Part shown: positions 1 through 64,000 of the stretch, in pieces
Layout of the letters: every line of letters begins with the position of its first letter
Position numbering within the stretch: the stretch's first letter is position 1
From: Caldilineaceae bacterium
Lineage (GTDB): Bacteria > Chloroflexota > Anaerolineae > Caldilineales > Caldilineaceae
Assembly: GCA_020433455.1 (NCBI GenBank)
Contig: JAGRCP010000037.1
Location: 1-64,000, forward strand
Direction: 5' to 3'
DNA: 64,000 bases
Notes under the pieces: generated by a model
Database searches by the model: none
The model's input: only the letters and a program-made list of their open reading frames with translations
Told to the model about the DNA's origin: nothing
Program-made: the position numbers and the translations under genes

Positions 1-2092
<2,092 letters not shown>

Positions 2093-2515
2093 AACGATTG
2101 CTTCCTAACGATGCTTCCGGACGTGTCGGGTGCGACGCCTGTGGCGGCAGCCGGCTATCGGTTCCGTCGGCGAACAAAACGGCCCTTCCGGGCAAGACGA
2201 TCATCTGTCGGTGGAGTGAAAGGTCCCCCTGCAAGGGCGCGCTGGCGCGCACAAAGAGCGGTCGCCTGCCATTCTATCGAGCATACGGTGTCGAATCCTT
2301 CGATCTCCGCCTCTTTGCAAAGCGGGCGCGCAAAATCAGCCCGTCATTCTACACCATGATGGGTTTGACGCGCCTATGCGACTGGATATGCGATTGGGTA
2401 TGCGACCGGAGCGGTTAGTGAGAAACGCTGGCCTGAAGCGTGATGGGTGAGGAGAGATGCGTGATGACGATGCTGTCCGATCACGGGCCGCTCCTCACTG
2501 ATCACGCCGCATGTT
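2093..2515. other. Gene-free stretch between ftsZ and metH with heptamer repeats
   Basis: No convincing coding frame is present. It holds the metH leader on the minus strand, a short perfect hairpin GCGCGC-TG-GCGCGC at 2237-2250, and at 2438-2472 five consecutive degenerate heptamers of the type GCGTGAT/GGGTGAG/GAGAGAT. Complementary motifs (TCCTCAC, TGATCAC) at 2490-2505 can fold back on the heptamers, so this may end the ftsZ transcript. I looked for SAM, SAH and cobalamin riboswitch cores ahead of metH and did not find one I could defend. Confidence 0.5.
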
Positions 2516-3649
2516 TTACCGTCCGTTGACGCGCGAGCGACGCAGGAAAGTCGGGATGTCCAGCTCTTCCTTGTCGAAGGTGCGCATGCTGTAGTCCGGC
2601 TCGGCCTGGCGCTGCTGGGGGGAAGCGGGTCGCTTGGCCCGTTCGTAACCCTGTGCGCCGAAATCCATGGCTTCCTGGGGCTTGGCCGACTCAAAACCCG
2701 TGGCGATGACGGTCAGGTGCACCTCGTCCTTCATCTCCGGATCGATGACCGCGCCGAAGATGATATTGGCTTCGGGGTGGGTGCTGGCCCGCACGATCTC
2801 CGCGGCTTCGTTGACCTCGTGGAGGCTCAGGTCTTCGCCGCCCTTGATGTTGAAAAGAATCGCCCGCGCGCCCTCAATCGAGACGTCCAGCAGCGCGCTG
2901 TGGATAGCCTGCTCCGCGGCCTGGGTGGCGCCGTTTTCACCCTGCCCCCGCCCGATGGCCATGAGGGCCGCGCCGCCCTCAATCATGACCGAGCGCACAT
3001 CGGCAAAGTCCAGGTTGATCATGCCGGGGATGGTGATCAGCTCGCTGATGCCCTGGATGCCCTGGCGCAGGACATCGTCGGCCAGGCCGAACGCGTCCTT
3101 GAGCCCGACCTTTCGATCCACGATTTGCAGCAGGCGATCGTTGGGAATGGCAATGAGCGTGTCCACATTGTCCGCCAACTGCTGGAGCGAACTTTCGGCC
3201 ACCCGGCGGCGCTGGCTGCCTTCAAAGGTGAAGGGCCGCGTGACGACGCCGATGGTCAGCGCGCCGGCGTCCCGGGCCGCCGCGGCCACGATGGGGGCCG
3301 CGCCTGAGCCGGTGCCGCCGCCCATGCCCGCGGTGACGAAGACCATGTCCGCGCCTTCGACGATTTCTTTGATATCCTCCCGGCTCTCTTCAGCGGCGCG
3401 CTGGCCGATCTCGGGATTGCCGCCTGATCCCAGCCCCTTGGTCAGCTTCTCGCCGATGCGCAGGCGCTGGGGCGCGCTGGAGAGCATGAGGGCCTGCGCA
3501 TCCGTGTTGACGGAGATGAATTCTACGCCCTGGATGCCCTCTTCGATCATGCGGTTGACCGCGTTCTGGCCGCCGCCGCCCACGCCTATCACCTTGATGT
3601 GGGCAAAATTGTCAACGTACTGTGGCTGTGTGTTCTTGCGATTCGTCAT
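2516..3649 (-). CDS. ftsZ: Cell division protein FtsZ
   Basis: Tubulin-like GTPase that polymerises into the cytoplasmic Z ring and recruits the division machinery. The 377-residue product has normal FtsZ length. It shows the N-terminal glycine loop ([15 protein letters not shown]), the tubulin signature [10 protein letters not shown] at about residue 115, the T7 synergy loop [11 protein letters not shown], and a C-terminal docking peptide DIPTFLRR near the end that normally binds FtsA. The linker before that peptide is short and rich in Gln and Arg. The ATG at 3649 has an AAGGAG ribosome site about 9 nt upstream. It is the last gene of the dcw cluster, 223 bp after ftsA; that gap holds heptamer repeats. 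Confidence 0.98.
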
Positions 3650-3815
3650 ACTTCCGGCTCCTTTTGTACTGGGGGGTACGATAACAAAATTTCTTTTATG
3701 ATGAACGATGTATATCGTTGATACTGATGTTGGAGATGAAGGATGAAGAATTAGAAATTAGAAAACGGAAATGATGGCTTGTCGAGACTCTCAGCTCTCA
3801 AGCGCCTCTCATTAT

Positions 3816-3870
3816 TCATTTCTGATTACTCATTTCTAATTTCTCGTTCCTCATTTCTCTTTTCTGATTC
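3816..3870. repeat. Degenerate 7-bp repeat array between ftsA and ftsZ
   Basis: Seven full heptamers in a row and part of an eighth, each of the form T-N-N-T-T-(T/A/C)-C: TCATTTC, TGATTAC, TCATTTC, TAATTTC, TCGTTCC, TCATTTC, TCTTTTC, TGATTC. A second, weaker A-rich run lies at about 3745-3772. It ends just before the ftsA stop codon. See the finding on heptamer repeats. Confidence 0.7.
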
Positions 3871-3872
3871 TT

Positions 3873-5135
3873 CTATCCCGGCAACAGGTTCCGAAACCAG
3901 CGCATCGTCTTGCCCAGCCGCTCGCTGTCCGCGGAAGTGAGCGGGTTGACGGGGAAGCGTTTTTTGACCTCCCGGGCATCCTCCTGCAGGGCCTGGAGCA
4001 ACAGCCCGACGCTTGTTGCGTGGCTGGGCGATTGCAGGCTGCGCGGCAGGGCGATAATCGGGATGTCGGGCAACGGCGCGCCCGATCGCACCGGCATGTT
4101 GAGAATCTGCCGGCCCAAATCGTTGAAGCCGTTGAGCTGACTGGCGCCGCCCGTGAGGACGATCCCGGCCGGTATGCGGTTGAGATAACCGCTCTCCTCC
4201 AGCCGCAGCCCCACCATTTCCAGGATTTCCACGGCCCGGGCTTCCAGCACCTGGCAAACAAACCGGCGGCTGAAGCTGCGTTCCGAACGTTCGCCGAAGA
4301 CCTTGGCCCACACCACCTCGTCATCCGCAACCCGCTCGGGCAGCACGCTTCCGTAGCGTAGCTTCAGATCCTCGGCCGTTTCAAAGGGAGCATGGAGCGC
4401 TACGGCAATGTCGTTGCTCAGATGATGGCCGCCTACGTCCAGAATTTCGGTGTGACAGAGGCCGTCATCCAGAAAGACCGCAATGTCCGTCGTGCCGCCG
4501 CCCATGTCCACCAGGGCCACGCCCGTGCGGCGCTCATCTTTGCGCAGCACGGCCCGGCTGCTGCCCAGCGGCTCCAGCACCAGCCCGTCCACGTTGATGT
4601 CGTGGGTGCGGATGCACTGGACCAGATTGGTTACCGCGGTGCTGCTGCCGGTGATGACGTGGGCGTCCACTTCCAGCCGATAGCCGCTCATGCCTCTGGG
4701 GTTCAGAATCTCTCGCTGGTCGTCCACGGTCCAGCTTCGGGCTACGGTGTGGATGATTTCCTGATGTTCGGGCAGGGCGATGGTGCGGGCCGCCGCCAAT
4801 GCCGTCTGCATATCGGCTTCCGTAACGCCTGTCTGGGGGTCGATGGCGCTGACGCCCCTGCTGTTGGTCGTGGCGATGTGGCTGCCCGCGATGCCGACAT
4901 GGGCGTTGGTCATGATCCGGTCGGCCTGGGCTTCGCACTGCTCCACGGCTTCGCTCACCGCCTCAGTCACCTCGGGTACGTTCACCACGACGCCCCGGCG
5001 GATGCCGCGGCTGAGGGCCTGTCCTTCACCAATAATTTCCAGGGCCGGATTGCCCAGACTATCATGCACAACCGCCGCGGTCAGCGCGCAAATTTTGGTC
5101 GTGCCGATGTCGATGGCGGAGATGAAATCGTTCAC
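3873..5135 (-). CDS. ftsA: Cell division protein FtsA
   Basis: Actin-like ATPase that tethers FtsZ filaments to the membrane and brings in later division proteins. The 420-residue product has the phosphate-1 motif ([15 protein letters not shown]) at the N terminus, the phosphate-2 motif [12 protein letters not shown] at about residue 205, and the adenosine motif ([12 protein letters not shown]) at about residue 330. The end, [15 protein letters not shown], reads as the usual amphipathic membrane-targeting helix. The start is GTG at 5135 with AAGGA upstream. It sits between ftsQ and ftsZ, the usual order. Confidence 0.97.
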
Positions 5136-5179
5136 GCTTACCCGAATCCTTGTTCACAACAGATGGTTACGTCTTACGT

Positions 5180-6118
5180 TTACTGAATAAACGGCCGCTC
5201 CACATAGCGTACGTCGATGACCGTACCTGCCGCTTCGCCGCGGCTGAGCAACTGTTGCCCCGCATCCAAATTCGCCAACTTAGCGTCAATGTCGTGACCG
5301 TCGCCCCAGTAGACGTACGTCTTCCCGTCGGGAAGGGCGAAATTTAGCCCCACGCCTTGGTTGAAGCGCAATTCCTGCAACTGGGGCAGCGCGGCCAGCA
5401 GCGTTAGCGCCGAGTCCAGCACTTCAGGGTCAATGGCCGACTTGCCCGGCGTCTGTGCGTCCCGGTTGACGTCGATGATTTGGGGCAGCGGCTTGCCCTC
5501 GGCATCCGTTCTTTCTTCCCCGCCCGCGGCGTCGGAGCGGCTGCGCATAGTCAGCGCGGTGCCGTCGTCCAGCAGCCAAAGCGTGCCTTCCCGGGTTACC
5601 CACAGGGCTGTAGGCTGGACCTCCTCTACTGTAACGGTCACTTGATTGGGCAGACGGATACGTACGCCGGCGTCGGCGACATAGGGATGGCGCATGATCT
5701 GTTCTCGCACGTCATCCGGTTGCAACCAGAAGATGCTCCAATCCCGGATAGAAAGTTCGGGCGCCAAATCGGCCCGCTCCAGATAGCCGAGATTGACAAA
5801 CTCAATGCTTTCGTCGCTCACAAACCACCGGGCGTCCCAGTGGAGGCGAAAGACGGCCGCCGCTGCCACCGCAAAAAGCAGGAGGCTAAAGAGCTTGCTC
5901 CAGTGCCACCCGCTGCCGGCCAGCTGCCGGACATTGCCGGTCCACGCGCCCGGCGAGAAGGCCGGCCGGCGAATCCGGGGCAGGGCGATGCGCTCTACGC
6001 GTACATTGCCGGGCAGCACGGCTTCCATGCGGCGCATGCGGCGCGCCCGTTGACGCTTGCGCCGCGCCTTGCGATATTTGGCTGTGTCCTGCCGCTTCTC
6101 CGCCGCTTTAGGAGCCAT
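5180..6118 (-). CDS. ftsQ: Cell division protein FtsQ/DivIB
   Basis: Single-pass membrane protein that scaffolds the divisome outside the membrane. The 312-residue product has an unusually long and very basic cytoplasmic N terminus (about 70 residues with runs of Arg and Lys). One transmembrane helix follows at about 76-93 (LFSLLLFAVAAAAVF). The POTRA domain comes next (about 100-170, with VREQIMRHPYVADAGVRIRLPNQV), then the FtsQ beta domain. Sequence alone is diverged, but POTRA architecture and position between ddl and ftsA make the call firm. A spacing of 44 bp to ftsA suggests co-transcription. Confidence 0.9.
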   Translation of the reverse strand: MAPKAAEKRQDTAKYRKARRKRQRARRMRRMEAVLPGNVRVERIALPRIRRPAFSPGAWTGNVRQLAGSGWHWSKLFSLLLFAVAAAAVFRLHWDARWFVSDESIEFVNLGYLERADLAPELSIRDWSIFWLQPDDVREQIMRHPYVADAGVRIRLPNQVTVTVEEVQPTALWVTREGTLWLLDDGTALTMRSRSDAAGGEERTDAEGKPLPQIIDVNRDAQTPGKSAIDPEVLDSALTLLAALPQLQELRFNQGVGLNFALPDGKTYVYWGDGHDIDAKLANLDAGQQLLSRGEAAGTVIDVRYVERPFIQ

Positions 6119-6172
6119 GAAGGGTTCGCAATCTTTTGGGGATAGGCCGCGTCGCGCCCGGGCTATCCTTAC

Positions 6173-7261
6173 CTACCGTACGGTTCGGTTTTCCTGGCGC
6201 TCGCCATGATGCTCCAGCGCCAGATGGAGCAGTCGATCAACCAACTCCGCATAGCTTACGCCGCTGGCTTCCCAGAGCTTGGGATACATGCTGATGCGGG
6301 TGAAGCCGGGCATGGTGTTGATTTCGTTGAGAAAGATCTCGTCTGCTGCATCATCGAGTAAAAAATCCACCCGGGCCAGCCCCGCGCCTTCCACCGTGCG
6401 GAAGGCCAGAAGGGCCATTTCCCGGATGCGCGCCGCCTGTTCTTCACGCAGCGGCGCCGGAATTAACGCCTGACTTTTGTCGTTCAGATATTTGTCAGCG
6501 TAGCTGTAAAATTTATCTCCCGGTACAATTTCGCCCGCCACGCTGGCCACGGGTTCGTCATTACCCAGCACGCTTATCTCGATTTCCCGGGCATTGGGCA
6601 CGGCCGCCTCTACCACCAGCTTGCTGTCATATCGAGCGGCCAGATCCAGCGCATCAGCCAATTCGTTCCGATCATCCGCCCTGCTGATGCCCACGCTGCT
6701 GCCCAGATTGGCGGGCTTGATAAAGAGGGATGTCCCCAACGCTTCTGCCAGTCCGCTCAGCACGGCCTCTCGCTCCCGGCGCCACTGCTTGCGCCGTACA
6801 ACCCGATACTCGGCCTGGGGCAAGCCTGCCTGGGCAAAGAGCATTTTGGCTACCGCTTTGTCCATGGCCACCGCACTGGAAAGAACGCCGCACCCCACGT
6901 AGGGTAGATTGGCCATCTCCAGCAGGCCCTGAATCGTGCCGTCCTCGCCGTAGGGGCCGTGCAGGACGGGGAAGATGACGTCAATCGCAGGCAGAGGCTC
7001 TCCGCTGTCGGCGTTGGGCAGCAGGGCCCAAGCGTCAGATTCCCCATTGCCGTTACTTGCCGTCCTGCCGTCGCTTAACTGGGCCATGGGGTCGCCGTGG
7101 GTAAGCCATTTGCCCCTGGGCGTAATGCCGATGGGCGTCACCGCATGACCCGCCCGACGCAGCGCATCCATGACGTTTGCCGCGCTTTGCAATGAGACTT
7201 CGTGTTCTCCGCTGCGGCCGCCGAACAGCACGCCGACGCGGAGGGAATTGGATGATGACAT
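6173..7261 (-). CDS. ddl: D-alanine--D-alanine ligase
   Basis: ATP-grasp enzyme that joins two D-alanines for the peptidoglycan stem peptide. The 362-residue product opens with the Ddl signature [17 protein letters not shown], has the ATP-grasp core ([16 protein letters not shown], about residue 180) and ends with the metal- and substrate-binding stretch [21 protein letters not shown]. The ATG at 7261 is preceded by AGAGAG. It lies between murB and ftsQ in the dcw cluster. Nothing is missing from the active site that I can see. Confidence 0.96.
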
Positions 7262-7291
7262 GAATAGCTCTCTGATCGATTCTTCGTTCTA

Positions 7292-8233
7292 TCAGTCCCA
7301 GTCGCCGGCTAACTGGATTTCCGTTTCCAGCAGGATGCCGCTCTGGCGAGCGACCTGCTCCTGAATGCGCCGGACCAGCTTCAGCACATCGGCGGCGGCG
7401 GCGCTGCCCGCGCCGCCCGGGTTGATGATGAAGTTGGCGTGAACGGAACTTACCTCCACGCCGCCTGCCCGTTCGCCCTTCAACCCCGCCGCTTCGATAA
7501 GCCGGCCGGCAAAATCGCCCGGCGGATTGACAAACGTGCTGCCCAGGCTCGGCTCCACGGGCTGGGTGCGGCGTCGGTGGGCCAGATATGTGCCGGCCCG
7601 GGCGCGGGCTTCTTCTTCATCGCCGCTTGCTAAAGCAAACTCGGCCCACAGCACCACAGGCTTGAAGCCCGCCTGAAGCGGCCGCTTGCGTTTGAGCGAA
7701 CTGTCCCGGTACGCATACGCAAAATCGGCCGACATCATGACAATCGTTTCGCTCTTTTCGTCCAGCACTGCGGCCCGGCGCAGGTTGTCCTTGATCTCGC
7801 CGCCGTGGGCTCCGGCATTGCCCACGACTGCACCGCCTACCGTGCCGGGCACGCTCACCGCCCATTCCAGTCCCGTGAGGCTATGGCGGATGCTGGTGCG
7901 GGCCACGCCCGCCATGGCCGCACCGCTTGCGGCCGTGAGCAGCGCCCTTGTCGCGTCCTGCACCTCAATCGCGACCCTGCGGCTGCGGTTGTAGATCACC
8001 AGCCCCCGCACGCCCCGGTCGCTGATCAGGATGTTGCTGCCGCCGCCGAGGACGAAATAGGGCAGCCTTGCCCCATGACACCAGCGCACCGCGATTGTGA
8101 GCTGCTCCTCGTCCGTCACCGTGACAAAATAATCGGCGGGGCCGCCCACCTTCATGGTGGTCAGCGGGGCCAGCGTTACGCCTTCCCGCACGTCCAGCCC
8201 CGACCGGCTCAGGGAGGAAAAATCGTAAGTCAT
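7292..8233 (-). CDS. murB: UDP-N-acetylenolpyruvoylglucosamine reductase MurB
   Basis: FAD-dependent reductase that makes UDP-N-acetylmuramate. The 313-residue product shows the FAD-binding segments FVLGGGSNILISD and WAVSVPGTVGGAVVGNAGAHGGEI, and the catalytic serine motif PSLGSTFVNP. The proton-relay glutamate lies in the C-terminal LLETEIQL. I prefer the ATG at 8233; a TTG two codons upstream is also open, and neither has a strong ribosome site. It follows murC with a 52-bp gap and precedes ddl. Confidence 0.95.
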   Translation of the reverse strand: MTYDFSSLSRSGLDVREGVTLAPLTTMKVGGPADYFVTVTDEEQLTIAVRWCHGARLPYFVLGGGSNILISDRGVRGLVIYNRSRRVAIEVQDATRALLTAASGAAMAGVARTSIRHSLTGLEWAVSVPGTVGGAVVGNAGAHGGEIKDNLRRAAVLDEKSETIVMMSADFAYAYRDSSLKRKRPLQAGFKPVVLWAEFALASGDEEEARARAGTYLAHRRRTQPVEPSLGSTFVNPPGDFAGRLIEAAGLKGERAGGVEVSSVHANFIINPGGAGSAAAADVLKLVRRIQEQVARQSGILLETEIQLAGDWD

Positions 8234-8280
8234 GCGCAATGAGAATCAGGCAGCGTAACATTGCAACCGCACACGGCAAC

Positions 8281-8315
8281 GTTTCTCATTCCTTGCTTCC
8301 CGTTTCTCGTTCTCC
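8281..8315. repeat. Heptamer repeat run across the murC stop codon
   Basis: Five consecutive 7-mers, GTTTCTC, ATTCCTT, GCTTCCC, GTTTCTC, GTTCTCC. They span the stop codon and the last codons of murC, so the repeat is partly coding. Confidence 0.6.
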
Positions 8316-9740
8316 ACCCAATTCCGCCAATACTTTCTCGCCTATCTTGTACCCGTCGCCTGCGCCCAGGGTAATGACCACATCGCCGGGCCGGAGGTTC
8401 CGGATCAGGTAGGCGGCCGCGGCATCCAATCCGCTGATGTGGCGGATGGCGTCGTGCGAGCTGGCGGCCACCAGCTCGCCCACGCTGACGCGTCCGTCGT
8501 CCTGCTCCCGTGCGGCGTAGATGTCGGTCACGATTACTTCGTCTGCGTGGCGAAAGCTGTCGCCCATGCGGTAGATCATGCGCTCGGTGCGGCTAAAGGT
8601 ATGGGGCTGAAAAACGGCCCATATGCGCCGGGTGGGAAAGCGCTCCCGCGCGGCGGCCAGGGTTACTTCCACCTCGGTAGGATGATGCGCGTAATCATCG
8701 ATCACGGTGACGCCGTTGGCCTCGCCCTTCTGCTCGAAGCGGCGGGCAGTCCCCGTAAACGTGCTTAGGGTTGCCGCGCCCGCGGCCAGGCAGACGCCGC
8801 ACGAGCGTCCCACCAGCAGCGCGGCCATGGCGTTCTGCACGTTATGAATGCCCGGCACCGCCAGATCCAGCGTACCGGAGGGGGCATTCCACCAGATCAG
8901 CTTGGCCCGATAGCCGCCGTCGGGCCGGGTGACCAGATCAGCGGCCCGCAAATCAGCGGCCTCATCCAGGCCGTAGGTCAGACCACAGTAGCTCTGATCA
9001 GGATGCAATTCGTGTATCTCCGCCGCCCCCGGATCGTCCAGGCAGGAAATGAGCAGCCCGCCTTGCTTGATGCCGGCGGTAAATTCCCGGAAGGCCGCAC
9101 GAAAATCGGCCGGCGAAGGATAGCAATCCGGGTGGTCCCATTCCACATTGGTGATCACCGCAATGGCGGGCTGCAGGCCCAGGAACATGCGATCATACTC
9201 GTCGGCTTCCAGCACAAATTCAGGCGCGCTGCCCGCGGCGGCGTTGCCGTAGCCGGGCAGGTCCGTACCGATGATGTAGCCAGCATCAATGCCGTTCTCC
9301 CGCAGCGTTTTTACGGTCATAGCGGTGGTCGTACTCTTACCGTGACTGCCGGCGACGGCAATGAGCGTGCGTTCAGCCAGCAGCGCGGGCAAAAACTCAC
9401 TGCGCTTGACGACGGGCAATCCCCGGCTTTCGGCTGCCCTGCGCTCCTCATTCTGCGCGCTGATGGCGCTGCTGATAAGGACGACGTCCGGCGTGATGGC
9501 GTGCAGATTGGCGGCTTCCTGGCCCACGAATATCCGCGCGCCGCCCTCTGCCAGCCGTTCCGTGCGCCCATTCAGCCGGCGGTCGCTGCCGGAGACGGTT
9601 ATCCCCTGCTCCAGCAGGACGGTGGCGATGGCGCTGAGGCCGGTCCCGCCGATGCCCATGAGGTGCACGTGCAGGGACGGGTCCCCCGCGGCCAGTCGAG
9701 TCTGCCAGAATTTAGTTGGGTCATGCTCTGTATGCGTCAT
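8286..9740 (-). CDS. murC: UDP-N-acetylmuramate--L-alanine ligase MurC
   Basis: ATP-dependent ligase adding L-alanine to UDP-MurNAc. The 484-residue product has the N-terminal UDP-binding loop [12 protein letters not shown], the P-loop [12 protein letters not shown] at about residue 128, and the Mur-ligase middle and C-terminal motifs ([19 protein letters not shown]). The last few codons (encoding GERETGSKE) and the stop lie inside a run of five heptamers at 8281-8315, so the C terminus seems to have absorbed repeat DNA. The ATG at 9740 lacks a clear ribosome site. Confidence 0.96.
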
Positions 9741-9950
9741 AAGCGTAAGCGTAATACGTAAAGATTAAAGGTCGAGTAACGTACCGAACTGACTTGTCAT
9801 GCCTCTCCCAATCTTGGCTCTTTAGGAATTCATGTGGTCGGCATGGCAACCCAACCCGCATAGGTCGGTGCATTCCTGCCCGGCCGATCGCTGAATCGAA
9901 TATGTCGGGCCGGAGGCGCCGACCTACCACATGAGATCCTGTTGAGCCCC

Positions 9951-9971
9951 AATCTTCAATCTTCAATCCTA
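9951..9971. repeat. Three heptamers at the stop codon of the CvpA-like gene
   Basis: AATCTTC, AATCTTC and AATCCTA in tandem. The last unit contains the stop codon (complement of CTA at 9969-9971) of the membrane protein gene at 9969-10505. Confidence 0.55.
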
Positions 9972-10505
9972 CCCCCGCACGCTCAAAATCAGCAGGATAA
10001 TGACCGGCACAATCCAATAGACCGGATTGTCGAACAGATTCGGGGGCAGATATTGCAACATCTTCTGCGCCTCAGTCGTCAGCGGCGACTGAAAGCCGGT
10101 AAGGTTGCGGAACGGGTAGTCGAACCTGTCCAGGTAATACCAAATCGTGCCGGAAATCAGGTACCCGTTGAGCGCGCCGACGGCAATGTCGAGCAGGAAT
10201 TTGCCCGGCTGATCAATCGGCGAGCCGCTGATATAGAGCGTTTTGCCCGCGTATCCGGCAAAAACCATGACGGCAAACAGGCCGGCAAAAATCAAAAAAT
10301 AAAGCCCGTTGCAACTCGTGTCGGTGCACTGTCCGCCATCAACCAGCTTCAATGCCGCCAGGATTCGGCTCTGAAAGAAGGTGAGCAGAAAGAGGGCGCT
10401 TAGAATAATCAGCGTGCTGCCCAGTTCTCGGATATAGCCCCGGGCCAGACCAATCAGCGTGATCATGATGCCGATGGTAAAAAAGATTTGTTCGATGGGA
10501 CCCAT
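9969..10505 (-). CDS. Small membrane protein, CvpA-like
   Basis: The 178-residue product is a predicted integral membrane protein. Helices lie at about 5-22 and 27-47, another pair at about 85-105 and 120-140, and one at the C terminus (IVPVIILLILSVRG). The start, a helix followed by a glycine, LARGYIRELGSTLIIL and then another helix, resembles the colicin V production protein (CvpA) family, but the match is by shape only and I cannot assign a function. It sits inside the dcw cluster between murC and a second protein of the same style, which suggests an envelope role. Confidence 0.6.
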   Translation of the reverse strand: MGPIEQIFFTIGIMITLIGLARGYIRELGSTLIILSALFLLTFFQSRILAALKLVDGGQCTDTSCNGLYFLIFAGLFAVMVFAGYAGKTLYISGSPIDQPGKFLLDIAVGALNGYLISGTIWYYLDRFDYPFRNLTGFQSPLTTEAQKMLQYLPPNLFDNPVYWIVPVIILLILSVRG

Positions 10506-10612
10506 GCGAATCTGCTTTTCTCAGCTGTTTGATGGAAGCGCCAGGCGGTTTATGTATCTCAAGCGCCAAAAAACCGGCCGTAGATTTAGAACGCGCCCTG
10601 CTTGGATTTGTC

Positions 10613-11359
10613 TTATTTGGATTTGCCCGAACCGCCCGACCAGCGATATTTGGGCGAGCCGATCATCCAGTTGACAAAGAGCAAAAACAGGGTTAACAAA
10701 ATCAAAAGCGCCACAGGCCGTACGGGATCGATCAGCGCCCAAAAACGGTTAATCGTTTGCCCGATCAGGAAAGCGCCGTTGCGTAAAAAGGCGTTAATAC
10801 TGACCTCGCCTGTTTCAATGACCTCTGTCGGCGGGCCGGAAACCATATAACCGGGTGAAAAAAGCTGCATAAGACGCGGAAGAAAGATTTGGGTGACAAA
10901 CAGCCCGTTCCCAATGCCCCAGAGTATCGCCCAGCCGTTGTGATTGCTCTTCTTGATCAGGCGGCCGCTCAGCCAGTAGATAAAGAGAACGAGCAATACC
11001 CACAGCAAGAAGAGAAAGCCGTCTCTGGAAGAGGCCGTGACCCAATCGGGCGCATCAAAAGCGGCCTCAAACGCTTCGTCCGTATTGCCGGTCAGGCCGC
11101 CGCCCTCCACAAAAGCGGTGAACATGCTACCCAGGTTGACCAGGGTGACAAAGATCCCGCCTTTTGACTGAAGCACAAGCCAGCCGCCGACTGCCGTAAT
11201 GAAGACGATGAACTCGCGCATTGCGCCGTGTCGCCAGCCCAGAGCGGCGAAAAAGCCCAGGAAGAGCAAAAAGGTGAGCAACCCCGGCAACGTGAATGGC
11301 GCGGTTGTCCATCCATCGATTAAATTGATTCCGCCGCAGCACTGTTGCGTTCCGTACAT
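10613..11359 (-). CDS. Membrane protein, CvpA-like, paralogue of its neighbour
   Basis: A 248-residue membrane protein with about five helices. The opening LPGLLTFLLFLGFFAALGWRHGAMREFIVFITAV has the CvpA-type pattern of a helix, a short Gly/Arg turn and a second helix, as in the gene at 9969-10505. A loop of about 50 residues follows before the later helices (FLLWVLLVLFIYWLSG, ILLTLFLLFVNWMIG). The ATG at 11359 has AGGTGA 8 nt upstream. It lies between murG and the other CvpA-like gene, 107 bp apart. Function unknown; co-location with lipid II synthesis genes is the only functional hint. Confidence 0.6.
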   Translation of the reverse strand: MYGTQQCCGGINLIDGWTTAPFTLPGLLTFLLFLGFFAALGWRHGAMREFIVFITAVGGWLVLQSKGGIFVTLVNLGSMFTAFVEGGGLTGNTDEAFEAAFDAPDWVTASSRDGFLFLLWVLLVLFIYWLSGRLIKKSNHNGWAILWGIGNGLFVTQIFLPRLMQLFSPGYMVSGPPTEVIETGEVSINAFLRNGAFLIGQTINRFWALIDPVRPVALLILLTLFLLFVNWMIGSPKYRWSGGSGKSK

Positions 11360-11466
11360 GATTTATTTCACCTCTGTTACACGGTGGCGTAAATGCCACG
11401 GTGAAAATCAGGGCCTTCTGCCTCCGGCAGGAACCATTGGCTTATTGCCGCCGGAACTGACGCTGT

Positions 11467-12681
11467 TCATGCTGAGCCGGTTGCCACATCGGCCAGCAGG
11501 TGAGCGATGTTGGCCGCGGCCTGGGGTTGAGCCAGCTCCCGGGCCGCCTGGGCCATGGCCGCGAGTTGCGCGCTATCCTTCAGCAGCGCCGTAGCGGTCG
11601 GCGCCAGCGTCTTTTCCAGCGTTTCATCTTCCAGCACCACCGCCGCACCGTGCTCCGCAAGTTGACGGGCGTTCTGGCGCTGATTGACGCCGGAAAAGGG
11701 CAGCGGAACCAAAATCGACGGCAGTCCCGTCACCGTGAATTCGCCCAGCGTGCTGGCCCCCGCCCGGGCGATGCTGAGATCCGCCGCAGCCAGGGCCTGG
11801 ACCATCTCTTCGTGGAGATAGGCAACCGGGTGATAGCGCTGTCCCATTTCCTCGTCCTGCCCTGCGGACAGTTGCGTCGCAGCAAACTCTTCGTAAAGAG
11901 GCCAATCCCGCGTCCCGACGATGTGCAGCACGTGGGCCAGGGGCGTCAGCTCCTGCAGTGACGCCCACGCGGCCCGGTTGATGCTGCGGGCTCCCTGACT
12001 GCCGCCCCAGATCAACGCCAGCGGTCGATCATCCAGCCCCTGGGGGTCGAGCCCCAGCGCCGTTGCTAACGCCTGACGGCTGGCCTGCTTGTTCGCCGCC
12101 GCTTCCACCAACTCCTGCCGGACGGGGTACCCCGTTACCACGGCCTTCCCCCGGGGCGCCTGCCCGCCGAAATAAGGGGCCGCCGCTGGAAAAGAAACGG
12201 CCACCCGCCGGGCGAAGCGGCTCATCAACTGGATGGACCAGCCCGGCTTCATGTCCGGCAGATAGACGACTACCGGCACGCGCTTTCTGCGACAGGCCGC
12301 TACCACGGGAGCGCACACGTAGCCCCCTGTAACCAGACAGACATCCGGTCCGAACCGCTCAATCGCGGCAAGACTGTCGCGTACGCCAGCGGTCATCAGG
12401 CCGGCGCTGCGCGCCATGCGCAGGGGGTTGACGCCCCGCATTTTGCCTGTGCGGATGCCCTGGTAGGCGATGTCCGCCCGCTCCACCAGCGCCCGCTCCA
12501 TGCCGTCCGTACTGCCCAGCCAGAGAACCTGATTAGGCGCGGCTGCGCGTTCTGCCGGCCCGGCCGGCGCTTGCCCGGCGGTGATTGGCTGATTGGCCGC
12601 GGCGCGTTCCAACTGTTCGGCTACCGCTAGCGCCGGATAGACGTGTCCGCCGCTTCCTCCACCCGAAATCAAAACTCGCAT
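11467..12681 (-). CDS. murG: Lipid II synthase MurG (GlcNAc transferase)
   Basis: Peripheral membrane glycosyltransferase (GT28) that adds GlcNAc to lipid I. The 404-residue product begins MRVLISGGGSGGHVYPALAVAEQL, the canonical MurG opening, so the ATG at 12681 is right. The C-terminal domain has LIWGGSQGARSIN and the UDP-GlcNAc site RAGASTLGEFTVTGLPSILVPLP. It is about 45 residues longer than typical MurG; an Ala/Pro/Gln-rich insert at residues 28-52 accounts for over half of this. The first 149 bp, including the insert, overlap the 3' end of ftsW in another frame. Confidence 0.96.
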   Translation of the reverse strand: MRVLISGGGSGGHVYPALAVAEQLERAAANQPITAGQAPAGPAERAAAPNQVLWLGSTDGMERALVERADIAYQGIRTGKMRGVNPLRMARSAGLMTAGVRDSLAAIERFGPDVCLVTGGYVCAPVVAACRRKRVPVVVYLPDMKPGWSIQLMSRFARRVAVSFPAAAPYFGGQAPRGKAVVTGYPVRQELVEAAANKQASRQALATALGLDPQGLDDRPLALIWGGSQGARSINRAAWASLQELTPLAHVLHIVGTRDWPLYEEFAATQLSAGQDEEMGQRYHPVAYLHEEMVQALAAADLSIARAGASTLGEFTVTGLPSILVPLPFSGVNQRQNARQLAEHGAAVVLEDETLEKTLAPTATALLKDSAQLAAMAQAARELAQPQAAANIAHLLADVATGSA

Positions 12682-13846
12682 AAGCCAGCTTTCCTCTCGC
12701 CGCCGGCGCGGTTATGCCGGGGCGAATCTGTTTACTGATGTTGAGCATAATCCCAATCGCGCCCAACGCAGTCAGGAGCGAACTGCCGCCGTAGCTGATA
12801 AAGGGCAGGGTGATGCCCGTCGGCGGGGCCACTGCCACCACGACCGCGGCATTGAGCACGGCCTGCAGGATTAGCAGCGCGGTAATGCCCGTGGCCAGCA
12901 ACATGCCGAAATTGTCCGGCGCGTTGAGGGCGATGCGTAAACCGCGGTACGCTAACACAGCAAAGAGCAAGATCACAAGCAGCGCACCCAGGAGTCCCAA
13001 CTCCTCGCCGATGATGGCAAAAATATTGTCGCTCCAGCTCAAGGGCAGGTAGCCCGGATATTTGGCTGCGCTGTTGCCCACGCCCACGCCCAATGGGCCG
13101 CCGTTGATAATCGCGCGTGCGCTCTGGGCGGACTGCCATTCTGCGCTCTCCAGAGGGTTGCGAATCGACATGACATAGCGCTCGATGCGCGCCCGGGCGT
13201 AGCCGTTGTAGCGGATAGCCAGGCCGAAGGTCGCGGCCGTACCCAATCCCACCAGGACGAGCTGGCGCAGCTCGGCCCCGGCAATGAAAAACATGATGGA
13301 CGCGGTAATGACGATGAGCAGCGCCGTGCTGATATCCGGCTGGGTGACAATCAGCACCGTCACCGCCCCCAGCAGTACGCTGAAGGGCAGCAGGCCCACG
13401 CGCACGTCCCGGATGCGCTCGCCCTTACTGGCCAGCCACGTGGCAATGTAAATGATGATAATAATCTTGGTCGGCTCGCTGGGCTGAATTGAACTGCCGA
13501 AAAGAAAGCGGGCCGATCCGTAAGTCTCTTTGCCGATGGCAATTACCGCGATGAGGCTGATCAGCCCCAATCCCATGAGCGGGATGCTGAAGCGCTCCCA
13601 AATCCGGTAGTCGATCCGCATGGCGATCAGGAGAGCGGCGATACCCAATACGCTCCATTGCACCTGTTTGGCGATGAAGTAGTAAGGCTGTTCATAGCCC
13701 AGACGTCCCTGGGCGAAGCTGGCGCTAAAGACCATGACCAATCCGAGCGTGAGCAGCGTAAAGACAACCGCTATCAGCCCCCAGTCGTAGGAGCCGCTGG
13801 AACGGGAAGCGGACTTTTGGGTTGATTTACGTGATGAAGAAGCCAC
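12533..13846 (-). CDS. ftsW: Septal peptidoglycan polymerase FtsW (SEDS family)
   Basis: Multipass SEDS glycosyltransferase that polymerises lipid II with its partner PBP. The 437-residue product has about ten transmembrane helices. The SEDS signature PFISYGGSSLLTALGAIGIMLNIS lies near residues 360-385. Beyond the fold, about 50 Arg/Gly/Ser-rich residues form a basic cytoplasmic tail, which is encoded by DNA shared with murG. The start is GTG at 13846, directly after the murD stop codon. The tail is unusual in length and composition and may be a by-product of a lost upstream stop. Confidence 0.95.
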   Translation of the reverse strand: MASSSRKSTQKSASRSSGSYDWGLIAVVFTLLTLGLVMVFSASFAQGRLGYEQPYYFIAKQVQWSVLGIAALLIAMRIDYRIWERFSIPLMGLGLISLIAVIAIGKETYGSARFLFGSSIQPSEPTKIIIIIYIATWLASKGERIRDVRVGLLPFSVLLGAVTVLIVTQPDISTALLIVITASIMFFIAGAELRQLVLVGLGTAATFGLAIRYNGYARARIERYVMSIRNPLESAEWQSAQSARAIINGGPLGVGVGNSAAKYPGYLPLSWSDNIFAIIGEELGLLGALLVILLFAVLAYRGLRIALNAPDNFGMLLATGITALLILQAVLNAAVVVAVAPPTGITLPFISYGGSSLLTALGAIGIMLNISKQIRPGITAPAARGKLAYASFDFGWRKRRTRLSGASGSRTVGTRRGQSANHRRASAGRAGRTRSRA

Positions 13847-15385
13847 TTATGCCTGCCTGACCGGCGCGGGGGCCGTTTGATTAACCAATGCTCGAAAATG
13901 TTCGCCCCGCTCCTCAAAGTCCCGATAGGCGTCATAACTTGTCCCGCCGGGCGACAGCAGAACGATGCTTTGGGGCGTGGCCGTCCGTTGCGCCAGGCTG
14001 ACCGCCTCATCCAGCCGCTGGACCAACGCGCAGGTGGGCGCTTTACGCTTCGTCGCCTCCGCCCGATCCTGCACCAGGCGCACGATCATGGGGCCGGCGT
14101 CGCCGAAGCCGATGAGCATACTCACCCGGTCCACCACCAGGTCGGCAAATTCCCGCCAGGGCAGATTCTTGTCTTTGCCGCCGGCCAGCAGGATGAGCTT
14201 GGTTTCGTCGCCGGAGAAGCTGCGCAGCGCGGCCGCGGCCCGCTCGGGCGACGTGGCGATGCTGTCGTTGATCCAGGTAACGCCGCCCTCCCGCGCCACG
14301 ACCTCCAGGCGGTGGGGCACGCCGGCGAACGTCTGGGCCACCCGGCTGATGGCGGCCAGGCCCGCGCCCGCGGCCTGACTGATGACCGCCGCCGCCAGCA
14401 GATTGCCCAGATTGTGGTCGCCCCGCAGGCGCACTTCGCTGCGCCGGCAGATGAGCTTGCCGTCCAGCAGCAGGCGATTGGCGTCAAGCCAGCCGCCCCG
14501 CCGCAGGGGTTGCAGCCGGCTGTAGCCCAGACAGTCGGTCTGATTGGCCGTCAGCGCTTGCCGCATGGCGCGCAGCGGTTCATCCAATCTCCATTCCGCT
14601 GGCAGCGCCGGCGGATTGGCGCTGCCCAATAAGCGCCCGGTTACGCTGTTGGCGGCGTTGAAAACCGCGGTTTTGCCCGGCGGCATAACCCGCAGCAGGT
14701 TGAATTTTGCCTCCGCATAGGCGCGCATATCCGGATGACGATCCAGATGGTTGGGCGTAACGTTTAAAACAGCGGTCACGTCAGGGCCGATACCCGTTAA
14801 TTCGCCCCAGGCCAGGGCCGGGTCAAACAGCTCAAGCTGGAAACTGCTTAGCTCCAGCACCATGGGCTCACCCGGTTGGATGGCGTGAAGTCGGTCAATG
14901 AGGGGAACGCCGATGTTGCCGCCTACATGGGCGTTGAGTCCCGCGGCGGTCAGCATTTCGCCGACGAGCGTCGTGGTGGTCGTCTTGCCGCTGCTCCCCG
15001 TGATCCCCACAATGGGGCCGAGTCCCTTCTCCCGTGCAAGCTGCATGGTGAGCAGAACGTCGTTGCTCAGGGGGATGTCCCGGGCAATGGCGGCCTGCAC
15101 AAAATCAATCTGAGTCGGAACGCCGCCGCTCAGGCAGAGGAGATCGCAATTATCCAGCAACCCGGGCGGATGGCCGCCCAGGGCCGTCTCCACGGGCAAG
15201 TCGCCCAAAGCGGTTAGTTCGGCCGCGCGTGCGTCCGCGCCGGCCCGATCGCTGATAATGACCCGCGCGCCCTGTTCCACAAAGAAGCGCGCCAGGGCCA
15301 GCCCCTGGCGACCCAGGCCCAGGATAACGACTTTCTTGTCGGCAAAGCGATTCTCTTCCTGCGTCCGTTTTTCGGCTGCCGTCAC
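13847..15385 (-). CDS. murD: UDP-N-acetylmuramoylalanine--D-glutamate ligase MurD
   Basis: ATP-dependent ligase adding D-glutamate to UDP-MurNAc-L-Ala. I place the start at the GTG at 15385, whose GTGA overlaps the mraY stop by 4 bp; the open frame runs further upstream but only inside mraY. The 512-residue product has the N-terminal nucleotide fold [17 protein letters not shown], the P-loop [19 protein letters not shown] at about residue 125, and the Mur-ligase motifs [10 protein letters not shown] and [11 protein letters not shown]. It is somewhat longer than typical MurD (about 450), with loops in the middle domain. Confidence 0.95.
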
Positions 15386-16398
15386 GATTGGGTTCCCCAA
15401 ATTTGTAGAGCGACGCCCAACATGCCGCTCAATACGCTGACGATCCAGAACCGTTCTTTTACCTGCATTTCGCTCCACCCCAACAATTCAAAATGATGGT
15501 GGAGCGGGGTCATCTTGAAAACCCGCCGCCCTTCGCCGTAGAGGCGGCGGGTCAGCTTGAAGTAGCTCACCTGAATGATGACGCTCAGCGCTTCGGCCAC
15601 AAAGACAAACCCCACCACCGGCAGGAGCAGCCACTGGCCGGTCATAACCGAGACCAGTCCCAGGGTTGCGCCCAGGGCCAGGCTGCCCGTGTCGCCCATG
15701 AAGAGCTGGGCCGGATAGGCGTTGAACCAGAGGAAGGCCAGCAGCGCCCCCACCACGGTAAAGCAGAAGGCGGTGAGGTAGACCTGGTTCTGCAAAAACG
15801 CAATCACGCCGTAGCAGGCGAAGGCGACGCTGGCAATGCTGCCGGCTAGGCTGTCCAGCCCGTCGGTCAGGTTGACGGCGTTGCTGAAGCCTACAATGAT
15901 GAAAATTGTTATCGGAATGATCCACGCGCCGATGCGAAAAAAGTCCGGATAACCCGGCACGCCCACATAATCCCAGTGGGGCGGACCGTAGTAGAGCACC
16001 AGCGCCAAAATTGTGGCGAAGAGCAACTGAAAGCCGCTCTTCATGCGCGCGCTCATGCCTTCGCCCTGGCCGCGGATGCCCTTGACCCCCTGCCAGTCGT
16101 CAACCGCGCCCAGAAGCGCATGTGAGCCCAGGCAGAAGAAGAGGAGCAGGGTGCTCTGGCCGATGGCGTTCAGGCCCCACAAGTTGACGATGTTGAGCAG
16201 GCCCGTGATCAGCAAAACAGGCAGCACGATGAGAAAGCCGCCCATGGTGGGCGTACCCGTTTTGACCTGATGACGGTCCGGCTGTTCGATACGAATTTGC
16301 TTGCCGATGCCCCGTTGCTTCAGCAAGTGGATGAGCGGGCCGCCAAAAAAGACGGCAATAAAGAAGCTCACCGTACCCAACGTCAACGCTCGCGCCAT
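15382..16398 (-). CDS. mraY: Phospho-N-acetylmuramoyl-pentapeptide transferase MraY
   Basis: Integral membrane enzyme that makes lipid I from UDP-MurNAc-pentapeptide and undecaprenyl phosphate. The 338-residue product has about ten helices. It shows the family motifs KTGTPTMGG (about residue 47), [16 protein letters not shown] (about 175), [11 protein letters not shown] (about 235) and the histidine cluster PLHHHFE (about 295). The ATG at 16398 fits the family start. It overlaps murD by 4 bp, so the two are translationally coupled. Confidence 0.97.
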
Positions 16399-16466
16399 AA
16401 ATCACCCTTACCGGATTGAGGCGTGTGTGCTGCGTAAAGCGCGATTTTATATCGCGCAACGCATGC

Positions 16467-17987
16467 TCACGCCTCGGAAATCACAATTTCGTTAACCACG
16501 TCTTCCATGCCGATGGCCCGACTGCCTTTGACCAGCACTACGTCATCCGCGGCCAAAAGCGCTTGCAGAAGGGCAATGGCCGCGTCCGCGTCCGGCGCAT
16601 GGTGCAATTGGGACGCTGGATATCCGACCTCTCTGGCTTCCCGCCCAATGGCTTCGCCCAACTCGCCTACGGTAACCAGCATGTCCGCGACGTCCGCGAC
16701 GCGTCGGCCCACCAGGCGATGACCCTCATCGGTAAATTGACCCAGCTCCAGCATGTCGCCCAGGACGGCTACCCGCCGCCCCGGGCCTGCGGGCGTCAGG
16801 TCGGCCAGCAGGTTGAGCGCGGCGACGGTACTGGCCGGGCTGGCGTTGTACGTGTCGTCGATGATGGTGCTGCCGTTGATGCCGGGCATGACCACCAAGC
16901 GGAGCTGGCCCGGAATATTCTGGATGCCCGTGACGATTTCGTCCCAGCCCAATCCTTCCACCAGCCCCACGGCTGCCGCGCGTAGTGCCGTGTGGACGCT
17001 ATGGCGTCCCAGCAGCGGCGCCCGCACGTGGAGCGATTCAACGCTTCCGTCGCTGCGGCGATGATGGAAGCGGAAGCGAATGCCGTCCATGCCCGCGCTC
17101 TCGATTTCGTCGGCCCACAGGTCCGCCTCATCGTCCAGCCCGTAGCGAAAAACGCGCGCCCGGGTCAGTTCGGCCATGGCCCGCACCCGTTCATCGTCCC
17201 AGTTCAGGATGGCGACGCCGCCTTCTTCCTCCGGCGGGAGCGCACGGACCAGCTCAGCTTTGGCCGACTGGATGCGCTCCATGGAGCCGAGGCGACCCAA
17301 GTGGCTGGGACCGATGTTGGTGATGACGCCTACATGAGGACGGGCCAGCTCGCACAAGCGGGCGATTTCTCCCACGTCATACATGCCCATCTCCAGTACG
17401 GCCCGCTCGTGACTTGTGTTCAGCCCCAGGAGCGTCAATGGCAGCCCCTCTTCGCTGTTGAGGTTGCCGGGATTGGCCAGCGTGATGAAGCGCCGGCGCA
17501 TGACCGAAGCCGCCACTTCTTTTGTGCTGGTCTTGCCCACACTGCCGGTGATGGCGATAACGCGCAGCGTTTCCTGCGTGCGGTGAAGGCGCTGAAAGCC
17601 GCCCGCGCTCTGGAGCGCTTCCACCGCGCTGTCAACCAGATAGACGATGGGCGTATGTCGGGTCGCGTGCTCCGGCAGCTTGATGCGCAGGGCCCAACGC
17701 CCCCGAGTACAGTCGATGACCGCGGCTCCGTGTTCGGTCGCCTGCTCTCGCCCCTGCACCTCGCAGATGACGGCGCCGGCGCCCGCTTCCAGCGCAGCGT
17801 TGATGAATGCATGACCGTCGACGCGGCGCCCCCTGAGCGCCACAAAGAGGTCGCCCGCTTCCACTGCCCGGCTGTCCAGCGTGGCCCGGTGGATGGGCGT
17901 GGCGGTCAGCGCCATGGGCGGCAGCTCGCCGGTGAGCGCCTGCCAAAGCGTATGCTGCGTAACGCAGCTGGGAACTGTAGCCGTCAT
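16467..17987 (-). CDS. murF: UDP-MurNAc-tripeptide--D-Ala-D-Ala ligase MurF
   Basis: Adds the D-Ala-D-Ala dipeptide made by Ddl to UDP-MurNAc-tripeptide. The 506-residue product has the N-terminal Mur substrate domain ([18 protein letters not shown], about 33-50), the P-loop [13 protein letters not shown] at about residue 145, then [17 protein letters not shown] and the C-terminal domain with [11 protein letters not shown]. It starts 3 nt after the stop codon of the upstream PBP gene (TAG, gcc, ATG), so the pair is co-transcribed. Confidence 0.96.
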
Positions 17988-17990
17988 GGC

Positions 17991-19919
17991 CTACTGTCCT
18001 CCCGTATCGATTGCCAAGGCGCCGGGATGAAGCTCGTGGAGGCCGGCGGCCGCGGTTTCACCCAGCCTCACCTCATCGGGCGGAATGTTCAGGTAGTTCA
18101 GATAGCGCTGGGTAACCCGGGCAAAAGTCGGGGCCGCGGTGTAGGCTGCCCATTGGCTGATGGCCGGGTTGGGCCGATCCAGCTTGACCAGGACGACCAA
18201 CTGGGGATCATCTACCGGGACGAAACCCACAAAAGTCGTGATGGTCTCGTCTTCGGTATAGCCCTCTTCTGTGGGAATCTGGGCCGTACCCGTCTTGCCC
18301 GCTACCGCGTAGCCGGAAATACGCGCGGCTTTGATGCCCGTGTCCACGGCATAGGTCATTAGCTCCGTCATCTTCTGCGCGGTTTCAGGCGTAACAGCCT
18401 GGCGCGCGACGGTGGGTTGGGTGAAATAAACATCCTCTCCTGCGACCCGGGCATTGACCAGATACGGTCGCATATAGCGTCCCTGATTGGCGATGGTGGC
18501 GACAGCGCTGATCATTTGGAGAGGCGTGACGGCCAGCCCCTGACCAAAGCTGTTGGCCGCCAGGTCTGAGACGCTCCAATTGGGGTCGCCGGGCGACTTA
18601 ATCAGGCCGCCCACTTCGCCGGCCAAATCGACGCCGGTGGGCTGGCCAAAGCCGAAGCGACGCACATAATGGTAGAAGTCTTCGGTGCCCAGCTTTTGCG
18701 CTACCTGAACCGTCACCACATTGAGCGAACGAGCCAGGGCGTCCGCCAGCGTAAGGCGGCCGTACTGTCCCCGATTGCTGTTAAAAAAGACGCGTCCGCC
18801 CACGGCAATGGAGCCCGTGTCGGTAAAAATCATGGTGGGCGTAATCACGCCTGTATCCATGGCCGCGGCCATGGTAATGATCTTGAAAATAGAGCCCGGC
18901 TCGTATTGCAGATTGGTGGCCGGATTCGCAAAAGTCTCCGTCTCGGCGTCGGCAAAGTGGTTGGGGTCATATGTGGGCGCATTGGCCAGAGCCAGGATTT
19001 CACCCGTGCGCGGGTCCATGGCGATGATGGATCCGCTTTGGGCTTCAAAATAGCGCAGAGCGTAATCAAGTTCTTCTTCGGCGATCCACTGCATGGTGCG
19101 ATCCAGCGTCAGGGCCAGGTCCCTGTGCTCGGCCGAAGGCAGGTAGCGGCGGGTCGCTGCGGGTAAATCCGCCAGCGTGCCGTTGGGGCGGCCCGGCAGC
19201 CCTACGCCGTTGTGATTGAGAAAGGCGTTATAGTAACTTTCCAGCCCATAGTGGCCGACTCGCCCGGCCCCGGTGACGGCGTCGACGCCGACAAAGCCGG
19301 TGACATGGGCGGTGAGCGGCCCTTCCGGATAGTAGCGTCGGGGCGATGTGGAGACGAGAATCTGTTCAAAGGGCGAATATTCAGCCCCGCCCTGGTTGTT
19401 TTCCGCCTCCAACGCGGCCATGTAGCTAATCAAGGGCTGGGCCTCCTCAAACGTTAAGTCCTTAATCAGAATGCAATAGGCGTCGTCCTGAGCGTCTTCA
19501 AGGATCGCCAGCAGCGGTTGCTGGTCGAAGCCCAGAATTTCGCTTAGCGTCGTCGCAACAAAGATGCGCTCTTCGGGCTCCAGATTGTTGGGCGTGGCGC
19601 TGACGTCATAGTAGTAGCGGTCGAGCCCCAAAATGTTGCCGTGACGGTCAACGATTGCGCCCCGCGCCGGCTCCGCTCCAGCCGCATAAGCGGTCTCTAT
19701 GCCCTGATCGGCAAAAAGCTGGTAGGAGAGCAGGCGGAGCAGGATGATGAGCGTCGCCACGCCGAAGATGACGCCAATTGCGCCAAAACGCCAAGAAGCG
19801 CCCGCGGTGCGGGCGATCAGGGGCGTGCGTTCCTCATCTTGAGACGCTCTTTCCGGATGCGATTCATCCAGAGGTCGGGGGGACGCCTCTGGATGGGGAG
19901 TGACGGGTGATTGATTCAT
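17991..19919 (-). CDS. ftsI: Septal class B penicillin-binding protein (FtsI/PBP2B type)
   Basis: Membrane-anchored DD-transpeptidase that cross-links septal peptidoglycan with FtsW. The 642-residue product has one N-terminal helix at about 45-65 (GAIGVIFGVATLIILLRLL). The dimerisation domain follows, and the transpeptidase runs from about 275. Active-site motifs are present: SIFK (serine of S-x-x-K, in YEPGSIFKIITMAAAMD), SLN in ARSLNVVTVQ, and KTGT in AGKTGTAQIP. A short tail follows and there are no PASTA domains. It lies between the ftsL-like gene and murF, as expected for ftsI. Confidence 0.94.
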   Translation of the reverse strand: MNQSPVTPHPEASPRPLDESHPERASQDEERTPLIARTAGASWRFGAIGVIFGVATLIILLRLLSYQLFADQGIETAYAAGAEPARGAIVDRHGNILGLDRYYYDVSATPNNLEPEERIFVATTLSEILGFDQQPLLAILEDAQDDAYCILIKDLTFEEAQPLISYMAALEAENNQGGAEYSPFEQILVSTSPRRYYPEGPLTAHVTGFVGVDAVTGAGRVGHYGLESYYNAFLNHNGVGLPGRPNGTLADLPAATRRYLPSAEHRDLALTLDRTMQWIAEEELDYALRYFEAQSGSIIAMDPRTGEILALANAPTYDPNHFADAETETFANPATNLQYEPGSIFKIITMAAAMDTGVITPTMIFTDTGSIAVGGRVFFNSNRGQYGRLTLADALARSLNVVTVQVAQKLGTEDFYHYVRRFGFGQPTGVDLAGEVGGLIKSPGDPNWSVSDLAANSFGQGLAVTPLQMISAVATIANQGRYMRPYLVNARVAGEDVYFTQPTVARQAVTPETAQKMTELMTYAVDTGIKAARISGYAVAGKTGTAQIPTEEGYTEDETITTFVGFVPVDDPQLVVLVKLDRPNPAISQWAAYTAAPTFARVTQRYLNYLNIPPDEVRLGETAAAGLHELHPGALAIDTGGQ

Positions 19920-19976
19920 TGGTTTCTCTGCACAACTTGACCCGATTCAGCGCACATAAAGCGTCGTGCCGTCAGG

Positions 19977-20624
19977 TTATCTGCGCAACCGCTCGCGCAG
20001 AGCCGTGAAGCGCGCCCCCATGCTTGCCTGCCAGTGGCGTAAACGGGCTTCGGTTGCCGTGCGCCAGCGGGTTGTCGCCTCTGTGGCCCGGGCTTGCATG
20101 ACGGCCCGTTCCGACAGGGTCGGCAGGCGTTCCCGCCATTGCGCATTCGGCGTCTGCGCCGCTGCCGGCAGCGGCGGCTGAATGGCGATCTCGACCGCGG
20201 GTTCGGTAATGGTCAGAGGCTCCTGGCTTGCGTTGGCAGCCTGGGGCTGCACGTAGCGTCGCTCCGTTGTGAAGGCGTATCCTTCCGCCTGCCCTCGCTG
20301 CATCATGTCATCAACGGATGTGGTCAGCGAAGTCACATAGATGATCTCGTTATTAGCTTGTTCGACGCGTGTAATCTGGGCGTCGAATTGCCGGATTGTC
20401 AGTCGCGCGTCCAAAATCTGCACGGCCAGGATCAAGTGGATGCTCAACGCCCCGGCAATCGTCAGAATCGCCAGGCCGTAGAGCGCAAATTCCCGCCCCG
20501 TTTCAGGCAGGCGCGCTGCCTCACGTAGAGCCGTACGCCAATCGCCCTGAAGCGGATCTGACCAACTATCGCTTAATTCGGCCGCCCGTGACGAAAGGGT
20601 CGGCATACTCCCGCGTTGCAGCAT
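19977..20624 (-). CDS. ftsL: FtsL-like septum formation protein
   Basis: A 215-residue single-pass membrane protein. Cytoplasmic residues 1-45 are followed by a helix at about 47-68 (LYGLAILTIAGALSIHLIL) and then a coiled-coil-like segment at about 70-100 (RQFDAQITRVEQANNEIIYVTS). A Gln/Pro-rich region and an Arg-rich C terminus follow. FtsL is poorly conserved; the call rests on topology, the coiled coil, and position between rsmH and ftsI. The C-terminal region of about 90 residues past the coiled coil is longer than in most FtsL proteins. Confidence 0.75.
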   Translation of the reverse strand: MLQRGSMPTLSSRAAELSDSWSDPLQGDWRTALREAARLPETGREFALYGLAILTIAGALSIHLILAVQILDARLTIRQFDAQITRVEQANNEIIYVTSLTTSVDDMMQRGQAEGYAFTTERRYVQPQAANASQEPLTITEPAVEIAIQPPLPAAAQTPNAQWRERLPTLSERAVMQARATEATTRWRTATEARLRHWQASMGARFTALRERLRR

Positions 20625-20700
20625 CGTAAGCTCTCGGCTTTCTCTGGGGGGTGCTGTGAGGGATGGGTGTTAGCTTGTTGAGGCCCTTGCGGACCGGCGA

Positions 20701-21666
20701 TCACGCATGCGCCCGTGCAGCAATACGTAATTTGGCAGAGCGGCTGCGGGGGTTGACCGCGGCTTCCGCTTCGCTTGCGGTGACGGGTTTGCGTGTCACC
20801 AATTCCAGGGTTGCGGTCCGTTCATGTCCGCCGTAAAGATGGGTCGGATCGGGCACATAGGTCCGCGCTTCTTGCTGCATCCACTGCTTGACGATTCTGT
20901 CTTCCAGACTATGAAAGCTGATGACCGCCAATCGTCCGCCGGGCCGCAGCAATGCCAGGCAGTCGGGTAATGTCTCTTGTAAATGTTCCAGCTCCCGGTT
21001 GACCGCAATGCGCAGGGCCTGAAAAGTCTTTGTGGCCGGATGGATGCGCTTGCCCCGCCGTCCGCCCACGGCCCGACTTACGGCTTCAGCCAATTCGCCT
21101 GTCGTGGCGATGGGCCGGCTGTTCACCAGGTAACGGGCGATACGCCGGCTGCGATGCTCTTCTCCGTACTGATAGAGGAGATCGGCCAGATCTTGCTCCG
21201 CCCATTCGTTAACAATGTCGGCGGCGCTTATTCCTTGCGTAGGGTCAAAGCGCATGTCAAGCGGTCCGTCCTGGGAAAAGGAAAAGCCCCGCTCCGGCGT
21301 CTCGAGCTGAAAGCTGCTCAGCCCCAGGTCCAGCAGAATTGCGTCTACGGCGGTAAAGCCGTATGCAATGGCCGTCGCCCGGATTTCGACAAAGTTGACG
21401 CCTGCGATGACCAAGCGCCCGTTTGCAACCAGTTCGGCCTGCCGCCGGGTGACTCGCTGTACAGCGGCCGGGTCGGCATCCAGTCCCAGCACGCGTCCAT
21501 CGGGCGCTGACGCCGCCAGCATGGCGGCCGTATGCCCGCCGCCGCCCAGGGTCCCGTCGATGATGCGCATGCCCGGCCCAATGGCCAAACCGGCCAATAC
21601 CTCTTCCAGCAGAACCGGAATGTGTTGCGCTTCAGGCGGATCGGGCGCTATGCTGCCGGTCGTCAT
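20701..21666 (-). CDS. rsmH: 16S rRNA (cytosine1402-N4)-methyltransferase RsmH
   Basis: SAM-dependent enzyme methylating C1402 of 16S rRNA. The 321-residue product opens with [13 protein letters not shown], followed by the SAM-binding loop [45 protein letters not shown] and the C-terminal [11 protein letters not shown] are all hallmark RsmH segments. It starts 23 bp after mraZ, the usual mraZ-rsmH pairing, and should share the MraZ-controlled promoter. Confidence 0.97.
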
Positions 21667-21689
21667 GAGTCATGCAATGCCCGGCCGCG

Positions 21690-22121
21690 CTAGACGCCCA
21701 GCGCAGCGAAAAATTCCGCGTCTATATCGTCATCCAGCTTTTGCAGAACCTGCTCATCCCACTCGGCGGGATTCCACAATTCGATATAGCTGTCCATGCC
21801 CGCGACCATCACTTCGGCGTCAATGCGGGCGAATTCCCGCAGGCGTTGGCTGACCAGGACGCGGCCCTGCTTGTCCGGCTTCAAGTCTTCGGCGGCGCTG
21901 AAGAGAACGCGCCGCAAGAGGGCCGTACGTCGATCGGTCAGGGGCAACGTTTTAATTTTCTCTGTGAGCGTCGTCCATTCGGTCATGGGCATCAGCAACA
22001 GGCAGCGATCGGACGGATTGCGCGTAACGACCAGGCCCGCGGCCAACTGATCCCGAAACTTGGCCGGAATCGTCAGCCGCCCTTTGCTGTCCAAAGTGTG
22101 TACAAACTCGCCCAGAAACAC
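21690..22121 (-). CDS. mraZ: Transcriptional regulator MraZ
   Basis: AbrB-fold DNA-binding protein that represses its own dcw operon. I choose the GTG at 22121, giving a 143-residue protein that begins in the family style (M)FLGEFVHTLDSKGRLTIPAKFRDQL, with AAGGA about 8 nt upstream; a TTG seven codons earlier is also open. The two SpoVT/AbrB-like halves show the repeated D-x-K/Q-G-R-x-x-(I/V) motif: DSKGRLTIP and DKQGRVLVSQ. Its predicted operator lies at 22262-22286. Confidence 0.96.
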   Translation of the reverse strand: MFLGEFVHTLDSKGRLTIPAKFRDQLAAGLVVTRNPSDRCLLLMPMTEWTTLTEKIKTLPLTDRRTALLRRVLFSAAEDLKPDKQGRVLVSQRLREFARIDAEVMVAGMDSYIELWNPAEWDEQVLQKLDDDIDAEFFAALGV

Positions 22122-22261
22122 GCTGTTCGTCCTTGGTGGCAATAAAATAGCGGTAAAGATGGGAAGGTCGGTTCACCTTTTTCCCAAATTACCCAAACTG
22201 CAAGATATCCGCGTTAAAATTCCACTTTGTGGGCTAAAATAGCCAAAATTAGGAAAATTTA

Positions 22262-22315
22262 CCCACATTCCCCCACATTCCCCCACAGTATAGTCGAAAA
22301 ATATGTGGTTGTCTA
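22262..22315 (-). promoter_or_regulatory. dcw operon promoter with three MraZ boxes
   Basis: On the minus strand the -35 element TAGACA (22310-22315), a 17-bp spacer and the -10 element TATACT (22287-22292) are followed at once by three GTGGG boxes at 22282-22286, 22272-22276 and 22262-22266. The boxes have an exact 10-bp pitch and identical GGAAT spacers. This is the known MraZ target layout. The boxes cover the expected transcription start, so MraZ should block initiation. The leader to the mraZ GTG is about 160 nt. Confidence 0.92.
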
Positions 22316-22471
22316 GCCCGGATCGCGGCCGCCTATGGGCATCCCCAGAGTAAAACTTGGGATATGGCCTGAATTTATTGGGAAATATGCCGGTGAAGCC
22401 GCTGAGAAGGGCAGGCGCTTGTAATTCGGTAATTTTTTGTAAGGAGAATTGAAAGAAAGCGAGGGGATAAA

Positions 22472-22513
22472 AAGAAGGTCGGCCTCCTGCAATTGCGGGA
22501 GGCCGACCTTCTT
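22472..22513 (-). terminator. Rho-independent terminator of the DUF4397-like gene
   Basis: A perfect 16-bp stem (72-87 pairs with 98-113 of the 22400 block) around a 10-nt loop. On the minus strand it is followed by a T-rich run (TTTTTAT). It lies 60 bp after the stop codon of the gene at 22574-23125 and insulates it from the dcw promoter. Confidence 0.9.
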
Positions 22514-22573
22514 CTGCTCTGTGCAAGCGGGGATGGGTGCGTTATTTGAACGCAGCGCATTCCCTATCCGTGT

Positions 22574-23125
22574 TTACGGTTGATTACGAATGATGGGGGA
22601 GAACTGGGTCTGGTTGCCCATCACGTTGACGGAGAGTAACGATTCCAAGGGATAGCCGTTGGCTCCGCCGTAGATGATTAAGGTCAGGTTGCTGCCCCCG
22701 AACATGGTAAACGGCTCCAGGTCCAATAGCGGCGTACCGCAACCGGCCGCTTCCGTCGCGACGTACCAATCGTACACGCCCAGGTACAGCTCCATATATC
22801 CGCTCTGCTCGCCGTAGCTAATAGGGCCGGCGACTTGTGCGTCATCGGCGTCACGACAAATTACGATTGCCGTGTTCGCTGGAACCGCATCGAACGGAGC
22901 CAGATGGAATATGTTGATTAGGCCTGCCAGCGGAGGGCCGTCAACCGGCGGCAATGTGCCCGGCGGAATTGTTTCACCGGGCGCCAGGGGCGCCTGGGGC
23001 GCAGCAGCCATGCCCTGATCGGCGCTGAACATCATGCCGGTCAGGGCTAATAGCGCGACGAAAATCAGCCCGAAGATGAGCGCGCGCTTGCTGCGAATAG
23101 GGGTCGATGGGAACAGGTCGTGCAT
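22574..23125 (-). CDS. Exported protein with DUF4397-like domain
   Basis: The 183-residue product has a basic N terminus and a hydrophobic segment at about 16-35 (ALIFGLIFVALLALTGMMF) that reads as a signal peptide or anchor. A Pro-rich spacer follows, then one beta-rich domain opening NIFHLAPFDAVPANTAIVIC. That opening resembles DUF4397 domains, which are often found on surface proteins. I choose the ATG at 23125 because GGAG lies 6 nt before it; the ATG two codons upstream touches the ribosome site. It is monocistronic, with its own terminator. Function unknown. Confidence 0.7.
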   Translation of the reverse strand: MHDLFPSTPIRSKRALIFGLIFVALLALTGMMFSADQGMAAAPQAPLAPGETIPPGTLPPVDGPPLAGLINIFHLAPFDAVPANTAIVICRDADDAQVAGPISYGEQSGYMELYLGVYDWYVATEAAGCGTPLLDLEPFTMFGGSNLTLIIYGGANGYPLESLLSVNVMGNQTQFSPIIRNQP

Positions 23126-23251
23126 GGTCATCTCCTTTTTGATAGAGAAATGGTAATGAGCCGCAGCAAAGAAAAATAGCAGTAGGTGTGGGCTCTCCCA
23201 TCTAAAGACGTATGTGCGGGGGGAAAAGGTACGCCGAATCAGATAAGGGTG

Positions 23252-23257
23252 CTATAA
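23252..23257 (+). promoter_or_regulatory. Extremely close -10 element of mutL
   Basis: A consensus TATAAT ends only 8 nt before the mutL ATG at 23266. No good -35 sequence is visible at the usual distance. Transcription starting about 7 nt downstream of the -10 would begin at or next to the ATG, giving a leaderless or nearly leaderless message; no ribosome site is present before the ATG. Confidence 0.65.
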
Positions 23258-23265
23258 TTGCGGCC

Positions 23266-25269
23266 ATGAGAATTCATCAACTGACGCCGGATGTGGCGGC
23301 TAAGATTGCTGCCGGTGAAGTAGTGCAGCGACCGGCAAACGTGGCCAAAGAGCTAATCGAAAACAGCCTGGACGCGGGCGCGGATGAGATCCGCGTCGAA
23401 GTGCGGGAGGGCGGGCAGCGCCTCTTGCGCGTGATCGACAATGGCCAGGGCATTCCCGCGGCGGACGTGGAGTTGGCCTTTGCTCGCCACGCAACCAGCA
23501 AGCTGACCTCCGCCGAAGACCTGAACCATATCGCCACGTTCGGCTTTCGGGGGGAGGCGCTTTACAGCATCGCCGCGGTCAGCCGCGTGACGCTGATCAC
23601 CCGCCACCGGGATGACGAATTCGGCGCGCAGGTGCGCGTGGAGGGCGGCGCGCCGGGCGACCGGCAGCGCGCCGGCGCCGCCGTGGGAACGATTATTACA
23701 GCGGAGCATCTCTTTTTTAATGTCCCGGCCCGGCGCAAGCACCTGGCCCGGCCGGCCACGGAGGCGGGGCGCATCGCCGCGGTGGTGCAGCATTATGCCC
23801 TGGCCTATCCCGAGCGTCGTTTTAGCTTTGTGAATGAGGGGCGGCTGCTCTTGCAGACCACGGGCAGCGGCGATCTGACCGACGTGCTGAGCGCCGTCTA
23901 CGGCGTGGAGAAGGCCCGGCAGATGATTCCTGTTGGTCAGTGGTCCGCCGGGGAGAAGGAAGGCGGCGTGCTGGAACATGGACTGGCCCCGGAAGTAGAC
24001 TTTATGGCCGAGGTCGATACCGGCGTGCAGGAGATTCCGGTCGGCGATGCTGTACGCGTTTACGGCGCGGTCAGTCTCCCCTCGCTGCATCGACCCAATC
24101 GCAGCGACATTCACCTTTTTATCAACCGGCGCTATATTGAGGATCGCAGCCTGACCCATGCCGTGGTCCAGGCCTACCACACGCTTTTGCCCGGCGGTCG
24201 TTTCCCCATGGCCGTTATCTTTATGGACCTGGATCCGGCCCGGGTGGATGTGAATGTGCATCCCCAGAAGACGGAAGTGCGCATCCTGGATGCCCGTCAG
24301 GTCTACAACGAAGTGCAGCGGACCGTGCGTCGTAGCGTTATGCAGGCGTTGAGCGTGCCTGACGGCGGCGCGTCTTTCACCGCGACGTCGTCTTCGTTCC
24401 CGGACGGCGCGCCCCCGGCTGCGGCGGATGACGCGCCTGGCGATTGGAACATGGACGCAGCTTGGCGCGAACGGCGCGACGCGCTCCGCAACGTGGAGCG
24501 CCGGCATGCGTTTGACCTGTCGGAGCCCGTAACGCCGCCCGCGCTGCCGTCAGCGGCCGAATTGCCCTTCCCTCGGGCGGAAGAATCTGCTGCGCCCGCC
24601 TCGCATAATGCAGGACAGACAGTCCGGCCGGCTGAGGCGCGTCAGGCGCCCCTTATGGAGCGCACGTCCAAACTGCCGCCCTTGCGGGTCGTGGGCCAGG
24701 CGGGAACAACGTACATCATTGCCGAAGGGCCGGAGGGGCTTTTTCTCATCGATCAGCACGCGGCCCATGAGCGCATCCTTTATGAGCAGTACATGAACCA
24801 GCGCTACGGCGTCACCGACGGCACGGGTGAGGGTGGCGTGCCCCGTCAGCATCTGCTGGACCCCCTTACGCTGCACGTGGGCGCGGAACTCACCGGTCGG
24901 GTAGCCGAGCATCTGGCTACCCTCAACGCCATCGGTTTTGAGATTGAGGACTTTGGCGGTGATACGTTTTTGGTGCGCGCGGTGCCGGCTCTGCTCTCCG
25001 GTCAGGATCCCCAACGCAGCGTAGACGAGATCGTCACGCTGCTGGGCGAGCGGCGTAATCAGGTGAGTGAAGAATTGGAGGCCCGGCTGGTGAAGATGGT
25101 CTGCAAGCGCGCGGCCATTAAGGCGGGGCAGCAGCTCAGCGATATTGAAATGCGCGAGCTGATTCGCCAACTGGAGGAGTGCGCCTCACCCCGGACCTGC
25201 CCCCATGGTCGCCCCACCATGATTCAGCTTAGCGCGGGCGAGTTGGAGCGCGCCTTCGGACGGGTGTAA
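23266..25269 (+). CDS. mutL: DNA mismatch repair protein MutL
   Basis: GHKL ATPase that couples mismatch recognition to strand incision. The ATG at 23266 gives 667 residues starting MRIHQLTPDVAAKIAAGEVVQRP, the universal MutL start. ATPase motifs are ELIENSLDAGAD, DNGQGIP and ATFGFRGEALYSIAAVS. A Pro/Ala-rich linker spans about 360-470. The C-terminal domain has the endonuclease metal motif DQHAAHERILYE plus CKRAAIKAG and CPHGRP, so it should nick DNA itself, as in bacteria without MutH. No mutS is nearby. Confidence 0.97.
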   Translation: MRIHQLTPDVAAKIAAGEVVQRPANVAKELIENSLDAGADEIRVEVREGGQRLLRVIDNGQGIPAADVELAFARHATSKLTSAEDLNHIATFGFRGEALYSIAAVSRVTLITRHRDDEFGAQVRVEGGAPGDRQRAGAAVGTIITAEHLFFNVPARRKHLARPATEAGRIAAVVQHYALAYPERRFSFVNEGRLLLQTTGSGDLTDVLSAVYGVEKARQMIPVGQWSAGEKEGGVLEHGLAPEVDFMAEVDTGVQEIPVGDAVRVYGAVSLPSLHRPNRSDIHLFINRRYIEDRSLTHAVVQAYHTLLPGGRFPMAVIFMDLDPARVDVNVHPQKTEVRILDARQVYNEVQRTVRRSVMQALSVPDGGASFTATSSSFPDGAPPAAADDAPGDWNMDAAWRERRDALRNVERRHAFDLSEPVTPPALPSAAELPFPRAEESAAPASHNAGQTVRPAEARQAPLMERTSKLPPLRVVGQAGTTYIIAEGPEGLFLIDQHAAHERILYEQYMNQRYGVTDGTGEGGVPRQHLLDPLTLHVGAELTGRVAEHLATLNAIGFEIEDFGGDTFLVRAVPALLSGQDPQRSVDEIVTLLGERRNQVSEELEARLVKMVCKRAAIKAGQQLSDIEMRELIRQLEECASPRTCPHGRPTMIQLSAGELERAFGRV

Positions 25270-25298
25270 GCGAAATTATTTCCACTACGTCACCATAC

Positions 25299-25354
25299 AG
25301 GTTCCTTCGGGAGGGTCTGTGAAAAACGCACCGTTTCCAGAGAGGAACCTCCCG
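25299..25354. terminator. Possible convergent terminator with two exclusive stems
   Basis: It lies between the convergent mutL and arsR-type genes. AGGTTCCT (25299-25306) can pair with AGGAACCT (25343-25350), and CGGGAGG (25308-25314) can pair with CCTCCCG (25348-25354). The two right arms share bases, so the stems exclude each other or form a crossed fold. No strong T run follows. Confidence 0.4.
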
Positions 25355-25373
25355 GCGGCTGTAAATAACCCCA

Positions 25374-26480
25374 CTACTTCAAAAAATCTTCTAATTCCTC
25401 CAGCAGGCGGCGTACTTCATTGCGCTTGACCGTGTGACGGGCCTGACGGCCGGCCTGGCGGCTTTCGATCAGGCCGGCCTCGCGCAGGATTTTGGTGTGA
25501 ACGCTCACCGCGGGGCGGGAAATTTCCAGAAATTCGGCCATCTCCGTGTTGTCCATGGCAAAGTAGCGGATGAGGCGGAGAATGGTCAGACGCGTAGGGT
25601 CTGACAGGGCTTTAACGCGCTGGGCAATGGACTGGGCATGCTCGCGAAAAGCAATGTAGTGAACGCCCGGTTCGCCGAATGTGGCATAGACCTGCCTGCC
25701 GTCCAACTCCAGCATGTCGAGGATTCCGAAGGGCTCAAGCAAAAAAAAGACGGACAATCCGTCGTCGAGCATTGCCTGGCGCAGCGCTGAGCGATTGCGC
25801 AAAGGATGTTGCGGCGGAAGCCAGTCGGTTTTGGGCGCGCCTTCGCCCGCTTGTGCGCCGAGGCCGGCTGCGGCGCGCTCAGCGGCCGCTGTCAGAAAGG
25901 GGGCACGTCTTTCCAGCCACGGCTCATAGGCCTGGTAATAGAAGCGGTCCATCCAGTGCCAAAAGCGGGCATGGCGCTCCCCTCCCTGCAATACGGCCAT
26001 GAGATGAGGCATCCGCTCCGCGGCCTGACGCCCGAGCCACTCCTTGTTTTCCAGGTCCAGACCTAATGCCTGATACCGGCTCTCAAAATAGTCTGTCAGC
26101 CCCAGAGCCAGTGTGTGGCCGATTTCTTCCGCTCCCGCGTCATGGGGGGCCGACAGGCCCAGGCGGGCCAGCGCGCGGGCGGGCGTCAGCTCGCGCATGG
26201 GCAGGGTGGCGCGGCTGTAGCTCTCCTCGGGCAGCGCATCGGACAGGAATGCCAGATCGCTCCAGAAGCTGTCCGGCGTGAGCAGGGAGTCGCCGAAGAA
26301 CGCGGATCGTTCTGCGTGCCAGTCAGCGTCCAGCGGCGCGGCGAGATCGTCCAGCAGCGGGTCAAAGCTGCGCACGGAAGGCTGACTCATGAGCCAGAGC
26401 GCAATATGCAGCTCAATGGTGATGGAACGACTGACCTGCCAGCCGCCTTTTTCCGCATGAGGGAGTGGGCGTGCGTTCAT
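25374..26480 (-). CDS. ArsR-family transcriptional regulator with large N-terminal domain
   Basis: The ATG at 26480 overlaps the stop of the MFS gene (ATGA). The 368-residue product ends in an ArsR-type winged helix at about 275-360: RVKALSDPTRLTILRLI, MAEFLEISRPAVSVHTKILREAGLIESRQAGRQARHTV. The preceding 270 residues, rich in Leu, Ala and Trp, resemble the DUF5937-style regions found before ArsR domains in some regulators, but I do not recognise them with certainty. No metal-binding cysteines are seen, so this is probably not a metal sensor. With the exporter it likely forms a self-regulated unit controlled at 27800-27828. Confidence 0.8.
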   Translation of the reverse strand: MNARPLPHAEKGGWQVSRSITIELHIALWLMSQPSVRSFDPLLDDLAAPLDADWHAERSAFFGDSLLTPDSFWSDLAFLSDALPEESYSRATLPMRELTPARALARLGLSAPHDAGAEEIGHTLALGLTDYFESRYQALGLDLENKEWLGRQAAERMPHLMAVLQGGERHARFWHWMDRFYYQAYEPWLERRAPFLTAAAERAAAGLGAQAGEGAPKTDWLPPQHPLRNRSALRQAMLDDGLSVFFLLEPFGILDMLELDGRQVYATFGEPGVHYIAFREHAQSIAQRVKALSDPTRLTILRLIRYFAMDNTEMAEFLEISRPAVSVHTKILREAGLIESRQAGRQARHTVKRNEVRRLLEELEDFLK

Positions 26481-27742
26481 GCCGGGCTCCCCTGGGGCGC
26501 GGGATCCTGGGGCGGCGTGGGCTTTTGTCGCCCCAGCGCGGTTAAGGTATAGAGCGCCAGCAGCATAAGCAGGACGGTGATAACGGCGAAGAAGTCGCGC
26601 AGGGAGAGCAGCCGGGGCACGATGAAGGGCGTGGCCACAATGGCGATGAGCTGTCCGGCGGCCAGCACGCTCTGCAAGAGGCCGCTGAGACGTCCCAGCA
26701 GGCGGGCGGGCGAAAGGAGTTGGAGCAGCGTAAAGACCTGGACGATCAGCAGCCCGTCGCCCAGGCCGCCGATGAATGCGCTGGCTCCTATCACCCAGCG
26801 GGCCTGGTTGACGCTGGGTATGAGCGCGGCAGCGACGATGCCCAGCGGTAATGCCGCCAGGAGGAATAGCCCTGCGCCCACGTCGAACCACGGATTTATC
26901 TGGCTTTTGCGCATCATCATCCACAAGCCGGCCAGCACCGAGCCCAATCCCACCAATCCGATGGTTAAGCCGAAGAAGCGCTCGCTGGCCTGGAGAATGT
27001 CGCGCACTACGATGGACGAGAGTACGTCAAAGCCCATGATGACCAAAATTGTAAAGAAGATGATGATGAAAAGCGTGCGCAACTCCTGTTTCTCCCACAA
27101 GACGGTCCAGACGGTTGCGCGGCTGCGCGCCGCAGGCTGATCATGGGATGACGCTTCCTCTTCGCTTTCCTCGTCAACGGGCGGCAAGCTGGGCAGTTGA
27201 AGCAGAATGAGCGCGGCCAGTCCAAAAGTAATCACGTCGAAGAGCATGGCCTGGGTCGGACCGAGCCAGGCTACGACGGCGCCGCCAATCATGGGTGCGC
27301 CGGTTTTGACGAAGCCGGATATTTGCTGGAAGAGGGCATTGGCTCGGGTCAGATTCTCCCGCGCCACCAGTTGGGGCATGACAGCCTGACGCGCGGGCAG
27401 CATGACGGCTGCGAAGAGGGTGTGCAGCACCAGCAGGAGATACAGCCAGGGCGTATTGGCCAGAAAGATGAGGCCGATGACCGGCAATGCAGTGAGTAAT
27501 TGGCTGGCGATCATGAGCTTCTTGCGCTCGAAGCGATCCGCCAATCGGCCTGCTGCGGGGCCGGCCAGGAGCAGGGGGGCCAACCCGGCCAGCATGATGC
27601 CGCTGCTTTCGCCTACGCTGCCCTGGCCTTCAAACATGACGATGCCGACAAGCGCCATCATGGTGATCCAGTTGCCGATTGCGGTCACGGATTCGGCCAG
27701 CGCCAAAGCCCACAGGGTGCGGTTGCGCAGAATTAAAGACAT
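26477..27742 (-). CDS. MFS transporter, MFS_3 (EntS-like) type
   Basis: A 421-residue integral membrane protein with about 12 helices. The MFS loop 2-3 motif is present as AGRLADRFERKKLMIASQ, and LPARQAVMPQLVARENLTRANAL is typical of the EntS/MFS_3 exporter group. A central cytoplasmic loop of about 35 residues (EEESEEEASSHD) splits the two halves. I prefer the ATG at 27742, with GGGG 6 nt upstream, over the GTG at 27748. It is the first gene of a two-gene unit with the ArsR-type regulator. The substrate is not predictable; a drug or siderophore exporter is possible. Confidence 0.85.
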   Translation of the reverse strand: MSLILRNRTLWALALAESVTAIGNWITMMALVGIVMFEGQGSVGESSGIMLAGLAPLLLAGPAAGRLADRFERKKLMIASQLLTALPVIGLIFLANTPWLYLLLVLHTLFAAVMLPARQAVMPQLVARENLTRANALFQQISGFVKTGAPMIGGAVVAWLGPTQAMLFDVITFGLAALILLQLPSLPPVDEESEEEASSHDQPAARSRATVWTVLWEKQELRTLFIIIFFTILVIMGFDVLSSIVVRDILQASERFFGLTIGLVGLGSVLAGLWMMMRKSQINPWFDVGAGLFLLAALPLGIVAAALIPSVNQARWVIGASAFIGGLGDGLLIVQVFTLLQLLSPARLLGRLSGLLQSVLAAGQLIAIVATPFIVPRLLSLRDFFAVITVLLMLLALYTLTALGRQKPTPPQDPAPQGSPA

Positions 27743-27799
27743 GGGCACCCCTTATCCGGTAAATAAAATCGTAGCCTTCTGATTAATTAATGTGGTCAT

Positions 27800-27828
27800 A
27801 TCGTAATCAATTGATTACGTATTGTCAA
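27800..27828 (-). promoter_or_regulatory. Promoter with palindromic operator in the spacer (MFS-arsR unit)
   Basis: On the minus strand TTGACA (27823-27828), a 17-bp spacer and TACGAT (27800-27805) form a strong sigma-70-type promoter. The spacer is filled by an 18-bp perfect palindrome CGTAATCAATTGATTACG (27802-27819). The AATCAATTGATT core is the kind of dyad bound by ArsR-family repressors, so autoregulation by the second gene of the unit is likely. Confidence 0.8.
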
Positions 27829-27865
27829 CTTTGATAATTGTTAGAACAATGAATTGTCGGGCGCT

Positions 27866-27895
27866 TTGGTCGGGCGTTAACCATTATGCTACAAT
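27866..27895 (+). promoter_or_regulatory. Likely promoter of tig
   Basis: TTGGTC (27866-27871), an 18-bp spacer and TACAAT (27890-27895) lie 70 bp before the tig ATG. They are divergent from the MFS-arsR promoter, with under 50 bp between the two -35 elements. Confidence 0.55.
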
Positions 27896-27965
27896 TAGCG
27901 ACTTAGGATTCTGCCGTATAGTCATTTTTTGACCATAAAAATTTGAAGAAAAGTTTGAGGAACCA

Positions 27966-29867
27966 ATGACGCTTACCGTTACCACCGAACCGTTGGAAAA
28001 CCGCCAAATGGCGCTGAATGTTGCCGTGGATGATGCACGGGTGGAGAAGCATCTGCGCCGGGCCGCGCGTAAGCTCGCACGCGATTATCGTATTCCGGGC
28101 TTCCGCAAGGGCAAGGCTCCCTATCAGATCGTTGTTCAGTATTTCGGCGAACAGGCTCTTTATAACGAGATCCTGGATGATCTGGGTCAGGAAATTTACA
28201 GAGAAGCATTGGAACAAGCGGAGGTTGAGCCCTATGGCCAGGCTTCCCTGGCGGATGTGGACTTCAATCCCCTCACTTATAGGCTCATTGTCCCTCTGGA
28301 GCCCACCGTCGATCTGGGCGATTATCGCAATGTGCGGGTTGCTGAAGAAGAGACCGCAATTAATGAAGACCTGGTCGACCAGGAGCTGGAAAAATATCGG
28401 GAAGAATATGCCGGTTGGCAGGAAGTGGGCCGCCCGGTTCAGTATGAAGACGCCGTGAATATTGACGTCAAGAGCGTCATCGCCGCCACGGACGATGCAG
28501 ATGAGATCGTTGTGCTGGATGAAGAAGATTGGGACATTACGCCCAGTGAAGAAGCCCCCATGGAGCCGGCCGGCTTTGATGAGCAACTGGTGGGCATGGA
28601 GGCGGGAGATGAGAAGGAATTCGATCTGAGTTGGGCCGAGGATAGCCGCAGCATCTACGCGGGCAAGACCGCCCACTACACCGTAAAGGTCAATCGCGTC
28701 GAAGCGTATGAGAAGCCTGAATTGGACGACGACTTCGCCCAACTAGTCGGTCCGGACTACGCTACGCTGGACGACCTGCGCGAGGATATCCGCAGCAGCC
28801 TGCGCGAGCAGGCGGAGGGCAACGCCCGGGACGCCTATGTGGGCAGGGCGCTGGATGCCATACTGGAGCAGGCGACGCTGGAGTACCCGCCTACGGTGGT
28901 CGAGGATCAGATCGACGCCATGGTGCGCGAGTATGGAAGTCAATTGCGTCAGTACGGCATTGAGGACCTGGAGAACTTCTTCGAGCAGACGGGCCAGGAT
29001 ATGGACGAATACCGGGAGGGCCTGCGCGAGCAGGCGGAGATCGCGGCCCGACGCAATCTGATTCTGTCCGAATTGCTGGCAAAAGAATATATCCGGGTTG
29101 ATGACGAAGATTTGGATGCCCGGGTGGCGGAAATTCTCGGGGATGAGCTTGCCGACGCAATTGAAGAACTGGCGCTTGAAGAAGCAGTCGCTGAGGATTT
29201 GGTCGCCGGTGAAGAGGCGCTTGAAGAGGCAGTTGCCGACGAGCTGGCTGAAGAAGAATTGGCCGTGGAAGAGGCAGTTGCGGACGCGTTGACGGCCGAG
29301 GAGCTGGCGCTTGAAGAAGCGGTTGCCGATGAATTGATCACGGAAGACCCGGCCGTTGCAGAGGCAGTCGCCGAAGATCTGATTGCTGAAGAGCTGGCCG
29401 TGGAGGCGGCGGCAGCTGATGAGTTGGCGGCTGAAGAACTGGCGCTTGAAGAGGCGGTCGCCCAGGAGTTGGCGACTGAGGAAGACGCGCTTGAAGAAGC
29501 GACTGCCGCGGAACTGGCCGCGGAACTGGCTGAGGAGTTGGATGCGCTATCCGCACAGCGGGACTCCATGCGCGACTTTTTTCGTTATGGTCAAGGACGC
29601 ATGTTGCTGGAGAGCGAAATCCTTCAGCGGAAGACGCTTGATCGGCTCTTGGCGATTGTGCGGGGAGAGGATGTCCCCGCTTTGGACGAGCTGAAAGCCG
29701 CGGCCGAAGCGGCCGGGGCGGAGACGGAAAGTGCGGATGAGGATGAGTCCGACGCGTCTGACGCTGAGGCTGTAGTCGCTGAGATCGTAGAAGCCGGCGC
29801 TGAGACAGACGCCGCAGGCGATCAGGAAGCCGCGGCAGAAGCGGGTGATGAGGAAGAGAGCAGCTAA
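27966..29867 (+). CDS. tig: Trigger factor with an expanded acidic repeat region
   Basis: Ribosome-bound chaperone and peptidyl-prolyl isomerase acting on nascent chains. The 633-residue product is about 200 residues longer than usual. The ribosome-binding domain has the signature GFRKGKAPYQIVVQYFG at about residues 38-55. The FKBP domain is at about 155-240 (PAGFDEQLVGMEAGDEKEF). The C-terminal chaperone arms continue to about 400. Then eight 15-residue Glu/Ala/Leu repeats (403-522) interrupt the arm, which resumes at LDALSAQRDSMRDFFRYGQGRMLLESEIL. An acidic tail of about 70 residues ends the protein. The ribosome site GAGGA lies just before the ATG. It heads tig-clpP-clpX. Confidence 0.95.
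   Translation: MTLTVTTEPLENRQMALNVAVDDARVEKHLRRAARKLARDYRIPGFRKGKAPYQIVVQYFGEQALYNEILDDLGQEIYREALEQAEVEPYGQASLADVDFNPLTYRLIVPLEPTVDLGDYRNVRVAEEETAINEDLVDQELEKYREEYAGWQEVGRPVQYEDAVNIDVKSVIAATDDADEIVVLDEEDWDITPSEEAPMEPAGFDEQLVGMEAGDEKEFDLSWAEDSRSIYAGKTAHYTVKVNRVEAYEKPELDDDFAQLVGPDYATLDDLREDIRSSLREQAEGNARDAYVGRALDAILEQATLEYPPTVVEDQIDAMVREYGSQLRQYGIEDLENFFEQTGQDMDEYREGLREQAEIAARRNLILSELLAKEYIRVDDEDLDARVAEILGDELADAIEELALEEAVAEDLVAGEEALEEAVADELAEEELAVEEAVADALTAEELALEEAVADELITEDPAVAEAVAEDLIAEELAVEAAAADELAAEELALEEAVAQELATEEDALEEATAAELAAELAEELDALSAQRDSMRDFFRYGQGRMLLESEILQRKTLDRLLAIVRGEDVPALDELKAAAEAAGAETESADEDESDASDAEAVVAEIVEAGAETDAAGDQEAAAEAGDEEESS
29172..29531 (+). repeat. Eight tandem 45-bp coding repeats in tig
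   Basis: In-frame units of exactly 15 codons encode the consensus A-(L/V)-E-E-A-V-A-(D/E)-(E/D)-L-x-x-E-E-L, residues 403-522 of trigger factor. The first unit is ALEEAVAEDLVAGEE and the last ALEEATAAELAAELA. The units have drifted at the DNA level but none has lost or gained a residue, which argues for selection on the protein period. Confidence 0.92.
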
Positions 29868-30068
29868 CCTGCTATTGTTCGGAGCGAATGCTGCGGCAGG
29901 CAAATTCCTGCCCGGTTTCACTGGGAATACGCTAACAGAACGCAAACGCGTAATGTAGAGGGCGCTTACATAGAAGTTGCCTGTGAAAAGCGTAAAGTGA
30001 GGCACTGATCAAAACGTACGTGATCAAATAGCTATTCTGTTAAGCACCCTTTTACGGAGGCCTATCTT

Positions 30069-30725
30069 ATGATAAATCCAGCGAACGTCGTCCCCATGGT
30101 TATCGACACCACCAGTCGGGGCGAACGCGCATATGACATCTACAGTCTGCTCCTCAAGGAGCGCATCATTTTCCTGGGCACGCCCATTAACGATCAGGTT
30201 GCTAACCTGATCGTGGCCCAAATGCTCTACCTCAACAGCGAAGATCCCAATCAGGGCATTAACCTGTACATTAACAGTCCCGGCGGCAGCATTTACGCCG
30301 GTCTGGCCATCTATGACACCATGCAGATGATTCCGGCCCCGGTGAGCACCTACGCCATCGGCGTTACGGCCAGCATGGGCACCGTCCTCCTGGCGTCCGG
30401 CGCCAAGGGCAAGCGCTACGCCTTGCCCCACGCCACGGTCCATCTGCACCCGGCCAGCAGCGGCGCACAAGGCTATACCGAAGACGTACGCATCGCTTTC
30501 CGGGAGCAGGAGCGGGTCCAGACTCAGCTCTTCCACCTGGTAGGGAAGCACACCGGCCATGACTGGAAGGATATTGAGCGGGACTTCGAGCGCGATCGAT
30601 ACATGGACGCGTTGGAAGCCAAGCAATATGGCCTGGTTGATGAAGTGCTGGGCGATACGAGCGATATCGTTGTTGTAAGCGAGGGCAACATTGTGGTGCC
30701 TTCGACCAACGGCAGCGGCAGCTAG
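30069..30725 (+). CDS. clpP: ATP-dependent Clp protease proteolytic subunit ClpP
   Basis: Serine protease subunit that assembles into a double heptamer and degrades substrates fed by ClpX. The 218-residue product has catalytic Ser102 in GVTASMGT, the histidine in ATVHLHP (about 127) and the aspartate in [21 protein letters not shown]. The handle and oxyanion segment [16 protein letters not shown] is intact. The ribosome site GGAGG lies 8 nt before the ATG. It is placed between tig and clpX, 201 bp after tig. Confidence 0.98.
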
Positions 30726-30887
30726 ACGGCTTCTCGTTAATATGCCAATCCGCCTGAATGGCAGGTTGGGTAATTCCTTATCCCGGATGCGTTTTTGGTA
30801 CAATGGCGTACCATCGGCGCATGCCGGGATATTTTCTATTGTACGCTGCCCGTGTGGTGCGCGAATGAAACGGAAAGCAAAATTTTA

Positions 30888-32327
<1,440 letters not shown>

Positions 32328-32350
32328 TGCCGGGATAGCGTGAATCAGGT

Positions 32351-32396
32351 GGCAGCAAAAAGGGCGGAAGGAATTCCTGCTGCCCTTTTTGCTGCC
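32351..32396 (+). terminator. Terminator after clpX
   Basis: A perfect 15-bp stem GGCAGCAAAAAGGGC / GCCCTTTTTGCTGCC with a 16-nt loop, 24 bp after the clpX stop codon. The A and T runs form part of the stem, so it could work in both directions. Confidence 0.75.
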
Positions 32397-32416
32397 GTTC
32401 TGTATAAAAGCTGCGT

Positions 32417-32445
32417 TTGCGCGCGCACCTTCCCCTTGCTATACT
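32417..32445 (+). promoter_or_regulatory. Likely promoter of the amidohydrolase-ABC transporter group
   Basis: TTGCGC (32417-32422), a 17-bp spacer and TATACT (32440-32445) lie 53 bp before the amidohydrolase ATG and just after the clpX terminator. Confidence 0.65.
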
Positions 32446-32498
32446 ATTCTTCTACCCACCATCACACCCATCCCCCTGCCGGAAAGCGTTGAATACGA

Positions 32499-33473
32499 AT
32501 GTACCTAGGTTTTGAAATTATCGATTTTCATTCCCATTTCCCTACCCAAGGGCCGTGGTTTACGGACATGGGCGAAACCATGCGCAATTACGAAGCCGCG
32601 GTTAGCCCCGAACGTCGCGCAATTTTACGCGAGCGGGCACGCCCCTATGGCGAGCATTGGCGACGCATGTGGGGTTTCCCCCTGCCGGAGGCGCCGGCAG
32701 ACCATCCGGGCGATAAGGCGCAAGCCCAGCGCTGGGTGGATGAACTGGACCGCTACGGCATCCGCGCCGTCGGCTTTGTTACGGGAGGCGGCAACGAACA
32801 TTTGGCCGAAATTTGCGCCTGGCATCCCGACCGCTTTGTCGGTTTCGCCCACCATTCGCCTTTTCTTCCCGATGCCGTGGAGCGACTGGAGCGAGCCGTT
32901 ACCCAACTGGGGTTGCGCGCCTACAAGCTGCTGGCCCCCCTAATCGAGGAGCCGATTGAGGACCCGCGCGCCTTTCCCGTCTGGGAAAAATGTGCGGAGT
33001 TAGGGATCCCCGTGCTTATTCATTTCGGGATTCAGGGAAGTTCAGGCGGTATTGCCTGGCATCAGAACATCAACCCGCTCAAGCTCCATAACGTGGCCAA
33101 GTCTTTCCCCGACGTAGATTTCGTTATCCCTCACTTCGGCTGTGCGTGGGAGCGAGAGACGTTGCAGCTTGCCTGGGCCTGCCCTAACGTAAGTGTTGAT
33201 ACCAGCGGCAGCAATCAGTGGGTGCGGTGGGTTCCGGGTGACGTGTCGGTCAAGTACCTTTTCCGTAAATATTACGAGACCATCGGGCCCGGCCGCATTA
33301 TCTTCGGCTCCGACTCAAGCTGGTTCCCCCGGGGGTTTGCTGTACGTTATCTGCAAGATCAACTGCGTGATTGCCTGGACCTGAATTTCCCCGATGAACA
33401 CATTCAGCAAATTTTCGCGGGCAACGCGGCGCGGCTTCTCAAGATCGACCTGGCGGCGCCCGGCGCTGATTAG
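32499..33473 (+). CDS. Amidohydrolase family protein (Amidohydro_2)
   Basis: A metal-dependent TIM-barrel hydrolase or decarboxylase, probably cytoplasmic. The 324-residue product has the first-strand metal motif IIDFHSHF (H-x-H) at about 9-14. Later barrel residues appear in PVLIHFG (about 175), DFVIPHFGC (about 210) and the terminal aspartate in RIIFGSDSSWFPRG (about 270). This pattern matches the 2-pyrone-4,6-dicarboxylate hydrolase / ACMSD-like branch, but the substrate cannot be read from sequence. It is followed at 168 bp by a sugar-type ABC importer and an argininosuccinate-lyase-family gene, so a catabolic role for the imported compound is plausible. Confidence 0.88.
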   Translation: MYLGFEIIDFHSHFPTQGPWFTDMGETMRNYEAAVSPERRAILRERARPYGEHWRRMWGFPLPEAPADHPGDKAQAQRWVDELDRYGIRAVGFVTGGGNEHLAEICAWHPDRFVGFAHHSPFLPDAVERLERAVTQLGLRAYKLLAPLIEEPIEDPRAFPVWEKCAELGIPVLIHFGIQGSSGGIAWHQNINPLKLHNVAKSFPDVDFVIPHFGCAWERETLQLAWACPNVSVDTSGSNQWVRWVPGDVSVKYLFRKYYETIGPGRIIFGSDSSWFPRGFAVRYLQDQLRDCLDLNFPDEHIQQIFAGNAARLLKIDLAAPGAD

Positions 33474-33641
33474 GCGCTCCATCCCGCGAACGCTTCGTCA
33501 GTCGGATAAAAATGAATTTCCGCTCAAAACTCCATTGCGCCTGCCGATCTGACTTGTTGCGCCATGCCGCCATACCCGTTACGCATCACTTTTCATTATC
33601 CCAGTTTCCCAAACTCTTTCCCATCACACGGAGGAATAAGT

Positions 33642-35015
33642 ATGAAGCAACGTAAATTATGGAGTCTGCTTAGCTTGCTGTTGATTGCGGCCCTGGCCTT
33701 TACGGCCTGCGCTGCTCCCCCGGCCGGAGATAGCGGCGCGGCAGGTGCTGCGACCGAGGCCCCGGCTGACGAAGCGGCTGCGGATGCCGGCGGCGAGGCG
33801 GCTGCCGCCGACGGCGAGGTTATCGAGATCGAATATTGGCAGTACAATTTTCAGGCGCGTATCGACGCCATGAATGAGCTGATTGCCCAGTTCGAAGCGG
33901 AGAATCCCAATATCAAGGTTATCCACAACTCGGATACGCCCTACGATAACTTCCGGGATAAAATTGCCGCCAGCGTTCCCGCCGGCGTCGGCCCTGACGT
34001 CGTCAGCCTCTTCTACGGCTGGCAAACGGCCTGGCTGGACGCAGGTTACCTGGTGCCGCTGCCCGAAGATGCTTTCCCGCCGGATGAAATCCGCGCCAAC
34101 TTTAGTCCCATGGTTGAGGCCAGCTTTGTGGACGGGACGCTCTACACCCTGCCCACGGCCGTGCGTACTCTGGCCCTTTTCTACAACAAGGATCTCATGG
34201 AGGCCGCCGGTCTCGATCCCGAAAGCCCGCCCACCACGCTGGATGAGCTGAAAGAGCAGGCCGTCCAGTGCACCGTGCGTAACGGCGACGCTTATGAGGT
34301 CTTCGGCTTTGTAGCTAATCCCGCAGGTCAGGGACATCACTGGTTCCGGGAAGTGCTCCTGCGTCAGTTCGGCCAACAGCCCTACAGCGACGACAACCGC
34401 ACCGTGTTGTGGAACGCCAGCGAGGGCGGCTATGAGGCGTGGCACGAGTTCCTCTCCTTCGGCACCGAGCTGGAAACCGGCCGCTCCGACCTCATCACCG
34501 AACCGGATGACTTCCTGGCCGGTAAAGTCTGCTTCCACATTGACGGTTCCTTCCGCCTGGGTTCGATTGCTGAAAATGCCCCGGACCTGAATTTCGGCGT
34601 GGTTGAGATGCCCGAGCATAACGGCATCAAGAGCACCTTCGGCAGCTACTGGACCCACGGTATTACCCAGAAGGCCGCCGCCGATCCGGCGCGCATGGAA
34701 GCCGCTACCAAGTTCCTGCAATTCATCACCACGCCCGAGGCCGGCACGCTTTGGGTCGAGATGGTGGGCGAGTTGCCTGCTCAGCTTGCCGCCGCCGAGA
34801 ATCCCGAATTACTGGCCGATGAGAAGCTGGGCGCATTCGTCGCCGGCTTGCCTTACGCCGTTTCCACCTTCTTCGTGGATGAGAGCAAGGATCGCCAGGC
34901 GATTATCGACGCCAACGACGCAGTCATCCTGACCGGGGCCGACCCGGATGCAGAGCTGGATATCGCCGTCCAGACCGTCCAGGAAATGTACGATGAATTC
35001 TGGGCCGATCGATAG
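33642..35015 (+). CDS. ABC transporter substrate-binding lipoprotein (CUT1, family 1)
   Basis: Extracytoplasmic receptor of a carbohydrate-type importer. The ATG at 33642 has GGAGG 6 nt upstream. The 457-residue product has a lipoprotein signal (LLLIAALAFTAC, lipid on Cys25), an Ala/Glu/Asp-rich linker, and a family-1 binding fold (IEYWQYNFQARIDAMNELIAQFEAENPNIKV ... VGPDVVSLFYGWQTAWLDAGYLVPL) ending in helices (TKFLQFITTPEAGTLW). The acidic, low-complexity linker of about 30 residues is typical of Chloroflexota. The ligand is unknown. A long hairpin separates it from the permeases. Confidence 0.93.
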   Translation: MKQRKLWSLLSLLLIAALAFTACAAPPAGDSGAAGAATEAPADEAAADAGGEAAAADGEVIEIEYWQYNFQARIDAMNELIAQFEAENPNIKVIHNSDTPYDNFRDKIAASVPAGVGPDVVSLFYGWQTAWLDAGYLVPLPEDAFPPDEIRANFSPMVEASFVDGTLYTLPTAVRTLALFYNKDLMEAAGLDPESPPTTLDELKEQAVQCTVRNGDAYEVFGFVANPAGQGHHWFREVLLRQFGQQPYSDDNRTVLWNASEGGYEAWHEFLSFGTELETGRSDLITEPDDFLAGKVCFHIDGSFRLGSIAENAPDLNFGVVEMPEHNGIKSTFGSYWTHGITQKAAADPARMEAATKFLQFITTPEAGTLWVEMVGELPAQLAAAENPELLADEKLGAFVAGLPYAVSTFFVDESKDRQAIIDANDAVILTGADPDAELDIAVQTVQEMYDEFWADR

Positions 35016-35024
35016 TCACTGAAG

Positions 35025-35115
35025 AATAAAGAGTAAAGATTAAAGATTAAAGATTGGGTTGAGCGTCCCCTGAGCGGTACTCAACCCAATCTTTAATCTT
35101 CAATCATCAATCATC
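35025..35115 (+). promoter_or_regulatory. Heptamer-built hairpin between binding protein and permease genes
   Basis: Tandem heptamers (AATAAAG, AGTAAAG, ATTAAAG, ATTAAAG) run into a perfect 21-bp stem (35043-35063 with 35080-35100) and out again as AATCTTT, AATCTTC, AATCATC, AATCATC. No T run follows, so it is more likely an mRNA-stabilising or partly terminating structure that keeps binding-protein mRNA above permease mRNA. Confidence 0.75.
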
Positions 35116-35121
35116 TCCCTT

Positions 35122-36027
35122 ATGAATTTAACTATTCGCCAACGCCGAATCGTATGGGCTTACAGCTTTTTGAGCGTAAGCCTGATTTTCTTTCTCTTTA
35201 TTCGCTGGTATCCGACCCTGCTGGCCGTTAACATCAGCTTCCGGGATTGGAATGTTTTTGCCGGTTCCGGAGAGTGGGTGGGGCTGCAAAATTACGCGGA
35301 CATTTGGGAAGACCTGTTCAAGCCGCGCAGCGCCGTACGCGCCGCCTTCTGGAATACGCTGCGCTATGTGCTCTTCGGCGTTCCCCTCCAGCTAGTCCTG
35401 GCGCTGGGCATTGCCATGCTCCTGGGGCAGATTCGCCGCTTTGCCGGTTTTTTTCGGGCCGCTTACTTTGTCCCCTATGTGACCTCGTTTGTCGCGGTTG
35501 CCTTTGTGTGGCGCTGGCTGTACCAGCCTCAGATCGGCCTGCTCAATCAGATCATCACGGGGTTGGGTCTGCCCATGCAGCCGTTCCTGACCAGCCCTTC
35601 TCAGGCGCTGCCCAGCATTACGCTGGTCGCCGTCTGGCGCAGCATCGGCTTTGCCATCATCATCTTTCTCGCCGGGCTGCAACAAATTCCCGACATGTAT
35701 TACGAAGCAGCCCAGATTGACGGCGCTAACCGCTGGCAACTCTTCCGCCGTATTACCTTGCCCCTGCTCAATCCCGTCATCGTCTATCTGGCCGTCCTGC
35801 AGACCATCCAGTTCCTGCGCATGTTCGATCTGGTGCAGAATATGAGCACCGACAATGCCGGCGGCCCCCTTAAGAGCACAACCACCGTCGTGCTGGAGGT
35901 CTACAAGGAGGGCTTCTCCGGCTATAACATGGGCTACGCCGGCGCGCTTACGGTCATTCTCTTTCTCGTCATTCTGCTCATCACCATGCTGCAATTGCGG
36001 GTTCTGTCCCGACGCGTGGATTATTAA
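35122..36027 (+). CDS. ABC transporter permease (CUT1, MalF/UgpA type)
   Basis: First membrane subunit of the importer. The 301-residue product has about six helices. The first follows RQRRIVWAYSFLSVSLIFFLFIRWYP, and the EAA loop that docks the ATPase is seen as YYEAAQIDGANRWQLFRRITLPLLNP at about 194-220. The ribosome site before the ATG at 35122 is weak, and the stem-loop lies directly upstream. It is 21 bp from the second permease. Confidence 0.94.
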   Translation: MNLTIRQRRIVWAYSFLSVSLIFFLFIRWYPTLLAVNISFRDWNVFAGSGEWVGLQNYADIWEDLFKPRSAVRAAFWNTLRYVLFGVPLQLVLALGIAMLLGQIRRFAGFFRAAYFVPYVTSFVAVAFVWRWLYQPQIGLLNQIITGLGLPMQPFLTSPSQALPSITLVAVWRSIGFAIIIFLAGLQQIPDMYYEAAQIDGANRWQLFRRITLPLLNPVIVYLAVLQTIQFLRMFDLVQNMSTDNAGGPLKSTTTVVLEVYKEGFSGYNMGYAGALTVILFLVILLITMLQLRVLSRRVDY

Positions 36028-36048
36028 AGAAACATTCGGAATTTCACT

Positions 36049-36948
36049 ATGACCGTACTTGACTCCAGCGCAGATCGCACACTCGAAGCTGCCGAGCGGC
36101 TTGTTCAGACTCCGGGGCCGCGCCGCGCCTGGTCGTGGGACCTGGCCCTGGTCTATCTGCTGCTGACGCTGGGGGCCATCGTCATGGTGGCGCCCTTTTT
36201 ATGGATGTTGCTCACCAGCATCAAGCCCGCGCCGGAATTGGTGCAGTTTTCTTTTCTGCCCCAGAATCCTACGCTGGAAAATTATGCCAAAGTGTTGACC
36301 ACCAGCAACTTTGGACGCTGGTACTTCAACAGCCTCTTTATTGCAACCATCAGCACCCTGAGCGTGGCGTTTTTCGACAGCCTGGTGGGTTATACCCTCA
36401 ATAAGTTTGAATTTCCGGGCAAGAACATTATTTTCATGGGCATTTTGGCAACCCTCATGATTCCTACGGAAATGCTGATTATTCCCTGGTTTAACATGAG
36501 CGTGCAGTTTGGCTGGAATGCGGGCAATGCCCAATATTGGGGCATCGTCTTCCCCGGCATTATCACTGCGGTGGGCATTTTTCTCATGCGTCAGTTTTTT
36601 GACGGCGTGCCGAATGAACTGCTGGATGCCGCCCGCATTGACGGCGTCAATGAGTTCGGTATTTTCTGGCGCGTGGCCATGCCCCTGGTTAAACCGGCCA
36701 TTGCCGCACTTTGCATCTTCAACTTTATCGGCAACTGGAACGCCTACCTCTGGCCCCTCATCATCGCCAGCGGCCGGGAATTTTATACGCTGCCTGTAGG
36801 GCTCAGCACCTTCATCGGCGAATCCACCACGGCCTGGGAAAAGATCATGACCGGCGCCAGCCTGGCCACCATTCCCCTTCTGCTCATCTTTATCATTTTC
36901 CAGCGCCAGATTATCAAGGGCATCGCCCTCACCGGTCTCAAAGGGTAA
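36049..36948 (+). CDS. ABC transporter permease (CUT1, MalG/UgpE type)
   Basis: Second membrane subunit of the importer. The 299-residue product has a hydrophilic N terminus of about 35 residues and six helices. The EAA loop appears as ELLDAARIDGVNEFGIFWRVAMPLVKPA at about 188-216, and the ending FQRQIIKGIALTGLKG is typical of the MalG group. No ATPase gene follows; the msmK/ugpC-like gene at 50638-51744 is the best candidate in the window. Confidence 0.94.
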   Translation: MTVLDSSADRTLEAAERLVQTPGPRRAWSWDLALVYLLLTLGAIVMVAPFLWMLLTSIKPAPELVQFSFLPQNPTLENYAKVLTTSNFGRWYFNSLFIATISTLSVAFFDSLVGYTLNKFEFPGKNIIFMGILATLMIPTEMLIIPWFNMSVQFGWNAGNAQYWGIVFPGIITAVGIFLMRQFFDGVPNELLDAARIDGVNEFGIFWRVAMPLVKPAIAALCIFNFIGNWNAYLWPLIIASGREFYTLPVGLSTFIGESTTAWEKIMTGASLATIPLLLIFIIFQRQIIKGIALTGLKG

Positions 36949-36959
36949 GCCCGTTAAAA

Positions 36960-36994
36960 ATTCTCCATTAACTATTCTCCATTAACCATTACCC
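36960..36994 (+). repeat. Five heptamers abutting the lyase start codon
   Basis: ATTCTCC, ATTAACT, ATTCTCC, ATTAACC, ATTACCC fill the DNA right up to the ATG at 36995. They replace the place where a ribosome-binding site would be expected. Confidence 0.75.
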
Positions 36995-38473
36995 ATGTCC
37001 TCATTTCCGCACCCAATCTACTCACAACACGTCCTCCAGCCGGCCTACCGCGACGCGCAAGCCTATCTCTTCGAGCCCATGCTGGCCGCGCACGAAGCCC
37101 AGGCCGTCATGCTCACCCGCTGCGGCATCATCAGCCGGGAGAACGGAGCCGCATTAGTCCAGGCTGTGGCCGATATTCGCGCCATGGGCCCCGAAGCGCT
37201 GGCTTATCAACCCGGCGTCGAAGACCTTTTCTTTCGCATAGAATCGCTGATTATTGAGCGCGTGGGCCCTGACTACGGCGGCAATCTGCAACTGGCCCGC
37301 AGCCGCAATGACCTGGGCCACGCTCTGGCGCGGATGGCTTTGCGCGGGGATATCCTGATCCTGTATGCCGATCTGCTTTTGCTGCGTCAAGCCGTGCTCG
37401 CATTGGCCCGGCGTCACGTAGAGACGATTATGCCGGGCTACACCCACACCCAGCCCGCTCAGCCCGTCACCTTCGCCCATTACCTGGCCGGCGTCCTCAC
37501 CGCGTTGCAAAAGGACCAGGCGCGCCTGGCTGCCGCCTACGCCAACATGAACGAGTCGCCTTTGGGGGCGGCTGCGTTTACCGGCGTAGGCTTTCCGATC
37601 GATCGCACATTGACGGCCCAACTGCTGGGCTTTGACCGCGTCATCACCAGCACCCAGCACGCCATCGGCGCGGGCGATAACCTGACCGACACGTCCTTTG
37701 CGCTTCAATCTTTGAGTACCAATCTGGGGCGGGTGACCCACGATCTTCTCAACCGGGCCATGCAGGAGACCAACGCCTTGCACGTGGATGACAGCTTTAT
37801 CCAGATCAGCTCCATCATGCCCCAAAAGCGCAATCCCGTGGTCCTGGAGCACCTGCGCGCGCGTCTGAGCCGCGCGCTGGGATATGCCCAGACGGTGGTG
37901 CTCCAATGCCACAATATTCCCTACGGCGATACCCAGGACATCGAGGATGAGATTCTGCCGCCCCTCTACAGTGGACTGGATGCCATGCGGGAGTGCGTGA
38001 CGCTCTACACCGCGTTCTTTGAAACTTTGACGCTGAATGAAGCGCATCTGCGCGCACAGGCCGGCTTCGGCTTTACCACCGCCACCGAATTGGCCGATAC
38101 GCTGGTGCGGGAGGCGGGCTTGCCCTTCCGCCAGGCCCACAAGATCGTGGCGACCATGGTGCAGAACGCGGTCAAAGCCGGATTGGGCAGCGATGCGCTG
38201 ACGTTGGCGATGCTGCAAGCCGCGGCCCGGACGGTGCTGGGCGAGGAATTGGCCTTTAGCGAAGAGCAGTTCACCCGTGCGCTGGACCCGGAACACTTCG
38301 TCGCGGTGCGCACCGTCCCCGGCGGCGTCGCGCCGGAAGCCACCGACTCTCTGCTGGACGAGCTGGCCCAGCAGATTCAGATGGATGAGGAGTGGCTGGA
38401 AGACGCACGCGAGCGTCTTCACCGGGCTGACGCCTATCGTGCACGCGAGGTGCAACTGCTTGTAGAAGGATAG
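36995..38473 (+). CDS. Argininosuccinate lyase family protein
   Basis: A member of the fumarase/aspartase superfamily, which eliminates fumarate or a related group from an amino-linked substrate; cytoplasmic and normally tetrameric. The 492-residue product has the three conserved regions: LARSRNDLGHALARM (about 106-120), GYTHTQPAQPVTFAHY (about 148-163) and the signature loop SSIMPQKRNPVVLEHL (about 271-286). The first differs from true ArgH, which has SRNDQ. It sits at the end of an ABC importer group and not with argG or other arginine genes. It may act on an imported compound, as EDDS lyase does, or be an ArgH; I cannot decide. Confidence 0.85.
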   Translation: MSSFPHPIYSQHVLQPAYRDAQAYLFEPMLAAHEAQAVMLTRCGIISRENGAALVQAVADIRAMGPEALAYQPGVEDLFFRIESLIIERVGPDYGGNLQLARSRNDLGHALARMALRGDILILYADLLLLRQAVLALARRHVETIMPGYTHTQPAQPVTFAHYLAGVLTALQKDQARLAAAYANMNESPLGAAAFTGVGFPIDRTLTAQLLGFDRVITSTQHAIGAGDNLTDTSFALQSLSTNLGRVTHDLLNRAMQETNALHVDDSFIQISSIMPQKRNPVVLEHLRARLSRALGYAQTVVLQCHNIPYGDTQDIEDEILPPLYSGLDAMRECVTLYTAFFETLTLNEAHLRAQAGFGFTTATELADTLVREAGLPFRQAHKIVATMVQNAVKAGLGSDALTLAMLQAAARTVLGEELAFSEEQFTRALDPEHFVAVRTVPGGVAPEATDSLLDELAQQIQMDEEWLEDARERLHRADAYRAREVQLLVEG

Positions 38474-38553
38474 AATCGGGCCGCCTCCACCCCGCACTCA
38501 TAGCGGACAATCTGCGCGCCCATTTTTAGGAAATGATGATTTTTACCGGTTTT

Positions 38554-40086
38554 TCACTGAGTGGCAGCGGTATGGAAATATAATTCCCCGAAACGGGTGG
38601 TAATTTCCCCCTGAACGCATCTCCCATCCACAACAACGGAGAGCCGCCGCATGACCAGCGGCTTCCAGATGACCTTGTCCGCAATCAGTTTTTGGAGCTG
38701 GAGCAGGACATCTTGGCGCGCCTGAGCATCGGCTGTACCGAGCGCATGAAAGATAAGCTCGGCTGCATCGCTCTCCGGATAGGCGAGAAGATTGCGCGGC
38801 CCCGGCCCCAAAAAAGCGGCAACCGCTGTGTAATCCCACCAGGCGTAGTCAAAAAGCAGCAGGTCGTAGGCATGCCGGCCTGCGATGATCTCGGCGTAGG
38901 GAACCGCCTGGACAGTAACATCAATGCCGACCGCGTGCAATTGGCCCTGAATCTCCTGGGCAAACCGGCGATGGATGGGAGAATCGGCGGCCAATAAGGT
39001 GATGCGTCGTGCCTGCAATGGGCTTAGATCGCTCAAAAGCGCGGCGCTTTGGGCGGGATTGTAGGGGATGCGATATGCCGCGGCGCGTTCGTTATAGCCG
39101 TTGGCCGGCGGCGTAAAGATGGTGTCGGCGGAGACAAAGGCGTCGGAGATGGCCAACGCCTGGCTATCGACGGCCTGGGCGACGGCACGGCGAGCGTCAG
39201 TATTCTGCCATGTCGGGGAGAGGAAATTGAAGCCCAGATAGGTTATGCCGCCCCAGGCATTGTAGGTGTGAAAACGCTCCTCGCTTTCCAATTGCGCCGC
39301 CTCAGCCGGATCATCCAGGCTCAACACGCAGATGCGACCATTTTCCAATTGCCTGAGGCGTTGTTCGGCATCCGCCTCAAAGAGGATCTCCACTTCAGGG
39401 ATGCGCACCTTAATCGGTTTGTCGCCTTCAGGCAGCATGTGGTGATAAGAGGCAAATCGAGGCAAGGTGATGGATTGATTCGGCTTGTAGCGCTCTTGAT
39501 CGAATTGGTAGGGGCCGGTGCAGGCGACAAAGCGTGTTTCCGGCGTGGTGCGGGGTGAAAGAATGCCGCTGTAGGCGTTGGCCAGAACGCGTCGAGGGTA
39601 CTCATAATCGGGGATTGGCAAGGTGATACGCACGCTGCGCTCATCATCCAGCGCCTCGAATTGTACACCGTCCAGCAGCGGTGTGAGCGGAGAGGCCTGT
39701 AATGTTTGCAGGCGTCGAAAACTCTGCACAACCGCGGCCGGGGTCAACGGTTCGCCGTCGTGAAAGTAGATATCCGGTCGCAGGCGGATGATCAATTGGC
39801 GATCGTCTTCACTGTATGCCACATCGTCTTCGGCCAGCCAACCGCGCAGATCACCGGATTGATCTTCCCAAAAGAGCGGCTCGCAGACGTGGCGAAAGAC
39901 TTCGTATGCCACTGGATTTGATGTGCGCTGTGGGTCATAGACAGCCGGATCAAATCCCCAGGCAATGGTTAGCGGTCGTCCGCCCAGATCCGCGATGTGA
40001 AAGACGAACCAGGCGACAATCGCGGCCGCGGCGATTAAAAACCCGCCGATGGTCCAACGACGGGACGGGGATCGATGTCCGCTCAT
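38554..40086 (-). CDS. Membrane-anchored family-5 substrate-binding protein
   Basis: The 510-residue product has one N-terminal helix at about 12-31 (TIGGFLIAAAAIVAWFVFHI) with no lipobox. An extracytoplasmic fold of the peptide/nickel-binding family 5 follows: LTIAWGFDPAVYDPQRTSNPVAYEVFRHVCEPLFW, RLRPDIYFHDGEPLTPAAVVQSFRRL, DARRAVAQAVDSQAL, and a C-terminal LQKLIADKVIWKPL. No permease or ATPase gene is adjacent. Its ATG overlaps the stop of the upstream membrane winged-helix regulator by 4 bp (ATGA), so the two are translationally coupled. This suggests a ligand sensor rather than a transporter part. Confidence 0.85.
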   Translation of the reverse strand: MSGHRSPSRRWTIGGFLIAAAAIVAWFVFHIADLGGRPLTIAWGFDPAVYDPQRTSNPVAYEVFRHVCEPLFWEDQSGDLRGWLAEDDVAYSEDDRQLIIRLRPDIYFHDGEPLTPAAVVQSFRRLQTLQASPLTPLLDGVQFEALDDERSVRITLPIPDYEYPRRVLANAYSGILSPRTTPETRFVACTGPYQFDQERYKPNQSITLPRFASYHHMLPEGDKPIKVRIPEVEILFEADAEQRLRQLENGRICVLSLDDPAEAAQLESEERFHTYNAWGGITYLGFNFLSPTWQNTDARRAVAQAVDSQALAISDAFVSADTIFTPPANGYNERAAAYRIPYNPAQSAALLSDLSPLQARRITLLAADSPIHRRFAQEIQGQLHAVGIDVTVQAVPYAEIIAGRHAYDLLLFDYAWWDYTAVAAFLGPGPRNLLAYPESDAAELIFHALGTADAQARQDVLLQLQKLIADKVIWKPLVMRRLSVVVDGRCVQGEITTRFGELYFHTAATQ

Positions 40087-40823
40087 TGAAGGTCCTGCCC
40101 ATTGATTGCTTCATCCAGATGCAGGCGATAGCCGACGCCATGCACGGTCAGGAGATATTGGGGACTGGACGGAACCGGTTCAATACGCTGGCGCAGCCGA
40201 TAGGCCAATTGGCGCAACCGATCGCGTTGTTCGGGGTAAAGGCCGTCCTGGGCATGGGGTTCTTCCGGCCAGACATAGTTGAAGAGTGACAGAACGGTGA
40301 CCGTCTCGCCCGGCTGGGTGAGCAGACAATCCAGCATCTGTTGTTCTGTGGGCGTCAATGACAAGGCCGACCAATCGGGCTTTGAACTTGCCTCAGTCTG
40401 AATCGTCGCTGATGGCTCTTCCTGATGCGCCAACAGGATTCCCAGCGCCCCCTTTTCGCCATCTTCACACAACGGCGCGGCATAGAGATCCACATCAGCA
40501 TCCGGCCAGGAATTCTCCCTGATCCAGCGCTCTTCAACCGTTGCCTCACTGAGCAGATCCACCAGCGTCTGCCGGGATTGGGATTTATCCAGGCGGCGCC
40601 AAACTTGGTCTGCAGCGCGGTTCAGCGGCTGCAATCCTTTGGCGCGCGTGTAGAAGAAAAGCGGCTGCCGATCCAGCAGTCGGTCCGTCTCGGCCATGGC
40701 AGCGGGCAGCGAAACGCGCCTCATTGCCAATATGGCCAAGCCCAGGATAATCGCCAGGACGATGAGCGCCGCAAGCAAGACCTGCCATGTGGGCGCAGAC
40801 CAATAGAGGGTCGAAGGGATCAT
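40083..40823 (-). CDS. Membrane-bound winged-helix transcriptional regulator
   Basis: The 246-residue product has a transmembrane helix at about 14-35 (QVLLAALIVLAIILGLAILAM). A cytoplasmic region at about 45-130 follows with a PAS-like feel (FFYTRAKGLQPLNRAADQVW ... GALGILLAHQEE). A C-terminal OmpR/PhoB-type winged helix spans about 150-235 (LSLTPTEQQMLDCLL, VTVLSLFNYVWPEE, RLRQLAYRLRQRIEP, YLLTVHGVGYRL). There is no receiver domain or phosphorylatable aspartate. The ATG at 40823 has GGGAGA 7 nt upstream. It forms a two-gene unit with the membrane-anchored binding protein and probably binds the direct repeats at 40887-40914. The order of helix and DNA-binding domain is the reverse of ToxR/CadC. 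Confidence 0.82.
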   Translation of the reverse strand: MIPSTLYWSAPTWQVLLAALIVLAIILGLAILAMRRVSLPAAMAETDRLLDRQPLFFYTRAKGLQPLNRAADQVWRRLDKSQSRQTLVDLLSEATVEERWIRENSWPDADVDLYAAPLCEDGEKGALGILLAHQEEPSATIQTEASSKPDWSALSLTPTEQQMLDCLLTQPGETVTVLSLFNYVWPEEPHAQDGLYPEQRDRLRQLAYRLRQRIEPVPSSPQYLLTVHGVGYRLHLDEAINGQDLQ

Positions 40824-40864
40824 GAACAGTTCTCCCGTGTGAATTCACCACCGTGAAGGTCCAT

Positions 40865-40914
40865 ATCATAGATGTGACAGGACTATTGTCACAAAAATCT
40901 CACAGAGTGTCACA
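40865..40914 (-). promoter_or_regulatory. PhoB-box-like direct repeats and promoter of the regulator-sensor unit
   Basis: Reading the plus strand, TGTCACA (40887-40893), TCTCACA (40898-40904) and TGTCACA (40908-40914) repeat with 11- and 10-bp steps, the helical-turn spacing used by OmpR/PhoB-family proteins. An inverted copy TGTGACA lies at 40873-40879. On the minus strand a -10-like TATGAT lies at 40865-40870, and a poor -35 overlaps the first repeat, as in activator-dependent promoters. Confidence 0.7.
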
Positions 40915-40963
40915 GATTTTTGCGGCGGATCGTGGTACCGTTCGGGGGTCATGCGAATGGGCA

Positions 40964-41010
40964 GCGGTTGAAACCGCCGCCTGCTATGAGAAACCGGCTT
41001 AAAGCCGGTT
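40964..41010. repeat. Pair of short palindromes, REP-like
   Basis: GCGGTTGAAACCGC (40964-40977) and AACCGGCTTAAAGCCGGTT (40992-41010) are perfect or near-perfect palindromes 14 bp apart in non-coding DNA. Adjacent dyads of this sort are common dispersed elements. Copy number cannot be judged from this window. Confidence 0.55.
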
Positions 41011-41069
41011 CGTCGATCGGAGACCCGCGTACTTCAGCGCATTTCCCGTCCCAAGAGTCGAATTGATTC

Positions 41070-41259
41070 GGGTGTGTTCAAAATCGGTTGAAAGCGCTTG
41101 AAGTCGATCCTGGCCTGTACTAATTGCCTCACCCTGCTTCGCCTCCTCGACGGAGGCTGCGCGTCCTTCTCCATCCAGGTGGAGAGGGACAGCCGTGGCG
41201 CCTGAAGCGCCGCGGCAGGGTGAGGCAATTGACGGCGCCAACTCGTTTTGAACACACCC
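41070..41259. mobile_element. 190-bp MITE-like nested inverted-repeat element
   Basis: Terminal inverted repeats GGGTGTGTTCAAAA (41070-41083) and TTTTGAACACACCC (41246-41259) are perfect over 14 bp. They are flanked by AATTGATTC (41061-41069) and TATTGATTC (41260-41268), a 9-bp target duplication with one mismatch. Inside is a second perfect 15-bp inverted repeat, AATTGCCTCACCCTG at 41122-41136 with its complement at 41216-41230, enclosing three small stem-loops. There is no transposase. It sits 23 bp before the start codon of the next gene. Confidence 0.75.
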
Positions 41260-41282
41260 TATTGATTCGTCGGCTTGACACC

Positions 41283-43640
41283 ATGAATACTCAGGCAACT
41301 TCACTGTTCAGAGAACCTCAATTTGATGAAAGGAATGACCATGCGATCCCGACACAGCGTATTTCCGCGGGACTTTTCCTGCTTGCCGTTCTGATTGGCG
41401 CCGGCCTCTTCTCGGTCCGCAACCCCATGGGCGTCTATACGCAACAATCCCCCCTGCCTACAGCGACGATTCCGGCCGATGACGAGCCGGACGTGCCCGC
41501 AGACGACATGACTGCGCCGGAAGGCGCGCTGGTCTGCGCGTCCCGGGAGAAGGAATGCGTCACCTTCGACTATCTGGGCTACGAGACCGGGGCCGACGGC
41601 ACGACCACCATCCAGTTCCAGGTCACCAACCGCTGCAACCAGGAACTGCGCTGGATCGAGATCGTCACCCGCCAGTGGGAACAGATGGAACCGGGCGAGA
41701 ATTCGGTCTACTCGGGCGATCTGGGCGACTACACCGTCACCTGGATCGACGACGCGCCGGACTACCCCGAGCGCAGAGGCTATCGCTTCAAAACTGACTT
41801 CGACACCTTCAGCGGCGGCGCGAGCGACATCGTCTCCGTCCAGGTGGAAAACTTCAACCCCTTCCGCCGGATGCGGATTCGGGCCAGAGTGGGTGATACC
41901 ATCGACCGCGCCGGCGTGCGGCCGGGCAACTTCGCCTGCGGCGTCACCCCCGGACCCACGCCCACGCCGCCGCCTGCGCAGGACATCTGCCTGAGCAAGC
42001 AGGACCGGGGCGTCACCGTGGACTTCTACGGTTACGTTCCCTACCCGGACGGCACAACCGGGCTGACCTTCGGGGTGACTAACGGCAACCAGCGCCAACT
42101 TGACGCGGTGGGGATCAAGGCGGGAGGCTGGAATCGTGTTGCGCCTGCGGACGGCACCGTCTACCGGGGTGTACTGGGCTCCTACAACGTGCGCTGGGTG
42201 ACCCAGAGTGACACGCCCAACCAGGATGCCGTCCGTTTCAAGGCCTGGGGAAGCTGGTTCCAGGGCGGCGCGAGCGACCACTTCACCGTCCGCGTGAACA
42301 ACTTTGACCCGACCAAGCGCATCACCGTCTGGGCCCAGCGCAACGGGCGGATTGAGCTCAAGGGAACCCTGGCGAATCATGACTGCGAGAGGGCCCTGCC
42401 GCCCACGCCGACCGCCACGCCGACATCGCCCAACAGTCCACTGGTGACGCCCACCTCTACACCCATGCCCACACCCACGCCCGGCCCGGTGGAGCCGCTG
42501 GATTTGCAGACCGATGCAGACGGCGACGGCGAACCGGATGCACTGATTGCTGCGCTGAATAAATTGGCAACTTTACATGCCGCGTACCAGGATAACCCTA
42601 ACTCTGATACAGAAGCGGCCCTGGATCAGGCTTACGCAGAGTTTTTTCAAAGTTTGGCGTACAGCGAGCGCACGCTTGAGATTCAGCAAGAGATGGGACA
42701 ACTATACGAGCAGATATTGCAGAGCAATGATGATGCAGAAATTGCCGCATTACAGGCCGAATTTGACCAGTTGGAACGGCAACTATACGACGATTCCAAC
42801 TTCGCTATTGTCGACCGTGTGCTGAGTGAACGGCTGGATGAAGCCATGCGGTCCAAAGTTGGAGCGACGCCGGAAGCCGCTAGTGAGGGACAAGGCGCGG
42901 CAGAACCCCAGCCGCAGTCATCCGTTTCGCCTGCAGCGATTGACACAGCCGATCTGGCATTCCGTGTTCACCTGCCCGTGATCGGCAACATTCGACTTTT
43001 CGAGCCGGATCCGTGCGTCAATGTAGACACGCCTGCCGATTTCAGCACGTTGGAGCGCGGGCACCTGATGTTTTTGCGCACGAACAGCAAACGGCGGAAT
43101 TTTCAGTATGCCAAGAAGTTTACACATATTGGCATTTATGATGGGCTCCAAAGTGATGGTGTTAGCATCAAAGTCTATGAGTCTAACCCTATTGGACCCA
43201 ATGGTGATGATTCCGACGGAGGCCCAGCGTTATGGCCTTATGATCCATGGGAAAACGTAGAAGGATGGTGTGTAGCATTGGGCTATTACGATACAAGCCA
43301 GTTGTCGCTACCTACGGTACAAGACGCTATAGATTGGGCAAAAGGGGAGCTTGGGGTCAATGGCGAGATTCCCTATGTTCAAAATCCGCTGGATTTTTTG
43401 GACAAAGAGTCCAACGAAACCAGTTACTGTTCCAAGCTCATCTGGCAAATCTATGATCATTTGGGGATAAATGTGGATAGCAATGACCTCGCCTATCATA
43501 TCTGGTTTATTAGCCGTTGGGGATCGGTTTTCGGTATTGGTGGAACTGTTAGTGGTGAAGTTGCAGCACGGTTCTTTGTCGCACCGGACGAAATTTTTCG
43601 TCATGACAGCATGATCATCTACTCTGAAGGCCAAAACTAG
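41283..43640 (+). CDS. Large exported protein: two tandem beta domains, dockerin-like segment, NlpC/P60-like C terminus
   Basis: The ATG at 41283 gives 785 residues; the frame is open further upstream but only through the inverted-repeat element. A membrane or signal helix at about 26-45 is followed by two homologous domains (about 75-200 and 235-365). Both share the patterns TFDYLGYE/TVDFYGYV, VY(S/R)G.LG.Y.V.W and GGASD....V.NF(N/D)P. A Pro/Thr linker, a calcium-loop-like DADGDGEPDALIAALNKL and a coiled coil follow. The last 195 residues show GHLMFLRT, FTHIGIYDG and YCSKLIWQIYDHLG. These suggest a permuted NlpC/P60 (YiiX-like) cysteine hydrolase with His in the first block and Cys at about 715. 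The C-terminal DNA is more AT-rich than the N-terminal part. Confidence 0.7.
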   Translation: MNTQATSLFREPQFDERNDHAIPTQRISAGLFLLAVLIGAGLFSVRNPMGVYTQQSPLPTATIPADDEPDVPADDMTAPEGALVCASREKECVTFDYLGYETGADGTTTIQFQVTNRCNQELRWIEIVTRQWEQMEPGENSVYSGDLGDYTVTWIDDAPDYPERRGYRFKTDFDTFSGGASDIVSVQVENFNPFRRMRIRARVGDTIDRAGVRPGNFACGVTPGPTPTPPPAQDICLSKQDRGVTVDFYGYVPYPDGTTGLTFGVTNGNQRQLDAVGIKAGGWNRVAPADGTVYRGVLGSYNVRWVTQSDTPNQDAVRFKAWGSWFQGGASDHFTVRVNNFDPTKRITVWAQRNGRIELKGTLANHDCERALPPTPTATPTSPNSPLVTPTSTPMPTPTPGPVEPLDLQTDADGDGEPDALIAALNKLATLHAAYQDNPNSDTEAALDQAYAEFFQSLAYSERTLEIQQEMGQLYEQILQSNDDAEIAALQAEFDQLERQLYDDSNFAIVDRVLSERLDEAMRSKVGATPEAASEGQGAAEPQPQSSVSPAAIDTADLAFRVHLPVIGNIRLFEPDPCVNVDTPADFSTLERGHLMFLRTNSKRRNFQYAKKFTHIGIYDGLQSDGVSIKVYESNPIGPNGDDSDGGPALWPYDPWENVEGWCVALGYYDTSQLSLPTVQDAIDWAKGELGVNGEIPYVQNPLDFLDKESNETSYCSKLIWQIYDHLGINVDSNDLAYHIWFISRWGSVFGIGGTVSGEVAARFFVAPDEIFRHDSMIIYSEGQN

Positions 43641-43716
43641 TATTTTCGCAGGATGGACATGTACTGAAAAACTATGCATATTCATCCTGCTTATACAATC
43701 AGAGATAAATTATACC

Positions 43717-44823
43717 ATGAGCAAAACATCCATTCGCTACGTGGCTATCATGCTAATCTGCATCTTAACCCTGTCAGGATGCAGTTCTCCCGTTGGGTCA
43801 TTTTTAGCCCCAAAACCTGAATTGCCGGACCGTATTCTCTATGTTGTGGCGACCGGCATTGAACAAAATGGGCGCTTTCATAATGAGTTGGTGCTGGTCG
43901 ATCCTGAGCAATGGGCTGTTCTTCGGCGTACGCGCTTGAAAGTCGTCGACAGCGTGTTTTACAGCATTAATGAAGACTCCTTGGGGCGGATTTGGATTCC
44001 GTATCACGGTGCACCCGGCGCCCCCGGCAATACAGTTGCAATTTTTAATCGGGATGGCTCACATCTGAGTAATGTTGAAACATGTGGTCGCCCTCATTCT
44101 GTCTATTTTATCGAAAATTTCGCCTGTGTCATTTGTGCACATAACGGTTTTTTCGGACGCGTTACCATGATCGAACTCGACACGTTGGATACTGTACGAG
44201 AACTGGAATTAGAGGGAAACGAAGGATTCTTTCTCACGGCAACGGCTACAGATGGCCGAATAGTCATCGTGTGGGGGGCTGATAAGCTACCTGTCTTGTA
44301 TATATTAGGCAGCAGTCAACCGGATACCGTGCCTGAAACCGTTAATTACCGAGTAGCCACTCAAAGTATTCTGCCAATCCGTGAGGAACAATTCATCGTC
44401 CTAAACGAGGGGAGCAACAGAATAGACTATGATGAAATTATTGACGGTCTGTTCCTCGATATCTCAGAAGGTGATATGCAAGTCAAACCATTCGCTCTAC
44501 CCGTACGAAGTCCGCTTTGGGGCGTGATTAGTGACAATATGTTGTTCTCTTATCACAATAGTAGGTACGCAGATCCGAAAGGAACAGCCGAAAGAGCAAT
44601 GTCACGTCTTGATTTGGAGACGGGAGATACTGACCTATGGCCCCTGCCGGATAACTGGGATGCACGCGATCTGGAAATCATCGACGGCAGAATCATGCTC
44701 ACATGGCGACGATCCAATGATCCTGAAGCCAGTGGCATCTACGAATTTGACCCCGAGACGGGCAGCCTGGAACAGGTGATGCAGTTGCCCGGAGCGACTC
44801 TCATGTTGCCGCCGGATGACTAA
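43717..44823 (+). CDS. Lipoprotein of the local beta-propeller-like family, copy 1
   Basis: The 368-residue product has a lipoprotein signal ending in LTLSGC (lipid on about Cys22). The mature part reads as repeated blades with recurring motifs: RILYVVATGIEQNGRFHNELVLVDPE, SLGRIWIPYHGAPGAPGN, VAIFNRDGSHL, MIELDTLDTV and a closing GIYEFDPETGSL. This is consistent with a six- or seven-bladed propeller of NHL/SMP-30 style, but no catalytic residues are evident and I do not know the function. Its stop overlaps the start of copy 2 by 8 bp (ATGACTAA). The coding DNA is AT-richer than most of the window. Confidence 0.75.
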   Translation: MSKTSIRYVAIMLICILTLSGCSSPVGSFLAPKPELPDRILYVVATGIEQNGRFHNELVLVDPEQWAVLRRTRLKVVDSVFYSINEDSLGRIWIPYHGAPGAPGNTVAIFNRDGSHLSNVETCGRPHSVYFIENFACVICAHNGFFGRVTMIELDTLDTVRELELEGNEGFFLTATATDGRIVIVWGADKLPVLYILGSSQPDTVPETVNYRVATQSILPIREEQFIVLNEGSNRIDYDEIIDGLFLDISEGDMQVKPFALPVRSPLWGVISDNMLFSYHNSRYADPKGTAERAMSRLDLETGDTDLWPLPDNWDARDLEIIDGRIMLTWRRSNDPEASGIYEFDPETGSLEQVMQLPGATLMLPPDD

Positions 44824-45964
44824 ATACGGCACTCGTTGCGCCTGCATGCTGTGGATAGCGTGCATCATGATGTTGATCTCCGGCTGTCGCTGGCCATTCG
44901 GTCTGTCAGATTCCCTGGCTATCCATCAATCGTCTCAGGAAAACGTCCAGGTTCCCGATTCCCCGCTCTATGTGGTGGCGACCGGTCCTGAATCGGTGTC
45001 AGGGCTCACGAACGAGTTGCTTCTGTTGAACTCTGAAACCGGAAAGACGCTGAATCGTACTCGTTTATTGAAGAACGGCGTCATCATTTGGCAGATGAGC
45101 AGCGACCCTGACGGAAGAATCTGGATCGGCTATTACGGCACGCCGGGAAATTCCTCCAACAGCGTCGATGTTTTTTCGCCGGAAGGGTATCATCTGCAGA
45201 CCCTATACACCTGTGCGAATCCCGGTTACGGCATCCATTTTGCCGACGGTTACGCCTTTGTTGCCTGTGGGGGCAACGGGTTTAAAGGCGGCGTTTCGAT
45301 TGTCGACCTGGAGTCGCTTGAGGTAATCGAATTTATCGAGTTGAGTGCTGAGCCGTCCTTCTTGCTGCTTGCGTCTGCACAAAATGATGACTCACTCGCT
45401 TTTTTTGGCAGTAGTCAAACTCATTCGACATTATTTCTTCTTTACACTGAGCCGTTCAAGATAACAAAAGCTGAAGAGATCTACGGATCGGCGAGTCCTC
45501 GAGAAGTTATCGGCGATGGCAATGAGTTTTTTTTGCTCAACACCGCAAGTTCATTGCATCCGGATGATCCAAAGGATGTACGAATTCTGTCACCAACTGA
45601 GTCTGTTTTGGTTGCGGATGTCTCATTGCCGGCGCGAAGCCCTCTCTGGGGGGCAATCAATGATCAAAAATTATATTCCTTTCACAGTTCTCAGGGGGCA
45701 ATCGTTGGAGATAGCCCAGAGCGCGCGATTTCCAGTTACGACCTGATCACAAGTGAAATGGATCTGTGGCTCTTGCCCGATAATTGGGACGCATCCGACA
45801 TGGCGGTCATCAACGACCAAATTGTGCTCGTTGGTCAACCGTCCGTGACAGCCGAAAGTGACCCCATTCATGGGCTCTACGCCTTCGATCCGGAGAGCGG
45901 GGAACTCTCCCTGCTGTACGAGATCCCCGGCGCCCGACTGGTCTTGCAGCCTGCTGGTGAATAG
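44816..45964 (+). CDS. Lipoprotein of the local beta-propeller-like family, copy 2
   Basis: The 382-residue paralogue of the preceding gene has its lipobox at LISGC (about residue 23). It has the same landmarks: LYVVATGPESVSGLTNELLLLN, DPDGRIWIGYYGTPGNSSNSVDVFSPEGYHL, CANPGYGIHFADGYAFVACGGNGFKGG, SLPARSPLWGAI and GLYAFDPESGEL. Identity to copy 1 is moderate, so the duplication is old. It overlaps copy 1 by 8 bp and is likely co-transcribed with copies 1 and 3. Confidence 0.75.
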   Translation: MTKYGTRCACMLWIACIMMLISGCRWPFGLSDSLAIHQSSQENVQVPDSPLYVVATGPESVSGLTNELLLLNSETGKTLNRTRLLKNGVIIWQMSSDPDGRIWIGYYGTPGNSSNSVDVFSPEGYHLQTLYTCANPGYGIHFADGYAFVACGGNGFKGGVSIVDLESLEVIEFIELSAEPSFLLLASAQNDDSLAFFGSSQTHSTLFLLYTEPFKITKAEEIYGSASPREVIGDGNEFFLLNTASSLHPDDPKDVRILSPTESVLVADVSLPARSPLWGAINDQKLYSFHSSQGAIVGDSPERAISSYDLITSEMDLWLLPDNWDASDMAVINDQIVLVGQPSVTAESDPIHGLYAFDPESGELSLLYEIPGARLVLQPAGE

Positions 45965-46007
45965 GCGGCGAGGGCGGTTGCGTGGGGTAAATGATCTGGA
46001 AATCCGA

Positions 46008-47129
46008 ATGCCTGCGCAACGACTCATCACATTCTGGGCGCTGCTGTTGTCGGCAAGCATCTTGGCGATTGGATGTAGTCCAGAGCTTCATATCACCAAA
46101 ACAGGACTCACTACGACTGAGCGCTTCAACGAAACCAGCGATCGACTCTATGTCGTTTCCATGTTCGTAGAGACGCGGCGAGGACACAAAAATGAACTGG
46201 TCACACTGGACCCGGAATCATACGAGACGATCAACCGCAGTGACTTGGTCTATGGGACGCTCGTCTTCAAATTTAGCCAGGATCCTCAAGGGCGGATCTG
46301 GACCGGCTATTCGGGAACGCCGGAGAACTACAACACGAAACGAGTTGATATATTTGACCATAACGGCTCTCATGTAAAGACGCTGGAACCCTGTAGTTGG
46401 CCCGACAAAGAAATCACCTTCGCGGCCGGATGGGCCTTTATTCCGTGCTACCTCAACGGATTTCATGCGCGGATGGTGGTTGTGGACTTGAGCTCATTGG
46501 AGATTGTGAAGACGATTGAGTTGGAGGCTGAGCCGCGTTTCTCACTACTCGCAGCTGCAGCAACAGAAGAAACGGTTTTGGTGGCCGGAGGGAGCGATAC
46601 ACATGGGACTTTGGTAATGATTGATCCGCACTCGATGGAAATCAGTCAGACTATTGATGTCTATGGCGGAATAAGCGTAAGAACCATTGTCGTACACGAT
46701 GGTCTGTTTTACATGCTCAATAGAGGAAGCCATCGAAGCCCGGAGAACCCACTTGATCTGCACATCGTGACGCCGGGCGATTCGCCCACAGTCACATCGC
46801 ATCAATTGGCCGCCAGGTCACCAGTGTTCGGATTCATTGAGGGAGATCAACTATGGGCATATCATGATCCGGCGATCAGCGGAGATAGCGGTTCCCGCGC
46901 GATTTCTCGTTATGACTTACTCACCGGCGAGACAGAGTTATGGCCTCTGCCGGATTATTGGTGGGCAGGTGATATGGCATGGATTGACGGCAAGATTATT
47001 CTGACAAGACGGCATTCGCTCAATCCTGATGAAACCGATGGGCTCTACGAATTCAACCCGGAGACCGGCGAATTAATTCAATGGCTTGAACTGGAAGGCG
47101 CGCAGCTGTTGTTGGTGCCGGATGAATAG
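46008..47129 (+). CDS. Lipoprotein of the local beta-propeller-like family, copy 3
   Basis: I choose the ATG at 46008 because it places a lipoprotein signal (LLLSASILAIGC, lipid on about Cys23) at the N terminus; the open frame extends upstream only into copy 2. The 373-residue product shares the family landmarks: LYVVSMFVETRRGHKNELVTLDPE, DPQGRIWTGYSGTPENYN, VDIFDHNGSHVKTLEPC, AFIPCYLNGFHARM and GLYEFNPETGELIQ. Only 43 bp separate it from copy 2. Function unknown; surface-exposed at the outer face of the membrane by its lipid anchor. Confidence 0.75.
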   Translation: MPAQRLITFWALLLSASILAIGCSPELHITKTGLTTTERFNETSDRLYVVSMFVETRRGHKNELVTLDPESYETINRSDLVYGTLVFKFSQDPQGRIWTGYSGTPENYNTKRVDIFDHNGSHVKTLEPCSWPDKEITFAAGWAFIPCYLNGFHARMVVVDLSSLEIVKTIELEAEPRFSLLAAAATEETVLVAGGSDTHGTLVMIDPHSMEISQTIDVYGGISVRTIVVHDGLFYMLNRGSHRSPENPLDLHIVTPGDSPTVTSHQLAARSPVFGFIEGDQLWAYHDPAISGDSGSRAISRYDLLTGETELWPLPDYWWAGDMAWIDGKIILTRRHSLNPDETDGLYEFNPETGELIQWLELEGAQLLLVPDE

Positions 47130-47152
47130 GGAAGAAAGCGGCAGAAAGCAAA

Positions 47153-47345
47153 ATGCCACAGCGTAACCAATCGTTCACATCCAAAGCCGGCGCTCAGCGT
47201 TTCTCGATTGCGCTGGCCTGTATCTTGACTCTGTCAGGATGCAGCTCTTCCACCGGGTCGTTTTTAGCCCCAAAACCTGAATTGCCGGGCCGTATTCTTT
47301 ACGTAGCGGCAACCGGCATTGACGGAACGGGCGCTTTCATAATGT
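47153..47345 (+). pseudogene. Truncated, frameshifted fourth lipoprotein copy
   Basis: The first 50 or so codons closely match copy 1, including CILTLSGCSS, GSFLAPKPELP and RILYVAATGI; the DNA around TTTTTAGCCCCAAAACCTGA is identical. One base is missing just after the ATGI motif, which throws out the frame. Homology stops at about 47345, 20 bp from the end of the opposing uvsE gene. It looks like the remnant of a more recent duplication of copy 1, cut off by a rearrangement that brought in uvsE. Confidence 0.8.
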
Positions 47346-47365
47346 GTCCGGTGAGGTCATTTCGC

Positions 47366-48307
47366 TTACCCCACTCTCAGCCCCGGGCCGTAGCGCAGAA
47401 CCTGCTCGCGCAGGCGCAGGAGCGCCAGGTCCTTGGCCTTGGCTTCCAGCATGATGTCGAACGTACGCAGGCTTTGCGCCTGCGCGCCCCGCAGTAACTC
47501 CACTACCTCAAACGGATTGAGAAAATCGCTGTGCTGATTAGGCAGCGGCGCTTGCACGTGCCATGCGCCGCCCCGCCGCAGGTGACGCACCTCCGTACGC
47601 GGGCTGCTTACGTGGATCTTGGGGCGCTGATGCGGCGGCCACGTGGCCAGGGCCATGGCCAGCCCATCCAGGAGAGCAATCTTCTGGCGATTGAGGCAGC
47701 GGTGGTGGAGCGTGTCGAAGACGACCGGAATGCCCGCGCGGCGGTGAATCCACAACACGTCGCCCAGATCATAGAGGCGATCATCATGCTCCAGCGCCAG
47801 GCGTTGCTGTACCCGGGCCGGCAACTGCTCGAATGCCGTGACAAAGCGCCTCCGTGCGGCCAGGCGATCCGCATAGCGCCCGCCCACATGGATGACGATG
47901 ACTGCGCCGGAGTCCAGCCCCATCGCGTCCAGCAGTGCAGTCTGACTGACGAGTTCATCCACGCTGCGCCGGACGCGTAGCGGGTCCGGGCTGTTGAGTT
48001 GGATGAAGTGCCCCGGATGCAGCGTCAGGCGAATGGCGTAGAGGCGAGCCGTATCGCCGATCGCGGCCAGTTCGGTGCTGCACTCCGCGATCTGATGGTG
48101 GAATTGGGGCAATGCAGGGTGGGTGGCATAGGGCGCAAGCTGACCGGCCAGGCGGTAGAAGAAAATTTGCTGCGCATGAAGATATTCGAGGATGTCGCGT
48201 ACGTAGGCCAGGCTCACGCTCAGATGAGGTGAGTTCTGCCAGTGGCGGCTGTCGTGGGAGCGGAGCGGCGCCCCCAATACCTTGACGGGGAATCCAAGGC
48301 GGTACAA
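47366..48307 (-). CDS. uvsE: UV damage endonuclease UvsE/UvdE
   Basis: A TIM-barrel endonuclease that nicks DNA 5' of UV photoproducts and other lesions, independent of UvrABC. The 313-residue product has the family opening YRLGFPVKVLGAPLRSHDSRHWQ, metal-ligand segments RLTLHPGHFIQLNSPD (about 110) and VIVIHVGGRYADR (about 150), RLALEHDDRLYDLGDVLWI (about 185), and VVFDTLHHRCLN with the active-site Asp-x-x-His-His (about 215). The C-terminal SDFLNPFEVVELL is also typical. The stop codon is 20 bp from the truncated lipoprotein copy. Confidence 0.93.
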   Translation of the reverse strand: MYRLGFPVKVLGAPLRSHDSRHWQNSPHLSVSLAYVRDILEYLHAQQIFFYRLAGQLAPYATHPALPQFHHQIAECSTELAAIGDTARLYAIRLTLHPGHFIQLNSPDPLRVRRSVDELVSQTALLDAMGLDSGAVIVIHVGGRYADRLAARRRFVTAFEQLPARVQQRLALEHDDRLYDLGDVLWIHRRAGIPVVFDTLHHRCLNRQKIALLDGLAMALATWPPHQRPKIHVSSPRTEVRHLRRGGAWHVQAPLPNQHSDFLNPFEVVELLRGAQAQSLRTFDIMLEAKAKDLALLRLREQVLRYGPGLRVG

Positions 48308-48335
48308 GATGACTCCTTTGGGCAGGAAGGAACAC

Positions 48336-48405
48336 GGAATAAGAAACGAGAAAGCAGAAACAAGAAATGAGAAACGAGTAAGCAGTATGCATTACGCAGT
48401 ACGCG
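48336..48405. repeat. Ten tandem degenerate heptamers at the sirtuin 3' end
   Basis: GGAATAA, GAAACGA, GAAAGCA, GAAACAA, GAAATGA, GAAACGA, GTAAGCA, GTATGCA, TTACGCA, GTACGCG, without interruption. The last units include the stop codon (48392-48394) and last four codons of the sirtuin gene. This is the longest such array in the window. Confidence 0.8.
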
Positions 48406-49153
48406 CATTCTGCACGGCGGCCACGAGCCGCGGGCTTATCTCGCCGCTGGGGCCCGCCAGATGCACATCGGCCATGGTCGAGAGTCCGCTCGCTTCAGGG
48501 TTGATGTCGATGACGAACGCGCCTCCATTTTGGGCAACGTAGGGTAGCTGCGCGGCCGGATAGACCACGCCGCTGGTCCCGACGATTAGCGCAACGTCGG
48601 CCGCTTCCGCGGCTTGCCATGCCCGGGCGACCATAGCCTGAGGCAACATTTCGCCGAACCAGACCACATCAGGCCGCACGAGCCCTTGGCAGACGGCGCA
48701 GCGGGGCGGCAGGTCGGCTTCCCGTTCGGCGGGCTGCAAAGCGTGCTGCTTGGCGCAACGGTTGCAGCGAAAACGCGCAATGCTGCCGTGGAGATGTACC
48801 ACATTGACGCTGCCCGCCCGTTCGTGAAGGTTATCCACGTTCTGGGTTACCAGTGTGAAGTCGGGCGCTATTCTCTCCAGCTCCGCCAGTGCGTAGTGGC
48901 CTGCGTTCGGCTGCGCTTCCTCCACCCAATGCAGGCGATCCATGTACCAGCGCCAGACCAACCCCGGATTTCGGGCAAATCCCTCTTGTGAGGCCAGCTC
49001 CTGGGGATCGAATTTGGCCCACAGTCCCGTCTGGGCATCCCGGAACGTCGCGATGCCCGACTCTGCGCTGACGCCCGCGCCGGTGAGGCAGACAACCCGC
49101 CCGGCTCGGGCCAGCGCGGCAGCCGCTGATTGGAGTTGGCTTGAAGGATTCAC
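48392..49153 (-). CDS. cobB: NAD-dependent protein deacylase, sirtuin (CobB/SIR2)
   Basis: Removes acyl groups from lysine using NAD. I take the GTG at 49153, which has GGAGG about 7 nt upstream; the frame is open for 23 more codons without support. The 253-residue product has VCLTGAGVSAESGIATFRDAQTGLW (NAD binding), TQNVDNLHERAGS and VVHLHGS with the catalytic histidine (about 119). It also has a zinc module CNRC ... CAVC, GLVRPDVVWFGEMLP and VGTSGVVYPAAQLP. Its C terminus (ARTA) lies within heptamer repeats. Confidence 0.93.
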   Translation of the reverse strand: MNPSSQLQSAAAALARAGRVVCLTGAGVSAESGIATFRDAQTGLWAKFDPQELASQEGFARNPGLVWRWYMDRLHWVEEAQPNAGHYALAELERIAPDFTLVTQNVDNLHERAGSVNVVHLHGSIARFRCNRCAKQHALQPAEREADLPPRCAVCQGLVRPDVVWFGEMLPQAMVARAWQAAEAADVALIVGTSGVVYPAAQLPYVAQNGGAFVIDINPEASGLSTMADVHLAGPSGEISPRLVAAVQNARTA

Positions 49154-49237
49154 TGTACACCCTCCGGGGGGTTTCTCTTTGGAATCGGCGTGTTTTCCGC
49201 AGATCCTCCCGGAGGAACCCATATAATTCCCTTTTCC

Positions 49238-50467
49238 CTATGCGCCGTAACGCTTCAGCCGTCCTGCATGGGCCATTGCCTGGGGCATGAGGTTCGTGGC
49301 GTGGAAGACGCCCATGTGGCCGCCTGCGCAGACGCGCTCGCCGAAACTCTGGACGTGATCGGGCATGGCGCGGGGGCTCCACAGCAGCGTCGGTACAGGG
49401 TGCCAGCTATGCTTGCGCAGCTTGGCCGGCGTGCTGTGATCGCCCGTCACGATGAGTGCGCCCGGCTCCAGAGCCAGGATGCGGGGAATCAACTCATCCA
49501 CCACTTCAATTTCATGCACCTTGGCGTCAAAATTGCCGTCTTCGCCGTAGCTGTCGGTCTTCTTGACGTGGATAAAGAAGAAGTCGTAGGCGTCCCAGTT
49601 TTCTTCCAGCGCGTCGATTTCGTGATTGGGCCGATCGCCCTCAAACTCTATCACGTCCATGCCCACCAGTTGCGCCACACCTTTGTACATGGGGTAGACC
49701 GCAATGGCGCCGGCCCGCAGCCCGTAGATTTCGGGGAAGCGGGGCAGGCCCGGGTCCTTGGCCAGGCCGCGCAGGTTGAGGCTGTTGGCGCGTTCTTCAT
49801 CGGCGAGCGCCGCCCGGGCCTTCTCCACCCACTGATTGACCAGCGCCGCGGTCTGGACGCCTTCGGCCGAGCCGCTTTCATCGGTGACGGGCAGGGGCAA
49901 CTTGCCCGTCTGCAGGGGATCGGTCTCGGTGAGATCGCCGCCCAATCCCTTGCCGCGGATCACCAGGACGAAGCGGTGCTCCTTTACCGGTTCTACAAAG
50001 ACCTCGTAGCCCGGCAGGACGTCGCCTGTGGCCGCCTGGAGCTTTTCGCACAGGCGGATGCATTCTTCCGTGCTGATGCGCCCGGCGCGGCGGTCGGTGA
50101 TGACGCCGTCGGCGTCGGCGCTGGCAAAATTGCCGCGTGCGGCCAAATCATCCGGCCCCAGCTTAAAGCCAATGCCCAGGGCCTCCAATACGCCGCGGCC
50201 GATCTCGTAGCGTACAGGATCGTAGCTGAAGAGACTCAGGTGCGCCGGTCCGCTGCCCGGTTCAATACCCTCGCGAATGGGCGTGCTCAGCCCGACCGTG
50301 CCCTGGGCCGCCAGGCGATCGAGATTAGGCGTGTTGGCGGCTTCCAGCTCAGTCAAGCCGCCCGCCTCCATGGGCAGGCCGCCCAGGCCATCCATCACCA
50401 ACAACACGATCTTGTCGCCGGCCTGATGCAGGTCGCGCATGAGGTCGAATTCTGTGAATATAGACAT
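49238..50467 (-). CDS. apgM: 2,3-bisphosphoglycerate-independent phosphoglycerate mutase, archaeal type
   Basis: Interconverts 3- and 2-phosphoglycerate in glycolysis. The ATG at 50467 has AAGGAT upstream and gives 409 residues; the upstream open frame has no coding signature. Alkaline phosphatase-superfamily metal and catalytic motifs are seen: VLLVMDGLGGLPME (about 25), TPNLDRLAAQGTVGLSTP (about 46), GSGPAHLSLFSYDP (about 70) with the nucleophile serine region, then FIHVKKTDSYGEDGN and LIVTGDHSTP near the end. The length matches ApgM and not the longer GpmI. Confidence 0.93.
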   Translation of the reverse strand: MSIFTEFDLMRDLHQAGDKIVLLVMDGLGGLPMEAGGLTELEAANTPNLDRLAAQGTVGLSTPIREGIEPGSGPAHLSLFSYDPVRYEIGRGVLEALGIGFKLGPDDLAARGNFASADADGVITDRRAGRISTEECIRLCEKLQAATGDVLPGYEVFVEPVKEHRFVLVIRGKGLGGDLTETDPLQTGKLPLPVTDESGSAEGVQTAALVNQWVEKARAALADEERANSLNLRGLAKDPGLPRFPEIYGLRAGAIAVYPMYKGVAQLVGMDVIEFEGDRPNHEIDALEENWDAYDFFFIHVKKTDSYGEDGNFDAKVHEIEVVDELIPRILALEPGALIVTGDHSTPAKLRKHSWHPVPTLLWSPRAMPDHVQSFGERVCAGGHMGVFHATNLMPQAMAHAGRLKRYGA

Positions 50468-50580
50468 GTAGCGAATCCTTATGCTTTTATGGCGTGGTTG
50501 TTTGATTGACTTTTTGACTGCACTTACGGTAGCACACAATCTCCGGCAGATGAAACCTGAAGGGTAAAGGCGCATAAAAA

Positions 50581-50615
50581 AACAGCCGGGCCGGCATATG
50601 CCGCACCCGACTGTT
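50581..50615 (-). terminator. Terminator of the ugpC-like gene
   Basis: On the minus strand a stem-loop starting AACAGTCGGGTGCGGC with a short ATAT loop is followed by seven T, 22 bp after the stop codon of the ATPase gene. Confidence 0.88.
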
Positions 50616-50637
50616 CACGTTTCGCTTTACTTTGATG

Positions 50638-51744
<1,107 letters not shown>

Positions 51745-51823
51745 TTCGATTTTCTCCTTTGGGTCGAACAGAGAAGTTTAAAAAAATTTTGAGTTTTCGT
51801 CGTGGAGAAATCCAGACTTAAAT

Positions 51824-51853
51824 AGTATAGCACAGGCGGAAAAAAGTTGGCAA
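51824..51853 (-). promoter_or_regulatory. Promoter of the ugpC-like gene
   Basis: On the minus strand TTGCCA (51848-51853), an 18-bp spacer and TATACT (51824-51829) lie about 80 bp before the ATG. AAAGGAG stands 9 nt before the start codon. Confidence 0.75.
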
Positions 51854-52032
51854 TCGTGAAAAAAATATAGCAACGAAGCCTGCAACCTTTTACAAAATTC
51901 TCCGTACTGATAGGTGCGACACATTACCAAACACGAGTGCAGAGAGCACGGGCAGCCGGCGCAAAGCGTAAAAATTGCTGCCGCATGATACGGACCACTC
52001 GCTGATCAGGCGTTTATTCAGGAGAAAGTGCC

Positions 52033-52923
52033 ATGGAAACGAATGTAAATGAAACAACTGTTCCCACATCCAATCAGCCTCAGCCCATGATTGTGATTGA
52101 GGCGGAAGAGCCGGCTTACGAAGATGTTGCCGACCGGGCCGAAACGCGTAGGAGCCGGGGACTGCGTTCCCTTTATCGCAACCCAAATAATAAGGTGGTT
52201 GCCGGCGTCTGCGGCGGCATGGGCGATATGCTGGGTATCGATCCCACGCTTGTGCGCCTGGGCTGGATTGTCATGACGCTCTTTACGGGCGGCGGTGGAT
52301 TTTGGGCCTATCTTGTGCTGTGGGCCATGTTGCCCGTCGGCACCCAGGCGCAAGGACGGATGCGCCCTGCGGCCATTGAGTTGAAGGACAAGAGCCTGGC
52401 CCGCACGGCCTACCTGCTCATGGGGCTCGGCGTGCTGTGGCTGTTGAGCAACGCGGGCATTCTGCCCCAGCTTTTCTCGACGTTTTCATCCGTCGCGGTG
52501 CGCATCTTCTGGCCCGCCTTGCTCATCGGCGCCGGTTATCTCCTGCTGCGCAGCAGCGGCCGCAACTGGCGCAAGGACGTGAACGCTGTCCGGGGCAACG
52601 TTCGCTCGGCCGTGAATGAGAGTTCTCCGGCCCGCAATGAGGTGCGTGACGGCGTGGCCTCTCTGCGTCGAAATATGCCTTTACACCGCAGCGCAGACAA
52701 CCGAGTGGTATTGGGCGTCTGCGGCGGCATCGGCGAACGTCTGGGGGTTGACGCCAATCTGGTGCGCCTGATCTGGACGGTCGTGACCATCGGCACCATG
52801 GGGCTGGGTATTCCCGTTTACGTTGTGGCCGGCGTTTTGCTCCCCGGCGAGCAGCCTGTCGCCCCAACGTCGGCCGCGGCTGAGCCCCAGGAAGTCATCA
52901 TTGTGGATGGCTCTGTAAGCTAA
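52033..52923 (+). CDS. Membrane protein with two PspC domains
   Basis: The 296-residue product carries one PspC domain at about 45-100 (SLYRNPNNKVVAGVCGGMGDMLGIDPTLVRLGWIVMTLF) and a second at about 218-275 (RSADNRVVLGVCGGIGERLGVDANLVRLIWTVVTI). They flank two hydrophobic segments (TAYLLMGLGVLWLLS, IFWPALLIGAGYLLL) that recall the LiaI/LiaF-like membrane unit. PspC proteins sense or stabilise membrane state. The ATG at 52033 has AGGAGA 7 nt upstream. The gene is single and ends at a long palindromic terminator. Confidence 0.85.
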   Translation: METNVNETTVPTSNQPQPMIVIEAEEPAYEDVADRAETRRSRGLRSLYRNPNNKVVAGVCGGMGDMLGIDPTLVRLGWIVMTLFTGGGGFWAYLVLWAMLPVGTQAQGRMRPAAIELKDKSLARTAYLLMGLGVLWLLSNAGILPQLFSTFSSVAVRIFWPALLIGAGYLLLRSSGRNWRKDVNAVRGNVRSAVNESSPARNEVRDGVASLRRNMPLHRSADNRVVLGVCGGIGERLGVDANLVRLIWTVVTIGTMGLGIPVYVVAGVLLPGEQPVAPTSAAAEPQEVIIVDGSVS

Positions 52924-52954
52924 AACCGCGGCTTTGCCGGCTGGAATTCAGATC

Positions 52955-53004
52955 AATCAAAAAGGCGGGGGAACGCACGCGTGCGTTCCCCCGCCTTTTT
53001 GATT
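52955..53004. terminator. Perfect 50-bp palindrome, bidirectional terminator
   Basis: Twenty-five bases (52955-52979) are the exact reverse complement of the next 25 (52980-53004), with A5 on the left and T5 on the right of a GC-rich core. It lies 31 bp after the PspC gene. The right arm also supplies the -35 element of the next promoter. Confidence 0.9.
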
Positions 53005-53027
53005 GGCCCCGCGTGAGACGGTATAAT
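52999..53027 (+). promoter_or_regulatory. Promoter of the YtxH-like gene, overlapping the terminator
   Basis: TTGATT (52999-53004), a 17-bp spacer and TATAAT (53022-53027). The -35 hexamer is the last six bases of the 50-bp palindrome. Confidence 0.7.
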
Positions 53028-53085
53028 GCGGCCATCCGCCCTTATCGCCTGAACGCCGGGCGCTGTCAATCAGGAGATGAAACTC

Positions 53086-53337
53086 ATGGGCAAAACTGCC
53101 AATTTTGTCATCGGCGCGCTGACGGGGGCCGCGGTCGGCCTGACCGTCAGCTATATTTTTGGCCCTGCATCGGGCGCGTCATTCGACGCGCGCTACCGCT
53201 CCCGCTGGGATAAGGCGCTGGATGACGGTCGCCGGGCTGCCGACGCGGAGGAGGCCAAGCTCCGGGCCGAATATCACCATGATTTGCGTTCCAGCGATTT
53301 GCGTTCCAGCGATTTGCGTTCTGACTCCGCCCAGTAG
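53086..53337 (+). CDS. YtxH-like small membrane-associated protein
   Basis: An 83-residue protein. I choose the ATG at 53086 because AGGAG lies 9 nt before it; the ATG at 53077 is too close to that site. An N-terminal Gly/Ala-rich helix (FVIGALTGAAVGLTVSYIFGPASG) followed by a charged helical region resembles YtxH/GvpP-like proteins. The C terminus carries three tandem copies of a 15-bp unit encoding DLRSS, DLRSS, DLRSD. Function unknown, with a possible stress or envelope role by family. Confidence 0.6.
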   Translation: MGKTANFVIGALTGAAVGLTVSYIFGPASGASFDARYRSRWDKALDDGRRAADAEEAKLRAEYHHDLRSSDLRSSDLRSDSAQ

Positions 53338-53392
53338 GCTTCGTCCGCTCTTGCGATAGCCCATTCTTGCTGCTCCTAACCCTGATTCTGCC

Positions 53393-54145
53393 ATGCATGC
53401 GACCGGCTTTATCGGCTTTCCCGATCAAAAAATGAAGGCGGTGGTCATCCCCGACTTCTTCTTCACCGACCTGCTGCCCCTTATTGATGATATGGCAGAA
53501 TTAAAGGTGACGCTTCACTGCTTCTGGCTGCTCAATGAGCAGGAGGGGCAGTTGCGCTACCTGCGCGGGGACGATCTGCGCGGCGATTCAACGCTCCTGG
53601 CCGGATTGCAGCAGGACCAGGACCTGCGCACGCCTCTTCAGACCCTGGCCGACGCGTTGGAACGCGCCGTTGCGCGCAACACGCTTCTGCGTATGGATGT
53701 AGAGACGGATGACAATGCAACGGGCGAGACGATCCGTGAGGATTGGTACTTTGTCAACACGGTCAAGGGACGGCAGACCGTAGCCCTGATCCGTCAGGGC
53801 CGGTTGAGTGAGCTGCAGGCCGTGCTGCCCGACGAGGCGCGTCTGAAGGTTGAGCGCCCGAACCTGTTTGTTCTTTACGAGCAGAATGTGGGCCTGATGA
53901 CCCCCCTCATTGCCGATCAATTGCGGGACATGGAAAAGAGCTACCCGCCGGAGTGGATTGACGAAGCCTTTGAGATCGCGGTGAGCCGCAACAAGCGCGC
54001 GCTGCGTTACATCCAGGCCATTCTCAAGCGTTGGGAGACCGAAGGCAAAGACGGAGACAGCGATGAAATCACTGGACGAGATACTGAAGCAAGCCGCCGA
54101 CGAGACTACCGGCCGGACGAATACTCTGACATCATCCTTGGCTGA
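53393..54145 (+). CDS. DnaD-like replication initiation protein
   Basis: The 250-residue product has an N-terminal region starting [42 protein letters not shown], winged-helix-like. The C-terminal part, [58 protein letters not shown] at about 160-217, is the DnaB_2/DnaD domain with its Y-I-x-x-I-L-x-x-W ending. DnaD proteins help load the replicative helicase. The last 83 bp overlap the DnaC-like gene in another frame, which strongly supports a joint role. Confidence 0.85.
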
Positions 54146-55496
54146 CGGGAGCCTGCGCGCAGTTAGAGGGCCCAAGCCGTCCGCCCCCGATGAACCGGCC
54201 TGCCCCATCTGCGGCGGTACGGGCTATATGCTCCACGATGTGCCGCTGGGTCATCCCGACTTCGGCAAGGCGTTTCCGTGCACGTGCCAATCCCAGGCGC
54301 GTAGCGCGCGCCGCCTTCAGCGTTTGCAGCGTCTGGGCAGCCTGAATACGCTGGACCAGCTTACCTTTGCCCATTTTGTTCCGGAACCGCATCACCTGTC
54401 GCCGGATCGAATCCAGAATCTGCGCGGCGCCTATGAGACTGCCCTGGAATTTGCCCAGCGCCCTGAAGGCTGGCTCTTCTTCAGCGGCGTTTACGGGTGC
54501 GGCAAGACCCATCTGGCGGCCGCCATCGCCAACGCACGCCTGGAGCAGGGCCAGCCCGCCCTTTTTTTGGTTGTGCCCGATCTGCTGGACCACTTGCGGG
54601 CTACCTTCGGCCCACAAAGCGAAACGAGCTACGACGAGCTTTTTGAGCAGGTTCGCTCTACGCCGCTGCTCATTCTGGACGATCTGGGCGCGCACAACGC
54701 CAGCCCCTGGGCCACGGAGAAGCTTTTTCAACTGCTCAACCATCGTTATCAGGCCAAGCTGCCCACGGTTATCACCACCAATCAGCGGCTGGATGAGTTG
54801 GACCCGCGCCTGCGCAGCCGCCTTCTGGATACGGAAGTCGTCCAGTTTTTTTCCATCATAGCGCCGGATTACCGGGCGGGGGTCAGCTCAACGGCCAGCG
54901 ACCTGAGCACCCTTTCCTTTCACCATAACCAGCGCTTTGATACCTTTGATATCCAGCGCAGCGATCTCGCCGAAGAGGAACGTCAAAATCTGCAAAAGGT
55001 TTTCCGGGCCTGCCAGCGCTTTGCCGAGTCGCCTTACGGCTGGCTGGTAATGGCCGGCACGTACGGCTGCGGCAAGACTCACCTGGCTGCGGCTATTGCG
55101 AATTACCAGACCGAAGAGATGCGCCAGGAAGCCATGTTTGTGGTCGTGCCGGATTTGCTGGATCACCTGCGCGCCGCGTTCAGCCCCCAGGCCGCGACAT
55201 CCTACGACCGGCGGTTTGACGAGGTAAAGAAGGTGCGTATGCTGATTCTGGATGACCTGGGCACGGAGAGCGCATCAGCCTGGGCCAAGGAGAAGCTCTT
55301 CCAACTGCTCAACTATCGCTACAACGCCATGCTGCCTACGGTTATCACCACCAGCGCTAAGCCCGATGCGATTGAGCCGTGGCTGCGCACGCGCATGTTT
55401 GATGTGGAACGCTGCCAATTTTTCGGCATTATTGCGCCGGGATACCGGGGCAGCGCAGGTCAACGGGCGCGGATGGGCCGGCGCGGGGCGCGATAG
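54063..55496 (+). CDS. DnaC/DnaI-like protein with two AAA+ modules
   Basis: Predicted helicase-loader-type ATPase. The 477-residue product begins at the ATG at 54063, which has GGAG 6 nt upstream. A four-cysteine zinc segment ([11 protein letters not shown] ... FPCTCQ) at about 47-77 is followed by two homologous AAA+ modules. Module 1 has Walker [17 protein letters not shown] (about 142) and Walker [12 protein letters not shown]. Module 2 has [16 protein letters not shown] (about 331) and [11 protein letters not shown]. Each continues into [10 protein letters not shown](T/A)F, EKLFQLLN(H/Y)RY and LPTVITT. Ordinary DnaC/DnaI has one module. It overlaps the DnaD-like gene by 83 bp. Confidence 0.88.
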
Positions 55497-55638
55497 ACTC
55501 CCCCAATGCGTGCGGGATGATTTGCGGGGCGCACCGCGCTATTTTTCCTCAAATATTTGCGCCTCGCGTTTTACGGAACCCCACTCGACTTTTTATCGTC
55601 ATAAACTCCATATGCTAAGATACTCAAACATTATGCCA

Positions 55639-55660
55639 GCGTCGCCTTCATAGGCGACGC
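55639..55660 (+). other. Perfect hairpin in the leader of the SH3 lipoprotein gene
   Basis: GCGTCGCC (55639-55646), a TTCATA loop and GGCGACGC (55653-55660), 28 nt before the ATG. No T run follows. It could affect translation or mRNA stability, or be a small dispersed repeat. Confidence 0.5.
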
Positions 55661-55688
55661 ATGATTGCACCCAAAGGTAGTAGAAGCC

Positions 55689-56654
55689 ATGCGAGTACAT
55701 GACAGACCAACAATTCTTTTTACCGCGCTATTGGCGGCCATGCTCCTCGTGGCCGCCTGCGGACCGGCCGCCTCGCCGCCGCCGCCCACGCGTACGCCCG
55801 CGCCCACCTTTACGCCCACGCCGGAGGGGCAGGTCATCACCGAGCCCATGACCCAGCCCACCGCTGCGCCCGCAGGGGACGCGGGAAGCGGCGGCGATGT
55901 CGCCGTCGTCGAGCCGGTCGAGGAAGCGACGCCGATCGAAGTCGCCACAGAAGCGCCCACGCCTGAACCGACTGCGCCGCCTGCGGCCGAAGCGGTCATC
56001 AACAGCAATATGAACGTGCGCGGCGGGCCGGGCACAGATTACGGCATCGTCGGCGGAGCCAACCAGGGCGAGCGTTATCCCATCACCGGACGCAACAGCG
56101 ACGGGTCCTGGTGGCAGATCAGCTACAACGGTCAGAGCGCCTGGGTCTTCAATGATCTGGTTACCGCAACTAATGCCGAGACCGTGGCCGTGGCTGCCGA
56201 TATCCCGGCCCCGCCGCCGCCCACGAACACGCCTGTTCCGGCGCCCACCGATACGCCTGCGCCGGCCCAGCCGACTGCGCCGCCCGCGCCCCAATACAAA
56301 TTTAACATTACGGCCGTCAGCAAATGTCTGCCCCAGGAAGGCGGCACCTGGTTTGAGGGCAAGACGTACATTAACGGGACTCCGACCAACGGTTATAAGG
56401 TCGCCTTCAGCTATGGGCCCGATGCGCCGCCCTCGACTGATCCCATGCAGAGCGGTCCCCATCCCGGCTACACCAACTGGGATGCAGGCTATTACAGCCA
56501 CATCATTTCGGCCGGCAAGCCCCTGGCCGGCACCTGGTACGTCTGGGTTGTGGACGATAACGGCTCGCGCATCTCTGAAGTTGCGTCGTGGACCAGCAAG
56601 GGGCCCGGCGGCGACTGCAACCAGGCGATCGTAGACTTCGACAGCCGGCCATGA
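55689..56654 (+). CDS. SH3-domain lipoprotein
   Basis: The ATG at 55689 gives 321 residues with a lipoprotein signal (LLAAMLLVAAC). A Pro/Thr linker follows, then a bacterial SH3 domain at about 105-160 (NSNMNVRGGPGTDYGIVGGANQGERYPITGRNSDGSWWQISYNGQSAWVFNDLV). A second Pro/Thr linker leads to a C-terminal beta domain of about 120 residues (FNITAVSKCLPQEGGTWFEGKTYINGTPTNGYKVAFSYGP). Such proteins bind cell wall or surface polymers outside the membrane. It lies 16 bp before the glycosidase-like gene. Confidence 0.82.
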   Translation: MRVHDRPTILFTALLAAMLLVAACGPAASPPPPTRTPAPTFTPTPEGQVITEPMTQPTAAPAGDAGSGGDVAVVEPVEEATPIEVATEAPTPEPTAPPAAEAVINSNMNVRGGPGTDYGIVGGANQGERYPITGRNSDGSWWQISYNGQSAWVFNDLVTATNAETVAVAADIPAPPPPTNTPVPAPTDTPAPAQPTAPPAPQYKFNITAVSKCLPQEGGTWFEGKTYINGTPTNGYKVAFSYGPDAPPSTDPMQSGPHPGYTNWDAGYYSHIISAGKPLAGTWYVWVVDDNGSRISEVASWTSKGPGGDCNQAIVDFDSRP

Positions 56655-56670
56655 TCGGCCTGTATTTATC

Positions 56671-57963
56671 GTGACGCCGCTGCAACTTGCTCTGCGTCGA
56701 ATGCTAACTCTCTGGGTCAGCCTGCTCATTTTGGGCGGGCTGACCTTTTTCGCGTTGCGTACCGCGCCCGCCCGGGTCTGGATGTGGCGGCAGACCGGCG
56801 AAGAGCTCTTTAGCGCCCAGGTTAAGGGACTCAGCGACCGTCTGGGCGATCTCCTGCGTCCGGGCCTGCGTCTGGAGCCTCAGTCTCTGTCCGTCCAGGC
56901 TGATCTCCCGCTCCTAGGCGTCAACGTCTTCCTGGAACAGGAGGCCGACCCGGCCAAGCGGGAATTGGCGGTAAAGATGGCGCGCGAGGCGGGCTTCACG
57001 TGGTTGCGCCAGGAGTTCCCCTGGGAGGACATTGAGATCCACGGCAAGGGCGACTTTCAAGACCGACGCCATGAGCCCTACCGCTCGGCCTGGAACAAGT
57101 ATGACCACATCGTGGACCTGGCCGAACAGTACGACATGGAACTCATTGTGCGCCTGAGCAATCCGCCCGGTTGGAGCCGGCAGGACGGTAATGCGCTGGG
57201 AACCTACGCGCCGCCGGACGATTATGCTGATTTCGCCGATTTTGCCGGCGCGGTGGCCGCCCGCTACGCCGGACGTGTCCGCTACTACCAAATCTGGAAC
57301 GAACCCAACATCTATCCTGAATGGGGCGAGCAGCCCGTTAATCCCGAAGCATATACCGAGCTGCTCAAAACCGGCGCAACGGCTGTCCGCGCCGCGGACC
57401 CTGACGCGGTAATCATCGCCGGCGCGCTGGCGTCGACCATTGACCTGGACGGCGTGGCGCGTCCCGGCGGCAACTTTAACGACCTCCTCTTTCTCCAGCG
57501 CATGTACGCGGCGGGCGCGGCGCCCTATTTCGACATTATGGCCATGCAGGGATATGGCCTCTGGTCTGGTCCCACCGATCGCCGCATGCAGCCCCGGGTC
57601 ATGAATTTTGGGCGCAATCAATTTGTGCGTGACCTCATGGTGCAGAACGGTGATGGGCACAAGCCTATCTGGATCAGCGAGATGAACTGGAACGCAGTCC
57701 CTGATGCAGTAGCCGATAAGCGTTTTGGCCAGGTGACGCTCGCGCAACAGGCGGCGTATCTGCCTCTGGCCTATGCGCGCATCGACCGGGAATGGCCCTG
57801 GATCGGCGTGGCCAACACCTGGTATCTCAAGCGCGCCACCGACGCCTGGGAGCAGGAGGGCAAACCTGAAGCGTATTTCCGCCTTCTGGCGCCCGATTTT
57901 ACGCCCCAGCCGGTTTACGAAAGTTTGCGCGACTACGCGGGCAGCCGGGCGCAGGAGCCGTAA
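56671..57963 (+). CDS. Membrane-anchored glycoside-hydrolase-like protein (clan A TIM barrel)
   Basis: The 430-residue product, from a GTG at 56671, has a transmembrane or signal helix at about 13-30 and a linker. A TIM barrel begins near LLGVNVFLEQEADPAKRELAVKMAREAGFTWLRQEFPWEDIEI. The clan A catalytic pair is visible: acid/base glutamate in YYQIWNEPNIYPEW (about 213) and nucleophile glutamate in PIWISEMNWNAVP (about 335). It resembles GH5/GH39-like enzymes; the exact family and substrate are uncertain. It is 6 bp before the GT-C gene, so the two probably act in the same surface glycan process. Confidence 0.82.
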   Translation: MTPLQLALRRMLTLWVSLLILGGLTFFALRTAPARVWMWRQTGEELFSAQVKGLSDRLGDLLRPGLRLEPQSLSVQADLPLLGVNVFLEQEADPAKRELAVKMAREAGFTWLRQEFPWEDIEIHGKGDFQDRRHEPYRSAWNKYDHIVDLAEQYDMELIVRLSNPPGWSRQDGNALGTYAPPDDYADFADFAGAVAARYAGRVRYYQIWNEPNIYPEWGEQPVNPEAYTELLKTGATAVRAADPDAVIIAGALASTIDLDGVARPGGNFNDLLFLQRMYAAGAAPYFDIMAMQGYGLWSGPTDRRMQPRVMNFGRNQFVRDLMVQNGDGHKPIWISEMNWNAVPDAVADKRFGQVTLAQQAAYLPLAYARIDREWPWIGVANTWYLKRATDAWEQEGKPEAYFRLLAPDFTPQPVYESLRDYAGSRAQEP

Positions 57964-57969
57964 CCCGCC

Positions 57970-60270
57970 ATGCGCGCCCGCTCGTCCGACCGTCTGGAAT
58001 GGCTGCTTTTGACCGCGATTCTGCTCCTCGCAGCCGGGTTGCGCCTGGGCGGGATCGATCACGCCAGCCTCTGGAGCGACGAAGGCAACACCTGGGCGCT
58101 GGTTCAGCGCAGCTTTGGTGAGATCGCGCGGGATGCCGCGGCCGATATTCATCCGCCGGGCTACTACTGGCTGCTCAAGCTTTGGAGCCTGCTGTTCGGA
58201 ACCGGCGCCGCGGCCTTGCGCAGCTTCTCGGCCGCGGCGGGCGTGGCGCTGGTCTTCGTCACCTATCGCCTGGGCTCGCTCCTTCCGAATCCGCGCAGAG
58301 CCTCAGACGGCCTGGCCTGGACCGGCCTGTTGGCTGCGTTTTTGGCTGCACTCAATCCCTTCCAGATTTTTTATAGCCAGGAAGCGCGCATGTACGCACT
58401 CCTGGCGCTGGAGAGCGCGCTGCTTTTCTGGGCGCTTTTTGCCCTGTTGGATGCCCCGGACCGGAGGCAAGGCCGCTTGATCGGTCCCGGGATCGCGTTC
58501 GCGCTCGCCGGCGCCGCGGGCTTATGGACCCACTACAGCTTTCCCGTCGTCCTCGTGGCTGCAGGCGTTACGTTTCTGGTTGATTGGTTTGGCCGCGGAA
58601 GAAGTGGAGAGGCGCGTCGGCAAGAACTGCTGCGCTTTGCCTTGCTCAGCGCGCTCATCGTTGCGAGTTTCCTGCCCTGGTTGCCCATCGCCGTGACGCG
58701 TATCCGCCATTGGCCCCAGGGCGGCGAAGCCGTAGCCTGGCGCGACGGCATGGAATTGACCATGCAGACCCTCCTCTTTGGTCCGCTGCGCGACTTGCCG
58801 ACGCCCCTCTGGCCGTGGCTGACCGCTGCCGCGCTGTTGCCGCTGCTGGGCATTGCCTCCCTGCGCCGGGACCGTCATGTTGTTGGATTAGCCGTCTGGC
58901 TCCTGGCGCCCATTGCCCTCATGGCCGGATTGGGGCTCTTTAGCGACGCCTTTCTCAAATTCCTGCTCATCGCTTCGGCTCCCTGGTGCCTGCTTGTGGC
59001 CGCCGCGGCCGGCCTGATGCGGCTGCACTGGCTGTGGCGGGGCGGGGTTGCGCTCTTTGCTCTGGCCATTGCCCTCTTAACGCTGCCCGACTATTATCAG
59101 TCCGCCACCGCGCGGGACAATTACGCGGGCGTGGCCCGCCTCATCGCGGTTCAGGGCGATCCTGCCCAGGATGTGGTGGTGCTGGACGCGCCGGGTCAGC
59201 AGGAGGTTTGGGACTATTACGATCCCGGCTTGCCTGTACTGGCCCTGCCCGCGGCACGTCCGGCCGACCGGGCCGCAACAGAAGCCGCACTGGCTGCGGG
59301 TACGGACGGCGCGCGTACCGTCTACGCCCTTTTTTGGGCTACGGATGAAGCCGACCCCCAACATATCGTAGAAGAATGGCTGGATCAACATGCGTTCAAG
59401 GGCGTGGAAAGCTGGCAGGGCAACTTGCGCTTTGTCGCCTACACCTTGCCCCAAGGCGACCCGATCTGCACCCGTTTGGAACCGGCGGCAGCATTCGGCG
59501 AGGTAATCGCGCTGGATGAGTGGTGCGTTGCCCAGGCGAGCCAGCCGGCTGACGGCCGTGCGTTGCCCATTACCCTTCACTGGCGAGCATTGGACGCGAC
59601 CAATACGCGCTACAAAATTTCGGTCCAGCTATTGGACGGCGCTCGCCAGGTCGTGGCCCAGCATGACGGTGAACCGGCCGGCGGTTCCCGCCCCACCGAC
59701 GGCTGGACCCCCGATCAGGCGATCACCGACAACCACGGCCTGGCCCTGCCGCCGGGCACGCCGCCGGGTGACTATCGCCTGGCCGTCGCGGTGTATGATC
59801 CGGCCAGTGGCGACCGTTTGGTCACCTCTGCGGGCGATCTGGCTGAACTGGGCGATGTAGCCGTTGTCTCGCCGGCCGAACCGCCGTCTCCTGCGCTGCT
59901 GAGCATGGAGGAGAGAGTCAATCGTCCACTGGGACCCGTGACGCTGTTGGGCTATGATCAGCACAAGCTGGGCTATGCTCATGCCCCGGGCACGCCCCTC
60001 GCGCCGGGTGACGCAGTTGAGTTCCTCTTCTACTGGCAAGCGCCGGATCCCTTGCCCGCCGATTGGCCGCCCGCCCAGACCTTCACTCTGGCCCTGGGCG
60101 GCGAGCAGCTAATCGCTCCTTTAGCCGGATCGGCTCTGCCCACCGTCGATTGGCAACCGGGAGAGTTGGTGCGGGTTACCGTGCGGCTCCCCTTTGACGG
60201 CGCGGATCGTCGGGCCCTGCTGTCTGTGGGGGCGGATCAGATCCGGCTCAAGCGCTTGCCGGTGGAGTAG
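57970..60270 (+). CDS. GT-C glycosyltransferase, GT39/ArnT-like, with C-terminal beta domain
   Basis: The 766-residue product has about ten transmembrane helices in the first 380 residues. The catalytic acidic motif LWSDEGNTW sits in the first extracytoplasmic loop (about 38), followed by IHPPGYYWLLKLWSLLFG and FYSQEARMYALLALESALL, all typical of the PMT/ArnT group that uses lipid-linked sugars. A soluble outer part follows (about 385-520), then two beta-sandwich-like stretches with Pro/Thr/Gly-rich strands. The acceptor is unknown. It forms a tight unit with the glycosidase-like gene. Confidence 0.87.
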   Translation: MRARSSDRLEWLLLTAILLLAAGLRLGGIDHASLWSDEGNTWALVQRSFGEIARDAAADIHPPGYYWLLKLWSLLFGTGAAALRSFSAAAGVALVFVTYRLGSLLPNPRRASDGLAWTGLLAAFLAALNPFQIFYSQEARMYALLALESALLFWALFALLDAPDRRQGRLIGPGIAFALAGAAGLWTHYSFPVVLVAAGVTFLVDWFGRGRSGEARRQELLRFALLSALIVASFLPWLPIAVTRIRHWPQGGEAVAWRDGMELTMQTLLFGPLRDLPTPLWPWLTAAALLPLLGIASLRRDRHVVGLAVWLLAPIALMAGLGLFSDAFLKFLLIASAPWCLLVAAAAGLMRLHWLWRGGVALFALAIALLTLPDYYQSATARDNYAGVARLIAVQGDPAQDVVVLDAPGQQEVWDYYDPGLPVLALPAARPADRAATEAALAAGTDGARTVYALFWATDEADPQHIVEEWLDQHAFKGVESWQGNLRFVAYTLPQGDPICTRLEPAAAFGEVIALDEWCVAQASQPADGRALPITLHWRALDATNTRYKISVQLLDGARQVVAQHDGEPAGGSRPTDGWTPDQAITDNHGLALPPGTPPGDYRLAVAVYDPASGDRLVTSAGDLAELGDVAVVSPAEPPSPALLSMEERVNRPLGPVTLLGYDQHKLGYAHAPGTPLAPGDAVEFLFYWQAPDPLPADWPPAQTFTLALGGEQLIAPLAGSALPTVDWQPGELVRVTVRLPFDGADRRALLSVGADQIRLKRLPVE

Positions 60271-60468
60271 GGATTCTGAGTTGGTGAAGGCTGGATAAGG
60301 AACACCGGCGAGCATGAATTGCCGGGTTTTGCGAGGATAGTTGGTTCAAGCTGGAAGCCTGTGCTATGTTGTATTTGTTTAGATATCCGATCGCTTGGTT
60401 TCGTTCTCTACAAATCCGGTAGCCGTTGGTGATGACGCAACGCCTTTTCCCCGATAAGGTATAGCAAT

Positions 60469-61308
60469 ATGTCAAAAGAATACATCATTTACGCTGACGA
60501 GTCTGATAAAAAGGGGCGCTACTTCTCAAATTTTTACGGAGGAGTTTTGCTTCGCTCGAACCATATCGAACAGGTTCGAATGCAGTTGCAATCCGCAAAA
60601 GAAGCGCAGAACCTTTTTCATGAAATCAAGTGGAGTAAGGTAACCGGGCAATACCTGCACAAATATCAGTCGGTTATGGATGTATTTTTTAATTTGGTCG
60701 CCAAGGACCAAATTAAGGTGCGTATTATGTTTACCCAAAACGCCCGAATTCCTCCTTCCTTAACGCATTATCAACAAGAGCATGCGTATCATCTCCTCTA
60801 CTATCAATTTATAAAGCATGCTTTTGGCTTGCAATATTGCGCTAATCCAATATCCCCGGTTTTTCTTCGCCTCCTGATTGATAATATGCCTCATTCCCGT
60901 GAAAAGAACGAACAATTTGCGGGGTATTTGCTGGGGTTACAGGATAGTCCGGAATTTCGACGTCAGGGAATTCAAATTCGGCGTAGCGACATTAATGAAG
61001 TCGATTCGCATGCTCACGTTCCACTTCAGTATTTGGATATTGTTCTTGGTGCGATGCAATTTCGTCTTAATGATAAACACAAAGATAAGCCCAACGGGGC
61101 GTGGCGTCGTGGGAATCGCACCATAGCAAAGGAGCGGCTATACAAACATATACACACTCGCATCCGGGAAATTTACCCTGGTTTTAATATCGGAGTTTCT
61201 ACGGGAATACAAGGAGATATCTCTAATCGTTGGCATCATCCATATCGGCACTGGCTTTTTAAGCCTAAGGCGCATCGTATGGACAGTGAACAAACGAAAA
61301 AGAAATAG
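60469..61308 (+). CDS. DUF3800 domain protein
   Basis: The 279-residue product starts MSKEYIIYADESDKKGRYFSNFYGGVLL, the DUF3800 opening with its Y-x-D-E-S acidic motif, and has later conserved parts FLRLLIDNM and LQYLDIVLGAMQFRLNDKH. DUF3800 has an RNase H-like fold and is frequent on mobile and defence loci, but its function is not settled. The gene is clearly AT-richer than its neighbours, with many AAT, TTT and ATT codons, suggesting transfer. It stands alone with a stem-loop downstream. Confidence 0.85.
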   Translation: MSKEYIIYADESDKKGRYFSNFYGGVLLRSNHIEQVRMQLQSAKEAQNLFHEIKWSKVTGQYLHKYQSVMDVFFNLVAKDQIKVRIMFTQNARIPPSLTHYQQEHAYHLLYYQFIKHAFGLQYCANPISPVFLRLLIDNMPHSREKNEQFAGYLLGLQDSPEFRRQGIQIRRSDINEVDSHAHVPLQYLDIVLGAMQFRLNDKHKDKPNGAWRRGNRTIAKERLYKHIHTRIREIYPGFNIGVSTGIQGDISNRWHHPYRHWLFKPKAHRMDSEQTKKK

Positions 61309-61438
61309 GCCCCATTCCTGCTATGCTGACCGACGTACGATCAGCGAGCCCCACGTGGCACGTGAGATTTCGCAAAGAATAGAGCCCTATACAGAAAGAA
61401 TAGCATAAGTTAGGAGATTGTCAATACTCTTTTTTATA

Positions 61439-61480
61439 CGGAACAGAGCCCCTTATCTTTTGACCAGGGGCTCTGTTCCG
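61439..61480. terminator. Perfect 15-bp stem-loop between DUF3800 and surE
   Basis: CGGAACAGAGCCCCT (61439-61453) pairs exactly with 61466-61480 around a 12-nt loop. The T run lies on the 5' side (CTTTTTTATA), not after the stem on the plus strand, so terminator activity is uncertain. Confidence 0.5.
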
Positions 61481-61585
61481 GTGCATACTCTTTGGTTGTT
61501 TTATGCTGAGGCAATGATGCCGGCGCCTGAACATTGCCGGCGTCAGGGCGAAAAATCAAACTTTATTTGAAGGACCAGGATTCTA

Positions 61586-62365
61586 ATGCCTACGATTCTT
61601 GTAACCAACGATGACGGCGTATACTCGCCCGGCCTGCTGGCGTTGACCCAGCGGCTGCGCAATATTGGCCGGGTGATGGTGCTGGCGCCCGAGCGCAACT
61701 GGAGCGCTTCCAGCCACGCCAAAACCATGCAGCAGCCCGTGCGCGTCCATCCTGTGGTTTTGCAGGACGGCAGCGAGGCTTTCGCGACCACCGGCAGCCC
61801 TACCGACTGCGTTGCACTGGCCGCGGCGGGCGTTTTGGACGCGGTTCCGGACCTGGTTGTCTCCGGCATCAACGCCGGCCACAATATGGGGATCGACATC
61901 AGCTACAGCGGTACCGTCGCCTGCGCCAAGGAGGCGGCCGTCAAGCGCATCCCGGGCATTGCCATGAGCACTGTCCATCCCCTTGAAGTGGATTTTGATA
62001 TCCGCGTGCTGTTGGAAAAGACGGCGGAGATCGCGGCTCGGATCAGCCGGGTTGTGCTGGCCCGCGGCTTGCCGCCCGACACGCTGCTCAATGTCAACGT
62101 GCCCGGCGCTGAGCCGGACGCGATCAAGGGAATGCACATCACGCGTATGGGCCATCGCCGCTACGATGCGGACGAGGTCATTGAGCGCACGGATCCCTAT
62201 GGCGTACCCTATTACTGGCTGGGCGGCTCACGCCCTCAGGACGTGCTGGATGACGGAACGGACGTGGGCGCGGTGGCCAATGGCTACGTCAGCGTTACGC
62301 CGATCACCCTTGACATGACAGCGTACGGCTTTCTGGATGCCCTGCGCGAATGGAAACTGGAATAA
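61586..62365 (+). CDS. surE: 5'-nucleotidase SurE
   Basis: Metal-dependent survival-protein phosphatase acting on nucleoside monophosphates. The 259-residue product opens with ILVTNDDGVYSPGLLALTQRL, with the metal-binding Asp-Asp pair. It continues with APERNWSASSHAKTM, GSPTDCVALAA, VVSGINAGHNMGIDISYSGTVACAKEAA and LLNVNVPG, all family hallmarks. It overlaps the next gene by one base (TAATG), implying coupling. Confidence 0.95.
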   Translation: MPTILVTNDDGVYSPGLLALTQRLRNIGRVMVLAPERNWSASSHAKTMQQPVRVHPVVLQDGSEAFATTGSPTDCVALAAAGVLDAVPDLVVSGINAGHNMGIDISYSGTVACAKEAAVKRIPGIAMSTVHPLEVDFDIRVLLEKTAEIAARISRVVLARGLPPDTLLNVNVPGAEPDAIKGMHITRMGHRRYDADEVIERTDPYGVPYYWLGGSRPQDVLDDGTDVGAVANGYVSVTPITLDMTAYGFLDALREWKLE

Positions 62366-63255
62366 TGATCTTTTCCCCGCCGGCTCGCCGCGTCCCGTGG
62401 GAGAGTCTGATCGTCTGCATTTGGAGTCTCATTATTGACGGGCTGTTGCTGCTGTGGGCTGCCCGTCGGCCCATCGATTGGCTCAAGTTCGCCCTGATTT
62501 TTGTCGTGCTGGCCTCTCTTCCCTTTCTGCTTCATTTGGCCTATCGCACATGGGCGGCGTTGACGCTGGAATATCAGGTGGACCGCAATGCAGTTACCAT
62601 TCGCTGGGCGGGCGCGCGGCAGATCATCCCGCTCCACGCGATCCGCCGGGTGATCCGCGGCGGGCTGCAGGACCTGAGCGCTCCCCGCCGCCTGGATTGG
62701 CCGGCCGAGGATATCCGCCGAAGCCAGGCGTTGGGGCTGCTCAATGTGCGCATGTTGGCCGCCCGTCCCCTGGAGGAATGTCTTCTGCTGGAGACGACCG
62801 ACGGCGTCTATGCCCTCTCCCCCGCGGCCGAGGATGAGTTCCTGGACGCGCTGCAAGCCCGTTATCGCTTCGGTCCCTCCCGCTCGGTTGAGATGAGCCG
62901 GGAATATACGACGCGTTTGGGTGAATTCTTCAGCGCCAATCCAGCGGGACTTGTGCTGCTGATTGGGGGGCTGGCAGGCGTTCTGGCCCTGGCAGGCTTG
63001 CTCATGGTGCGCTTTCCCGGCCTGCCCGACGAGCTGGTGATGCAGGTGAATTCCGACGGTCTGCCTCTTTCCGTCCGCAGCAAGGACGCTCTTTTCCTGC
63101 TGCCGGCTATGGGGTTTCTGGCCTGGCTGTTGAACAGCGTAGCGGGCCTGTGGCTGGCTGCCCGGGGCCAGGCCGTGGCCGCCTATCTGCTGTGGGGCGG
63201 AACGATTGTCGTACAGCTTTTTTCCCTGTTGGCTCTCTTTAGCCTGCTGCCCTGA
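62365..63255 (+). CDS. Membrane protein with a bacterial PH-like domain
   Basis: The 296-residue product has two N-terminal helices (about 16-35 and 41-60). A soluble PH-like segment at about 70-170 follows (YQVDRNAVTIRWAGARQIIPLHAIRRVIRG ... LLLETTDGVYALSPAAEDEFLDALQARYRFGPSR). Two or three C-terminal helices end the protein. The start could be the ATG at 62365, which overlaps the surE stop, or the ATG five codons upstream at 62350. Function unknown; membrane-associated PH-like domains often serve assembly or stress roles. Confidence 0.75.
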   Translation: MIFSPPARRVPWESLIVCIWSLIIDGLLLLWAARRPIDWLKFALIFVVLASLPFLLHLAYRTWAALTLEYQVDRNAVTIRWAGARQIIPLHAIRRVIRGGLQDLSAPRRLDWPAEDIRRSQALGLLNVRMLAARPLEECLLLETTDGVYALSPAAEDEFLDALQARYRFGPSRSVEMSREYTTRLGEFFSANPAGLVLLIGGLAGVLALAGLLMVRFPGLPDELVMQVNSDGLPLSVRSKDALFLLPAMGFLAWLLNSVAGLWLAARGQAVAAYLLWGGTIVVQLFSLLALFSLLP

Positions 63256-63494
63256 CCGCCTGCACTGTGGCCTTGAAACGGGTCGGCGCAAACGCCCGGC
63301 TGAACCGGAATTTGCGCTGATTCATCCGCCTTATGGGCGCTGTGGTAGAATCGAGGCTCGTCTATAGTTGGCGGGGGCGTGAGTCGTAAATTCTGACGGA
63401 ACAGGCCGACAGTTTTTACCCGAGACAAGACATTCTAATTTCCGTCCCTGAGAGCCAAGCCTGATTATTGATCATATGCCAGGAATTTAGCTAC

Positions 63495-64000
63495 GTGACG
63501 CAACACGAGCAGCCGTTTGTCAGCATCATCATCCCCGCTTTCAATGAAGAGCAGCGCCTGCCGCCTACGCTGACCCGCGTGGCGAATTTTTTGCGCAGCC
63601 AGCCTTACGCTGCCGAAGTAATTGTGGTGGAGAACGGCTCGACCGATGACACGTCCGGCGTGGTCGAACGGTTTGAGCGTGAGGAAGTGACGGCTGCGGA
63701 TCCCTTCACCGTGCGCCTCCTGCATAGCAAACCGGGCAAGGGTGCGGCGGTCAAGCTGGGCATGCTGGCCGGGCGCGGCGAGTTTCTGGTGATTTCCGAC
63801 ACCGATCTGGCTGTGCCCATTGAGGAATTGAATAATTTCCTGCCGCCTGTCGTGCCCCGCCGCAACTATGCCATCACTATTGCCAGCCGGGAGATTCCCG
63901 GCGCGGTGCGCCATGGCGAACCGGCTTATCGCCACGTCATGGGGCGAGTCTTCAATTTTCTGGTGCGGGTGCTGGCCGTTCACAATATCCAGGATACCCA
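63495..64000 (+). CDS. Family 2 glycosyltransferase (dolichyl-phosphate glucosyltransferase-like), cut by window edge
   Basis: A frame from the GTG at 63495, with AGGAA upstream, runs to the right edge with 168 codons visible. It begins VSIIIPAFNEEQRLPPTL, followed by EVIVVENGSTDDTSGVVERF, HSKPGKGAAVKLGMLAGRGEFLVISDTDLAVPIEEL (the D-x-D metal motif is DTD), ASREIPGAVRHGEPAYRHVMGRVFNFLVR and then NIQDT. This is the Alg5/DPG-synthase branch of GT2, which makes lipid-phosphate-linked glucose. It could supply donors for GT-C enzymes such as the one at 57970-60270. Confidence 0.9.
   Translation, partial: MTQHEQPFVSIIIPAFNEEQRLPPTLTRVANFLRSQPYAAEVIVVENGSTDDTSGVVERFEREEVTAADPFTVRLLHSKPGKGAAVKLGMLAGRGEFLVISDTDLAVPIEELNNFLPPVVPRRNYAITIASREIPGAVRHGEPAYRHVMGRVFNFLVRVLAVHNIQDT

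Follow-up and report, generated by a model that had tools for sequence, protein, structure and literature searches.

A conserved pair of a membrane-anchored family-5 binding protein and a membrane-tethered winged-helix regulator in Chloroflexota, a candidate transmembrane signalling cassette

The gene pair and its topology

The window, i.e., the whole stretch of 64,000 nucleotides analysed here, comes from contig C109 of a Chloroflexota-type draft genome (G000). Its minus strand carries two joined genes, one for a transcription regulator and one for a solute-binding protein (SBP), as follows.

40083..40823, minus strand: membrane-tethered regulator of 246 aa, with a transmembrane helix, a PAS-fold domain and an OmpR/PhoB-type winged helix in that order (ORF, Trans_reg_C, AF2)
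40722..40790, minus strand: predicted transmembrane helix of the regulator, residues 12–34, N-terminus outside (positive-inside rule, helix in the model)
40413..40688, minus strand: predicted PAS-fold domain, residues 46–137 (VIA-align to 7jl6; no Pfam match)
40122..40364, minus strand: winged-helix DNA-binding domain, residues 154–234 (Trans_reg_C of Pfam, KdpE structural match)
40083..40086, minus strand: ATGA shared by the stop of the regulator gene and the start of the SBP gene (ORF calls)
38554..40086, minus strand: membrane-anchored family-5 SBP of 510 aa (ORF, SBP_bac_5 E=5.5e-46)
39994..40059, minus strand: predicted transmembrane anchor of the SBP, residues 10–31, N-terminus inside (positive-inside rule, helix in the model)

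An earlier note on this DNA had described a winged-helix protein with an N-terminal membrane helix and without a receiver domain, the gene of which overlaps by 4 bp that of a membrane-anchored family-5 binding protein. This description holds throughout. The minus-strand reading frames 40823..40083 and 40086..38554 are joined by ATGA. The Pfam search of the regulator finds Trans_reg_C at residues 154–234 (E=1.7e-13) and no Response_reg match, i.e., no receiver domain with a phospho-acceptor Asp. The SBP matches SBP_bac_5 (E=5.5e-46). Both proteins carry a single N-terminal hydrophobic helix and lack a lipobox Cys. Convergent to the pair, a gene for an argininosuccinate-lyase-type enzyme (36995–38473; argH model passed) ends a family-1 sugar ABC operon.

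The AF2 model of the regulator (mean pLDDT 80, 16 sequences in the alignment) shows, from the N- to the C-terminus, helix 12–34, a short helix, an alpha/beta domain (residues 55–132), a low-confidence link and the winged helix. VIA-align matches residues 46–137 with the PAS domain of SrrB (7jl6; Z 10.8, 88 residues, rmsd 3.7 Å, 7% identity). This segment, which has no PAS match among the Pfam sequence profiles and had been missed in the earlier note, is thus modelled as a PAS fold. Residues 147–236 superimpose on KdpE (4kny; Z 13.3, 83 residues, rmsd 1.6 Å), and the nearest winged helixes are those of KdpE, RpaA, RegX3 and PhoB. Among NCBIfam models the nearest are KdpE, RpaB and MtrA, all far below cut-off.

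All six regulators compared have a single membrane helix, of mean hydropathy 2.2–3.2, in the same protein as the DNA-binding domain. The 10–14 residues ahead of the helix are free of Lys and Arg, and the 15 residues after it hold 2–4 of them (6/6). By this charge pattern the N-terminus is predicted to lie outside and all domains inside in each of the six homologues. Immediately N-terminal to the helix is a conserved YW-x-A/V-P-x-W motif. Because only this motif would be exposed, with no room for a ligand domain of the regulator's own, an outside signal would have to reach the regulator via a partner.

The SBP is predicted to have the opposite topology: 2–4 Lys/Arg precede the anchor helix and 1–2 follow it in 6/6 SBPs, which places the N-terminus inside and the binding domain outside the cell. 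Its AF2 model (pLDDT 87) shows helix 10–31 followed, from about residue 35, by the entire fold of a family-5 binding protein, and matches 5u4o (Z 38.4, 452 residues, rmsd 3.2 Å). The nearest NCBIfam models are NikA/GsiB-like, all far below cut-off. No paired SBP has a Cys in its first 50 residues (6/6), and a lipobox is found in 0/6 of them vs 17/19 of the other SBPs of these bacteria. Exactly four Cys occupy equivalent positions in 6/6; in the window SBP they are residues 68, 189, 253 and 490.

Distribution of the pair and the question of a transporter

The pair is found in about five further Chloroflexota genomes, one of which has a frameshifted regulator and another the SBP only. The loci besides the window are in G321 (Bse_26), G100 (USDE_maxbin.019), G235 (T2_metabat1), Anaerolineales MAG_39, AL-N1 and G362. 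G321 and G100 share the ATGA overlap, and in G235 a 1-nt gap separates regulator and SBP. In AL-N1 (L086 3282–5893) the regulator gene and a neighbouring secreted-protein gene are each broken into several reading frames; since both are broken together, indel or assembly errors are the probable cause. In G362, the N-terminal part of the SBP is missing beside a transposase gene. G000 itself appears to have a second copy, split over two contig ends: the first 151 residues of a regulator run off contig C156, and an SBP, from about residue 145 on, sits at the end of contig C69. We infer that these halves belong to one second copy of the pair.

These relatives emerged in steps. Single-sequence searches with the N-terminal half of the regulator in 100 relatives found only G000, and a two-sequence, class-wide profile was needed. 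This profile, of regulator residues 1–150 from the window and the second copy, added 3 genomes with relatives among 396 of the class. The further pair loci came from an SBP profile, the first contig scan with the two-sequence regulator profile having given none. A six-sequence profile run on 400 genomes across the phylum, with few candidates scored per genome, found only G000. Comparing regulators with SBPs gives a mirror-distance correlation of 0.69, which at ten comparisons is too small a sample to count.

In the SBP profile search of the 396 genomes, clade members score 640–920 bits vs at most 267 bits for all other SBPs. The clade is present in 5 of these genomes, and SBP identity to the window SBP is 37–46% among the pair loci. 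The SBP falls far short of the cut-off of the SgrR model (E=0.018). By these sequence comparisons the paired SBPs are a clade of their own, with a predicted anchor of the uncleaved type in place of a lipobox. The closest other SBPs (25–29% identity) were considered as partners and rejected, as those examined adjoin DppB/C-type permeases and have lipoboxes. The best winged-helix matches likewise failed as orthologues, those examined being ordinary PhoB-type regulators beside Pst and PhoR genes.

The earlier note had stated that no permease genes lie nearby. In the window this needs correction, as two family-1 (MalF/G-type) sugar permeases are encoded at 35122–36948, in an operon with their own lipoprotein SBP (33564–35015); they are unrelated to the family-5 SBP. 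What stands is the lack of Opp/Dpp permease and ATPase genes beside the pair, and it holds at every locus by inspection of the translated ORFs, a part of which were Pfam-searched. The pair recurs in distant Chloroflexota, at no locus beside an Opp/Dpp transporter. In G100, OppD/F-type ATPase genes are found about 8 kb from the pair (L069 16341–19001), non-adjacent, on the opposite strand and behind genes for a glycosidase and a GntR-type regulator.

One alternative assigns the two proteins to separate tasks. The PAS domain, the best structural match of which comes from a redox/heme-sensing kinase, could sense an internal signal (redox, a ligand or the membrane state) and control a secreted-protein gene, with the SBP merely co-transcribed and feeding an orphan ABC transporter elsewhere. 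Other family-5 SBP genes are common in these genomes, in keeping with such a role. However, the separate clade, the anchor instead of a lipobox and the constant lack of adjoining Opp/Dpp genes speak against an orphan-transporter SBP, and a gene overlap conserved across distant genomes speaks against mere co-transcription. We regard this alternative as unlikely.

A repeat array facing exported-protein genes

Upstream of the pair, and divergent from it, the window contains the following features.

40865..40894, minus strand: weak sigma-70-like promoter, TTGTGA-18-TATGAT, for transcription of the pair; overlaps the first repeat (consensus match only, 9/12)
40889..40914, plus strand: candidate operator of three direct TCACA repeats (40889, 40900 and 40910), sense toward the gene at 41283 (repeat scans)
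40932..40941, plus strand: predicted extended -10 element GTGGTACCGT of the target promoter (conserved GTGGTA position)
41070..41259, no strand assigned: MITE-like element in the target-gene leader, not part of the system (21-nt terminal inverted repeats)
41283..43640, plus strand: probable target, an exported protein of 785 aa; hydrophobic segment at the N-terminus, region resembling YiiX/C92 amidases at the C-terminus (ORF, Peptidase_C92)

The TCA[C/T]A core was first noticed in MAG_39 and G362, where rows of TCATAA-like units, one helical turn apart, lie upstream of a secreted-protein gene; the arrays of these two genomes are therefore not independent evidence. When all loci were scanned for at least three TCA[C/T]A at 10–11 bp, only pair-adjacent sites were found, and shuffled sequences gave none. 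The sites are at 40889–40914 on the plus strand of the window and in G321, G235 (at two promoters), AL-N1, MAG_39 and G362; arrays in G100 and in the second copy appear once one mismatch is allowed.

The array is rare elsewhere. Genome-wide, exact arrays of 10/10 spacing occur solely beside the pair in G235, G321 and G362, and there are none in five genomes that lack the pair. With one mismatch, G100 and G000 have one match each, beside the pair and beside the second copy, respectively. In G235 several one-mismatch matches lie away from the pair in an intergenic repeat of the CACAGATT type; recurrent CACAGATTNTCACAGATTTTCACA intergenic repeats, partly resembling the operator unit, are seen on several contigs of that genome. 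The exact spacing of the window repeats occurs once in the G000 genome and in none of the shuffled 64-kb windows. In a leave-one-out analysis with an ungapped model, the array ranks first at each locus (in G235, it is among four top sites, overlapping or duplicate). With training on the other loci, an ungapped model does not recover the window site, owing to its one 11-bp spacing. If spacings of 10 or 11 are allowed, the window site ranks first in the 64 kb, with a score that, taken alone, is within the range of shuffled maxima.

The position of the array relative to a -10 element is also shared. In the window, G321, G100 and G235, the distance from the first base of the last repeat to that of GTGGTA is 22 nt; the element is missing at four loci (the second copy, AL-N1, MAG_39 and G362). 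The identical distance in four genomes indicates that the window repeats belong to a plus-strand promoter, and we take the putative GTGGTA promoter element as the decisive point for the window array. A search of 150 genomes for the last two repeats combined with TTGTGGTA gave a single genome, the pair-carrying G100, where the match is free of mismatches.

These results bear on the earlier note's claim that the regulator controls its own operon through three TGTCACA-type heptamers, spaced 11 and 10 bp and overlapping the -35 region of the pair. The repeats exist, and read on the plus strand they are three TCACA units; their assignment has to change. The note had named lack of conservation upstream of orthologous pairs as the test against it, and TGTGACA heptamers are in fact absent upstream of the five other regulator genes, for which reason they were dropped as the pair's own conserved operator. 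Autoregulation with no dedicated neighbouring target does draw on the weak minus-strand promoter of the pair, a 9/12 match that does overlap the repeats. Against it, the orientation of the array and its spacing to the -10 element match the secreted-protein gene in the other genomes, and it is at the promoter of this neighbouring gene, on the other strand in the window, that the array is conserved. Autoregulation as the sole function is therefore highly improbable; additional self-control of the pair in the window is possible.

Another OmpR/PhoB-type response regulator might bind the array, with the pair merely nearby. The array does resemble PhoB-type direct repeats, and the closest winged helixes belong to PhoB-like regulators encoded beside Pst and PhoR genes. 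Such a regulator would not, however, lead one to expect exact arrays beside the pair alone in three genomes and none in the five pair-less ones, nor the composite promoter in a single genome, which carries the pair. We give this possibility little weight.

The array is directed at an exported-protein gene at every locus, and the target genes differ between genomes. From its orientation and promoter, the window array probably serves the divergent gene 41283–43640, the product of which matches Peptidase_C92 at E=3.7e-5, below the curated cut-off. The array faces a gene for a PA14-domain protein in G321, for two small exported proteins in G100, and for a TPR protein and others in G235. In AL-N1, MAG_39 and G362 it faces a secreted family with a DWDDD motif. 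Strong matches to this family occur in 2 of 396 genomes (G235 and G362), both beside a pair-type SBP, and it also adjoins the SBP clade in AL-N1 and MAG_39. Its YDWDDD motif is invariant; the family has no match in Pfam and so far has been seen only beside the pair (L087 2657–3997, L093 2216–3526, L070 3–875 and L086 3282–4614). The neighbouring proteins of G321 and of the second copy seemed to resemble this family but gave no significant HMM match.

Several other features adjoin these genes. The MITE-like element, with terminal inverted repeats GGGTGTGTTCAAAA... and an inner hairpin, sits between the target promoter and the start codon; a long TTG-started ORF (41124) begins inside it. On contig C69 of G000 (L054 6868–8158), an IS630-like transposase gene lies between the second-copy array and the gene for an exported 619-aa protein, and possibly cuts that gene from its promoter. 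Downstream, three paralogous genes in tandem (43717–47129) lie on the strand of the target gene and may share its promoter; their products are lipoprotein-like and, by eye, propeller-like.

Proposed circuit and relation to known systems

The earlier note's central idea, an anchored binding protein coupled to a tethered regulator without a transporter, is well supported by the conservation and translational coupling of the pair, the opposite topologies and the absence of Opp/Dpp-type genes; control of the pair's own operon is the part that falls. These features, together with the PAS, winged-helix and SBP folds and with the operator and its position, come from sequence or from models. We consider it likely that the pair is a two-gene transmembrane signalling cassette, in which an SBP sensor and a tethered regulator activate the adjacent exported-protein gene.

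The proposed circuit is as follows. The SBP, anchored by its helix with the binding domain outside, would capture a small extracellular ligand. Given the family, a peptide is likeliest; the predicted ligands of family-5 SBPs are nearly all di-, tri- or oligopeptides (PMC9602780). Through contacts in the membrane and on its outer face, binding would be signalled to the YW-x-A/V-P-x-W N-terminus and helix of the regulator, and the helix would relay it via the PAS domain to the winged helix at the C-terminus. The winged helix would bind the row of TCA[C/T]A direct repeats, which are spaced by one helical turn, with the final repeat over the -35 region. Occupancy of the array would then activate the extended -10 promoter, as PhoB-type activators do, and the exported protein would be made.

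A broader proposal is more tentative, and we hold it with some doubt: an orphan peptide-type SBP switching a tethered factor of reverse topology, as a separate lineage independent of the ToxR/VtrA type, each genome dedicating one or two operators to a single exported product. Such a system might even be an autocrine loop, pieces of the exported product serving as the ligand.

If the proposed circuit is correct, SBPs, known as triggers of chemoreceptors, kinases and cyclases, also directly drive membrane-tethered transcription factors, and a minimal circuit from sensor to promoter consists of two proteins and one operator. It would also point to more than one origin of co-component signalling, with opposite topologies. 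Since the operator is defined, a laboratory host would allow binding and contact to be tested straight away.

The pair can be compared with several known systems. The regulator, with Trans_reg_C and one membrane helix in 6/6 homologues, is a transmembrane transcription regulator (TTR) in the sense of a DNA-binding domain and a transmembrane helix in one protein (PMC10269533). By contrast, only one feature of an Opp/Dpp-type binding protein is found in its partner, namely SBP_bac_5 (E=5.5e-46); adjacent permease and ATPase genes and a lipobox are lacking. Among the open-access papers searched, no case of a tethered transcription factor driven by an SBP came up.

SBPs are known to stimulate chemoreceptors, sensor kinases, cyclases and Ser/Thr kinases across the membrane (PMC9602780). 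As proposed for the pair, it is the SBP and not the receptor that binds the ligand. Those receptors have an enzymatic or chemotactic output, whereas the partner here is a transcription factor with almost no outside domain. SgrR/DsvR also combine a DNA-binding domain and SBP_bac_5 in one regulatory unit. SgrR, however, is one polypeptide, an N-terminal HTH followed by the SBP_bac_5 domain (PMC13060122), whereas the pair consists of two membrane proteins with these domains on opposite sides of the membrane. With the OmpR/PhoB response regulators, the pair shares the winged helix and a direct-repeat operator with one repeat over the -35 region. These regulators have a receiver, in place of which the pair's regulator has a membrane helix and a PAS domain, and the repeats of its candidate operator are mostly 10 bp apart.

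The closest likeness in function is to the co-component systems, i.e., ToxR/ToxS, VtrA/VtrC and TcpP/TcpH (PMC9214523). There, too, the gene for the transcription factor precedes, and often overlaps, that of a sensor tethered to the membrane and facing outside; the proteins are single-pass, the winged helix is of the OmpR type, and a signal borne by contact in the membrane, as we infer for the pair, is the common principle. The domain order differs. In co-component regulators an N-terminal DNA-binding domain is followed by the helix and a real periplasmic domain, whereas in the pair's regulator the helix comes first, with 10–14 residues outside, the PAS domain follows and the winged helix is last. 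The earlier note had set this topology apart from that of ToxR and CadC; against ToxR the contrast holds, as the helix precedes the PAS domain and the winged helix in models and homologues. The sensors differ as well, that of co-component systems being lipocalin-like and that of the pair a family-5 SBP of about 475 residues. The two proteins of a co-component system form an obligate physical complex. Thus, the pair would function like a co-component system but, because of its domain order and its partner's fold, falls outside that superfamily.
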